DNA from: an uncultured Pelagibacteraceae bacterium
GTDB taxonomy: Bacteria > Pseudomonadota > Alphaproteobacteria > Pelagibacterales > Pelagibacteraceae
Reading direction: 5' to 3'
Assembly: GCA_902632145.1 (NCBI GenBank)
Contig: CACPBH010000004.1
Coordinates: 1-47,667 of the forward strand
Length of the DNA: 47,667 nucleotides
A program made the position numbers and the translations under genes. The notes beneath the pieces are model-generated. The model was not told the DNA's origin. It did not search any database and was given only the letters and a program-made list of their open reading frames with translations. Of this stretch, positions 1 through 47,667 are shown in pieces (within the stretch, counting starts at the first letter, position 1; each line of letters starts with the position of its first letter).

Positions 1-98
1 GAAAATTATACGGCATTTCAATTGACAAAAACTCTGTCCATGGTTCTGACTCCTCAGATAACGCTAAAAAAGAGATAAACTTTTTTTTTAATAACTAG
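1..98 (+). CDS. ndk: Nucleoside diphosphate kinase, C-terminal end only (partial)
   Basis: Only the last 31 codons are in the window; the first full codon is at base 3 and the stop TAG is at 96-98. The peptide carries the SVHGSDS stretch followed by NAKKEI and a Phe-rich end. This matches the conserved C-terminus of NDK, where HGSDS is followed by AxxEIxxFF. The enzyme transfers the gamma phosphate between nucleoside tri- and diphosphates. The catalytic histidine lies upstream of the window and cannot be checked. The gene runs convergently into purN and overlaps it by 11 bases. Confidence 0.85.
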   Translation, partial: KLYGISIDKNSVHGSDSSDNAKKEINFFFNN

Positions 99-654
99 CT
101 CTAAAAATTTTTATAAGCGCCTCTGGATACGCGCTGTATTCAAGATTTTGAGTTCTTTTCTTTAAATCTGACAAATTCGAATTTAGCATTATATAAAAAC
201 TTTTTTGAGCAATAATTCTTCCTCCATCGAGTTTCTCATTCACAAAATGCACAGTGCATCCAGTCTTTATTTCTTTCGTTTTTAATATTCTTTTATATGT
301 ATTTAATCCTTTAAATTTTGGCAAAAGAGAAGGGTGAATATTAACGACTTGTTTTTTAAATGATCTTAAAAAATTTTTTGAAATTATTTTCATATATCCT
401 GCTAGACATATAATATTTATTTTATATTTATTTAGATTATTCAAAATAATGGACTCAAAAAATCTAAACCTTGTATTAACAATTATGCATGGAATTGAGT
501 GTTTTTTTGCAAAATTAACCCCTCTTGCTTTAGGATTATTTGAAACAACTAACTTAATTGAAATTGGAAAATTATAATCTCTCGACCTTTTTAAAAGATT
601 TTTTAAGTTTGACCCCTCTCCAGAAATAAAGACACAAGCATTTTTTTTTACCAT
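88..654 (-). CDS. purN: Phosphoribosylglycinamide formyltransferase (GART)
   Basis: PurN transfers a formyl group from 10-formyl-THF to GAR in the third step of purine synthesis, in the cytoplasm. At 188 residues it is slightly shorter than the usual 200 or so. The N-terminal ISGEGSNL matches the phosphate-binding loop of the family. The NIHPSLLP motif gives Asn105 and His107, and the KLDGG segment gives Asp143; these line up with the catalytic Asn/His/Asp triad. The ATG lies inside the end of purM, with the shared bases ATGGTAA, so the pair is probably translationally coupled. The 3' end overlaps ndk by 11 bases on the other strand. Confidence 0.95.
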   Translation of the reverse strand: MVKKNACVFISGEGSNLKNLLKRSRDYNFPISIKLVVSNNPKARGVNFAKKHSIPCIIVNTRFRFFESIILNNLNKYKINIICLAGYMKIISKNFLRSFKKQVVNIHPSLLPKFKGLNTYKRILKTKEIKTGCTVHFVNEKLDGGRIIAQKSFYIMLNSNLSDLKKRTQNLEYSAYPEALIKIFRASY

Positions 655-1676
655 TTTAAAGAATTTAATAAATTTATTTTTTTTGAACTATTAGTGATTT
701 TTCCTATTTCGTAAGGCAAATATTCTTTTGAAAAAAAACTAGTTATTTTTTTGACATTTTTTTTTGGCACAATTAAACAAAAACCAACTCCACAATTAAA
801 AGTATTAAGCATTTCTTTGTCTGAAATATTCTTGCTTTTTATCCACTTAAAAATCTTCTTTACTTTGATTTTTGATAAATCAATTTTCAGTGAAAATTTT
901 TCTGGAACAGATCTGAGTAAATTTTCTATAAGACCACCACCTGTGATATGCGCACAGGCATTTATGTAATTTTTTTTTACCAGTTTTAAGATTTCTGATG
1001 AATAAATTTTTGTAGGTACAAGTAATTCATCTTTAATTTTATTTGATATTTTATTTCTTTTTAAAATTGATCTAACTAAAGAGTACCCATTCGAATGTAC
1101 ACCGCTTGATGGAATCGCCAAAATTATATCGTTAACTTTAACTTTTCCTTTACCTAAGATTTTTTTTTTAGATACTATGCCAACGCTAAAACCTGCTAAA
1201 TCAAAATCATTATTTTTGTAAATTCCTGGCATTTCGGCTGTTTCTCCACCGATTAAATCACACTTAGATAATTCACATCCTTTTAGGATACCTTTAAGGA
1301 TTTTTTTTGTTTTATTTATATTTAATTTACCAGTTGCGATATAATCTAAAAAAAATAGTGGTTTAGCTCCTTGAACAATTAGATCATTTACACACATCGC
1401 TACAAGATCAATTCCAATAGTATCATACTTTTTATATTTATTTGCTAAATCCAATTTTGTACCAACTCCGTCAGTGCAAGAGACAATTACTGGATCCTTA
1501 ATTTTAATATTGCTGATATCAAACAAAGATCCAAAGCCTCCAATATTGTCTTTGTAAATTGAATTTTTCGTTTTTTTGCCAACTTTTTTAGATAATCTAT
1601 TAATATGTTGAACAAACTTATTAGCTAATGAAATATTAACACCACTTTTTTTGTAACTATTTTGCATTTTTTTCAT
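648..1676 (-). CDS. purM: Phosphoribosylformylglycinamidine cyclo-ligase (AIR synthetase)
   Basis: PurM closes the imidazole ring, converting FGAM and ATP to AIR in purine synthesis. The 342 residues match the family length. Recognisable blocks are the N-terminal SYKKSGVNI, GGFGSLFDI, the CTDGVGTKL nucleotide-binding loop, the GIDLVAMCVNDL helix, GGETAEMPG, and the C-terminal ITGGGL and FNCGVGF segments. Met4 is an alternative start; the first Met was kept because nothing separates them. It is first in a two-gene operon with purN. Only 23 bases separate its start from the divergent DUF2066 gene, so any promoters must overlap or lie inside coding sequence. Confidence 0.96.
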   Translation of the reverse strand: MKKMQNSYKKSGVNISLANKFVQHINRLSKKVGKKTKNSIYKDNIGGFGSLFDISNIKIKDPVIVSCTDGVGTKLDLANKYKKYDTIGIDLVAMCVNDLIVQGAKPLFFLDYIATGKLNINKTKKILKGILKGCELSKCDLIGGETAEMPGIYKNNDFDLAGFSVGIVSKKKILGKGKVKVNDIILAIPSSGVHSNGYSLVRSILKRNKISNKIKDELLVPTKIYSSEILKLVKKNYINACAHITGGGLIENLLRSVPEKFSLKIDLSKIKVKKIFKWIKSKNISDKEMLNTFNCGVGFCLIVPKKNVKKITSFFSKEYLPYEIGKITNSSKKINLLNSLKW

Positions 1677-1699
1677 TAATAAAATGATATTTATTTTTT

Positions 1700-2749
1700 A
1701 TGAAAAGTTTTAAATATTTAGTTTTTATTCTAGTTATTTTTTTAAAAACTGGAAATGTTTTGTCTGAAAGTACATTGTTTAATGTTAATAATGTTGAAAT
1801 TTCTGGTAATCTTACTGCGAATAATCAATTTTTTGTAAATGAAGCAATTAAAAAAGGGTTTAATGAGATGATGAATAGAGTTTTACTAGATAAAGACGCA
1901 AATAAACTTAAAAATTTAAGTTTAGATAAAATAAATAATTTAGTCTCTTACTATCAAATCATCGAGACAGCAGAAGATCGAGTATCTAGTAAACTTATAA
2001 AAAAATACAACATTTTTTTTGACAAAGAAAAAGTACATAATCTATTTTATAATTTTGAAATTTCTTACTCTGATATAAATCAGAACGAAATATATTTTTT
2101 ACCAATTCATAAAAAAAATAATCAACTTTTCGTATATAATCAAAATTATTTCTATGAGAAGTGGAATGAAACAGATGATAATGAGCTTATAGAATTTATT
2201 TTACCCTTAGAAAAAATAGAGGTTCTTAGAAATATCAATGATTATCAAGACAATTTGTTTGATCTTGATCTTAAAAATATTTTTAAAGAATATTCAAAAA
2301 AAAATTTCGCGTTGATAATTATAGACGAAAATATTTCAGGTAAAAATAAAATTTTCCTTAAAACAAACATTATGGGAAAAAATATAAATAAAAGTTTTAT
2401 TTTAAAAAATACGAAAAAAAAAAATACAAATTATTATGACGATATAATCATTAAAGCCAAAAAAGAAATAACAAATTTAGTAAAATCGCAAAACTTAATC
2501 GATATAAGAACTCCTTCTTTTATTAATATTAAGTTTTTTATGGATAAAAAAAATAATTTAGTTGAACTAGATAAAAGAATAAAAAAAATTGATCTTATTG
2601 AAAATTTATATTTCTTAGAAATTAATAGAAAATATGTACTTCTTAAAATAAAATACTTAGGAAAAATAAATAAAATTATAGATCAATTAAAAAGTCAAAA
2701 TATTTTATTAGAATTAAAAAATGACCAGTGGAGTATTAAAATAATTTAA
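1700..2749 (+). CDS. DUF2066-type secreted protein
   Basis: A 349-residue protein of unknown function. Residues 1-22 form a signal peptide: a basic start, a hydrophobic stretch FKYLVFILVIFLK, and a small-residue cleavage site near VLS-E. The mature part begins with a segment (FNVNNVEISGN, then NEAIKKGFNEMMNRVLL) resembling DUF2066 proteins, which are predicted periplasmic. From memory, DUF2066 genes also sit near purM and hda in gammaproteobacteria, which supports the call. The rest is Lys/Asn/Ile-rich with no recognisable catalytic motif. The stop and the hda start share one base (TAATG), so the two genes are probably coupled. The function is unknown. Confidence 0.65.
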   Translation: MKSFKYLVFILVIFLKTGNVLSESTLFNVNNVEISGNLTANNQFFVNEAIKKGFNEMMNRVLLDKDANKLKNLSLDKINNLVSYYQIIETAEDRVSSKLIKKYNIFFDKEKVHNLFYNFEISYSDINQNEIYFLPIHKKNNQLFVYNQNYFYEKWNETDDNELIEFILPLEKIEVLRNINDYQDNLFDLDLKNIFKEYSKKNFALIIIDENISGKNKIFLKTNIMGKNINKSFILKNTKKKNTNYYDDIIIKAKKEITNLVKSQNLIDIRTPSFINIKFFMDKKNNLVELDKRIKKIDLIENLYFLEINRKYVLLKIKYLGKINKIIDQLKSQNILLELKNDQWSIKII

Positions 2750-3405
2750 TGAGTCAATTAATTTTCAAATTTCCCTTTAAAACAGAATACTATAAACAAG
2801 ATTTTTTTGTTTCTAGTAACAATTTTTCAGCTTATAAATTAATCGAGAGTTGGCCAAACTGGTCTAGTAAATGGCTAAACGTTTTTGGAGCGCCTGGATC
2901 GGGAAAAACTCATCTAACTAAAATTTTGGAAAAAAAGATTAAAAGTGTTAAACTATTTTCTTCTAAGGATGTAGATGATAACACGATATCTATTTTAGAA
3001 AACTTTGAATGTATCATAATTGATGACTTTAAAAATGATATAGACCAGAAATTATTATATTCACTATTAAATCAATCAAAACAATTAGAGAAATATATTT
3101 TGATAAATAGTTTAAAGCCTCTAAAAAATTTTCAATTTCAAACAAGTGATTTAAAGTCGAGAATCAATAGTTTTTTGCCTATTGGTATAGAATTACCTAC
3201 AGATGATTTATTAAAAGTTATTATAATGAAGTCTTTCTCTGACAAACAAGTTAATCTTGAACCAAAATTATGTGATTACATAATAAAAAACGTTGATAGA
3301 TCTTATGAAAAAATGATCAAATTTTTAAAAGATGTAGATGAATTATCATTATCATCTGGAAAATCGATAAATATTAATTTAATAAAAAAAGTAATAAATA
3401 AATAA
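2749..3405 (+). CDS. hda: Hda-like DnaA-homologous regulatory ATPase
   Basis: A 218-residue AAA+ protein the size of Hda and HdaA. Walker A is GAPGSGKT at residues 47-54, and a Walker B-like IIIDDF is at about 90-94. The C-terminal half has DLKSRINS, like the sensor/box VII region of DnaA, followed by an alpha-helical lid. The N-terminal QLIFKF at residues 3-8 resembles the beta-clamp binding motif (QLxLPL type) of Hda. In the family, Hda bound to the DNA-loaded clamp stimulates hydrolysis of DnaA-ATP and so limits re-initiation. There is no DNA-binding domain IV, which rules out DnaA itself. It overlaps both neighbours by one base. Confidence 0.85.
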
Positions 3406-5192
3406 TGAATAAATTCAGAACTCATACTTGTGCAGAATTGAGCGAAAAAGATATTGGTAAAAATATTTTTTTATCAGGTTGGATACACAGAAAACGAGAT
3501 CATGGTAATTTATTATTTATTGATTTAAGAGATCATTATGGGGTCACACAATGTGTTGTTGAAAATAATGATAAGAGTTTTCCTATACTTGAAAAAATGC
3601 GTCCAGAGTCTGTGGTAAAAATTTCAGGAAAAGTAGTTAAAAGATCTGTAGGGACTGAAAATTTAGATTTGAAAACTGGGAAAGTGGAGGTAAGTATTAA
3701 AGAAGTAGAAATACTCTCAGAAGCAAACGAGTTACCAATACCAGTTTTTGGTGAGCAAGATTATCCAGAGGATTTGAGACTTAAGTTCAGATTTTTAGAT
3801 CTGAGGCGTTTTGAAATGCAAAAAAATATTATTTTAAGATCAAAAGTTATTTCATTCATAAGAAATGAAATGCTTAAACTTGGGTTTCTTGAGTATCAAA
3901 CACCTATTTTAACCTCTTCAAGCCCAGAGGGCGCAAGAGATTTCTTAGTGCCAAGTAGATTGAGTCCAGGAAAATTTTATGCATTACCCCAAGCTCCTCA
4001 ACAGTTCAAACAGTTAATTATGGTGTCTGGTTTTGATAAATATTTTCAAATAGCCCCATGTTTTAGAGATGAAGATGCGCGAGCAGATAGAAGTCCTGGT
4101 GAATTTTACCAGTTAGATTTAGAGATGTCATTTGTAGAGCAAGAAGATGTTTTTAATGTTGTTGAGAAATTAATGGTAAATGTATTTAAAGAGTTTTCTG
4201 AAAAAAAAATTGTTTCAGAGAAGTTTCCCCGAATATCATTTCAAGAAACAATGAAAAAATATGGTACTGATAAACCTGACCTAAGAAATCCATTAATCAT
4301 TCAAGATATTACCTCCTTATTTCATAGAGCTGATGTAAAATTTGAAATTTTTAATAAAATGGTAAAGAACGGTGCAGTGGTTAGATGCATAGTAACAAAA
4401 GAGACTAAAGATAAACCAAGAAGTTTTTTTGATAACATTGATAAATGGGCAAAAGATCAAGGTGCTTCTGGTTTAGCTTACTTTTCTTTAGTAAAAGAAA
4501 ATAAAATTCTTGGCAAAGGACCAGTTGGAAAATTTTTTAGCGAAGAGTCTCTTAAAGAGCTTATACAAAACTCCAATGCCGATGTAGGAGATAGTATTTT
4601 CTTAGCTTGCGGTAAAGAAAAAGAAGTGGAGCGAATTTTATCAGTTGCAAGAGATAAAATTGCAAAGGACTTAAATTTGGTTGATGAAAATAAGTTCGCT
4701 TTCTGTTGGATTGTTGATTATCCCATGTTCGAATTAGACGAAAAATCAAAGAAAATTGTTTTTAGCCACAACCCATTTTCTATGCCCCAAGGTGAAATTA
4801 AAGATTTAAATTTTAATAAACCTTTAGAAATGAAAGCTTATCAATATGATATTGTTTGTAATGGGGTTGAGCTTTCATCGGGGGCTATAAGAAATCATAT
4901 TCCAAGTCTTATGTATAAGTTATTTTCAATTGTCGGCTATGATAAAAACAAAGTAGAAGAAAAATTTAGCGGAATGATAAACGCTTTAAGTTATGGCGCA
5001 CCTCCACATGGAGGTATAGCACCTGGTATAGACAGAATAGTGATGTTGCTGGCTAATCAAAAGAACATTAGAGAAATAACTTTATTTCCAATGAATCAAA
5101 ACGCTCAGGATTTAATGATGAAAGCTCCATCAAAAGTTGAAGATAAAATGTTAAAAGAATTAGGAATAAAAATCGATTTAAAAAAAAATTAA
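3405..5192 (+). CDS. aspS: Aspartyl-tRNA synthetase, probably non-discriminating
   Basis: A 595-residue bacterial-type class II synthetase. It has an N-terminal OB-fold anticodon-binding domain (about 1-110), the class II core, and an inserted GAD domain around 290-420. Motif 2 is FRDEDAR at 220-226, and motif 3 includes GIDR at 541-544. The upstream SSPEGARDF, the QFKQL stretch and the conserved FLDLRR are also present. The OB-fold has RDHG with His33, and Gly83 in SVGTEN. From memory, these positions are His and Gly in non-discriminating bacterial AspRS, while the E. coli enzyme has Leu at the first. It therefore may also charge tRNA-Asn for GatCAB. It overlaps hda by one base and the convergent gene by four. 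Confidence 0.97.
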
Positions 5193-6007
5193 TTTTTACT
5201 TTTTAAATTTATTCTAACATCGGAAAGATCAACTAGTTTCTCTTCATAATTGCTTCTTACAAATCCTTTTGATGTGATATTTTTCACAATTTTTAAGAAT
5301 TTATCGTCAGTGCTTTCGATATTATTATTTTTAGCTCTTGCTATTGAAGGGGTGTGAGCTAACTCTTCTTTCCCAAGATATGAAATTGCTAGTTCCCTAA
5401 AAACATAGTCAAGTATAGATGACGCGCTTAAAATTCTATCATTCCCTATTACATTTCCTGATGGCTCGAATTTTGTATCAATAAACGCATCGACATATTC
5501 TTCTAGGGGAACTCCATACTGTAATCCTAAAGATATAGCTATAGCAAAGTTATTCATCATAGCTTTTACAAGTTCGCCTTCTTTGTTTGTATCAATAAAT
5601 ATTTCTCCTATTTTTCCATCATCGTATTCACCTGTATGTAGATAAACCTTGTGATTTCCAATTTGAGATTTTTGAATATAACCTTTTCGCCTATCTGGCA
5701 TCTTGAATCTCAAGTTATTTTTATTTTTTGTCCCTACTAAACCCTCTGGTTCATTCTGTTTATTTTTTGATATCTTATTAGATAAATTATTAATAATTGG
5801 ATTATTAATTTTAAAATTTTTATCATTATCATCTTTCTTTTCCCCAACTTTTTTGGTTTTCCTGTTGTTTAATTTGACGTCAATTACTTGAACATCACCA
5901 TCTGTTCGGCTGTCAATTTTAGATAATTCTTGGTCATTTAAGTTATCCAATTTATGCACGGTTTTAAATGTGCAAGTATAGTAGGTTTCAACGATAAATT
6001 TTTTCAT
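5189..6007 (-). CDS. Stand-alone homologue of the C-terminal region of B12-dependent ribonucleotide reductase
   Basis: Residues about 103-220 closely resemble the region after the catalytic barrel of alphaproteobacterial NrdJ. Landmarks are [59 protein letters not shown], and ITSKGF near the end. The catalytic alpha/beta barrel is absent. The protein has a single cysteine (Cys12), so the C-terminal Cys pair that re-reduces NrdJ is also missing, and it cannot be a reductase alone. Residues 1-60 ([12 protein letters not shown], then [15 protein letters not shown]) form a separate unrecognised module. Residues 60-100 are a charged linker. The frame is clean and codon use is like its neighbours, so it looks like a maintained gene. 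The role is unknown; regulation or assembly of a reductase is one possibility. Confidence 0.7.
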
Positions 6008-6108
6008 AAATTAATGGAATCTGTACTATGATAGATATATATTATTGAAGTGAGTGTCTATTTTATAATGAATACAATTAATAATTGTGTGGATTTAAAA
6101 ATTCAAAT

Positions 6109-6456
6109 ATGAAAATTTTTTTTACTTGGTGGAATAAGCAAACTATTGGAACTTTTATAAAAACTTTTTTTACTGGAAGATTAGTGGGGAAAGATGATTA
6201 CGGAAATAAGTATTACAAAAATAAAAATGATGAAAGATGGGTAATTTATTCGTCTGAAATAGAAGCAACGAAAATAACTACAGATTGGTACTTATGGATG
6301 CATCATACAATAGACAAAATTCCGAACGATAAATTAGAAAAAAAATATCTATGGCAAAAAAAACACTCTGAAAACAAAACAGGCACAGAACAGAAATATA
6401 AACCTATAAAAATAAGTAAAAAAAATGATAAAAAAAAATACGCTTCATGGAAATAA
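6109..6456 (+). CDS. NDUFA12-like complex I accessory subunit
   Basis: About 115 residues from the ATG at 6109. The frame is open eight codons further to a TTG at 6085, but MKIFFTWWNKQTIGT is the better start. The sequence has TFFTGRLVGKDDYGNKYY, then RWVIYSSEIEATKITTDWYLWMHH, which are the hallmarks of the NDUFA12/B17.2 family. In alphaproteobacteria and mitochondria this small subunit sits on the matrix/cytoplasmic arm of NADH:ubiquinone oxidoreductase. The C-terminus is Lys-rich and low in complexity. Its end overlaps the DUF2155 gene by 32 bases, and this pair next to accCB is a common alphaproteobacterial arrangement. Confidence 0.85.
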   Translation: MKIFFTWWNKQTIGTFIKTFFTGRLVGKDDYGNKYYKNKNDERWVIYSSEIEATKITTDWYLWMHHTIDKIPNDKLEKKYLWQKKHSENKTGTEQKYKPIKISKKNDKKKYASWK

Positions 6457-6946
6457 TCTTAAATATCTAATAATTTTAATTTCATTTATATTTATGTTTT
6501 CAGCATTTGCAGATAACAAAATAACAAGTTCGCCGTTGATAAATCTTGAAAAATTAAAACCAAGCTTTGAAGAAACAGGAACTGATAATCAAAATATTTT
6601 GAGCAATAAACAGATAAAAAATAAAAAAAAAACAAATAATACCCAAATTAAATATAATGCGGTATTGATTGGGTTAGATAAAATTACGGCTAAATCTTCA
6701 CAAATTTTTGTAAAATTTAATGAGGTAAAAAAATTTGGTCCTTTGGAAATTAAAATACTTAAATGCGGTAAAGTAGAAAATAATAATATTTTAGATGATG
6801 TGGCTTATATGCAAGTAAAAGATCTGTCTAAAAATGAAAACGAAAAAGTATTTATTTTTAATGGGTGGACATTTGCTTCAGATCCAAATTTAACTCCATT
6901 TGACCATGCAATTTACGATTTACAACTTGTAAATTGTCAAGTCTAA
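6425..6946 (+). CDS. DUF2155 secreted protein
   Basis: A 173-residue protein. A hydrophobic segment at about 13-28 (LKYLIILISFIFMFS) is followed by an AFA-D cleavage site, so it is probably periplasmic. After a low-complexity Asn/Lys linker, residues 75-173 carry the DUF2155 signature: AVLIGLDKITAKS, a repeated phosphate-loop-like VKF segment, LKCGK, FNGWTFASDPNLTPFDHAIYD, and a final cysteine in LVNCQ. The family is alphaproteobacterial and uncharacterised. The ATG lies inside the preceding gene, suggesting translational coupling. The 3' end shares four bases with the convergent accC. Confidence 0.75.
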   Translation: MIKKNTLHGNNLKYLIILISFIFMFSAFADNKITSSPLINLEKLKPSFEETGTDNQNILSNKQIKNKKKTNNTQIKYNAVLIGLDKITAKSSQIFVKFNEVKKFGPLEIKILKCGKVENNNILDDVAYMQVKDLSKNENEKVFIFNGWTFASDPNLTPFDHAIYDLQLVNCQV

Positions 6947-8280
6947 AAAAATTTTTCTTTAGAAAGCCAATTAGTATCAAAATCAGATTCGATAAATTTT
7001 TTATGATTTAAAATCTTCTTATGTAATTCAATAGTAGTGGTAATTCCCTCTAGAACAAATTCATCTAAAGATCTCAGAGTTCTTTGAATTGCCTCGGTTC
7101 TATTTCTGCCTTTACAAATTACTTTAGCAATTAAACTATCGTAGTAAGGTGTTATTTTACATCCTTGAAATATTGAACCGTCTACTCTTGTTCTAAAGCC
7201 AGAGGGTTGGTGACATACGTTAATCACGCCTGGACTAGGTTGAAAATTTAAAACTGGATTTTCTGCATTTATTCGACATTCAATTGAATGACCTCTGGGT
7301 TTTATATCACTTTGTTTAAGAGCTGTTTCACCTGTAAAAGCTATCCATAGTTGCTCTTTTACAATATCAATACCGGTTTGAACCTCTGTGACTGGATGTT
7401 CTACTTGAACTCTAGTGTTCATTTCCAAAAAATAAAATTTTCCATTCTCATAAATAAATTCAACCGTACCTGCACCTTCATAATTAATTTGTTCAACCAT
7501 TTTTACAGTTTTGTTCAAAAGGTCTTCTCTTTGACTATCTGTTAGCACTGGGCTAGGAGTTTCTTCAATTAATTTTTGGTGTCTTCTTTGAACTGAACAA
7601 TCTCTTTCTCCTAAATGTACAGTTTTATTTTTCCCAGACATAATTTGTACCTCAATATGTCTTGGATTTTTAAAATATTTTTCTATGTATAATTCATCTT
7701 TTCCAAAAAATTTTTTAGCTTCTGATTTTGCAGTGAGAAATAAATTTTCTAAATCACTTTCTTCCTCCACAATTTTCATCCCTTTTCCTCCTCCTCCACC
7801 TGCAGCTTTAATTAAAACTGGGTATCCAATTTCTTTACAAATAGATTTAGCTTCTGAAAGAGATTTTACTTCCCCTTCAGATCCCTCAATTACTGGAAGA
7901 CCATACTTTTTTGCTATTCTTTTTGCTTGAATTTTATCCCCCATCTTGGAGATTATTTCTGCGCTTGGTCCGATAAATTTAATACCATGTTTATTAACGA
8001 TCTCAGAAAATTTTGCGTTTTCAGAAAGAAATCCATAACCTGGATGTATTGCCTCTGCTCCAGTTAAGTCAACAGCAGACATTATTGAAGGGATGTTTAG
8101 ATAACTATTTTGAGGCTGATGAGAACCGATACAAACACTCTCGTCCGCAAGCCTTACATGCATTGAGTCGGCATCTACATCGGAATGTACAGCAACGGTA
8201 TTAATACCCCATTCTTTACATGCTCTTATAACTCTTACAGCGATCTCGCCTCTGTTAGCAATTAAAACTTTTTTGAACAT
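6943..8280 (-). CDS. accC: Biotin carboxylase subunit of acetyl-CoA carboxylase
   Basis: A 445-residue ATP-grasp enzyme that carboxylates the biotin on AccB, the first half-reaction of fatty acid synthesis. The N-terminus KVLIANRGEIAVRVIRACKE is diagnostic. The Gly-rich ATP loop KAAGGGGGKGMKIV, the RDCSVQRRHQKLIEE segment and the EMNTRVQVEHPVTE segment, with its catalytic Arg and Glu residues, are all present. The C-terminal biotin carboxylase domain includes ECRINAE. It lies three bases downstream of accB in the operon aroQ-accB-accC. No AccA or AccD is in the window. Confidence 0.97.
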   Translation of the reverse strand: MFKKVLIANRGEIAVRVIRACKEWGINTVAVHSDVDADSMHVRLADESVCIGSHQPQNSYLNIPSIMSAVDLTGAEAIHPGYGFLSENAKFSEIVNKHGIKFIGPSAEIISKMGDKIQAKRIAKKYGLPVIEGSEGEVKSLSEAKSICKEIGYPVLIKAAGGGGGKGMKIVEEESDLENLFLTAKSEAKKFFGKDELYIEKYFKNPRHIEVQIMSGKNKTVHLGERDCSVQRRHQKLIEETPSPVLTDSQREDLLNKTVKMVEQINYEGAGTVEFIYENGKFYFLEMNTRVQVEHPVTEVQTGIDIVKEQLWIAFTGETALKQSDIKPRGHSIECRINAENPVLNFQPSPGVINVCHQPSGFRTRVDGSIFQGCKITPYYDSLIAKVICKGRNRTEAIQRTLRSLDEFVLEGITTTIELHKKILNHKKFIESDFDTNWLSKEKFF

Positions 8281-8283
8281 TTT

Positions 8284-8709
8284 TTAATTCAGAATTACTA
8301 AAGTTTGTCCGAACTCAACAGGTTGTCCATCCTCAACGAGAATTTTTTTTACTTCACCGTCGCTAGTTGAAGGCACGTGATTCATAGTTTTCATTGCTTC
8401 AACTATCATCACTGTTTGTCCTTTTTTAATCTTATCTCCAATTTTAATAAATTTCTTTGCTCCTGGTTCAGGAGCTAAATATGCGGTACCTATTATAGGT
8501 GATTTAATCCTAATTCCTTCACTATCCTCCGAATTTTTTAAAACAGATTTGTTTGGTGAAACTACTGCTCCAGTTTTAAAACTTTCAACTCCTTTTGATG
8601 CTTTAGAAACCTTTATTTTAGTTTGTCCATCCTGATATTCTAATTCGGTGAGATTGAAATCTTTTAGATGATCTACTAATTCTTTAATTAATTTTTTATC
8701 TATTTTCAT
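8284..8709 (-). CDS. accB: Biotin carboxyl carrier protein of acetyl-CoA carboxylase
   Basis: A 141-residue protein. The N-terminal helix has IKELVDHLKDFNLTELEYQDG, as in AccB; a Ser/Lys linker follows, then a C-terminal biotinyl domain from about 66. The biotin attachment site is EAMKTMN with Lys107, the form common in alphaproteobacteria rather than EAMKMMN. It carries the carboxyl group between AccC and the carboxyltransferase. The start lies inside the end of aroQ (14-base overlap), and accC follows after three bases, so the three genes are one transcription unit. Confidence 0.95.
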   Translation of the reverse strand: MKIDKKLIKELVDHLKDFNLTELEYQDGQTKIKVSKASKGVESFKTGAVVSPNKSVLKNSEDSEGIRIKSPIIGTAYLAPEPGAKKFIKIGDKIKKGQTVMIVEAMKTMNHVPSTSDGEVKKILVEDGQPVEFGQTLVILN

Positions 8710-9142
8710 TATCTAAATATTTTTTCATTGCCTCTAATGCCATTATATAACCATGAACACCAAACCCACAAATTACACCGTTAGCAACATTGCTAATAAG
8801 AGATTTATGTCTAAAATCTTCTCTATTATAAATATTAGTTATATGCAATTCAATAATTGGAAATTTAATAATTTTTAAAGCATCATGAATAGCCACCGAT
8901 GTATGTGTATAACCACCAGCGTTTATTATTAAACCATTTTGATCTTTTCTTGAATTTTGTATTTTTTCCACAATTTCTCCCTCAATATTTGATTGATAAA
9001 AAGAAATAATAAAATTGTTTTTACTTGCAAATTTCTCACAATTTTTTTCAACTTCACTAAGTGAGAAGCTACCATATTGATTTTTCTCTCTCTCGCCTAA
9101 AAGGTTGAGATTTGGACCATTAAGAATTATAATTTTTTTCAT
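8696..9142 (-). CDS. aroQ: 3-Dehydroquinate dehydratase, type II
   Basis: A 148-residue dodecamer-type dehydroquinase of the shikimate pathway. The N-terminus ILNGPNLNLLGEREKNQYG supplies the active-site Arg18 and Tyr23. INAGGYTHTSVAIHDAL supplies Asn74 and the general fold motif, and ELHITN supplies His100. DFRHKS near the end is the conserved substrate-binding stretch. It heads the aroQ-accB-accC operon, an arrangement widespread in proteobacteria. Its start is 33 bases from the divergent thiS. Confidence 0.96.
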   Translation of the reverse strand: MKKIIILNGPNLNLLGEREKNQYGSFSLSEVEKNCEKFASKNNFIISFYQSNIEGEIVEKIQNSRKDQNGLIINAGGYTHTSVAIHDALKIIKFPIIELHITNIYNREDFRHKSLISNVANGVICGFGVHGYIMALEAMKKYLDNENR

Positions 9143-9175
9143 TAGTTTTTAATATTAAAATTGATTAGCTCAATT

Positions 9176-9379
9176 ATGGCAAAAATACAATTAAATGGAA
9201 AGAAAATCACTATAAAATTAAAATTTACTATAATGGATTTATTAATTAAGTATAATTTAGATAAAAAGAAAATAGCAGTCGAGTACAATGGCACTATCAT
9301 TCCTAAATCGGAGTATAAAAAAAAGTATTTAAAAAATAATGACTCTTTAGAAATAGTTCATTTTATAGGAGGAGGTTAA
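9176..9379 (+). CDS. thiS: Sulfur carrier protein ThiS
   Basis: A 67-residue ubiquitin-like protein starting at the ATG at 9176; an in-frame TTG at 9161 would add five residues but is less likely. It begins [11 protein letters not shown], has the [13 protein letters not shown] segment typical of ThiS, and ends in IVHFIGGG. The terminal Gly-Gly is adenylated and then thiocarboxylated to supply sulfur for thiamin thiazole. The codons for the final glycines (gga gga ggt) also form the Shine-Dalgarno sequence of thiG. No ThiF, ThiE, ThiO or ThiC is nearby. Confidence 0.88.
9368..9376 (+). promoter_or_regulatory. thiG ribosome binding site inside the ThiS Gly tail codons
   Basis: GGAGGAGGT encodes the last three glycines of ThiS and is also a near-perfect Shine-Dalgarno sequence. 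It lies a few bases before the TTG start of thiG at 9381. Strong SD sequences are scarce in this AT-rich window, which makes this one stand out. It supports the TTG start. Confidence 0.7.
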
Positions 9380-9380
9380 A

Positions 9381-10154
9381 TTGAAGAGTGATTTTTTAAA
9401 AATATCTAAAACTAAATTAAAATCAAGATTAATCGTTGGTACTGGAAAATATAAAAGTTTTAAAGAAACCGCAAATGCTATTAAAGCCTCTGGTGCAGAT
9501 ATGATAACTGTTGCTGTAAGACGTGTGAATATTGTAGATAAAAGAAAACCAATGCTCACAGATTACTTGAATCAAAAAAAAATAAAATTATTACCTAACA
9601 CTGCTGGATGTTACACTTCTGATGAAGCTTTAAGAACTTTAAGGTTAGCTCGCGAAATGGGTGGTTGGAAGTTGGTCAAACTAGAAGTTTTAGGTGATAA
9701 AAAAACTCTTTATCCTAATATGATGGAAACAATTCTTTCAACAAAAATTCTCGTCAAAGAGGGTTTTAAAGTAATGGTTTATTGCACAGACGATCCATCA
9801 TTAGCAAAGAAACTAGAAGACTGTGGGGCTTCGGCTATCATGCCATTAGCTTCTCCTATTGGTTCCGGTCTTGGGTTTCAAAATACAGAAAATATCTCTT
9901 TAATCATTAAACAAGCTAAAGTGCCTGTAATCGTTGATGCAGGAATTGGGACCGCCTCAGATGCTACTATTGCTATGGAATTAGGTTGCGATGGAGTATT
10001 AATAAATAGTGCAATCGCTAATGCGAAAAAACCAATTTTAATGGCTAGAGCTTTTAAAGACGCAGTTATTTCAGGAAGAAATGCTTTTTTAGCCGGGAGA
10101 ATGAAAAAAAATATTTTTGCTTCGCCTAGTTCACCTTTAAAAGGTTTAATTTAA
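9381..10154 (+). CDS. thiG: Thiazole synthase
   Basis: A 257-residue TIM-barrel enzyme that condenses DXP, dehydroglycine and ThiS-thiocarboxylate into the thiazole phosphate of thiamin. Conserved segments are [48 protein letters not shown] with the Schiff-base Lys100, [27 protein letters not shown], and [11 protein letters not shown] near the C-terminus. The start is TTG, chosen because the SD sequence in the end of thiS is correctly spaced. It overlaps the convergent RNase E/G gene by nine bases. Presence of thiSG without thiC nearby fits the pyrimidine auxotrophy reported for SAR11. Confidence 0.95.
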
Positions 10155-12002
10155 TTTCTTTTTTCTTCTCACCCATAAAGTTCTTAAATTTTTTTTTATT
10201 TTTGTTTTTTTTGAGGGTGTCTTTACTTTCTTTGTCTGTTTTATTTCTCTTATCTTAACTTTCTTCTCTAAAACTTTTAATTTTATTCCGTTAAAATTTT
10301 CTACTTTATTAATTAATTTTTTTGATTTGTTTAATAAATCAATCCTATATTCTGGAATAATGAACTTATCGTCAGATAATATTTCAATTTTTAATGAATA
10401 TTTTTTTTGAAAAAGTTTTAATTCCTCAATAAGATTATTCTCAATAAAAAGCTTTACTTTTTCAGGAACGTATGTTTTTAAAATTTTAACTTTCTCAGTA
10501 AATGCCAAATATTGTATTTTTTTACATATTTTTTGAGCAAATGACCCAAGTGATAATTGAGTTTCCCATTTGATGGAGCCTTCTCTTAATCTCTGTCTTG
10601 TCATTTCTAAAAGTCCGAAATTACTTATTTTTCCAATTTGAATTCTAGCTCTATCTTTTCTGATGCTTTCTCTCATTTTTCTCTCAACTATACGTCTGTT
10701 ATAAAAATTAATCATATCGATAAAATCTATTACAATTAATCCTGATAAATCTCTTAGCTTAATCTGGTGGGCGATTTCCTCTGCAGCTTCTAAATTTGTA
10801 TTAAGTGCAGTTTTTTCAATATTAATTTGTTTAGTTGACTGCCCAGAATTAATATCTATGGAGACTAAAGCTTCTGTGGGATTAATGACTAAATATCCAC
10901 CCGATTTAAGTTTTACAGTAGGCTCAAAAATATTATTTAGCTCTTTTTCAATGTTTGCGTCATGAAACAAAGGTATTTTGCCTCGGTATTTTTTAATATT
11001 TTTTACATTTTTTGGCATTAAATCTTTCATAAATTTTTTTGCTTTCTGGTATGCATCATTTCCCTCAATATAAATATTTTTTGTTTCGTTATCATAAATA
11101 TCTCTCAAGGTTCGCTTAATAATATCTCCCTCTTCATAAACCAAAGATGGAGCATTGGACTCAAGAGCTTTTTCTTTAATTGCGTCCCATGTTTTCAATA
11201 TACTTTGAAAATCTTTTTCTATTTCATTTCTTGTTTTATTTGCACCCGCAGTTCTTACAATTACACCCATGGTGTTCGGTATGCTTATATCATTGAGGAT
11301 ATCTCTTATTTTTTGTCTATCTGAAGAATTAAATATTTTTCTAGATATGCCCCCACCTTTTGGTGTGTTAGGCATTAGCACCATATATTTTCCAGCCAAA
11401 GAGATAAAAGTTGTAAGTGCTGCACCTTTTTGCCCTCTTTCCTCTTTTATTACTTGTACAAGAATTACCTGACCAGGTTTTATAACTTCTTGAATCCTAT
11501 ACCTTTTAATTCCAAACGAGGTTTTTACTTCATCTCTAAATTTTCTTTTTTGTTCAATTTCTTTATTGTTTGTATTACTACTATTTTTTATATTATCCTC
11601 GGACTTAACTATTGTTTCTTCCTCATCATTTTTATGATCGATATTCTCAATTGAATTATTAACGTCAGAATTTTCCTCGGCATTATCTACAGTTTTATTC
11701 TTTAAATCTTCTCTAATTTTTTCTTCTGCAATTCTAATTCTCTCTTTATCTTCAGAAGGGAGTTGATAGTAGTCAGATTGAATATCATTAAATGCGAGAA
11801 AACCATGTCTATTTCTACCGAAATTAACAAACGCAGCCTGAAGCGAAGGTTCGACTCTACTAATTGTTCCTAAATATATGTTATTTTTAAAATTTAAATT
11901 ATTTTTATCTTCAAATTCATATTCTTCAATTGAATTTTCTGATTTAAGCACAATTCGTGTTTCATTAGGATGCGATGCATCAATGTATAAATTTTTTTCC
12001 AT
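10146..12002 (-). CDS. rne: Ribonuclease E/G family endoribonuclease lacking the Zn-link
   Basis: A 618-residue RNase E/G-type enzyme. An S1 domain ([22 protein letters not shown], 41-62, continuing about 165-200) is interrupted at about 84-158 by an acidic, Asn-rich insertion. The catalytic core carries SIDINSG and VIDFIDM, giving the metal ligands Asp383 and Asp426, spaced 43 apart as in E. coli RNase E. The Zn-link motif CPxC expected after MTRQRLR is absent; only one cysteine (Cys493) lies in that region. The C-terminus ends in a short Lys-rich tail, with no long degradosome scaffold. The assignment as rne rather than rng rests on position upstream of mrcA/prfB and on the S1 insertion; rng is possible. 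Confidence 0.85.
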
Positions 12003-12144
12003 TTTAGTTGAATTCCTTTTAATTTTTTGAAATCTGTGAATTTTAAATATGTCATATCTTTATTTTATACAATTTTTCAGATAAATACAGTCAATTAAAT
12101 TCTTAATGCCTAAAGAAAGTCAAATTTATTAATAAAATAGGTTT
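12003..12144. promoter_or_regulatory. Divergent rne/mrcA intergenic region
   Basis: A 142-base AT-rich gap between the rne and mrcA starts. It must hold the promoters of both genes. I could not identify elements strong enough to place them. No stem-loop or recognisable regulatory RNA was seen. Confidence 0.35.
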
Positions 12145-14508
12145 ATGTTTAAATTTATTAACTTTTCAGCAAAGTTTCTTATCTTATTTGCAATAATTCT
12201 ACTTATTTTTAGTTTGTCTACACTATGGTATTTTTCTATAGGGCTTCCTGACTATAAAAAATTGTCAAATTATCAACCACCGATTTCTAGTAGAGTTTAT
12301 TCACAGGATGGTAAACTAATCGCTGAGTATGCCTTACAGAAGAGGTTGTTTGTTCCATATGAGTCAATACCTGAAAAAGTTATAAATTCCTTTTTATCAG
12401 CAGAAGATAAAAATTTTTTTAATCACCCGGGTATAGATGCAAAAGGTATTTTGAGAGCAATATTCAATAATCTTAAAAATATTTCACAGAATAAAAGATT
12501 AGAGGGAGCATCTACAATTACACAACAAGTAGCAAAAAACTTTCTCTTAACTAATGAAGTTTCAATGAAAAGAAAAATAAAAGAAGCTATATTAGCCTTT
12601 AGAATTGAGAGAGCTTATTCAAAAGAAAGAATTTTAGAATTATATTTGAACCAAATTTATCTTGGTCAAGGAACCTACGGTATTGCCGCAGCAAGTTTAG
12701 AGTATTTTGATAAATCAATCAAAGAATTAAGCTATCCTGATGCTGCACTTCTTGCTGCTTTACCAAAAGCCCCAAGTAAATATAATCCTTACAGGTATCC
12801 TGATGTTGGAAAATTTAGAAGAAATTTAGTATTAAAAAATCTTAAAGATAATAATTTTATCACAAAAAAAGATCTTGAGTTATTTCAAAACTCAAACTTG
12901 AACCTAAAAAAAAGAAAAATTGAGATTGTAAATGAGGCTAACTCTTATACAGAGGAAGTGAGAAGATCAGTGAATGAAAACTATGGCTTTGAAAAATTAT
13001 ATTCTCAGGGCTTGAGTATCAAAACACCTCTGAATATAAACTATCAAATCCAAGCTTTAAAATCTTTGCGAGAAGGAATTGAAGATTATGATAGAAGAAG
13101 AGGCTGGAGAGGCGCAATAACAAATAAACTTAATGATAAAAATTGGAAAAATAAAATTGAAAAATATAAATTAGACCCAACTTTATCATGGCATTTTGCC
13201 GAAATTATTAGCGTAGACAACGATAAAGTAAATTTCAAAACTATAAAACAAAATAAAAAAAATGCCGTCTCTAACCAAATATTATTTGATGATTTAAAAT
13301 GGATTATCCCAAAAAAAAAAACAATTTCCGATAAACTTAAAGTTGGTGATATAATTTTTGTAAAAAAAAATGGCGATAGATGGAAATTAAAACAATACCC
13401 TAAGGTCAATGGAGGCATAGTCGCAATAGAACCGTTTACAGGGGATGTTAAAGCTTTGGTTGGAGGATTTAATTATAAATCAAGTGAATTTAATAGAGTA
13501 ACTCAAGCAAAAAGGCAACCTGGTTCTGCTTTTAAACCAATTGTTTATGCAGCCGCTTTAGAAAATGGATTTGCTCCCAACACTATAATCTTAGACGCTC
13601 CTTTTGTAGAAAGTCAAGGAGTGGGATTAAAAAACTGGAAACCTGAAAACTATGGAAAAAAATTTTATGGACCAACTACATTGAGAAAAGGAATTGAGTA
13701 TTCAAGAAACTTGATGACAGTCAGAATCGCTAAAATACTAGGTTTAAATAAAATTTTTGATTTATCTAAAAAATTAAATGTTTATGAAGAAATACCTGAG
13801 CTATTATCTGTATCGCTAGGTGCCGCTGAAACAAGTTTAATTAATTTAACATCTGCTTACGCTCCATTTGTTAATGGTGGAATTAAGATTGAACCAAAAC
13901 TCATTTCTAGAATCCAAGATAGAAGAGGAAAAACAATTTTTTCGACAAAAAGTAGAGAGTGTTTAGGTTGCGATAAATTTATAAATGGCTCTGATGAATA
14001 CCCAATTATTAAAAATATGAATGAGAGAGTGATGAGTGAGGAAACTGCATATCAAATGGTCACAATTTTAAATGGTGCTGTTAAAAGAGGTACAGCAAAA
14101 AAATTAAAATCTCTTAAAGTACCAATAGCCGGAAAAACTGGCACAACAAATGATAATTATGATGCATGGTTTATAGGGTTTACGTCAAATTTAGTTGTTG
14201 GAGTTTATATTGGATTTGATAATCCAAAAACCTTGGGAAAATTTGAAACTGGTTCAAAGGTAGCATTACCTGTATTTAAAAATTTTATTGAAAATTCACT
14301 ATTTAAAGAGGATTTTGATGAGTTTAAAATACCTAAAAATATTTATCTTACCTCTCTAAACTATGATACAGGTCAAAAATCTTCACTTAAAGATAAGAAT
14401 ATTATCATCGAGGCCTTAAAATTAAAAGATATTAACAATTTAAATAATAACGACTTAATATCAATTAATGATCGTGATACATTGATAAAATTTAGACAGT
14501 TTTACTAA
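12145..14508 (+). CDS. mrcA: Penicillin-binding protein 1A (bifunctional transglycosylase/transpeptidase)
   Basis: A 787-residue class A PBP that polymerises and cross-links peptidoglycan. A single N-terminal membrane anchor spans about 9-32. The GT51 domain has AEDKNFFNHPG with catalytic Glu87 and GASTITQQVAKN at 121-132. The transpeptidase domain has PGSAFKP with Ser461 and Lys464, the SRN motif (in EYSRNL) and KTGT at 664-667. An OB-like insertion, rich in Lys and Asn, lies around 310-420. The stop overlaps the prfB start by one base. Many alphaproteobacteria have an amiC amidase gene between rne and mrcA (from memory); here only 142 bases separate them. The promoter must be in that gap, which also serves rne. 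Confidence 0.96.
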   Translation: MFKFINFSAKFLILFAIILLIFSLSTLWYFSIGLPDYKKLSNYQPPISSRVYSQDGKLIAEYALQKRLFVPYESIPEKVINSFLSAEDKNFFNHPGIDAKGILRAIFNNLKNISQNKRLEGASTITQQVAKNFLLTNEVSMKRKIKEAILAFRIERAYSKERILELYLNQIYLGQGTYGIAAASLEYFDKSIKELSYPDAALLAALPKAPSKYNPYRYPDVGKFRRNLVLKNLKDNNFITKKDLELFQNSNLNLKKRKIEIVNEANSYTEEVRRSVNENYGFEKLYSQGLSIKTPLNINYQIQALKSLREGIEDYDRRRGWRGAITNKLNDKNWKNKIEKYKLDPTLSWHFAEIISVDNDKVNFKTIKQNKKNAVSNQILFDDLKWIIPKKKTISDKLKVGDIIFVKKNGDRWKLKQYPKVNGGIVAIEPFTGDVKALVGGFNYKSSEFNRVTQAKRQPGSAFKPIVYAAALENGFAPNTIILDAPFVESQGVGLKNWKPENYGKKFYGPTTLRKGIEYSRNLMTVRIAKILGLNKIFDLSKKLNVYEEIPELLSVSLGAAETSLINLTSAYAPFVNGGIKIEPKLISRIQDRRGKTIFSTKSRECLGCDKFINGSDEYPIIKNMNERVMSEETAYQMVTILNGAVKRGTAKKLKSLKVPIAGKTGTTNDNYDAWFIGFTSNLVVGVYIGFDNPKTLGKFETGSKVALPVFKNFIENSLFKEDFDEFKIPKNIYLTSLNYDTGQKSSLKDKNIIIEALKLKDINNLNNNDLISINDRDTLIKFRQFY

Positions 14509-15597
14509 TGGAAAATATTGAAAATAAATTATTAAAAATAGAAGGTACTCTTAAAAATATAAGGGGGTATCTTTGATAAAAACAAGGTAAAAGATAAACT
14601 TGAAGAGATAGAAAAAACACTACAGCAAGAAAATTTCTGGAAAAATAAAGATATTGTAAAAAAGACGGTAAAACAAAAAAAAATTTTTGAAGAAATTCTC
14701 TCATCCTATAATAATTATTTTTTAGAAACATCTAATATAAAAGATTTATTTAAACTGGCCTCAGAAGAAAAAAATGAGGAAATAATAAAAGATTGTAATG
14801 ATAAAATAGATGAAATTCAGAGCAATCTTAAAAAAATTGAGATCAGCTGTTTTTTGTCAGGCGAAAACGATGAGTTGAATATATTTTTAGAAATACACGC
14901 TGGAGCAGGTGGCACCGAAAGTCAAGACTGGGCCGATATGTTAAGGCGTATGTATATGAAATGGTTTGATAAGAAAGGGTATAAATATCAGATAATAAGT
15001 GAACATAAAGGAGAAGAGGCTGGCATTAAATCTTCAACAATCAAAGCCGAGGGAAACTACTTATATGGTTTAATGAGAGCAGAGTCAGGCGTACATAGGT
15101 TAGTAAGAATATCTCCATTTGATAGTGGAGCTCGAAGGCACACCAGTTTTGCTAGCGTATGGGTCTATCCTTCAATTGATGATGATATTAAAATTCAAAT
15201 TGATGAAAAAGATTTGAGAATAGATACCTACAGGTCTAGTGGCGCAGGAGGACAACATGTAAATACTACTGATAGTGCTGTAAGAATAACACATTTACCA
15301 ACAAAAATTGTAGTTCAGTGTCAAAATGAGAGATCTCAACATAAGAATAAAGAAACTTGTTTTAAGATGTTGAGAGCGAGATTATATGAAAATGAAATGC
15401 AAAAAAGAGAAGAAGAAAACCAAAAAGAACTAAATGCCAAAACAGATATTGGCTGGGGCCATCAAATTAGGTCTTACGTGTTGCAGCCATATCAATTAGT
15501 AAAAGATTTAAGGAATAAATTAGAAAGTACAAATCCATCAAGCGTATTGGATGGAAATATAGATTTATTTATTGAGGAAGGAATAAAAAATAAATAA
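14508..15597 (+). CDS. prfB: Peptide chain release factor 2, with programmed +1 frameshift
   Basis: RF2 is encoded in two frames: 14508-14573, then 14575-15597 after skipping T14574. The first 22 codons end AGG GGG TAT CTT TGA, the classical slippage site: an internal SD, CTT, and an in-frame TGA stop that RF2 itself decodes. The joined product is 362 residues, the normal RF2 length. The SPF anticodon-like tripeptide at 202-204 identifies RF2, which reads UGA and UAA, and GGQ is at 247-249. The start shares one base with the mrcA stop. A simple ORF call from the internal ATG at 14854 would miss about 115 residues, including the coiled-coil domain 1. Confidence 0.96.
14562..14577 (+). promoter_or_regulatory. 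prfB autoregulatory frameshift site
   Basis: The sequence is AGGGGG, then TAT, CTT and TGA followed by T. In the known mechanism, low RF2 slows decoding of the TGA. The ribosome then slips from CTT to TTT with help from the upstream SD-like AGGGGG and continues in the +1 frame. High RF2 terminates at residue 22. Confidence 0.95.
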
Positions 15598-17780
15598 TGA
15601 ATAAACTAATTACAGTAGTTTTTTCACTTGTTTTCATCTTAATAATCTCATTAATAGTTATCCTATCAACAACAGGAATAAAAACTGAAAAATTCAATAA
15701 TTTTATTTCACAAAAGATAAAAGAAAATAATAAAAAAATTGAACTAGATTTAGAGGTAATACAGTTTAAGCTAGATATTAAAGAAGTAAGTTTATTCTTA
15801 GAAACAGATAGACCAAAAATTTATTACAGAAATATTTTAATTCCATCAAGTAAAATTAAAGTCTACTTAGACTTTTTATCAATTTTTAAATCTGAGGTAA
15901 AAATAAAAAAGGTAAATTTAAGTTTAGATCAAATCAGTGTTAATCAATTAAAAATTCTTTCAAAATCTTTTAAGCCCTCGAATTTTCAGAGTTTCGTGAA
16001 AAATAAGCTCATCGAAGGAAGAATTGATTCAGAAATTGAGTTTTATTTAGACAAAGGTAATACACTAAATAATTTTATTGCAAGAGGACAAGTTTCAGAT
16101 TTAAGAATAGGAATTTCCAAAGATTTGGAATTAAAGGAGACATCTTTTGCATTTTTTGCAGACCGAACTGATATACTTTTAAAAAATTTTTTTGGAAAAA
16201 CAGAATTATTTTCAATTAAAGAAGGTGATTTAAAAGCAGACCTCACTTCAGAAATTAAAATTGAGTCAAATTTTTTGTCTTATATAAACTTAAATAGAGA
16301 GATCAAAAAACTTCAAAAACTCTTACCACACTTAAGTTTTGTAAAAAATCTTTCAAATGTAAAAGCAGAGTTAAATAATAGCCTAATATTAAATTTTGAC
16401 AAAACATACAAACTTAAAAATTTTGATTATAAAAATAAGGGAAAAATTATAAATACTAATTTTGATCTAAATGATTTGAATTTTGATTATTTTAAAAATA
16501 AAAATTTAACAAAATTATCTATATTTGACTCTGATGTTAAAACAAATTTAAATTCACAACAAAATTTTGTTAATTTTACAGGAAAATATTCTTTGAATGA
16601 AGGTAGGAAGTTAGACTTTGATATATCTCAATCGATCAAAAATGAATTATTAAATTTAAAATTTAGCGCCGATTTTGATGAGTTATTAGAATTTGAGCTT
16701 ATCAATTACTCGAAAAAAAAAGGTGATGTAGCAAATGTAAGTTTTGATCTAAATAAAGATAAAAACTCTATCAAAATGAACCAGATTGATTTCAAGGATG
16801 GGGAAAATTCATTTGTTCTTAATGGCGCTGAATTTTCTAATGGAAAATTATTACTATTAGATAAACTTTTAGTCAAAACTTTTAAAGATGATGTAAAAAA
16901 CAATGATTTTAAGATACTTTTTGAAAACGATATTTTTGTCCAAGGAGAGAAATTTGATGCAAGCAATTTGCAAAAAGTATTGAATAAAAATACAAATAAA
17001 AATATTTTCTCTAACATTTCAAAAAATATAGAAATTAATTTAAGTAACATAATTATTCCAGTTTCTGAAAAATTAGAAAACTTTAAGCTAATTGGAAAAA
17101 TTGAAAAAGGGCAATTTGTTAAAATTTCATCAAAAGGCGACTTTGGTAATAATAATTTCCTAGATATAACAATGAAAAGTATTAAAAAAGATAATAAAAA
17201 ATACCTAGAAATATATTCAGATTTAACTAAGCCGTTATTAACAGAATACAATTTTTTCAAAGGATTAAGCGGCGGAAATCTTCTATTTTCATCAATTATT
17301 GAAAAAAATTTCTCTACCTCAAAATTAAAAATTGAAAAGTTTAAAGTAACAAATGCTCCGGGGATGGTAAAATTGTTGTCTCTTGCTGATTTAGGCGGTT
17401 TGGCAGATTTAGCTGAAGGTGAAGGAATATCATTTGATGTTCTTGAAATAAATATGGAAAAAAATCAAGACACTTTGAAATTGAATGAGATCCTCGCTCT
17501 TGGCCCAAGCATATCGGTTATAATGGATGGTTATCAAACTTCAAACTTAACCAGTTTAAGAGGTACATTAGTTCCAGCAAAAACATTAAATAAAATGATT
17601 TCTAAAATTCCTGTAATAGGAGATATAGTTATACCTAAAGAAGTAGGTGAAGGATTATTTGGAATTAGTTTTAAAATGAAAGGTCCTCCAGGTAAAATTA
17701 AAACAACCATAAACCCTATTAAGACTATTACGCCAAGATTTATACAAAAAATAATTGATAGAAAAAAAGTTGCTAAATAA
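15597..17780 (+). CDS. AsmA/YhdP-like membrane-anchored protein
   Basis: A 727-residue protein with an N-terminal membrane anchor at about 4-25 and a long periplasmic body of beta-rich, Asn/Lys/Phe-rich sequence. The C-terminal 130 residues are the most conserved: APGMVKLLSLADLGGLAD, then GEGISFDVLEINM, LALGPSISVIMDGY, GTLVPAKTLN and IPVIGDIV. This resembles the AsmA-like C-terminal domain of YhdP/AsmA proteins. In E. coli, members of this superfamily move phospholipids between the inner and outer membranes. The start overlaps the prfB stop by one base, and the end overlaps tyrS by eight on the other strand. The superfamily is clear; the precise role is inferred. Confidence 0.75.
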   Translation: MNKLITVVFSLVFILIISLIVILSTTGIKTEKFNNFISQKIKENNKKIELDLEVIQFKLDIKEVSLFLETDRPKIYYRNILIPSSKIKVYLDFLSIFKSEVKIKKVNLSLDQISVNQLKILSKSFKPSNFQSFVKNKLIEGRIDSEIEFYLDKGNTLNNFIARGQVSDLRIGISKDLELKETSFAFFADRTDILLKNFFGKTELFSIKEGDLKADLTSEIKIESNFLSYINLNREIKKLQKLLPHLSFVKNLSNVKAELNNSLILNFDKTYKLKNFDYKNKGKIINTNFDLNDLNFDYFKNKNLTKLSIFDSDVKTNLNSQQNFVNFTGKYSLNEGRKLDFDISQSIKNELLNLKFSADFDELLEFELINYSKKKGDVANVSFDLNKDKNSIKMNQIDFKDGENSFVLNGAEFSNGKLLLLDKLLVKTFKDDVKNNDFKILFENDIFVQGEKFDASNLQKVLNKNTNKNIFSNISKNIEINLSNIIIPVSEKLENFKLIGKIEKGQFVKISSKGDFGNNNFLDITMKSIKKDNKKYLEIYSDLTKPLLTEYNFFKGLSGGNLLFSSIIEKNFSTSKLKIEKFKVTNAPGMVKLLSLADLGGLADLAEGEGISFDVLEINMEKNQDTLKLNEILALGPSISVIMDGYQTSNLTSLRGTLVPAKTLNKMISKIPVIGDIVIPKEVGEGLFGISFKMKGPPGKIKTTINPIKTITPRFIQKIIDRKKVAK

Positions 17781-19011
17781 TTTTTACCAAATAATGTCTC
17801 TTTTTTCCGCAAGAGATTTTTAAAACTTTATCTTTAAAGTCTTTTTCATTAAGAATTTTTTGATCATCATTTAGCAATATATCATTAATTTTAAGTCCAT
17901 TGCTCTTTATTAATCTTCTGGCTTCACTTTTAGAATTTGTTATTTTGTTTTTAGATAAAAAATTCAAAAAATTAATACCTTGTTTGGCATCTAATGATTT
18001 TACTTTTATTTCAGGAAGATTAGAACTAAAACCTGTGCCCTCAAAAGTATCTCTGGCAGTTAACTCAGCCTTTTTAGATGCTTTTTCACCATGTAAAATT
18101 TTTGTCGCCTCATTTGCTAAAATAATTTTAAGCTTATTAATATTCTTTTCCTTTTCAACAATATTGTTAATTTCATTTGTTTCAATTTCAGTAAAAAAAT
18201 TAAGAAATTTTTTTACATCACGATCATCAGTATTCCTCCAAAATTGCCAATATTCATAAGGGGAAAATAATTCTTCGTTAAGCCATACTGCTCCTTTTTC
18301 AGTCTTTCCCATTTTAGCGCCAGATGCTAAAGTTATGAGGGGAGAAGTTAAACCAAAAGACTCTTTTCTATCTATTCTTCTTATTAATTCCACCCCATTG
18401 ACTATATTTCCCCATTGGTCAGAACCTCCAATTTGAAGTAAACATTTTTTTTTCTTAAATAGTTGATGAAAATCATAGGCTTGCAAAATCATATAATTAA
18501 ACTCCATATAACTTAGAGATTGTTCACGATCTAATCTTAGTTTAACACTATCAAATGTAAGCATTTTATTAATCGTAAAGTGACTACCTACATTTCTTAA
18601 AAACTTGATATAATTTAATTTAGTTAACCATTCAGCATTATTTACAAATATAGGTTTAGTTTTCTTGTTTGAAAAATCTAAAATTTTTTTAAAAACTTTT
18701 TTTATACTTTTTATGTTTCTTTTTATTAGATTTTCTTTTAGAATTTTTCTTGTCTCACTCTTTCCTGAAGGGTCACCAATTAAAGTTGTGCCACCACCCA
18801 ATAAAATTATTGGTCTATGACCGTGTTTTTGCATTAGTTTGAAAATCATTATTTGAAGTAGACTTCCTACATGGAGGCTGTTTGCAGTACAATCAAAGCC
18901 TATATAACCTGATATTGACTTTTTACTACAAAGAGCGTCAAGTTTTTCCAAGTCTGTACATTGGTTCAAGTATCCACGAGACTGCATCTCAGAAAGAAAT
19001 TTATTTTTCAT
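17773..19011 (-). CDS. tyrS: Tyrosyl-tRNA synthetase
   Basis: A 412-residue class I synthetase. The HIGH-type motif is HVGS at 47-50, after GFDCTANSL. The KMSKS loop is KMGKT at 233-237. GGSDQWGNI at 195-203 is the diagnostic TyrRS tyrosine/tRNA segment. The C-terminal 60 residues form the S4-like RNA-binding domain (SEARRLIKSNGLKIND). It attaches tyrosine to tRNA-Tyr in the cytoplasm. The gene stands alone, divergent from anmK across 55 bases. Confidence 0.97.
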   Translation of the reverse strand: MKNKFLSEMQSRGYLNQCTDLEKLDALCSKKSISGYIGFDCTANSLHVGSLLQIMIFKLMQKHGHRPIILLGGGTTLIGDPSGKSETRKILKENLIKRNIKSIKKVFKKILDFSNKKTKPIFVNNAEWLTKLNYIKFLRNVGSHFTINKMLTFDSVKLRLDREQSLSYMEFNYMILQAYDFHQLFKKKKCLLQIGGSDQWGNIVNGVELIRRIDRKESFGLTSPLITLASGAKMGKTEKGAVWLNEELFSPYEYWQFWRNTDDRDVKKFLNFFTEIETNEINNIVEKEKNINKLKIILANEATKILHGEKASKKAELTARDTFEGTGFSSNLPEIKVKSLDAKQGINFLNFLSKNKITNSKSEARRLIKSNGLKINDILLNDDQKILNEKDFKDKVLKISCGKKRHYLVKII

Positions 19012-19066
19012 AGCACAAATAATTAAAACTACTATTATACGAAAATTGTTATAAATAAATAAAAAT

Positions 19067-20188
19067 ATGCAAAAAAATTATACCTCTTTGGGCTTAATGA
19101 GCGGAACATCTGGCGATGGTGTCGATGCTTCTTTAATAAATTCTAATGGGATTGACCATTTTGAAGTAATAGAGGACAAATATTTTGAATACGACTCGTC
19201 TATTTACAACGCTATTCATTCTCTTAAAAAAAAGATTTATTTTTTAGATGACTTAAAAAAATTTTCCAAAGAAATAAGAGATATAGAAAGAAAAATAACT
19301 CTGTTTCATGCAAAAATAATAAAAGATTTTGATTTTAGTAATAATGAGAATGAATTGGTAGGATTTCATGGACAGACAATTTATCACAATTCAAAAGAAA
19401 AAGTTTCAACTCAGCTAGGAGATGGAAAATTGTTAAATCAACTTACAAAAAAAAAAATTATATTTAATTTTAGGCAAAAAGATTTATTAAATGGAGGAGA
19501 GGGTGCACCGTTAACCCCTCTTTTTCATCAACTTATTATCTCTCAACAAAAAATCAATTCACCAATTTGTATTTTAAATATTGGTGGAATTGCAAATATC
19601 ACGCTAATCAAAAAACCAGTAGGCATAACGGAAATTTATAGCAAAGATATTGGTCCAGGAAATTGTTTAATAGATGAATGGGTAAGAAATAACTGTGATC
19701 AAAAATATGATGCGGAAGGGGCATTAGCATCATCAGGAAATATAAATGAAATAATTTTAGAACAAGCCCAAGAACTTTATTTAAATAGAAAAAACAAAGC
19801 GAAACTCTCGTTTGATATAAATGATTTTGATATTTCCTTTTCAAGAGGACTGTCTCTGGAGGACGGAGCAGCAACATTAACAAAATTTACAGCAGATATA
19901 ATTATTGAAGCAATATCATTAATTTTGAAAAAAGAAATTTTAGTAAAGAATATCTTAATATGCGGCGGTGGAAGAAAAAATAAAGTTTTATTGAAAACTA
20001 TTTCAAAATTTTTTGGCTCTAATCTTAATATTAAGTTAATAGATGAGTACGGACTCAACGGAGATTTTATCGAGTCCCAAGCTTTTGCATTTCTAGCAAT
20101 TAGATCTTACAAAAAACTCCCAATTAGTTTTCCCAATACTACTAATTGCAAGTCTCCAACTTTGGGTGGTGAATTAATTGAAAATTAA
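19067..20188 (+). CDS. anmK: Anhydro-N-acetylmuramic acid kinase
   Basis: A 373-residue sugar kinase that hydrolyses and phosphorylates 1,6-anhydro-MurNAc to MurNAc-6-P in cell wall recycling. The N-terminus GLMSGTSGDGVDAS is the family signature. GFHGQTIYH, FNFRQKDLLNGGEGAPLTP, LNIGGIANIT, DIGPGNCLID and LICGGGRKN are further conserved blocks, including the Asp and nucleotide-binding loops. The length is normal. It is divergent from tyrS, an arrangement seen in many proteobacteria, and shares its four last bases with the convergent hydrolase gene. Confidence 0.95.
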   Translation: MQKNYTSLGLMSGTSGDGVDASLINSNGIDHFEVIEDKYFEYDSSIYNAIHSLKKKIYFLDDLKKFSKEIRDIERKITLFHAKIIKDFDFSNNENELVGFHGQTIYHNSKEKVSTQLGDGKLLNQLTKKKIIFNFRQKDLLNGGEGAPLTPLFHQLIISQQKINSPICILNIGGIANITLIKKPVGITEIYSKDIGPGNCLIDEWVRNNCDQKYDAEGALASSGNINEIILEQAQELYLNRKNKAKLSFDINDFDISFSRGLSLEDGAATLTKFTADIIIEAISLILKKEILVKNILICGGGRKNKVLLKTISKFFGSNLNIKLIDEYGLNGDFIESQAFAFLAIRSYKKLPISFPNTTNCKSPTLGGELIEN

Positions 20189-20841
20189 ATTAAAGCAGTT
20201 TTTTCTTTTAGATATTTTTCTATTTCATAAGAAAGTTCTTTTTCTTTATTTTTAAAAAAATGATTTGAATTTTTTATCTTCGAAAAAATAACTTCAACAC
20301 CTTTTTGATTTTTAATTCTATTATCTAGCTCTATTATACTTTCTTTAGTGACTAATTCATCATTATCACTATAAATTACCTGACCAGATGTTGGGCAAGG
20401 TGCTAAAAATGAAAAATCGTAAACATTTGGTTGAGGAGATACTGCAATAAAATTATTAACCTCTGGTCTTCTCATAATTAATTGCATGCAAATAAGAGAA
20501 CCAAAAGAAAAACCAGACACCCAACATTGACTATAATCTAAATTTTGTCTTTCAATCCAATCTAAAGCAGCTGCAGCATCTGAAAGTTCTCCTAATCCAT
20601 TATCAAATACACCTTCACTCTTACCTACTCCTCTAAAATTGACTTTAATTACAGAAAATCCATTTTCTAAAAAAATATTGTACATTACTTGTACAATTTT
20701 ATTATTCATAGTTCCTCCATATTGAGGATGTGGATGCAGTACTATCGCTACAGGTGAACCGAACTTTGGATTTTTGTAATATTTCGCTTCCAGTCTTCCG
20801 GCCGGCCCAGGTATAAAAATCTCCAAACTTTTCGGTTTCAT
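20185..20841 (-). CDS. Alpha/beta hydrolase of the COG2945 type
   Basis: A 218-residue cytoplasmic alpha/beta hydrolase. After an N-terminal strand (FIPGPAGRLEAKY) come LHPHPQYGGTMNN, the oxyanion-type segment NFRGVGKSEG, the nucleophile elbow SGFSFGS with Ser112, an acid near Asp159/Asp161 in YSDNDELV, and His194 in NSNHFF. This order fits a complete catalytic triad. The substrate is unknown. From memory, genes of this type often adjoin the iscR-suf operon in alphaproteobacteria. Here it is divergent from iscR and shares the 130-base region containing the IscR-type operator, so co-regulation is possible. Confidence 0.82.
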   Translation of the reverse strand: MKPKSLEIFIPGPAGRLEAKYYKNPKFGSPVAIVLHPHPQYGGTMNNKIVQVMYNIFLENGFSVIKVNFRGVGKSEGVFDNGLGELSDAAAALDWIERQNLDYSQCWVSGFSFGSLICMQLIMRRPEVNNFIAVSPQPNVYDFSFLAPCPTSGQVIYSDNDELVTKESIIELDNRIKNQKGVEVIFSKIKNSNHFFKNKEKELSYEIEKYLKEKTALI

Positions 20842-20914
20842 ATTGATAATGATTACTATTAAAAAAAAAAGTACAGATTTATAGCACGTTTTTATGCGAC
20901 AAATATTTTTTTTT

Positions 20915-20939
20915 AATCCTGACTAGAATAGTAGGAATT
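20915..20939 (+). promoter_or_regulatory. IscR-type operator upstream of the suf operon
   Basis: The core CCTGACTAGAATAGTAGGA at 20918-20936 matches the type 1 IscR consensus (YYGACTR, three A/T-rich bases, YAGTCRR) at nearly all core positions. The main deviations are G in the spacer and A for C in the right half. It ends about 33 bases before the iscR ATG, a position suited to repression. In the known scheme, [2Fe-2S]-IscR represses its own operon when clusters are plentiful. Confidence 0.7.
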
Positions 20940-20971
20940 GAACTAAAATTGTTGTATGTCAACATTAATTT

Positions 20972-21382
20972 ATGAAACTTACTAATAAAGGAAGATATGC
21001 AGTTATGGCCATGGCCGACTTGGCGTCTAATACTAATAATGGTCCAATAAGCCTTACAGAAATATCAATTAGACAAAACATTTCTTTAGCTTACCTCGAG
21101 CAAATCTTCATAAAATTAAAAGATAATAAACTAGTTAAAAGTTCTAGAGGAGCAAAAGGCGGATATGTTTTAGAAAAACCGGCGTCTGAAATTAAACTCT
21201 CAAATATTATCTTTGCTGTAAATGAGGAAGTTAAAACACTTAATTGTAATAAATATTCAAAAAGAGGCTGTAATCACAAAACATCTAAATGCATCACTCA
21301 TAATTTGTGGGATCAGTTAGATCAACACATAAACGGTTTTTTTGAAAAAGTAAAATTACAAGATCTCACAATAAAAAATTAG
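20972..21382 (+). CDS. iscR: Rrf2 family iron-sulfur cluster regulator IscR
   Basis: A 136-residue winged-helix regulator. The N-terminus [16 protein letters not shown] and the recognition region [31 protein letters not shown] are typical of IscR. The cluster ligands are Cys92, Cys100, Cys107 and His110. The CX7CX6CX2H spacing is longer than the CX5CX5CX2H of E. coli IscR. It is the first gene of the suf operon; sufB follows after four bases. A good IscR-type site upstream implies autorepression. RirA, another alphaproteobacterial Rrf2 protein, is an alternative name, but the operon context favours IscR. Confidence 0.9.
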
Positions 21383-21386
21383 AACT

Positions 21387-22820
21387 ATGAAAAGCGAAGA
21401 ATTAAAAAATCAAGAATATAAATACGGTTTTACAACTCAGATAGAAAATTTCAAAGCACCTAAAGGGTTATCTGAGAAGACAATTAAGTTTATTTCAAAA
21501 ATAAAAAAAGAACCTAAATGGATGCTAGACTGGAGGTTAAAAGCTTTTAATAGACTAAAGGTTTTAAAAGAACCAAACTGGCAAAAACCTAAGTATCCAA
21601 AAATCGATTATCAAAACCTATATTACTACTCTGCACCAAAAAGCATGCAGGAAAAACCAAAAAGTTTAGATGAAGTTGACCCAAAACTAATTGAAACTTA
21701 TAATAAACTTGGTATTCCACTTAATGAGCAAAAAAGATTAAGCGGCGTTGCCGTTGATGCTGTTTTTGACTCAGTTTCTGTTGCAACAACTTTCAAAGGT
21801 GAACTCGATAAAAAAGGAATAATCTTTTGCCCAATATCTGAAGCCATACAAAAACATCCTCATCTAGTCAAAAAATATTTAGGCTCAGTAATTCCAATAA
21901 GTGATCATTATTTTGCAACTCTAAATTCTGCTGTGTTTACTGATGGATCTTTTGTTTATATTCCTCCAAACACGAGATGCCCAATGGAGCTTTCGACTTA
22001 TTTTAGAATAAATGCATCAGAAACAGGTCAATTCGAAAGAACTTTAATTATCGCAGACAAAGGCAGCTACGTGAGTTATTTAGAGGGTTGCACAGCTCCA
22101 ATGAGAGACGAAAATCAACTACACGCAGCTAATGTGGAATTAGTTGCTTTAGATGACGCAGAAATTAAATATTCAACAGTTCAAAATTGGTATCCCGGAG
22201 ACAAAGATGGAGTTGGCGGAATTTATAATTTTGTAACTAAGAGAGGAGCATGTAGAGGTAGAAATTCAAAAATTTCATGGACGCAAGTAGAGACTGGCTC
22301 TGCGATAACTTGGAAATACCCGAGTTGCATTTTACAGGGAGATAACTCTGTAGGTGAATTTTACTCAATTGCTATAACTAATAATCATCAGAAAGCAGAC
22401 ACTGGAACTAAAATGATCCATTTAGGTAAAAATACAAAGAGTAAAATCATTTCTAAGGGAATTTCTGCTGGACAAGCTGATAATACTTATAGAGGTCTTG
22501 TAGATATTGGAGCAAAGGCTAAAAATTCAAGAAATTATACTCAATGTGACTCACTTTTGATGGGAAATAAATGTGGAGCACATACTGTTCCATATATAAG
22601 AAATAAAAACTCCTCTTCAACAATCGAACATGAAGCAACGACATCTAAAATCAACGAGGACCAATTATTTTATTGCAATCAAAGAGGACTAAACCAAGAA
22701 GAAGCAGTAAGTCTTATCGTAAATGGTTTCTGTAAAGAAGTATTGCAGCAACTTCCTATGGAATTTGCAGTTGAGGCACAAAAATTAGTTTCTATTAGTT
22801 TAGAAGGGAGCGTAGGATAA
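21387..22820 (+). CDS. sufB: Fe-S cluster assembly scaffold SufB
   Basis: A 477-residue SufB, the scaffold that builds Fe-S clusters with SufC and SufD. Conserved stretches are [41 protein letters not shown], the right-handed beta-helix region with [12 protein letters not shown] and YTQCDSLL, and the C-terminal [22 protein letters not shown] with the cluster-related cysteine. The start follows iscR by four bases, and its stop shares one base with sufC. No frameshift or intein is present. Confidence 0.97.
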
Positions 22821-23554
22821 TGCTACAATTACAAAATCTTAAAGCTTCGGTAAATGATAAGTCAATTTTAAATGGATTAAATTTAGAAATTAAATCTGGA
22901 GAGGTTCATGCTATCATGGGGCCAAACGGATCAGGAAAAAGTACTTTAGCAAATATTTTATCTGGTAAAAGTGGTTACGATGTAAGCGGCAGTTTAAAAT
23001 ATGAGGGCAAAAACTTACAGGAAATTCCTATTGAAGAGCGCGCTCAAAAAGGAATCTTTTTAGCTTTTCAATATCCCTTAGAAATACCAGGTGTTAATAC
23101 AACCAATTTTCTCAAAACTTCATTAAATTCGATTAGAAAGGCTAAAGGCGAAAAAGAATTAGATACATTAAATCTTTTAAAATTAATAAAAGAAAAAGCC
23201 TCTGAATTGAACATTGATGAAAAATTTTTATCTAGGCAATTGAATGTTGGTTTTTCAGGAGGGGAGAAAAAGAAAAACGAAATACTTCAAATGAAACTCT
23301 TAGAGCCAAAATTATCCATCTTAGATGAAACAGACTCGGGCTTAGATATAGATGCATTAAGAATCGTCGCTGATGGGGTAAACTCTCACAAAAACAAAAA
23401 TAATGCATTTCTAATTATTACACATTATCAAAGACTACTCGATTATATTAAACCAGATTTTATTCATGTGTTGTCAAAAGGTAAAATTATTAAAACAGGA
23501 TGTGCCGAATTAGGCCAAGAACTAGAGAAAACAGGTTACGAAAATTTGAAATAA
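22820..23554 (+). CDS. sufC: Fe-S cluster assembly ATPase SufC
   Basis: A 244-residue ABC-type ATPase that powers the SufBC2D complex. Walker A is GPNGSGKS at 34-41, with Lys40. The signature region is NVGFSGGEKKKNE, which is the SufC form of the ABC signature. Walker B and the D-loop are LSILDETDSGLD. It is cytoplasmic, with no membrane segment. One-base TAATG overlaps with both sufB and sufD argue for strict translational coupling and near-equal synthesis of the complex. Confidence 0.97.
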   Translation: MLQLQNLKASVNDKSILNGLNLEIKSGEVHAIMGPNGSGKSTLANILSGKSGYDVSGSLKYEGKNLQEIPIEERAQKGIFLAFQYPLEIPGVNTTNFLKTSLNSIRKAKGEKELDTLNLLKLIKEKASELNIDEKFLSRQLNVGFSGGEKKKNEILQMKLLEPKLSILDETDSGLDIDALRIVADGVNSHKNKNNAFLIITHYQRLLDYIKPDFIHVLSKGKIIKTGCAELGQELEKTGYENLK

Positions 23555-24798
23555 TGGAACAATTATTCAACATAGATTTTAAAAGATTTAATTCCTTGAA
23601 CGAAAAAGAGGCTGCAGACAGAAAAAAAAACTTTGAATTATTTTTAAAAGAAGGTCTTCCAAATAAAAAAAATGAAAATTGGAAATTTTCTGATCTAAAC
23701 TATATAATTACTAAAAATTTCAAGAATATCACAAATAACGATGATTATAAATTTCAGGAAAAAATTGATTTAATCCATGACTTTGATCATAATAAAGTTA
23801 TTCTTGTAAATGGATCATTGAAATCTAGTGATTTACATTTTGAGGAAAAAGGAAAAGTAAAAATTGAAACTTTAAAATCACTTGAGGGCTTTCATCATCA
23901 GTCAAAAAATAATCTTGATTATCTTAATAAAGCTTTATCTATTGGTGGGTTTAATTTGGAAGTTCAACAAAACTACAAATGTAAAAAACCAATAATAATT
24001 TACAACTATTTTACTGCAAACTTAAATAACAAGATTATTAATAACTCAAATAAGATAAAAGTAAGACAGAACTCCGAACTAACTTTAATCGAGTATAATA
24101 TTTGTGAAAAAAGTAAATTTATTAAAAATACCTTTGAAAAAATTAATATTGATAAAGGTGCAGTGTTAAAAAATATTATATTACAAAAAACAAAATGTAA
24201 TGGGTATTTTTATAAGAGTATTTCTGGAACACAAGATTTTAACTCTAGCTATCAAAATTTTATATTAAGTTCAGGACTTAAATTTAATAAAATTGAAATT
24301 GATATGATCCTGGAAAAAGAAAAAAGTAGTTGTCATATTTTATCTGGATTAAACTTAAGCACAGAAGAACATCAGGAAATCAAAACTCAAATTAATCATT
24401 TGGCACCAAATTGTAAAAGTTATCAAAAAATTAAAAAGGTTTTAGAAAGTAATAGTAAGGGAGTTTATCAAGGAAAAATATTTGTTAAAGATATTGCTCA
24501 AAAAACAGATGCATATCAACTAAGCAAAGCTCTAATTTTAAATGACCAAGCCGAATTCAATGCTAAGCCAGAGTTGGAAATTTATGCTGATGATGTTAAA
24601 TGTTCTCATGGGTCTTCTTCTGGCAGCATAGATGAAGAAGCTATACACTATTTAATGACTAGAGGAATTGAATTAAAAGCAGCAAAAAAACTTTTGATTA
24701 ATGGTTTTCTTAATGAAATTTTTGAAAACATACCTGAAGATAAAATTAGAATTTTTTTAGAAAAAAGCATAGCGGTGCAGATTGATGAAATTCGATAA
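23554..24798 (+). CDS. sufD: Fe-S cluster assembly protein SufD
   Basis: A 414-residue SufD. The open frame extends upstream into sufC (to 23500), but the ATG at 23554, overlapping the sufC stop by one base, gives the proper N-terminus MEQLFNIDF. The N-terminal part is divergent, with the NWKFSDLN motif seen in SufD proteins. The C-terminal half has the beta-helix, KDIAQKTDAYQLSKALIL, and VKCSHGSSSGSID carrying the Cys/His pair that helps bind cluster in SufD. It acts with SufB and SufC. The end overlaps sufS by 14 bases. Confidence 0.95.
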   Translation: MEQLFNIDFKRFNSLNEKEAADRKKNFELFLKEGLPNKKNENWKFSDLNYIITKNFKNITNNDDYKFQEKIDLIHDFDHNKVILVNGSLKSSDLHFEEKGKVKIETLKSLEGFHHQSKNNLDYLNKALSIGGFNLEVQQNYKCKKPIIIYNYFTANLNNKIINNSNKIKVRQNSELTLIEYNICEKSKFIKNTFEKINIDKGAVLKNIILQKTKCNGYFYKSISGTQDFNSSYQNFILSSGLKFNKIEIDMILEKEKSSCHILSGLNLSTEEHQEIKTQINHLAPNCKSYQKIKKVLESNSKGVYQGKIFVKDIAQKTDAYQLSKALILNDQAEFNAKPELEIYADDVKCSHGSSSGSIDEEAIHYLMTRGIELKAAKKLLINGFLNEIFENIPEDKIRIFLEKSIAVQIDEIR

Positions 24799-26002
24799 TA
24801 TAAAATCAAAATTTCCAATTTTTAAACAAAAAATCAAAGGCAAACCTTTAATTTACTTGGATAGTGCTAATTCTTCACAAAAACCAAAAGCAGTAATAGA
24901 TGAGATGTCTAGATTTTACGAAACTGAATTTTCGAATGTAGGAAGAAGCGTACATACCTTAGCAGTTAAAGCCACAAACAAATTTGAGGAAACTAGAGAT
25001 ATAGTAAAATCTTATATTAACGCTCAATATAGAGAAGAAATAATTTTTACAAAAGGAGCTACGGAGGCAATCAATTTAGTTGCCAACACTTATGGAGAAA
25101 AATTTATTAAAGAGGGTGACGAAATTATTGTGACTGAATTAGAACATCATTCAAATTACGTGCCTTGGCATTATTTAAGAAAAAAAAAAGGAGCAGTAAT
25201 TAAATTTGCATCTGTAAATGAAAACGGAGAAATAGATATCGATGAGTTTAAAAAAAATATTACTGAAAAAACTAAGATGATTGCTTTTACTCATATTTCA
25301 AATGTGACAGGTACTATTATGCCTATAAAAAAGATTGTAGATTTAGCAAAATCAAAAAATATTCCAATTTTAATTGACGGGACGCAGGGGGCCCCTCACT
25401 CAGTTCTAGACGTACAAGATTTAGGTTGCGATTTTTATGCTATTTCTTGTCATAAAATGTATGGCCCAAACGGTTTAGGTATTTTATATGCTAAAAAAAA
25501 ATGGGTAGATGAATTGCCTCCTTATCAAGGAGGCGGCGGAATGATTAATGATGTAAAAAAGGATGAAATTACTTACGCAGACTCGCCTAATAAATTTGAA
25601 GCTGGAACAATGCAAACCGCAGAGGTGGTAGCTTTTGCCAAATCAATAAAGTTTATTCAAGATTTTGGAATAAAAAACATTGAGAACCATGAAAGTCAAA
25701 TTCTTGAGTATGGTTTAGAAGAATTAAGAAAAGACAATTCTGTTAAAATTATTGGCAATCCTAAAAATAGAGCATCTATAATCTCTTTTACAATAAATGG
25801 AATTCATCCTCATGACATAGCTACAATTTTAGATGATGATGGTGTTGCAATTCGAGCAGGGCACCATTGTTGTCAAATTTTACATGATAAATTAGGCATT
25901 CCTGCCTCTGCAAGAGCTTCAATTGGAGTTTATAACAGCAAAGAGGATATTGATGTTCTAAGCCAGTCAATTAAAAAATGTAAGAAAGTATTTCAGATTT
26001 AA
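24785..26002 (+). CDS. sufS: Cysteine desulfurase SufS
   Basis: A 405-residue PLP enzyme (group II desulfurase) starting at the ATG at 24785; a TTG one codon earlier is also open. It takes sulfur from cysteine and passes it to the scaffold via SufU. IYLDSANSSQKPKAV is the N-terminal signature, ATEAINLVANTYG binds the cofactor phosphate, and LIDGTQGAPH carries the ring-stacking and Asp contacts. SCHKMYGPNG has the PLP Lys224. The catalytic loop RAGHHCCQ places the active cysteine at 362, with a second Cys at 363 that is not usual. It overlaps the end of sufD. Confidence 0.96.
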   Translation: MKFDNIKSKFPIFKQKIKGKPLIYLDSANSSQKPKAVIDEMSRFYETEFSNVGRSVHTLAVKATNKFEETRDIVKSYINAQYREEIIFTKGATEAINLVANTYGEKFIKEGDEIIVTELEHHSNYVPWHYLRKKKGAVIKFASVNENGEIDIDEFKKNITEKTKMIAFTHISNVTGTIMPIKKIVDLAKSKNIPILIDGTQGAPHSVLDVQDLGCDFYAISCHKMYGPNGLGILYAKKKWVDELPPYQGGGGMINDVKKDEITYADSPNKFEAGTMQTAEVVAFAKSIKFIQDFGIKNIENHESQILEYGLEELRKDNSVKIIGNPKNRASIISFTINGIHPHDIATILDDDGVAIRAGHHCCQILHDKLGIPASARASIGVYNSKEDIDVLSQSIKKCKKVFQI

Positions 26003-26446
26003 ATGGAATTAAAAGAATTATATCAAGAAATTATTTTAGATCATGCAAAGAATCCTAGGAATAAAGGTAAATGTGAAGGATATAATCATGATGCCAAAGC
26101 ACATAATCCTCTTTGTGGAGATAAAGTTCATATTTATTTAAGATTAGACAAAGACAAAAATATTTCAGGTCTAAGTTTTGAAGGTGAAGGATGTGCCATA
26201 TCTTTGGCATCAGCCTCAATTCTTACAGATACTTTAAAAGGTAGAGATTTACAATTTTCAAAAAAAGTAACTGACGACTTTTTAAAAATGTTAAAAAATA
26301 AATCAAAAATCACTTTAAACAGCTTATCAGAAGATCAAATAACTACCATATCCTCTCTATCAGGAGTTCAGGAATTTCCAATGAGAATTAAGTGTGCTAC
26401 TATGGCATGGCACACACTTTTATCGGCGTTAGAAAAAAAGGTTTAA
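26003..26446 (+). CDS. sufU: SufU-type sulfur transfer protein
   Basis: A 147-residue IscU-fold protein, starting immediately after the sufS stop. Conserved ligands are Cys38 and Asp40 in NPLCGD, Cys64 in GEGCAIS, and Cys131 in RIKCATMAWHTL. The extra segment of about 20 residues between the second and third cysteines, and the lack of a His at the IscU position, make it SufU rather than IscU. SufU is a zinc-dependent sulfurtransferase that takes the persulfide from SufS. There is no sufE in the operon, consistent with SufU doing that job. Confidence 0.9.
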   Translation: MELKELYQEIILDHAKNPRNKGKCEGYNHDAKAHNPLCGDKVHIYLRLDKDKNISGLSFEGEGCAISLASASILTDTLKGRDLQFSKKVTDDFLKMLKNKSKITLNSLSEDQITTISSLSGVQEFPMRIKCATMAWHTLLSALEKKV

Positions 26447-26450
26447 AACA

Positions 26451-26753
26451 ATGAGTGAATTGAAAGAAAAAATTATAACTGAAATCAAAAAAATTTACGA
26501 TCCAGAAATTCCAGTCAATATATATGAATTGGGTTTAATATATAAAGTTGAAGTTAATGATGAAAACAAAGTGATTATTGAAATGACATTAACTTCACCG
26601 AATTGTCCTGTAGCTGAAAGTTTGCCAAACTCAGTTAAAGAGAATATATTAAAAATTGAGGGAATTAATGATGTTGATTTAAAGTTAGTTTGGGATCCTC
26701 CATGGACAAAAGAAAAAATGTCTGAAGCAGCAAAACTTGAATTAAATTTATGA
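26451..26753 (+). CDS. sufT: SufT-like DUF59 (MIP18 family) Fe-S assembly factor
   Basis: A 100-residue protein of the MIP18/DUF59 family. It has IKKIYDPEIPVNIYELGLIYKVEV and the SPNCPVAESLPNSV segment with the conserved cysteine, followed by VDLKLVWDPPW. Family members help maturation of Fe-S proteins, and in alphaproteobacteria the gene regularly sits between sufS/sufU and sufA. The start is five bases after sufU, and the end overlaps sufA by four. Confidence 0.9.
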   Translation: MSELKEKIITEIKKIYDPEIPVNIYELGLIYKVEVNDENKVIIEMTLTSPNCPVAESLPNSVKENILKIEGINDVDLKLVWDPPWTKEKMSEAAKLELNL

Positions 26754-27085
26754 GTGAGCAAGTAATTAAGCTTAGTGACAATGCAGCTGAAAGAATAAAA
26801 CTTATCATGACTAAAGCTGAAAAATCCGCAGTAGGTGTTAGAGTTGGTGTAAAATCAGGCGGATGTGCTGGAATGTCTTACGTAATGGAATATGCAAAAG
26901 AAATAAAGCCAAATGAGGAGATAATAGAGGAAAAGGGAGTTAAAGTTTTTATAGATCCTAAAGCTATAATTTATTTGTTAGGGACAGAGATGGATTACAA
27001 GGAAGATAAATTTTCTTCTCAATTTATCTTTAAAAATCCAAACGAAACTGAGCGATGTGGTTGTGGAGAATCTTTTAAAATTTAA
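26750..27085 (+). CDS. sufA: A-type Fe-S carrier protein SufA/IscA
   Basis: A 111-residue A-type carrier that hands Fe-S clusters to apo-proteins. The three conserved cysteines are Cys39 in KSGGCAGMSY, and Cys103 and Cys105 in RCGCGESF. It is the last gene of the suf operon. The gene begins ATGA on the end of sufT, and the final four bases are shared with the convergent glnA. It could equally be called iscA or erpA; the operon position favours sufA. Confidence 0.92.
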   Translation: MSEQVIKLSDNAAERIKLIMTKAEKSAVGVRVGVKSGGCAGMSYVMEYAKEIKPNEEIIEEKGVKVFIDPKAIIYLLGTEMDYKEDKFSSQFIFKNPNETERCGCGESFKI

Positions 27086-28488
27086 TCGCTATAATACATT
27101 TCAAATTCAATTGGATGAGGAGTATGCTCAAAATTGTAAATTTCCTGAAATTTTAATTCAATATAAGCATCAATTTGATCATCTGTAAAAACACCGCCTT
27201 CAGTTAAGAATTTTCTATCCTTATCAAGGTTCTGCATAGCCTCTCTTAAAGAGCCACAAACTGTTGGAAGTTTTTTTACTTCATCTTCAGATAAAGAATA
27301 TAAATCTTGATCAAATGGTTTACCTGGATCTATCTTGTTCTTTATTCCATCTATACCCGCCATCAACATAGAAGCAAAAGTTAAGTAAGGGTTTCCAGCG
27401 GCGTCTGGAAATCTTATCTCCATTCTAGCTGCTTTTGGATTCATTATAACCGGAATTCTGCAAGAAGCAGATCTGTTTCTAGCTGAGTAAGCTAAGATAA
27501 CAGGTGCCTCAAATCCTGGAATTAATCTTTTGTAACTATTTGTCGTAGCGTTAGCAAACGCATTAATTGCTCTGGCGTGTTTTAAAATTCCTCCAATATA
27601 ATAAAGTGCTTCTTTTGAAAGTCCTGCGTACTCTTTCCCCATGAAAAGTGGAGTACTGCCTTTCCATATTGATTGGTGGCAATGCATACCAGATCCATTA
27701 TCACCCTTAACTGGTTTAGGCATAAAAGTTGCAGTCTTCCCAAATGAATGAGTTACCATCTGGACAGCATATTTATATAACTGAACATTATCGGCTTGAT
27801 TTGTTAATGTTCCAAAATACATACCCAACTCATGTTGACTTGGAGCAACCTCGTGGTGATGCTTCTCTACTTTCACACCCATATCTTTTAAAGCTTTTAA
27901 ATATTCACCTCTCATGTCTTGAGCGCTATCTACTGGAGGAACTGGAAAATAGCCTCCTTTAATTCCAGGTCTGTGTCCCATGTTACCGTTTTCATATTTT
28001 TTGCCGGTGTTGTATGGTCCCTCAGAACTGTCTATTGTAAAGCTAGTTTCGTTCATATCATTTTTAAATCTAACATCATCAAAAACAAAGAACTCTGGTT
28101 CAGGTCCAAAATAAGATTTGTCACCAATACCTGTTTTTTTTAAGTATGCTTCAGCTTTTTTTGCTGTTCCTCTTGGATCTCTTTCGTAGGGATCTTTTTT
28201 TACTGCATCTAAAATATCACAAAAGATATTAAGAGTTGTGTGAGAATTAAATGGATCAATAATTGGTTTATCCAAATCTGGTTTTAATATCATATCTGAC
28301 TCGTTTATAGCTTTCCAACCTGCAATTGAAGAACCATCAAAGAAAACTCCTTTGTCAAGCATATCCTCGTCTACAACAGTCGCATCCATTGTTAAATGTT
28401 GAAGTTTACCTTTGGGATCTGTAAATCTTAAATCAACAAACTCAACTTGTTTGTCTTTCATAAGCTTAAGAATGTTTTTAGAACTCAT
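27082..28488 (-). CDS. glnA: Glutamine synthetase, type I
   Basis: A 468-residue GSI that forms glutamine from glutamate, ammonia and ATP. Characteristic blocks are VDLRFTDPKGKLQH, FDGSSIAGWKAINESDM, the metal ligands in FGPEPEFFVFD, NGSGMHCHQSIWK, KRLIPGFEAPV and the RNRSASCRIP segment. Tyr397 in QDLYSLSEDE aligns with the adenylylation site of E. coli GS, so control by GlnE is plausible; neither GlnE nor PII is in the window. The start is preceded by the strong SD TGAGGAGA at 28492-28499, unusual here. The stop shares four bases with sufA. Confidence 0.97.
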   Translation of the reverse strand: MSSKNILKLMKDKQVEFVDLRFTDPKGKLQHLTMDATVVDEDMLDKGVFFDGSSIAGWKAINESDMILKPDLDKPIIDPFNSHTTLNIFCDILDAVKKDPYERDPRGTAKKAEAYLKKTGIGDKSYFGPEPEFFVFDDVRFKNDMNETSFTIDSSEGPYNTGKKYENGNMGHRPGIKGGYFPVPPVDSAQDMRGEYLKALKDMGVKVEKHHHEVAPSQHELGMYFGTLTNQADNVQLYKYAVQMVTHSFGKTATFMPKPVKGDNGSGMHCHQSIWKGSTPLFMGKEYAGLSKEALYYIGGILKHARAINAFANATTNSYKRLIPGFEAPVILAYSARNRSASCRIPVIMNPKAARMEIRFPDAAGNPYLTFASMLMAGIDGIKNKIDPGKPFDQDLYSLSEDEVKKLPTVCGSLREAMQNLDKDRKFLTEGGVFTDDQIDAYIELKFQEIYNFEHTPHPIEFEMYYSD

Positions 28489-28609
28489 TAATTCTCCTCA
28501 AAAATTAGTTTTAATTTCGATCTGAACATATATAAGGAACTCTTTTATAGTAATATTAAAAATATATATCAGCTATGCATTTATCACATATATACAATTT
28601 GGACTTGAA
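28489..28609. promoter_or_regulatory. Divergent glnA/EamA intergenic region
   Basis: A 121-base gap. On the minus strand, TGAGGAGA at 28492-28499 is the glnA ribosome binding site. The rest is AT-rich, with no clear NtrC-type palindrome or GG-N10-GC sigma-54 promoter. Nitrogen control through this region is possible but not visible. Confidence 0.4.
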
Positions 28610-29497
28610 ATGAGAGAAGCAAATACATTTGATTTATCATTATTAATTTTGTTAGCTATTATTTGGGGGTCTTCATTTTTTAATATAAAAATAGCAACTT
28701 ATTCTTACGATCCAATTACACTTGCGCTAGTAAGAGTTATTTTTGCTAGCATGCCCCTATTACTTATATGTAAATTAAGGAAAATAAAGATTGAAGCATT
28801 TACAGAAAACTGGAAATGGTATGCACTGATTGGATTGTGTAATATCGCTATACCATTTGTATTAATAGCAATTGGAACTGCAAAAATTAATAGTTACTTG
28901 GCTGCAATTTTAATGAGCACCACTCCTCTAAGCGGATCTATTTTAGCACATTTTTTTACAAAAAATGAAAAATTATCTTTTTACAAATCAACCGGAGTTT
29001 TAATAGGCTTTAGTGGAATTATATTATTATTTTTTGATAGGGTAATAATAAATAGTGAAAATTATATTTATGCTCTAATTACTATTTTAGGCTCCACATT
29101 TTATTGTATTGGTGGTTTATTAACTTTAAAACTCAAAAATAAAAAAAATGAGAATGTAACTACCTCGACTACCCTTTGGTCTGTTCTTTTTTTACTCCCA
29201 TTTTCTTTAATTTTAGAGAGCCCATGGAACTCTGAGCCAACAATAGCCTCAACTTTGTCTTTATTATACTTGGGAGTTATCGCAACAGGGTTTGCATGGT
29301 TAATCAGATTTAGAATATTAACAGTAAATGGTTTGGTATTTCAAACTCAAGTAGCTTATTTGATACCAATATTTGGAATAATTTTTGGATATTTTCTAAT
29401 GAATGAAATAATAACATGGAGAGTCTTAATATCATTAGTTATAATTCTAATTGGAATATATATTTTTAAAAAAAATAATAAAACAATAGTTAGTTAA
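28610..29497 (+). CDS. EamA/DMT superfamily transporter
   Basis: A 295-residue integral membrane protein with about ten hydrophobic helices, arranged as two EamA repeats of about five. The N-terminal repeat has LAIIWGSSFFNIKIA, the usual opening of DMT-family exporters; the second repeat begins near ALITILGSTFYCIGG. It ends in a short Lys/Asn tail. It probably moves amino acids, amines or another small metabolite; the sequence does not reveal the substrate. It is divergent from glnA across 121 bases and immediately precedes the WecA-like gene. Confidence 0.88.
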   Translation: MREANTFDLSLLILLAIIWGSSFFNIKIATYSYDPITLALVRVIFASMPLLLICKLRKIKIEAFTENWKWYALIGLCNIAIPFVLIAIGTAKINSYLAAILMSTTPLSGSILAHFFTKNEKLSFYKSTGVLIGFSGIILLFFDRVIINSENYIYALITILGSTFYCIGGLLTLKLKNKKNENVTTSTTLWSVLFLLPFSLILESPWNSEPTIASTLSLLYLGVIATGFAWLIRFRILTVNGLVFQTQVAYLIPIFGIIFGYFLMNEIITWRVLISLVIILIGIYIFKKNNKTIVS

Positions 29498-30559
29498 ATG
29501 GGATCAGAATCTATAGAAGCAAGCTTTTTATCAATTTTTGCACTTATAAGTTTTTTTATATTCTTAATTATTAGTAAGTATTCTTTAAGAATTAATAAGG
29601 GAGTATTACTTGACAATAATTTTGTTAAGCCTCAAGCATTTCACAAATATCCCGTAACTAGAAGCGGTGGAATGGGGTCTATAATTTGTCTAATCATATT
29701 TTTCTATTTTTATTATTTGCTCTATGGAAAAATTCTGTACGAATATATCTTAATAAGTTCCTCTATGTTTTTAATTGGGTTTTTAGATGATTTAAAAATA
29801 AATATAAAACCCTCAAAAAGACTTCTTGCTATGGTTTTTTTGCTATTCATACTTATATTTTTTTTACCAATTAAAATATCAAATGTTGATATTCAGTTTT
29901 TAAAATTTTTAATGAATAGCCATTTATTTTCTTCAATTTTCGTGCTTCTATGTTTTTTATTTGTAATAAATGGTGCAAACTTAATTGATGGTTTCAATGG
30001 CTTATTATCAATTAATCTTTTGATTGTAAATGTGGTTCTAGCATACATCAATCTAAATAGCGCTAATCAAGAATTTTCTTTTTTAATAACCGGCCAAATA
30101 ATTATTTTATTAATTTTTTTGTTTTTTAATTTCCCATACTCTAAAATTTTTTTAGGAGACAGCGGGGCATATCTCATGGGTTCTTTAGTAGCTTTAAATA
30201 CAATTATTACAAATAATCTAAATCCAAATATTTCTTCATTTTTCTTTTGTACACTTTTATTTTATATATTTTTCGAGGTATTTTTTTCATTTTTTAGAAA
30301 ATTAGCTCAAAATAAGTCACCCATTTATCCTGATGAACAACATTTACATATGTTGAGTTATTACAAAATTTCATCATTCTATGGTAAAGAAAAAGGCAAT
30401 TTTATTAATTCAATATTTTTAAACCTTATATATCTAATTCTTATTACTCCAGGACTGTATTTTATTGAAAGCCCAAGTTTGAGCAGGTATTGGTTTTTTA
30501 CACTGCTGATACTTTATATGTTAACTTATTCTAGACTTTATCGTTTAACAAAAAATTAA
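29498..30559 (+). CDS. WecA/MraY-type undecaprenyl-phosphate sugar-1-phosphate transferase
   Basis: A 353-residue polytopic membrane protein with about ten helices. Conserved GT4-family cytoplasmic loops are present: RSGGMGS after the first helices, FLIGFLDDLK with the Asp pair, NGANLIDGFNG, FLGDSGAYLMG, and PDEQHLHML, a variant of the His-rich loop. Such enzymes attach a sugar-1-phosphate to undecaprenyl phosphate as the first step of an O-antigen or other surface glycan. It is not MraY, because the sequence is closer to WecA/TagO and there is no mur cluster. The start codon follows the transporter stop with no gap. The sugar substrate cannot be told. Confidence 0.82.
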   Translation: MGSESIEASFLSIFALISFFIFLIISKYSLRINKGVLLDNNFVKPQAFHKYPVTRSGGMGSIICLIIFFYFYYLLYGKILYEYILISSSMFLIGFLDDLKINIKPSKRLLAMVFLLFILIFFLPIKISNVDIQFLKFLMNSHLFSSIFVLLCFLFVINGANLIDGFNGLLSINLLIVNVVLAYINLNSANQEFSFLITGQIIILLIFLFFNFPYSKIFLGDSGAYLMGSLVALNTIITNNLNPNISSFFFCTLLFYIFFEVFFSFFRKLAQNKSPIYPDEQHLHMLSYYKISSFYGKEKGNFINSIFLNLIYLILITPGLYFIESPSLSRYWFFTLLILYMLTYSRLYRLTKN

Positions 30560-30585
30560 ATTGTTATATAAAGCAACGGCAAAAC

Positions 30586-30670
30586 GGGCAAGTGGCGGAA
30601 TTGGTATACGCGCTGGTCTTAGAAACCAGTGCCGCAAGGCTTAAGAGTTCGAGTCTCTTCTTGCCCACCA
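30586..30670 (+). tRNA. tRNA-Leu (anticodon UAG)
   Basis: The acceptor stem GGGCAAG pairs with CTTGCCC at 30660-30666, and ACCA follows, so the CCA end is encoded. The D-loop region is GCGGAATTGGTATACGC. The anticodon stem CTGGT/ACCAG holds the loop CTTAGAA with anticodon TAG, which reads CUA/CUN leucine codons. A long variable arm (TGCCGCAAGGCTTA) and the T-arm GAGTTCGAGTCTC confirm a class II tRNA-Leu. It lies 26 bases after the WecA-like gene and only six bases before the tig start. Confidence 0.97.
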
Positions 30671-30676
30671 AAAATT

Positions 30677-32050
30677 ATGAAGATTGAAACAAAATCAAAA
30701 AAAGGCTTAAGTACGATATTATCTGTTGTAGTTGATAAAAAAACAATTCAATTAAAAATGGATGAAAGACTTTCTGAATTACAAAAAGAAGTGGCTCTAA
30801 AAGGGTTTAGACCAGGAAAAGTTCCATCCTCAGTAATTAAGAGCCAATTCGGTAAATCTATTTATGGAGAGGTAATTGATAAAGTTTTAAGAGAAACTTC
30901 CACTAAAGCCATTTCGGAAAAAAAATTAAAAATTGCAGGACAGCCCAAAATTGATTTGAAACAATTTGGCGAGGGCAAAGATTTAAACTATGAATTACAA
31001 ATAGATTGTTTGCCGAATATAAAGTTGAGCCCTTTAGAAAAATTTAAAGCAAACCAGCATAAAATTAAGATAGAAAAAAAAATTATTGAAGATAAACTTA
31101 AAGAAATTGCTGAACAGAATAAAAAATTTGAAGATAAAAAAGATAATGAAAGATCAATAGTTGGAGATCAATTAACTTTTAATTATTTTGCGTCTATAGA
31201 TAACAAAAAATTTGAGGGAAATGAGGGAAAAGATGTTCAAATAGAATTAGGTAAGAATTTATTTTTGAAAGGTTTTGACGAGCAACTTATAGGCGTTAAA
31301 AAAGGAGAAACAAGATTAGTCGATGCAATTTTACCTGCTAATCATCCTAAAAAAGAATTAGCAAATAAAAAAGCTAAATTTAAATGTGAAATTTTAAAGA
31401 TTAAAAAACCTATTGAAAATAAAATAAACGATGAATTTGCAAAAAGTATGGGGGCAAAAGACATCACAGATCTTAAAAATTTAATTGAGAAGCAAATCTC
31501 TAGTCAATATACTCAAGCTTTTAGTTCAATTACAAAAAAAGAAATTCTTGATCAAATTGAAAAAAATCATGAGATAGATTTACCACAGAATTTGATTGAT
31601 CAAGAGTTAAGTTTAATGACTAGAAGTTTAAAAGAGGAGGAAAAACAAAAATTTTTATCGAATAATACAAAAATTGCAAAATCAAGAATAAAATTAGGAT
31701 TAATTTTAAACGAACTAGGAGAAAAGAATAATTTAAAAATTACTGATGAGGATGTGCAAGCAGAAATTCAAAAACAAATTAAAGGTATGCCAGGCCAAGA
31801 AAAATTGGTAATAGATTATTATCAGAAAAATCCAAGTGCTTCTCAAAGTTTAAAAGGATCATTATATGAGGAAAAAATTATCGATTTTATTAAATCAAAG
31901 ATCAAACTTAATATTATAGAGGTAGACACGAAAGAAGCTGAAAAAATTATATCTGATTTCAACAAACCAAATATAGATAAGAGTCAAACATCAAAAACTA
32001 GATCTTCTAATAAAGAAAAAGTCAAAACAAAAAAAATTAGTAAAAAGTAA
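30677..32050 (+). CDS. tig: Trigger factor, ribosome-associated chaperone
   Basis: A 457-residue protein starting at the ATG at 30677. The frame is open upstream through the tRNA to a GTG at 30629, but that extension is tRNA sequence. The N-terminal ribosome-binding domain carries the GFRPGKVP signature (FRxGxxP). A PPIase-like FKBP domain lies around 150-240 (VGDQLTFNYFA, FLKGFDEQLIGVKKGE), followed by the helical C-terminal chaperone domain. A tail of about 25 Lys/Ser/Asn-rich residues extends past the usual end. It folds nascent chains at the ribosome exit. tig-clpP-clpX-lon is the common order. There is no room for a Shine-Dalgarno sequence outside the tRNA. Confidence 0.95.
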   Translation: MKIETKSKKGLSTILSVVVDKKTIQLKMDERLSELQKEVALKGFRPGKVPSSVIKSQFGKSIYGEVIDKVLRETSTKAISEKKLKIAGQPKIDLKQFGEGKDLNYELQIDCLPNIKLSPLEKFKANQHKIKIEKKIIEDKLKEIAEQNKKFEDKKDNERSIVGDQLTFNYFASIDNKKFEGNEGKDVQIELGKNLFLKGFDEQLIGVKKGETRLVDAILPANHPKKELANKKAKFKCEILKIKKPIENKINDEFAKSMGAKDITDLKNLIEKQISSQYTQAFSSITKKEILDQIEKNHEIDLPQNLIDQELSLMTRSLKEEEKQKFLSNNTKIAKSRIKLGLILNELGEKNNLKITDEDVQAEIQKQIKGMPGQEKLVIDYYQKNPSASQSLKGSLYEEKIIDFIKSKIKLNIIEVDTKEAEKIISDFNKPNIDKSQTSKTRSSNKEKVKTKKISKK

Positions 32051-32072
32051 CCAATAGCTGTATAAATCAATC

Positions 32073-32684
32073 ATGATTCGCGATTTTGATGAAAAAATGA
32101 ATAATCTAATTCCAATGGTTGTTGAGCAAACCAGTAAGGGTGAAAGAGCCTATGATATTTATTCTAGACTTTTAAAAGAAAGAATAGTTTTTTTAGTAGG
32201 ACCTGTAAATGATACTGTTGCCTCTTTAGTTACAGCTCAACTGCTTTTTTTGGAGTCTGAAAATCCAAAAAAAGAAATAAATTTTTATATTAATAGTCCA
32301 GGAGGGTTAGTCACAGCTGGATTAGGAATTTATGACACAATGCAATATATTAATTCTCCGGTTTCCACTCTATGTATAGGCCAAGCATCCTCAATGGGCT
32401 CATTTCTTTTATCTGCAGGCGAAAAAGGTAAAAGATATTCCCTACCAAACTCTAGAATTATGGTTCATCAACCTTCCGCTGGTTTTCAAGGCCAAGCAAC
32501 CGATATTCAAATTCACGCAAAAGAAATTTTATCTTTAAAAGAAAGATTAAATAAAATTTATTCTAAACACACTGGTAAATCTGTGAATGAAATTTCTGAT
32601 GCTCTTGAAAGAGACAACTTTATGACCGCAGAAGAGGCAAAAAAATTTGGTTTAATAGACTCTGTTGTGGAAAAAAGAGGCTAA
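32073..32684 (+). CDS. clpP: ATP-dependent Clp protease proteolytic subunit
   Basis: A 203-residue serine protease. The catalytic triad is Ser107 (GQASSMGS), His132 (IMVHQP) and Asp181 (ERDNFM). [25 protein letters not shown] is the conserved N-terminal axial region, and INSPGG forms the oxyanion strand. It forms the tetradecameric chamber that works with ClpX, encoded next. It starts 22 bases after tig and precedes clpX by 79 bases. A short propeptide of about 10-14 residues may be removed. Confidence 0.97.
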
Positions 32685-32716
32685 AATACAATATATAGAT
32701 TTCAATACAACTTCAC

Positions 32717-32745
32717 CTTGATAAGAAAATTTTTAAGTCTATTAT
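32717..32745 (+). promoter_or_regulatory. Probable clpX promoter
   Basis: In the 79-base gap before clpX, TTGATA (32718-32723) and TATTAT (32740-32745) are separated by 16 bases and fit a sigma-70 promoter. Read as CTTGATA with CTATTAT 15 bases later, the same site also fits an RpoH-like promoter. Transcription would begin about 12 bases before the start codon. It resembles the lon promoter region. The site is inferred from sequence only. Confidence 0.5.
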
Positions 32746-32763
32746 TAAGATAATTGATTCGAG

Positions 32764-34017
32764 ATGACTGAAAAAAATACAAAAAATATTTTATATTGTT
32801 CTTTTTGCGGCAAAAGTCAGCATGAGGTAAGAAAATTAATTGCAGGTCCAACTGTGTTCATTTGTGATGAATGCGTAGAGCTCTGCATGGATATAATTAA
32901 AGAAGAAAATAAGAGTTCTCTTGTAAAACATCAAGATGGGGTTCCATCACCAAAAGAAATTTGTAATGTTCTAGATGAATATGTAATCGGTCAAAAATTA
33001 GCTAAAGAAATTTTATCTGTCGCAGTTCACAACCATTATAAAAGACTTAATCATGAAACAAAAAATAATAAAGATATAGAACTATCAAAATCAAACATTT
33101 TGTTAGTAGGACCTACAGGATGTGGAAAAACACTGCTTGCACAAACACTAGCAAGAATTTTAGACGTTCCTTTTACGATGGCGGACGCAACAACTTTGAC
33201 CGAAGCGGGTTATGTTGGAGAAGATGTAGAAAATATTATACTAAAATTATTACAAGCTGCCGATTACAACGTAGAAAAAGCACAAAGGGGAATAGTTTAT
33301 ATCGATGAAGTTGATAAAATAAGCAGAAAATCAGAAAATCCCTCAATCACTAGAGACGTTTCAGGTGAGGGAGTACAGCAAGCTTTGTTAAAAATTATGG
33401 AAGGAACTATAGCAAGTGTTCCTCCCCAAGGCGGCAGAAAACATCCTCAACAGGAATTTCTCCAAATAGATACGACTAATATTTTATTTGTTTGTGGAGG
33501 AGCTTTTGCGGGACTTGATAAATTAATCGATAGTAGAGGAAAAGGAAGTTCTATCGGCTTTGGAGCTAAAGTTAAAGATTATAAGGAGTTGCCACTTTCA
33601 GAAACATTAAAACATTTAGAGCCAGAGGATTTAATAAAATATGGTTTAATACCAGAGTTTATTGGAAGAATGCCTATAATCGCAACTCTAAATGATCTGG
33701 ATGAAAAATCTCTCGTAAGAATTTTAAAGGAACCTAAAAATTCACTTATAAAACAATATCAAAGATTATTTGAGTTTGAGGAGGTTATTTTAGAATTTAA
33801 AGAGGAAGCAATAATTGAGATAGCTAAGAAGGCTATTTCGAAAAAAACTGGAGCAAGAGGATTAAGATCTATTTTAGAAAATATTTTATTAAAAACTATG
33901 TTTGATTTACCTGATATGGAAAATGTAATTAAGGTGACTGTTGATAGTGCTGCGGTTAAAGGAAAATCTGAGCCCATTGTCACATATGGTAATAAACCAT
34001 CAACATCTGTAGCATAG
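32764..34017 (+). CDS. clpX: ATP-dependent Clp protease unfoldase subunit ClpX
   Basis: A 417-residue AAA+ unfoldase. The N-terminal zinc-binding domain has Cys12, Cys15, Cys34 and Cys37. Walker A is GPTGCGKT at 116-123, and Walker B is in [10 protein letters not shown]. The ClpP-docking loop IGF is at 264-266 (SSIGFGA). The pore motif GYVGEDVEN and sensor 2 GARGLR are also present. It unfolds tagged proteins and feeds them to ClpP. A promoter-like sequence in the 79-base gap suggests it can be transcribed apart from tig-clpP. Confidence 0.97.
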
Positions 34018-34030
34018 TATAAAATTGTTT

Positions 34031-34061
34031 CTTGAAATTAGTGAATTTATTGCCATATTAT
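34031..34061 (+). promoter_or_regulatory. Probable heat-shock-type (RpoH) or sigma-70 promoter of lon
   Basis: CTTGAAA at 34031-34037 is an exact match to the RpoH -35 element. GCCATAT at 34052-34058, 14 bases further, fits its -10. The overlapping pair TTGAAA and TATTAT with an 18-base spacer would also suit sigma-70. Transcription would start only a few bases before the ATG at 34070, leaving almost no leader. lon is a classical heat-shock gene, which supports the reading. Confidence 0.55.
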
Positions 34062-34069
34062 AAAGTCTG

Positions 34070-36451
34070 ATGAAAGCTTCATACTTAAAACCACTCTTAC
34101 CTTTAAGAGATATAGTCATTTTTCCTTCAATGGTCATCCCTTTATTCGTTGGTAGGGAAAAATCAATCAAGGCTCTTCAGGAAGTAATGAAATCAGATAA
34201 ATCAATAATTTTAGTTACCCAAAAAAACTCAGAGGTAGATGATCCTACTGGACAAGACCTTTACCAATTTGGATGTTTAAGTAAAGTTTTACAACTTTTA
34301 AAATTGCCAGATGGCACGGTAAAAGTTTTAGTAGAGGGAGAAAAAAGGGTAAAAATTTTAAAACATAGCGATAAAGAAAAAGACTTTTTAAGTTGTGAGT
34401 CTGAAATTGTTGAGGATTTAAATGTAACAAAAGATTTAGATCAATTAGCAAATGGTTTAATAAAAAAGTTCGAGAGATTACAACTATTAAGCAAAAAAGA
34501 TCTAAATGACAGCAATAGTAATATTAAAAATCTTAAAGATCCCATTCAAATTGCTAACCATATTTCATCAAATTTAAGTATTCAAATATTTGAAAAACAA
34601 GAATTATTAGAGATCATAGATTTAAAGAAAAGATTAGAAAAAATTCACTCTTATATTGAAAAAGAGACAAGTGTAATTTCTGTAGAGAAAAAAATCAGAG
34701 GAAGAGTCAAAAATCAGATGGAAAAAACTCAAAGAGAGTATTACTTAAACGAACAATTAAAAGCTATACAGAAAGAACTAGGAGAAATTGACGAGGGAAA
34801 AGATGAGCTTTCCTCTCTTTCTAAAGCGATATCGGAAGCTAAAATGCCAAAATTAGCAAAAGATAAATGTTTATCTGAATTAAAAAAATTAAAATCTATG
34901 AGTCCAATGTCGGCTGAGGCAACTGTTGTGAGAAACTATCTTGATTGGATGACTGATTTACCTTGGTCAGTAAAATCAAAAATTAATACTGATTTAGTAA
35001 ATGCTCAAAAAATTTTAGATGAAGACCATTACGGTCTAGAAAAAGTAAAAGAGAGAATAATCGAATTTTTAGCCGTTCAAAAGAGAATTAAAAAAATGAA
35101 AGGACCTATATTATGTTTAGTAGGCCCACCAGGAGTAGGAAAAACATCGTTGGGTAAATCGATCGCTAAAGCAACAAATAGAAAATTTATAAGAATTTCT
35201 TTAGGAGGCATAAGAGATGAGGCTGAAATCAGAGGCCATAGAAGAACTTACATAGGTTCTTTGCCGGGTAAAATTATTCAAATGATGAAAAAAGCTGGAA
35301 CTAATAACCCGCTTTTTCTTTTAGATGAAATTGATAAAGTTGGGAATGATTACAGAGGTGACCCATCTTCAGCGTTGTTAGAAGCATTAGATCCTGAACA
35401 GAATAAGGAATTTAACGATCATTACCTAGAAGTAGATTACGATTTGTCAGATGTAATGTTTGTTACAACAGCAAATACACTTAACATATTACCACCACTT
35501 CTTGATAGAATGGAGGTAATAAGATTATCAGGGTACACCGAAGACGAAAAAGTTAATATATCTCAAAAATATTTAATTCCTAATCAAAGCAAATATAATG
35601 GTTTAAAAAGCGATGAATGGAAAATAGACGAAAATATTAATAGAAAAATTATAAGAAATTATACAAGGGAGTCGGGTGTAAGAAATCTTGAAAGAGAAAT
35701 CTCTAAAATTGCAAGAAAGTTAGTAAAGAAAATAGATAATAAAGAAAAAGTGAATATACCAGTAGACGAAAAGGATCTCAAAGACTTGCTTGGTGTCGAA
35801 AAATTTAAATATGGGGAGATAGAAGAAGAAAACAGAATAGGTGTTGTAACAGGTCTGGCTTGGACCGAGGTAGGTGGAGAGATTTTAAAAATTGAGTCTG
35901 CGGTAATGCCAGGTAAGGGAAAAATGCAAATTACAGGAAAACTAGGTGATGTGATGCAAGAGTCAGTCAAAGCAGCTAAATCTTATATAAGATCAAAGAG
36001 TTTAGATTATGGAATAATTCCACCTATTTTTGACAAAAAAGATTTTCATATTCATGTACCAGAGGGAGCTACACCTAAGGATGGACCATCTGCAGGTATT
36101 GGAATGGTAACCTCAATAATTTCAGCGATTACTGAGATTCCCGTGAATAAAGATGTGGCTATGACAGGCGAAATAACTTTAAGAGGACTTGTTTTGCCAA
36201 TTGGAGGCTTAAAAGAAAAATTATTAGCAGCCCACAGAGCTGGAATAAAAAAAGTTTTAATTCCTCAAGAAAATAAAAAAGATTTAGTTGAAGTTCCGCA
36301 AACCGTAGTAGATTCAATGAAAATAATACCAGTTAAGAACGTAGATGAAGTTTTAAAAGTTGCTTTAACCAAACCTTTGAAAAGCGTTGAATGGGTAGAA
36401 GTAGATCAAATAGCTGATAAAAATAAAGACAAAGAACTAAGTACCCATTAG
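34070..36451 (+). CDS. lon: ATP-dependent protease Lon
   Basis: A 793-residue LonA protease. The N-terminal substrate-binding domain begins [20 protein letters not shown]. The AAA+ module has Walker [14 protein letters not shown], Walker B in [10 protein letters not shown], and GALDPEQN-like [12 protein letters not shown]. The proteolytic dyad is Ser674 (DGPSAGIG) and Lys717 (GGLKEKL). It degrades misfolded and regulatory proteins in the cytoplasm. The N-terminus is short before LPLRD, about ten residues, with no earlier Met available. It has its own promoter-like region. The 3' end is four bases from the convergent glycosyltransferase gene. Confidence 0.97.
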
Positions 36452-36455
36452 CAAT

Positions 36456-37346
36456 TTAATCGAGCCATTCTTTAAATGTCTCTTCATTTTTAGAAATATA
36501 ATCAGGCAGAAGACTTATATCGATCTTTTTTAAGATAGATTTTCCACTCCATTTAAACTCTTTTTGATCAACTTTGTAATCATAAATTACTTTTTTCTCG
36601 CTTATTAATTTTTTAATATCATCTATTTTAATTCCACTTAATTCAAATTCATAATGATGAGCAAAATTTAGTAATTTTTTCTCTAACTCTTCGGGTTTTT
36701 TCAGGCACGTAAAATGCCATCCACCGTTTTTTAAAAATATCAAATTAGAGTATTTTTTTTTTGAAAAATGTATGTCTAATCTCCATCTAGGATATTTTTT
36801 TCCTTTTATATTTCTTAGCCATTGTGGAGACAGAAGATTTTTATTTTTGATAGCTCTAGTTCCATACCAAGAAAAATTTTCATAATGCAAATTTAACTTA
36901 TAATAGAAAATTTTTTGTTCAAAAAAAAGAATATCATCTTTAATATTTGAAAAATCAAAATTATCAAGGTTTGGAATTTCGTCTAAATCACTAATTAAAA
37001 TTATATCTTCATCTTTTGCCTCTAATAATCCTTTTTTAATGCACTCTCTTTGGTAGTAGTCTCTAGCCATACCATTAAGAATAAGTTTTTCACCTCTTTT
37101 TTCTTCACTTTCACCTTCAATAAGTTGTTTTATATTTTCAGGTTCTTTGTCTACTGGGATATAAATTATTTTGTCTTTAAATTTCTTAAACTTATTAATG
37201 TCAAAATTTAATTTCTTTTTACTCCCATTATGGGTGTAGCTAGCTTCTGTAATTATAAATTTATGAACAAATTTATCGAGGTGATTCAGCCTAATATCCA
37301 ATAGCAAATCCTCGTCAAAATACATAAAGCAATCATAAATATTCAT
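36456..37346 (-). CDS. Family 17 glycosyltransferase (beta-1,4-N-acetylglucosaminyltransferase-like)
   Basis: About 296 residues from the ATG at 37346; an upstream in-frame ATG at 37400 would add 18 hydrophobic residues and touch the divergent start. The N-terminus MNIYDCFMYFDEDLLLDIRLN and then KFIITEASYTHNG are the signature of GT17, the family of animal MGAT3. LISDLDEIPN is the DxD-type metal/nucleotide-sugar motif. The GWHFTCL segment, with its conserved His, lies in the C-terminal third. The donor is presumably UDP-GlcNAc, but acceptor and product are unknown. With the neighbouring sugar-modifying fusion it probably makes a surface glycan. It is divergent from that gene. Confidence 0.8.
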   Translation of the reverse strand: MNIYDCFMYFDEDLLLDIRLNHLDKFVHKFIITEASYTHNGSKKKLNFDINKFKKFKDKIIYIPVDKEPENIKQLIEGESEEKRGEKLILNGMARDYYQRECIKKGLLEAKDEDIILISDLDEIPNLDNFDFSNIKDDILFFEQKIFYYKLNLHYENFSWYGTRAIKNKNLLSPQWLRNIKGKKYPRWRLDIHFSKKKYSNLIFLKNGGWHFTCLKKPEELEKKLLNFAHHYEFELSGIKIDDIKKLISEKKVIYDYKVDQKEFKWSGKSILKKIDISLLPDYISKNEETFKEWLD

Positions 37347-37398
37347 GTTGTTTGAGTTATAATAAATTATAATATAAGTAAATATTAATAAAACTTTC

Positions 37399-39951
37399 AT
37401 GAAAAAAAAAATTATAATTACAGGTGGTCTTGGGTATATAGGAACAGAACTATGTAAGCTTTATTCAGGATTGAGCTGGCATCACGAAATATTAGTAATA
37501 GACAACAGGTTTATTTCAGAAAGAGTTAATCAATTAAGAAACTGGAATATGAATTTCTTACAAGGAGATATTCTTGATAAAGAAATGGTTAATAAGAATT
37601 TTAAAGATGCCGATGTCGTTCATCACTTGGCAGGTATCACTAATGTGCCTAGAACACAAAGTGAGTCAGTCGAAACTCATGATGAGAAAATATTGAGTGT
37701 AGCAAAAGATGGAACTAAAAACATATTAGGCGCAATTAGTGATAATTGTAAGATTATTTTTCCCTCTACCCACGTAGTTTATGAGGGAATAGGCGAGGTT
37801 TCAAAAGATATTAAAGAGGAAGAAGAGACAAAACCAGTTTTAAGCTACTCTCAATCTAAAGCAATAAATGAAAAACAAATCAAAGAGTCAAAAAAGAACT
37901 ATGTTATTTTGAGACTTGGCTCTGTGTACGGTTATTCTACAGATACAATGCGAACAGATATTATGCCGAATCTTTTTTCTAAACTAACTTCACAAAACGG
38001 CACACTAAAACTTTTTGCAGGAGGTCGGCAGATAAAAAGTTTGGTTCCATTGATCGATGTTGCTAGATGTTTTAAATTTATGGAAGAAAACGAAAAAATT
38101 AATTCTGAACTATTTAATTTAACCAAAGAGACATCCACCGTCAAAGAGGTTGCTCAAATTTGTAAAAAGTACAACCCAAAAGTAGCTCTCAAAGAAACAA
38201 ATGATGAAATTCCAAATTTAGGATTTTCTTTATCAAATAAAAAATTACTGAACACTGGATTTGAGTTTTTATACAATCTAGATCAAAATATCAAAGAGAT
38301 GATAGAAAAATGGTCAAAACAAGAAATAAATAAAGATTTAGAACATGTAAGGGATGGTATAAATAATTTTAAAGACAAACGAGGGACCATAAGTAATCAT
38401 GAGTTGCCAGAACCTATAAACCTAATTGGACTTATAGAATCGAAAAAAGGAACAATGAGAGCTAATCATTATCATCCACAACAAGAGCAAAAATGTTTAT
38501 TTACTAAAGGACAAATTATTGAAGTTTTTCAAGATGTATTAAATCCAAACGCTCCAAAAGTTACACAAGTGGTGAACGAGGGTCAACTTTCTATAATCAA
38601 ACCTAATGTTGCTCACACAATGGTATTTTCAAAAGATACGACTTTTTTAAATCTTGTTAGAGGCGAGAGAGATCATGAAAACTATGGAATTACACATACG
38701 ATAAAACATAATTTTGTAGATGAGAATGAAAAAAAACTTTTATTAGAAAATTATAAATTTGAATGTAGATCTTGTGGAAATAATAACTTAAAAAGAGTTG
38801 TCTCTTTAGGCTATCAACCCCTAGCCAATAATTTATTAAAAAAAATAAATGAAAAATGTGAATTATATCCACTCGAAGTAAATTATTGTGAAATATGTCA
38901 TAACTGTCAATTATCTGTTGCTGTAGATCCGAAAAAAATGTTTACTAATTATTTATATACTTCATCTACGTCAAAAGTTTTTAGAAATCATTTTATTAAT
39001 GCAGCAAAAAAATATTGCAAAGAATTAAAACTTAATAAAAAGAACTCATATATAATTGATATTGGAAGTAACGATGGTATAGCATTAAAACCATTTTTAG
39101 ACATGGGTTATAAAAAGGTACTTGGTATTGAGCCTGCAAAAAATCTTGCAAAAATTGCTAACAAAAACAAAATAAAAACATTAAATTTTTTTCTTGAAAA
39201 GCAAAATTTAAAAAAGATTAAAAAAAATGCAAACTTGATTTTGGCATCAAATGTTTTTGCTCATTCTGATAAACTAAAAGAAATGACCGAATGTATGATG
39301 CATCTTTTGGCAAAGAATGGCACTATCATAATTGAAGTTCAATATTTAATGAATACTTTAAAAGATCTCACCTTTGATAATATCTATCATGAGCATTACA
39401 ATTATTGGTCATTAACCTCTTTAGTAAATTTCTTTAAGCAATTTAATGCAAAAATTTTTAGGTGTGAAAAAGTTGATACTCATGGTGGATCTTTAAGAGT
39501 TTATATAAGCAAAAATTATAAAATTAAAATTGAAAAAAGTGTTACTCAAACACTGGTAGAGGAAGAAAATTATGGTATAAAAAATTATAAAACTTATAAA
39601 GAATTTGGTGAAAAGGTCTATAAGATCAGAGAGAATGTAATTCAAAATATAAAAAAACTAAGAACTAAAAAAAAACAAATTATTGGCTATGGAGCACCAG
39701 CAAAAGCAACGACAGCATTAAACTTTTTTGGAATTTCTGATGAAATAGATTTTATTGTTGAGGACAATAATCTCAAGCACGGAAAATTTGTTCCGGGAGT
39801 AAAAATACCTATAAAATCTAAATCGAAAATCAAAAACAAAAATAATTATCTACTTGTATTAGCTTGGAATTTTTACAGAGACATTAAAAAAAATAACGAT
39901 GATCTGTCAGAAAATTTTATTAATATTAAAGATTTAGAATTTAATAGATAA
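37399..39951 (+). CDS. Three-module sugar enzyme: NAD-dependent epimerase + cupin + C-methyltransferase
   Basis: An 850-residue single frame with three recognisable parts. Residues 1-310 are an extended SDR: TGGLGYIG (8-15), HHLAG, PSTH with Ser123, and the YxxxK pair Tyr150/Lys154. Residues about 320-445 form a cupin-like domain (RANHYHPQQEQKCL, then HTMVF), as in sugar isomerases. Residues 453-850 are a sugar C-methyltransferase: a zinc-binding head with Cys456, Cys459, Cys497, Cys500 and Cys503, the SAM site DIGSNDG (554-560), the EHYNYWS segment, and a C-terminal domain with GYGAPAKATT. These activities together suggest synthesis of a branched or C-methylated deoxysugar nucleotide. No frameshift or stop separates the parts. 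The 3' end overlaps the zinc-ribbon gene by 11 bases. Confidence 0.82.
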   Translation: MKKKIIITGGLGYIGTELCKLYSGLSWHHEILVIDNRFISERVNQLRNWNMNFLQGDILDKEMVNKNFKDADVVHHLAGITNVPRTQSESVETHDEKILSVAKDGTKNILGAISDNCKIIFPSTHVVYEGIGEVSKDIKEEEETKPVLSYSQSKAINEKQIKESKKNYVILRLGSVYGYSTDTMRTDIMPNLFSKLTSQNGTLKLFAGGRQIKSLVPLIDVARCFKFMEENEKINSELFNLTKETSTVKEVAQICKKYNPKVALKETNDEIPNLGFSLSNKKLLNTGFEFLYNLDQNIKEMIEKWSKQEINKDLEHVRDGINNFKDKRGTISNHELPEPINLIGLIESKKGTMRANHYHPQQEQKCLFTKGQIIEVFQDVLNPNAPKVTQVVNEGQLSIIKPNVAHTMVFSKDTTFLNLVRGERDHENYGITHTIKHNFVDENEKKLLLENYKFECRSCGNNNLKRVVSLGYQPLANNLLKKINEKCELYPLEVNYCEICHNCQLSVAVDPKKMFTNYLYTSSTSKVFRNHFINAAKKYCKELKLNKKNSYIIDIGSNDGIALKPFLDMGYKKVLGIEPAKNLAKIANKNKIKTLNFFLEKQNLKKIKKNANLILASNVFAHSDKLKEMTECMMHLLAKNGTIIIEVQYLMNTLKDLTFDNIYHEHYNYWSLTSLVNFFKQFNAKIFRCEKVDTHGGSLRVYISKNYKIKIEKSVTQTLVEEENYGIKNYKTYKEFGEKVYKIRENVIQNIKKLRTKKKQIIGYGAPAKATTALNFFGISDEIDFIVEDNNLKHGKFVPGVKIPIKSKSKIKNKNNYLLVLAWNFYRDIKKNNDDLSENFINIKDLEFNR

Positions 39952-40474
39952 TTAATAAATCTCTAATAATTTCAAAAATATTTCTTATACTTTCAAAAAA
40001 GTAGTTCAAATAAAACTCTGTGATTGGAAAATTAGCAATTATATAATCTTGTGCAAAGTATAAAATTCTAGAAATCGAAATAACTAAAATAATAAATAAG
40101 ATCAGAGAATTATAAAAACCGAAAGAAACACCTCTACTTTTACTTTGAGTTTTAACTTCTACTGTTTCTGTATCACTAATTTTAATGCCGTGTTTTTTGG
40201 CTAAATATTCTGGAGAATATAAACTGATTTCTCTTGGTTTTTTTGTTGTAGCTTTTTTAATTTTTTTTGGTTTTTGCGTAGTTTGCTTAATCTTCTTTGG
40301 TTTTGAAAATATTTTTGGAGAAGTAGCGATCGGTTGATTTGTTTTAATTTCGCTAGTCGGAAATTGTCTCCATTTGTTTCCACACGAACCACACTGCACC
40401 ATTCTTCCAGAAGAAGTAATAGCGTTATCTGGAACAACGAATTTCTTACCGCAAGAGTTACATGTTAAAATCAT
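39941..40474 (-). CDS. Zinc-ribbon (MJ0042-type) single-pass membrane protein
   Basis: A 177-residue protein. The N-terminus MILTCNSCGKKFVVPD and MVQCGSCGNKW provide a zinc ribbon with Cys5, Cys8, Cys28 and Cys31, the MJ0042 pattern common in alphaproteobacterial membrane proteins. A Lys/Thr/Pro-rich linker follows (about 50-85), then a transmembrane helix around 118-137 and a hydrophobic C-terminal helix. The ribbon is therefore probably cytoplasmic. The function is unknown; these proteins are often annotated as DUF3426-like. It is divergent from the phn operon across 163 bases and overlaps the upstream convergent gene. Confidence 0.75.
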   Translation of the reverse strand: MILTCNSCGKKFVVPDNAITSSGRMVQCGSCGNKWRQFPTSEIKTNQPIATSPKIFSKPKKIKQTTQKPKKIKKATTKKPREISLYSPEYLAKKHGIKISDTETVEVKTQSKSRGVSFGFYNSLILFIILVISISRILYFAQDYIIANFPITEFYLNYFFESIRNIFEIIRDLLIIY

Positions 40475-40637
40475 ATTTTACAACTAAAGGTCTACTTATA
40501 TTATTTGAGAAAATTACTCTAGGCAAATAATAGATGCATTAGTGCGTATTATTAGCCAATATACAATTATTAATTGTTTGTAAATTACAGACAAATGTTA
40601 TCAAATAATGAAACTAACAAATAAATAGGGAGAACAA
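40475..40637. promoter_or_regulatory. Divergent intergenic region upstream of the phosphonate operon
   Basis: This is the longest gap in the window. It holds a short palindrome CAATTATTAATTG at 40564-40576 (six-base arms around one base) and an SD AGGGAGA a few bases before the phnD ATG. I see no convincing Pho box. The promoters of phnD and of the zinc-ribbon gene must lie here, but I cannot place them reliably. Confidence 0.4.
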
Positions 40638-41543
40638 ATGCCTACATTAAAAAAAATATTGGTATTTTTTACTATCTTTTTGTTTGGTACTAACTTTGCT
40701 TACTCAAAATGCAAAGACCCTAAACAATTAAGATTTTCAATAATACCTACAGAGGAGTCATCCTTTGAATTAGATCTATACAGACCACTTCTTGAAAAGT
40801 TAAAAACGAATACTGGAAAAAGTATAGAATTTTATATGCCAACTTCTTATGCATCAGTAGCTGAGGCATTGATCGGAGGATTCGTAGATGTCGCGGTACT
40901 AGGTCCATATGGATACATAACTGCTAAGAAAGAAGATAAATCAATCGAAGTCTTCGCAACTTATGCAAAAAAGAAAGGCTATATGCAAAAGGAAGGTCCG
41001 GGTTATCAATCAGTTTTGATAACAAAAAAAGGATCAAAATTTACAGATCAAAAATCTCTTAAAGGAGCGACGGTTGGTCATGCTGACCCAGGAAGTACTT
41101 CTGGAGATTTGATACCAAGAGTAGTTTGGGCACCAAGTATGAACACAGATGCAGATAAATTCTGGAAGAGAATAGTTTATACTGGCGGTCATGACCTAAC
41201 AACTTTAGCTGTTCACAGCGGAAAAATAGATGCCGGATTTGTAGCAAGTCACAGATTCGACAACGTAGTTGCTAAAGGTCAAGTAAAGTTAGAGGACTTT
41301 AATATTTTATGGAGATCACCTTCTGTTCCACAAGACCCATTTGTGTATAGTGGAAAATTGTGTGACCCAATAAAAAAAGCAATCGCATCAACATTTCTAG
41401 ATCTTGGAAATGATGCAAAAGCTCAAAAGTTCTTAGCTAATCTAAAATCATCTAAATTTGTTCCAATGACGGATAAAGATTATGATGTAATTAGAACGTT
41501 AGCTAAAGCTAAAGCTGAGTTTAAGAAAAAAAATAAAAAGTAA
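40638..41543 (+). CDS. phnD: Phosphonate ABC transporter substrate-binding protein
   Basis: A 301-residue periplasmic binding protein. A signal peptide covers about 1-23 (KKILVFFTIFLFGTNFAYS). The mature sequence has LRFSIIPTEESSFELDLYRPLLEKL, the FVDVAVLGPYGYI segment, ATVGHADPGSTSG and GHDLTTLAVHSGKIDAGFVASH, matching the PhnD family. It captures phosphonates, or possibly phosphite or phosphate esters, for PhnCE; the ligand cannot be told from sequence. It is the first gene of the operon with a good SD sequence, and a strong hairpin follows its stop. Confidence 0.92.
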   Translation: MPTLKKILVFFTIFLFGTNFAYSKCKDPKQLRFSIIPTEESSFELDLYRPLLEKLKTNTGKSIEFYMPTSYASVAEALIGGFVDVAVLGPYGYITAKKEDKSIEVFATYAKKKGYMQKEGPGYQSVLITKKGSKFTDQKSLKGATVGHADPGSTSGDLIPRVVWAPSMNTDADKFWKRIVYTGGHDLTTLAVHSGKIDAGFVASHRFDNVVAKGQVKLEDFNILWRSPSVPQDPFVYSGKLCDPIKKAIASTFLDLGNDAKAQKFLANLKSSKFVPMTDKDYDVIRTLAKAKAEFKKKNKK

Positions 41544-41552
41544 AATAAATAG

Positions 41553-41600
41553 TTAAATTAACTGTGCGCTTATATATAATATAATCGCACAGTAATTTAA
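41553..41600 (+). other. Intercistronic hairpin between phnD and phnC
   Basis: ACTGTGCG (41561-41568) pairs with CGCACAGT (41586-41593). After a single bulged A (41560) the stem continues with TTAAATT (41553-41559) against AATTTAA (41594-41600). That is 15 base pairs around a 17-base AT-rich loop. No T-tract follows, so it is not a standard terminator. It may stabilise the phnD message or attenuate transcription into phnC. Confidence 0.75.
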
Positions 41601-41613
41601 ATTGAAAGTATTT

Positions 41614-42372
41614 ATGAGTGAAACAGTTCTTAAAGTTGAAAATTTAAATCTTACATATAGCAAAGGTGGGCCTCAGGTTTTGTTTGATATATCTTTTGCG
41701 GTCGATAGTAATGATTTTTATGCCATTATAGGACCTAGTGGAGCAGGAAAATCATCTCTTATTAGATGCATAAATAAATTAGCCAATCCTAATAGTGGCG
41801 AGGTAGATTTTAAAGGTGAAAAATTGCTTAGTTTAAAAGGACAAAAACTTAGAAATGTAAGAAGAAGAATTGGAATGATATTCCAAGAATTTAATTTAAT
41901 TGATCGTATGTCTGTAATAGATAATGTTTTAACAGGAAGGTTAGGTTATATGAACACTTTTTCAAGTTTATTTAGAATGTTCAGTAGAAAAGACGTTGGT
42001 CGTGCAATTGAACTTATTGAAAAAGTTGGATTAAAAGATTTTGCGAATAAACGTGTAGATCAATTAAGTGGAGGTCAAAGGCAAAGAGTTGGAATAGCTA
42101 GAGCTTTAATGCAAGAACCTGAAATGTTATTAGTAGATGAGCCAACATCAAGTTTAGACCCAAAAATTGCAGTTGAGATGATGGAATTAATTAAAAAAAT
42201 AGCAGATGAATTAAGGATCCCAGTACTTTGTAATATCCATAATATTGAATTAGCAAAACAATTTGCAAATAAGATATTGGGCTTACAAGATGGTAAAAAA
42301 AAATTTGATGGTGTAACAGAAAAACTCACACATGATGTTCTTCAAGATCTCTATAAGTTTGAGGTTTTATAA
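41614..42372 (+). CDS. phnC: Phosphonate ABC transporter ATP-binding protein
   Basis: A 252-residue ATPase from the ATG at 41614; a TTG at 41602 is in frame but lies just behind the hairpin and gives an unlikely N-terminus. Walker A is GPSGAGKS at 40-47, the signature LSGGQRQR is intact, and Walker B is LLVDEPTSSLDP. The FQEFNLIDRMSV and GRLGYMNTFSSLF stretches are typical of PhnC. It energises uptake through the two PhnE permeases. It is in the operon between the hairpin and phnE. Confidence 0.95.
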   Translation: MSETVLKVENLNLTYSKGGPQVLFDISFAVDSNDFYAIIGPSGAGKSSLIRCINKLANPNSGEVDFKGEKLLSLKGQKLRNVRRRIGMIFQEFNLIDRMSVIDNVLTGRLGYMNTFSSLFRMFSRKDVGRAIELIEKVGLKDFANKRVDQLSGGQRQRVGIARALMQEPEMLLVDEPTSSLDPKIAVEMMELIKKIADELRIPVLCNIHNIELAKQFANKILGLQDGKKKFDGVTEKLTHDVLQDLYKFEVL

Positions 42373-42377
42373 AATCT

Positions 42378-43190
42378 ATGAGCGGTTATAATTTAAGAGT
42401 AGAAGATTATACAAAGCAAAATTTTTCAAAAATTTTAAAAAAGATAATATTCTATACAGTTGCAATTTTAGTAATTTTTCTAAGCGTTTACTTTATAATT
42501 ATATTAGATACTGATTGGCATAGAATAGGGTCAGGAGAAGGAATTTTAAAACAATTATCTTATTTTGTAGGTTTAGATTTTAAAATTATGCCTTACTTAA
42601 TAAAACCTGCATTTGAAACATTTTTAATGGCATGTCTAGGCACTATGTTAGGTCTGATTATGTCTTTACCTGTAGCTTGGCTTGGAGCTAAAAATGTCAC
42701 TCCTCTTGGGCTGGCTAGTTTTAGTTTTGCTAGAATGTTAATGACTATTAGCAGATCGGTTCATGAAATCATTTGGGCTTTAATCTTTGTTGGTGCCGTC
42801 GGCCTAGGTGCCTTACCTGGAATTTTGGCACTAGCATTTAGATCAGTTGGTTTTATTTCTAAAATTATCTCAGAGAGTATAGAGGGGGCAGATAAAAAAC
42901 CTATTGAGGCAATTAGAGCAGCAGGTGGATCAGGTTTTGATGTGATGTATTATGGTATTATTCCTCAAATTCTCCCAACAGTTATAGGGACAATTATTTT
43001 CGAGTGGGATATAAATATAAGAAGATCAGCTGTAATGGGCCTTGTGGGTGCCGGTGGATTAGGTTTAGCTTTTTTTAGACAGATGCACATGTCAAATTAT
43101 CCAGGTGTTACAACAGTTATTTTGTTCATAGTTGGACTAATTTTAATTGGAGAAGTTTTATCTCATTATTTAAGAAAGAGAATTATTTAG
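42378..43190 (+). CDS. phnE: Phosphonate ABC transporter permease PhnE (first)
   Basis: A 270-residue inner-membrane permease with about six helices, the first at about 24-46. The EAA-type cytoplasmic loop is EAIRAAGGSGFDVMYYGIIPQILP, and MGLVGAGGLGLAFF is the conserved C-terminal segment of PhnE. FARMLMTISRSVHEIIWALIFV is also diagnostic. It forms the channel with the second PhnE. The start is five bases after phnC; phnE2 follows after a single base. Confidence 0.93.
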   Translation: MSGYNLRVEDYTKQNFSKILKKIIFYTVAILVIFLSVYFIIILDTDWHRIGSGEGILKQLSYFVGLDFKIMPYLIKPAFETFLMACLGTMLGLIMSLPVAWLGAKNVTPLGLASFSFARMLMTISRSVHEIIWALIFVGAVGLGALPGILALAFRSVGFISKIISESIEGADKKPIEAIRAAGGSGFDVMYYGIIPQILPTVIGTIIFEWDINIRRSAVMGLVGAGGLGLAFFRQMHMSNYPGVTTVILFIVGLILIGEVLSHYLRKRII

Positions 43191-43191
43191 T

Positions 43192-43989
43192 ATGGATCAA
43201 ATATATAAGAGAAATAATGCAAAAAATTTTATTCTATTAAGCTTATTCTTTTTTATTATCTATTTATGTTTCTTATACTTAGGCATTGATTTTCAAAGAT
43301 TTTTTTCAGCTTTAGGAAATTTTGGTAAATTAATTGCAAATAGGTATTACCCAGTAGATATACCATACGCGCTAGAGCCAGGTTACCTATCATCTATATT
43401 AGACAGTATTCAAATGGGGTACCTCGGTTTAATTATAGGTGTTATAATAGCATCAATACTTGCATATCTTGCTGCAGCTAATCTAACTCCAAGTAAAAGA
43501 ATTGGATATCCTGTGGGAAAATTTTTAATAATTTTTGCAAGATCAATTCATGAAACAATCTGGACAATTTTATTTGTTACTATTGTTGGTTTTGGAATGT
43601 TAGCAGGTACAATGGCTTTAACAATGTATTGTATAGGCTTCTTTGGAAAACTATTTTCGGAAGAGCTTGAAAATGTAGATATGAAACTTGTAGACACCAT
43701 TAGATCAAATGGTGCTAATGAATTTCAAGTATTTGCATATGGTGTATGGCCACAAGTTAAAACTGCATTTACAGGTATATTAATTTACACTTGGGATGTT
43801 TGTTTTAGAGCATCAACTATAATTGGTTTTTTTGGAGCTGGAGGAATGGGTTGGTATCTTAAACGTAATGTACTTCAACTAGAATATGCAAGAACTTCTG
43901 CAATTATATTATCCATTATAGTTTTGGTTATTTTTTCAGAGGCATTATCTGCATATATGAGAGATAAAATTTATAAGGAAACACAGTAA
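43192..43989 (+). CDS. phnE2: Phosphonate ABC transporter permease PhnE (second)
   Basis: A 265-residue permease homologous to its upstream neighbour, with shared landmarks IFARSIHETIWTILFV, DTIRSNGANEFQVFAYGVWPQ and FGAGGMGWYL. Two PhnE genes in tandem suggest a heterodimeric channel, as in several marine phn operons. The hydrophobic segments predict about six helices. The stop shares one base with the DUF47 gene, so the transporter and the phosphate genes are translationally linked. Confidence 0.92.
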   Translation: MDQIYKRNNAKNFILLSLFFFIIYLCFLYLGIDFQRFFSALGNFGKLIANRYYPVDIPYALEPGYLSSILDSIQMGYLGLIIGVIIASILAYLAAANLTPSKRIGYPVGKFLIIFARSIHETIWTILFVTIVGFGMLAGTMALTMYCIGFFGKLFSEELENVDMKLVDTIRSNGANEFQVFAYGVWPQVKTAFTGILIYTWDVCFRASTIIGFFGAGGMGWYLKRNVLQLEYARTSAIILSIIVLVIFSEALSAYMRDKIYKETQ

Positions 43990-44624
43990 TGTTAAAAAAT
44001 CACGAGAAAGAATTAATGATATCTATAAATTTATTTTTGGATAATATTTTAAAAATAAATAATCTTTTTAAAACATTACTTCAAAAATATTTTGATCAAA
44101 AATTTGATGATGTACAAAAAGTCACTGACCAGATTTCTAATTTGGAAAGCGAGTGTGACGCCTTAAGAAGAGATGTTGAAAGAAGAATATACAGTGAGAC
44201 TTTAATCCCAGAAATCAGAGGTGATGTTTTAGGGATGCTAGAAAATTTGGATAAAATACCAGGTCAAATACAAGGAAATGCTCACAGCTTTAATACAGAA
44301 AAACCAAAGGTGGATGCAGAACTCGATAAAAATTTTCTAAAGCTTTGCGACTATGCTTCAGAGTGTATATCTTTACTTATTGAAGGCGCGAGAAGCTTTT
44401 TTACTGATAAAAACATTACAATTGCAAAATGTTTAGAAGTTTCAAGGGTGGAAAGCAAAGCAGACAAAATTAGCACAGAGCTAAAAAAAACTATTTTTAC
44501 AAATTCCGAAAATGGTCTAGCTACTAAAGTACATCTAAAATATTTTGTTGAGATAATGGATGAAGTAGCTAATCTTTCAGAAGATGTTGCTGATAGACTG
44601 ATTATATCCTCGTCTAAAAATTAA
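43989..44624 (+). CDS. DUF47 (PhoU-like) protein, partner of the PiT permease
   Basis: A 211-residue, largely alpha-helical cytoplasmic protein. NLESECDALRRDVERRIYSETLIPEIRGDVLGMLENLDKI is the PhoU-like DUF47 core, with Glu/Asp/Arg residues expected to bind metal. A second repeat (VSRVESKADKISTELKKTIF) follows. DUF47 genes lie next to PiT phosphate permeases in many bacteria, as here, and probably control that transporter. It is coupled to phnE2 by a TAATG overlap and to the PiT gene by a two-base gap. Confidence 0.87.
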   Translation: MLKNHEKELMISINLFLDNILKINNLFKTLLQKYFDQKFDDVQKVTDQISNLESECDALRRDVERRIYSETLIPEIRGDVLGMLENLDKIPGQIQGNAHSFNTEKPKVDAELDKNFLKLCDYASECISLLIEGARSFFTDKNITIAKCLEVSRVESKADKISTELKKTIFTNSENGLATKVHLKYFVEIMDEVANLSEDVADRLIISSSKN

Positions 44625-44626
44625 TT

Positions 44627-45640
44627 ATGATTGATATATTACTAATAGCAATTATAGCTATTATCATTGGTGCAAATGATGCCTCTAATGTTTTTGGGTC
44701 CGCGGTTGGATCCAAAATGTTAAAGTTCAAAATATCAGTTGTATTTTTTATTATATTTATTATTTTTGGTTCGATCATAAATGCTGAAAATCCTTCACAG
44801 GTATATGGAAATTTAATTCTTGATTATCCTGATATAAATAAAATATTTTTAATTATCATTCCAGTAGTAGTAATAACAATAGTTTCTCTAATATTAAAAA
44901 TACCAAGCTCAATTTCTCAATCAGTTATATTTTCCTTAATAGGATTTTCTTTTGTAGAAAATCTGAGTATCAATTTTGACTTATTTTATAATTTGATCTA
45001 TTTTTGGTTGGCTACTCCTTTTATGGCTTTCATCCTATCAATCTTATTTTGTCGGTTAATCAGTTTAATTTTCAAAATTTTAAGATTGAATATTTTTCAA
45101 ATCGATTATCAAATTCGTTTAGCTTTGATATTTTTTGGATGCGTCGCAGCTTTTGCTTTAGGGGCACATCTAACTGCCGCTATAGTAGGTATTTACTCTC
45201 CATTTTTAGATATAGATCTAAATGTTTTAAATTTTAGTTTAGCTCTTAACGACAAAAAATTATATTTTTTTGCATCAGTTTTAATTGGATTAGGAGCATA
45301 TTTATTTTCACAAAAAATTGTAAGAACAATAGGTTCACAAATATCAAACATCAAACCCGTCCCAGCCTTAGCAATTCTTTTTACACAAATATTTATATTA
45401 TTTATTTTTTCCTCTGATTATTTAATTGAAGCGCTGAATATTTTTCTGCCATTCCAAATTTTTGCAATGCCGCTTTCCGCGTCACACATAACTTTTGCAA
45501 GCATAATTGGTATAGCTTCTTTCAATAAATTTAGAGAGGTAAAACCTAAACATACAATCAAAATTATTTTATCGTGGATAATAATTCCAATAAGTGTTTT
45601 TTGTTGCAGCCTGTTATTAACTAGTATATATAAAATTTAA
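44627..45640 (+). CDS. PiT family inorganic phosphate permease
   Basis: A 337-residue membrane protein with about ten hydrophobic helices. The GANDASNVFGSAVGSK motif near the N-terminus is the PiT signature (GANDxxN), and a second copy-like segment, GAHLTAAIVGIYSPF, occurs in the middle. SASHITFASIIG is another conserved loop. It imports phosphate with H+ or Na+. At 337 residues it is shorter than E. coli PitA (about 500), lacking the large central cytoplasmic loop. Its place between the phosphonate importer and PhnA implies co-regulation under phosphate stress. Confidence 0.9.
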   Translation: MIDILLIAIIAIIIGANDASNVFGSAVGSKMLKFKISVVFFIIFIIFGSIINAENPSQVYGNLILDYPDINKIFLIIIPVVVITIVSLILKIPSSISQSVIFSLIGFSFVENLSINFDLFYNLIYFWLATPFMAFILSILFCRLISLIFKILRLNIFQIDYQIRLALIFFGCVAAFALGAHLTAAIVGIYSPFLDIDLNVLNFSLALNDKKLYFFASVLIGLGAYLFSQKIVRTIGSQISNIKPVPALAILFTQIFILFIFSSDYLIEALNIFLPFQIFAMPLSASHITFASIIGIASFNKFREVKPKHTIKIILSWIIIPISVFCCSLLLTSIYKI

Positions 45641-45642
45641 TA

Positions 45643-46884
45643 ATGTCAGCTATTAAACAAATTTCAGTAAACGGAAAATCATACAAATGGCCTACAAAGC
45701 CAGCTATAATTATTTGTCTGGATGGAAGTGAGCCCGGACCAAAAGGATATATAGATACAGCAATAAGAATGGGTTTGATGCCTTTTATGAAGTCGATGAT
45801 AAGTAAATCAACTTATGAGGTCGGCAAATGTGCGATGCCAAGTTTTACAAACGTAAATAACATGTCAATTGTTACTGGTACTACACCAGATATACATGGA
45901 ATATGTGGAAATTTCTTTTTTAATCCAGACGAAGGCAAAGAAACTCTAATGAACGATGACTCATTTTTGAGAGCATCTACAATTTTTGAAGCTTTCGAAA
46001 ACGCCGGAGCGAAGGTTGCTGTTATCACTGCAAAAGAAAAGCTTAGAAAATTATTAGGAAAAAATTTAAGGAAAGCTATTTGTTTTTCTTCTGAAAAAGC
46101 GGATGTTGCTAACTTAAAAGATAACAGAATTGATAATGTTCTGGATTTAGTAAAAAAACCTTTACCAGAAGTTTATAGCTCAGATTTATCCGAATTCATT
46201 TTTGCTGCGGCAGTGGAAATTATTAAAAAGGAAAAGATAGATTTAATGTATTTATCAACAACAGATTTCATTCAACATAAAGCAGCTCCTGGGGATAAAA
46301 TGGCGAATGATTTTTATCATATGGTGGATGGATATTTGTCAAAACTTTACGATCTTGGGTGTGAGATCTCTTTCACTGCAGATCATGGAATGAAGGGAAA
46401 AACTAATAAAGATGGGTCTTTAAATTTAATATACATGCAAGATGAGGTTGATAAAAAATTTGGTAAAGATGAGTGTAATGTCGTCTGTACAATTACAGAC
46501 CCATATGTTGTACACCATGGATCTTTCGGATCATTTGTAACTATATACGTTAAAGATAAATCAAAAATTAACGATGTAATGAACTATATTAAAAAAATTA
46601 ATGGCGTAGAAATGGTAATAAATAAAGAAGATAGTATTAAAAAACTAAAACAACCACATGATAGAATAGGCGATATAGTGGTTACATCGAACGAAAAATT
46701 TGCTATCGGAAAAAAAGAAAGTGATCACGATTTAACTAAACTTAAAGAACCACTAAGAACACACGGCGGTCTTGGAGAAACAGATATACCAATATTTATT
46801 TCAAGGAAAATTGACGATAGTTATAAATCTAAAGGCATTTTAAAGAACTACGATATATTCGATTTAGCCTTAAACTATGGATAA
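45643..46884 (+). CDS. phnA: Phosphonoacetate hydrolase
   Basis: A 413-residue alkaline phosphatase-superfamily enzyme that cleaves phosphonoacetate to acetate and phosphate. The expected metal and nucleophile residues are all visible: Asp27 (CLDGSEPG), nucleophile Thr69 (PSFTNVNN), Asp208 and His212 (TTDFIQHK), Asp247 and His248 (ADHGMKG), and His374 (RTHGGLGE). The length and spacing match PhnA. It follows PiT by two bases and overlaps the aldehyde dehydrogenase by eight. A phosphodiesterase of the same superfamily is the main alternative; the operon and the motif set make PhnA more likely. Confidence 0.92.
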   Translation: MSAIKQISVNGKSYKWPTKPAIIICLDGSEPGPKGYIDTAIRMGLMPFMKSMISKSTYEVGKCAMPSFTNVNNMSIVTGTTPDIHGICGNFFFNPDEGKETLMNDDSFLRASTIFEAFENAGAKVAVITAKEKLRKLLGKNLRKAICFSSEKADVANLKDNRIDNVLDLVKKPLPEVYSSDLSEFIFAAAVEIIKKEKIDLMYLSTTDFIQHKAAPGDKMANDFYHMVDGYLSKLYDLGCEISFTADHGMKGKTNKDGSLNLIYMQDEVDKKFGKDECNVVCTITDPYVVHHGSFGSFVTIYVKDKSKINDVMNYIKKINGVEMVINKEDSIKKLKQPHDRIGDIVVTSNEKFAIGKKESDHDLTKLKEPLRTHGGLGETDIPIFISRKIDDSYKSKGILKNYDIFDLALNYG

Positions 46885-47667
46885 AAATATCTTTAAGGTT
46901 AAAGGCACATATGTAAATGGTCAGTGGTTCAATTCCAAAACTTCTTATGAAGTTTTTAATCCCTCAAATGGAGAAAAACTTTCAGACGTTCCAATATCAG
47001 ATAGAAAAGAACTTGAATTAGCAGTCGCGTCCGCTAAAAAAGCTCAAGCTGTTTGGTCTAAAACTTCATTAATAGAAAGAGCTAAATGTCTTGAAGAACT
47101 ATCAAAAAAGATATTAGCAAAAGAAGAAGAATTTGCTTTAATTGATTCCTACGACTCCGGTAATGCCATTACCGGTATGAGAAAAGATGTAAAAGAGACT
47201 GTAAATAACATTAGATATTTTTGCGGATTAGTTAGAGAAGTTAAGGGAGAAACGTTTTCAATGGAAAAAAATCATTTAAATTTTACACGTTATCAACCGT
47301 ATGGAGTTGTGCTAAAAATTAACCCATTCAATCATCCATTTAGATTTTGTGTTGAAAAAATAGCTGCACCATTGCTAATGGGCAATTCGCTAATCATAAA
47401 AAATTCTGAGCAGGCACCAATTTCATCTTTAAGATTTTGTGAACTATTAGACGATATTTTTCCTAAAGGATTAATAAATGTCGTAACAGGTGGACCAGAA
47501 AATGGAAAATTTTTAGTAGAACATCCTGATATTAAAAGAATAGCAGTAATTGGATCAGTTAATACTGGGATAGCGATAGCAAAATCAGCAGCACCTCTTT
47601 TAAAAAATATTTCATTAGAATTAGGTGGTAAAAATCCAATTATTGTTTTTGAAGATGCTGATCCAGA
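46877..47667 (+). CDS. phnY: Aldehyde dehydrogenase, probable phosphonoacetaldehyde dehydrogenase (partial, 3' end outside)
   Basis: The first 263 codons of an NAD(P)-dependent aldehyde dehydrogenase. It begins MDKNIFKVKGTYVNGQWFNS, has the Rossmann-type cofactor region (INPFNHPFRF, AAPLLMGNSLIIKNSE), and ends in SLELGGKNP, which carries the general-base Glu. The catalytic cysteine lies beyond the window. The ATG at 46877 overlaps the phnA stop by eight bases. Following phnA in the same operon, it is best read as PhnY, which oxidises phosphonoacetaldehyde to phosphonoacetate. The sequence alone does not fix the substrate. An aminotransferase (PhnW) is expected near it but is not in the window. 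Confidence 0.82.
   Translation, partial: MDKNIFKVKGTYVNGQWFNSKTSYEVFNPSNGEKLSDVPISDRKELELAVASAKKAQAVWSKTSLIERAKCLEELSKKILAKEEEFALIDSYDSGNAITGMRKDVKETVNNIRYFCGLVREVKGETFSMEKNHLNFTRYQPYGVVLKINPFNHPFRFCVEKIAAPLLMGNSLIIKNSEQAPISSLRFCELLDDIFPKGLINVVTGGPENGKFLVEHPDIKRIAVIGSVNTGIAIAKSAAPLLKNISLELGGKNPIIVFEDADP

Follow-up and report, generated by a model that had tools for sequence, protein, structure and literature searches.

Bacterial transcripts in which a tRNA and an mRNA are carried together include the tRNA-tufB and metY-nusA co-transcripts of E. coli, and secG-leuU is a further bacterial example. Leaderless messages form a second point of reference, and these are defined in the available part of one study as having a leader of under 10 nt (PMC4681348). 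The SAR11 bacteria, some of the ocean's most abundant and with very little regulatory DNA, are hosts to pelagiphages that integrate in tRNA-Leu(TAG), with a replacement tRNA-Leu and the trigger factor gene at the flank, as described in the accessible text of PMC6811365. The tRNA-Leu(TAG)/tig locus is therefore already published as a pelagiphage integration site; an effect on tig expression was not found in print. A search of the open-licence literature likewise found neither work on tig expression from the tRNA-Leu junction nor transcription start maps for SAR11, and the available portions of PMC9004378, PMC8163748 and PMC3848588 contain nothing bearing on the tRNA-tig junction.

The window analysed here is a stretch of 47,667 nucleotides from an uncultured member of the Pelagibacteraceae, the source genome of which (560 kb, partial) is 55% complete. 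The region around tig comprises the following features.

29498 to 30559, plus strand: glycosyltransferase family 4 gene (PF00953), the upstream neighbour (ORF list, Pfam)
30565 to 30571, plus strand: TATATAA, 21 bases before the tRNA, candidate -10 element of a promoter for tRNA-Leu and tig (conservation)
30586 to 30670, plus strand: tRNA-Leu, anticodon UAG, with CCA encoded at 30668 to 30670 (ARAGORN, RF00005, sequence)
30671 to 30676, plus strand: spacer AAAATT, predicted to be the tRNA 3' processing site and the entire leader of a processed tig mRNA (sequence, family conservation)
30677 to 32050, plus strand: tig, trigger factor, 457 aa (Trigger_N, FKBP_C and Trigger_C; TIGR00115)

The initial annotation had placed the encoded 3' end of the tRNA at 30670 and the tig ATG at 30677, with six bases between them, and on this the sequence, ARAGORN (TAG anticodon, 30586-30670, plus strand) and Rfam (an RF00005 match of 61.1 bits) agree. 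The junction reads ...CTTGCCC ACCA AAAATT ATG. The upstream gap is also as first described, with 26 bases separating the stop of the glycosyltransferase ORF at 30559 from the tRNA start at 30586. The trigger factor itself shares 73% and 64% identity with the proteins of two uncultured Pelagibacteraceae and 51% with four further records, including Ca. Pelagibacter ubique SCGC AAA795-F16, among six matching loci in all, which places the window in SAR11.

The brevity of the spacer depends on the start codon, for which the initial annotation had allowed a position further downstream. Were the true start located there, the leader would be longer, an option that is scarcely credible: the Pfam Trigger_N alignment covers the product (named trigger factor by NCBIfam TIGR00115) from residue 1, and the same start is retained in 87/87 family genomes, with MK at the matching position in 86 and MR in one. 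The start at 30677 thus holds; nothing was found in favour of a downstream start, which was rejected. The window's ORF list also includes an in-frame GTG at 30629, within tRNA-Leu; because Trigger_N aligns from residue 1 and the N-termini are kept, this tRNA-internal codon is not a likely start and was rejected.

The short junction recurs throughout the order. A sample of 147 genomes yielded a tig match in 130 (none in 17), of which 89 belong to the family of the window and 41 to a sister family. The 5' side of tig was read in 87 of the 89 family genomes, G078 and G082 being left out as their match has no start, and in 21 of the 41 from the sister family. The nearest upstream tRNA is tRNA-Leu(TAG) in all 108 genomes read (87 and 21, respectively), counting G106, where it is a phage-borne copy. 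Within the family the tRNA-tig spacer is 4-16 nt in 84/87 genomes, with a median of 10 nt among those 84, and the exceptions are one prophage insertion (G106) and two scar-like cases (G072 and G125). Sister-family spacers span 4-21 nt in 21/21 genomes, measured to the most upstream in-frame ATG, and 4 nt is the shortest spacer at any of the 108 loci. Because a spacer of 4-16 nt recurs in 84/87 family genomes, the tRNA-Leu/tig junction is not a chance arrangement. The spacer is AU-rich, with a GC content of 0% in the window's genus (g1) and 5.6% in genus g3. In genera g1, g3 and g6, T occupies position -1 in 53 of 54 distinct short spacers and position -2 in 47 of them, figures that are inflated by relatedness, and WTT directly precedes the ATG in 71 of 78 rows from these genera, as compared with TT before the start in only 8 of 42 window genes.

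The pairing of tRNA-Leu(UAG) with tig is itself old and widely kept across the Alphaproteobacteria. Outside the order, 106 genomes drawn from the class had a tig match (108 when G000 and G001 are counted) and 69 were read (29 best-scoring loci plus 40 picked by hand, a set biased to small or well-assembled genomes); in 59 of the 69, tRNA-Leu(TAG) lies upstream of tig on the same strand, at a median distance of 64 nt (range 7-584), with gaps of 16 nt or less in 2/59. Beyond the class, 24 of 43 non-alphaproteobacterial genomes of the phylum with tig were read (among loci L325-L353). The last tRNA before tig is tRNA-Leu(TAG) in 10 of these, at 24-149 nt, and in several it closes a (Pro-)Arg-His-(Lys-)Leu cluster; Pro, Arg or His tRNAs without Leu precede tig in 3/24, and in 11/24 there is no upstream tRNA on the tig strand. 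Since the pairing occurs in Alphaproteobacteria outside the order and in some genomes outside the class, it probably predates the Alphaproteobacteria, and the shortening of the gap probably took place in SAR11.

The initial annotation had proposed that a promoter upstream of the tRNA serves both genes, and comparison makes this probable. TATATAA lies 18-25 nt upstream of the tRNA in 10/10 genomes of the window's genus (the prophage-bearing G106 left out), and in genus g3 TTGGACA followed by TATAA precedes the tRNA in 69/69 genomes, representing 53 distinct upstream sequences; in 58 of these genomes TTGGACA begins 42 or 43 nt ahead of the tRNA. A clear TTGGACA (-35) box was not found in the window's genus, and the sister family is without it but has another conserved block upstream of the tRNA. 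Support for the promoter comes from conservation and not from a match to consensus, because a generic sigma-70 scan of 30400-32200 reports no promoter upstream of the tRNA, leaving the TATATAA element unreported, and its promoter-like sites are in no excess over shuffled sequence (9 versus 8.4). The tRNA and tig are co-oriented and adjacent, with a 6-nt spacer and no terminator-like or promoter-like site between them; the scans of 30400-32200 turned up no terminator-like site at all and, on the plus strand, nothing promoter-like from the tRNA to the ATG. Spacers as short as these leave too little room for other signals, and co-transcription of tRNA-Leu and tig is very likely on these comparative grounds. 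Alternatively, tig could have a promoter of its own within the tRNA gene or within the gene before it, in which case its leader would be of the ordinary kind and include the tRNA in whole or in part. A TATACG string in the D-arm of the tRNA (30605-30610) might serve in this way, and sequence alone is no proof against internal promoters. Such a promoter is nonetheless improbable: the generic scan found no plus-strand promoter-like site from 30400 to the ATG, the recurrent promoter-like element sits directly upstream of the tRNA, and the need for a working tRNA limits which sequences its gene can have.

At the other end of tig, the extension of the transcript into clpP that had been proposed at first is doubtful. 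Two further features are relevant here.

32060 to 32065, plus strand: GTATAA, a conserved box in the spacer 32051 to 32072 and candidate -10 element of a clpP promoter distinct from that of tig
32073 to 32684, plus strand: clpP (ORF list; TIGR00493)

The sequence TTGTATAA is found at a fixed 7 nt past the tig stop in 27 of the 30 genomes read, and the remaining three are the window and G090, with CTGTATAA, and G024, with TTGTATGA. To judge from this pattern clpP probably has its own promoter, and it is because a conserved promoter-like box precedes clpP that a joint tig-clpP message is called into question.

How translation of tig would begin was also considered. The initial annotation had noted that any Shine-Dalgarno (SD) sequence would have to lie within the tRNA, and the window has none for tig: no SD-like motif is present in the spacer AAAATT, an SD hidden in the 3' half of the tRNA was sought there and not found, the start codon is ATG, and Met begins the protein in 87/87 family genes. 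This does not set tig apart. With the first ATG of every ORF taken as the gene start, an SD-like motif was found ahead of 6 of 42 window genes (2 of 42 in a control stretch), 13 of 63 genes near the tRNAs of G003 (control 5) and, in G001, 12 of 58 (control 8), and lack of an SD is usual in the window genome. The prophage stretches of G106 have such motifs before 14 of 26 genes (control 1). Genera g2 and g5 carry an AAGGA or GAGG-type SD-like motif within the tRNA-tig spacer in 4/4 genomes, as against AAGG in one (G119) of 78 short g1, g3 and g6 spacers; a loss of the motif in the line of g1, g3 and g6 is therefore suggested by these sequences. The 16S 3' end with its anti-SD was found in four loci of the large alphaproteobacterium G174 and in no SAR11 locus, the flanks of which may not reach it. 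In the minimum-energy fold the 3' part of the tRNA pairs to form the acceptor stem, and both spacer and AUG remain single-stranded.

The machinery for tRNA 3' end formation is relevant to the fate of such a transcript. CCA is encoded in every tRNA examined in three SAR11 genomes (G000 16/16, G003 30/30, G001 30/30). The consensus for RNase E sites is RN/WUU, and RNWTT, corresponding to that consensus, ends at position -1 in 59 of 78 spacer rows; the T at -1 and the WTT before the ATG are compatible with an RNase E site. RNase E/G is present in 14/14 genomes. RNase Z gave no match above the curated cut-off in these 14, with a weak partial match in 12; the 14 include G174, a control alphaproteobacterium that is likewise below the cut-off. 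The available text of PMC3985628 describes E. coli RNase E as entering tRNA precursors via neighbouring single-stranded segments.

The account that we prefer, with moderate confidence, brings these observations together as a single transcription unit. A promoter directly upstream of the tRNA would drive tRNA-Leu(UAG) and tig, and, since 4-16 nt of spacer is too short for a terminator or a second promoter, transcription would continue past the tRNA into tig. RNase P would make the 5' end of the tRNA, RNase E/G would cut in the AU-rich single-stranded spacer, and 3' trimming to the encoded CCA would free the tRNA, leaving the 5' end of the tig mRNA 0-6 bases before the AUG. The resulting near-leaderless message, lacking an SD, would be initiated in an SD-independent or leaderless-type manner, and the arrangement would have arisen when genome streamlining in SAR11 shortened an ancient tRNA-Leu(UAG)-tig neighbourhood. 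Comparison among genomes supports the conserved synteny, the short spacer, the putative promoter element upstream and the lack of room for other signals, whereas we infer where the cut falls, which enzyme makes it, where the tig mRNA begins and how its translation is initiated. A leader of about six bases after processing is predicted from the anatomy of the locus, and a processed, near-leaderless tig mRNA is the most economical prediction and not a result; the 30S subunit might instead initiate on the uncut tRNA-tig precursor.

Streamlining might also account for the locus by itself. The two genes would be co-transcribed and the gap short, the junction would have no regulatory or processing role, and the 30S subunit would use precursor or processed RNA alike. 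This is rather less probable than the processing account, although it draws on general properties of these genomes: their genes are SD-poor, the median intergenic length published for P. ubique is 3 nt (PMC2704228, in its available portion), and short tRNA-to-ATG gaps are common in SAR11. The last point derives from a count of ATG ORFs that are 70 codons or longer and follow a tRNA on the same strand by no more than 400 nt, a gap of 12 nt or less being scored as short. Short gaps made up 5/12 in G000 (16 of 16 tRNAs), 7/20 in G003 (best-scoring 30 of 33) and 10/17 in G001 (30 of 32), as against 0/15 in G256 (30 of 40) and 2/24 in G174 (30 of 49), two other Alphaproteobacteria. The pooled figures are 22/49 for SAR11 and 2/39 for the controls (Fisher p = 2e-5), which differ from SAR11 in GC content and size; G174, with GC-rich DNA and partly spurious ORFs, is a weak control for gaps, and G256 was added. 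Streamlining alone leaves unexplained why position -1 is almost always T and why WTT precedes the ATG, although TT there may reflect a generic start context or shared ancestry. It also fails to explain why spacers are at least 4 nt at 108 loci, an argument weakened by gaps of 1-3 nt after other SAR11 tRNAs. Streamlining is best regarded as the route by which the arrangement originated and not as a competing cause, and as such it is compatible with processing of the tRNA-tig transcript.

Natural variants of the locus indicate what tig may tolerate. The tRNA-Leu of G106 is interrupted by a prophage of about 37 kb, which leaves nucleotides 1-39 at the far side and 25-85 beside tig, located as follows.

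C1:250181-250241 and 287289-287327: the two pieces of the G106 tRNA (the insertion as a whole is seen in L090:639-2099 and L091)

The prophage brings a complete tRNA-Leu(TAG), located beside its integrase and 164 nt upstream of tig. Its gene content fits a T7-like, pelagiphage-type element, with five proteins matching phage integrase, terminase, single-subunit RNA polymerase (phrog_414), major head protein and DNA polymerase, and the integrase shares 30-38% identity with its counterparts in pelagiphages Gjalp, Eyrgjafa, HTVC025P, HTVC011P and HTVC041P. The tRNA-Leu of phage Eyrgjafa is noted as a possible integration site in the available part of PMC8163748, and the G106 insertion is of an already known kind (PMC6811365). 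In G072 (L016) and G125 (L067), tig lies 115-116 nt past a divergent tRNA-Leu(TAG), behind the native promoter-like element, and in G125 GACCTACCA persists 9 nt before the tig ATG, resembling a former tRNA 3' end; both look like tRNA replacement after a past integration. Because the gaps from an intact tRNA are 115-164 nt in G072, G125 and G106, these genomes suggest that tig can do without the junction, which would then not be strictly essential. Pelagiphage integration in tRNA-Leu separates tig from the host promoter and provides a natural experiment on the coupling of the two genes.

Several other SAR11 tRNAs have genes at comparable distances. The tRNA-His is followed after 4-5 nt by hisS, the gene for its own synthetase, in G000 (L145, NCBIfam) and G001 (L247, Pfam), and tRNA-Gln is followed after 3-6 nt by a gene of the PolyA_pol/tRNA-nucleotidyltransferase family in G003 (L180) and G001 (L255), both by Pfam. 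A NAD kinase gene (NCBIfam) follows tRNA-Leu(UAA) at a short junction in G000. An ATG ORF with a similar N-terminus begins 1-4 nt after tRNA-Leu(CAA) in G000 (L158), G003 (L183) and G001 (L264); in G000 it encodes an AMP-binding enzyme, and in G001 the gap of 1 nt is the shortest seen between a tRNA and an ATG. A wider tRNA punctuation in SAR11, in which the 5' ends of a set of housekeeping mRNAs, several of them with a role in translation (tig, hisS, nucleotidyltransferase-like and NAD kinase), would be set by tRNA 3' processing and the messages would be leaderless, their supply following tRNA transcription and maturation, is a tentative proposal that we hold to be possible though on balance doubtful. 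If the coupling at tig is real, a ribosome-associated chaperone would be tied to tRNA supply with no extra regulatory sequence, and the processing account offers a testable explanation of how translation starts in SAR11 on messages without an SD.

The locus can be set beside systems already described. The pelagiphage integration site is the same tRNA-Leu(TAG)/tig locus, and the accessible text of PMC6811365 describes the integration site without tig expression or the short spacer. A six-base tig leader would qualify as leaderless alongside primary leaderless mRNAs, as treated in the available part of PMC4681348, but in those the 5' end is a transcription start at or near the start codon, whereas for tig it is predicted to come from tRNA processing. 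With the bacterial tRNA-mRNA co-transcripts the likeness lies in a tRNA and an mRNA on one transcript, parted by tRNA-processing enzymes. In the E. coli cases the mRNA keeps a leader and SD of its own, whereas in SAR11 the tRNA ends 4-16 nt from the AUG. Mitochondrial tRNA punctuation is similar in that excision of a tRNA would set where an mRNA with little or no leader begins. It differs in that SAR11 is a bacterium, the 3' enzyme is probably RNase E and not RNase Z, cleavage is predicted, and only some mRNAs are involved: a SAR11 genome has only some 30 tRNAs (33 matches in G003), which would bound few mRNAs by comparison with punctuation of the mitochondrial type. If the processing account is true, the tRNA-Leu/tig junction would be a bacterial parallel of mitochondrial tRNA punctuation.
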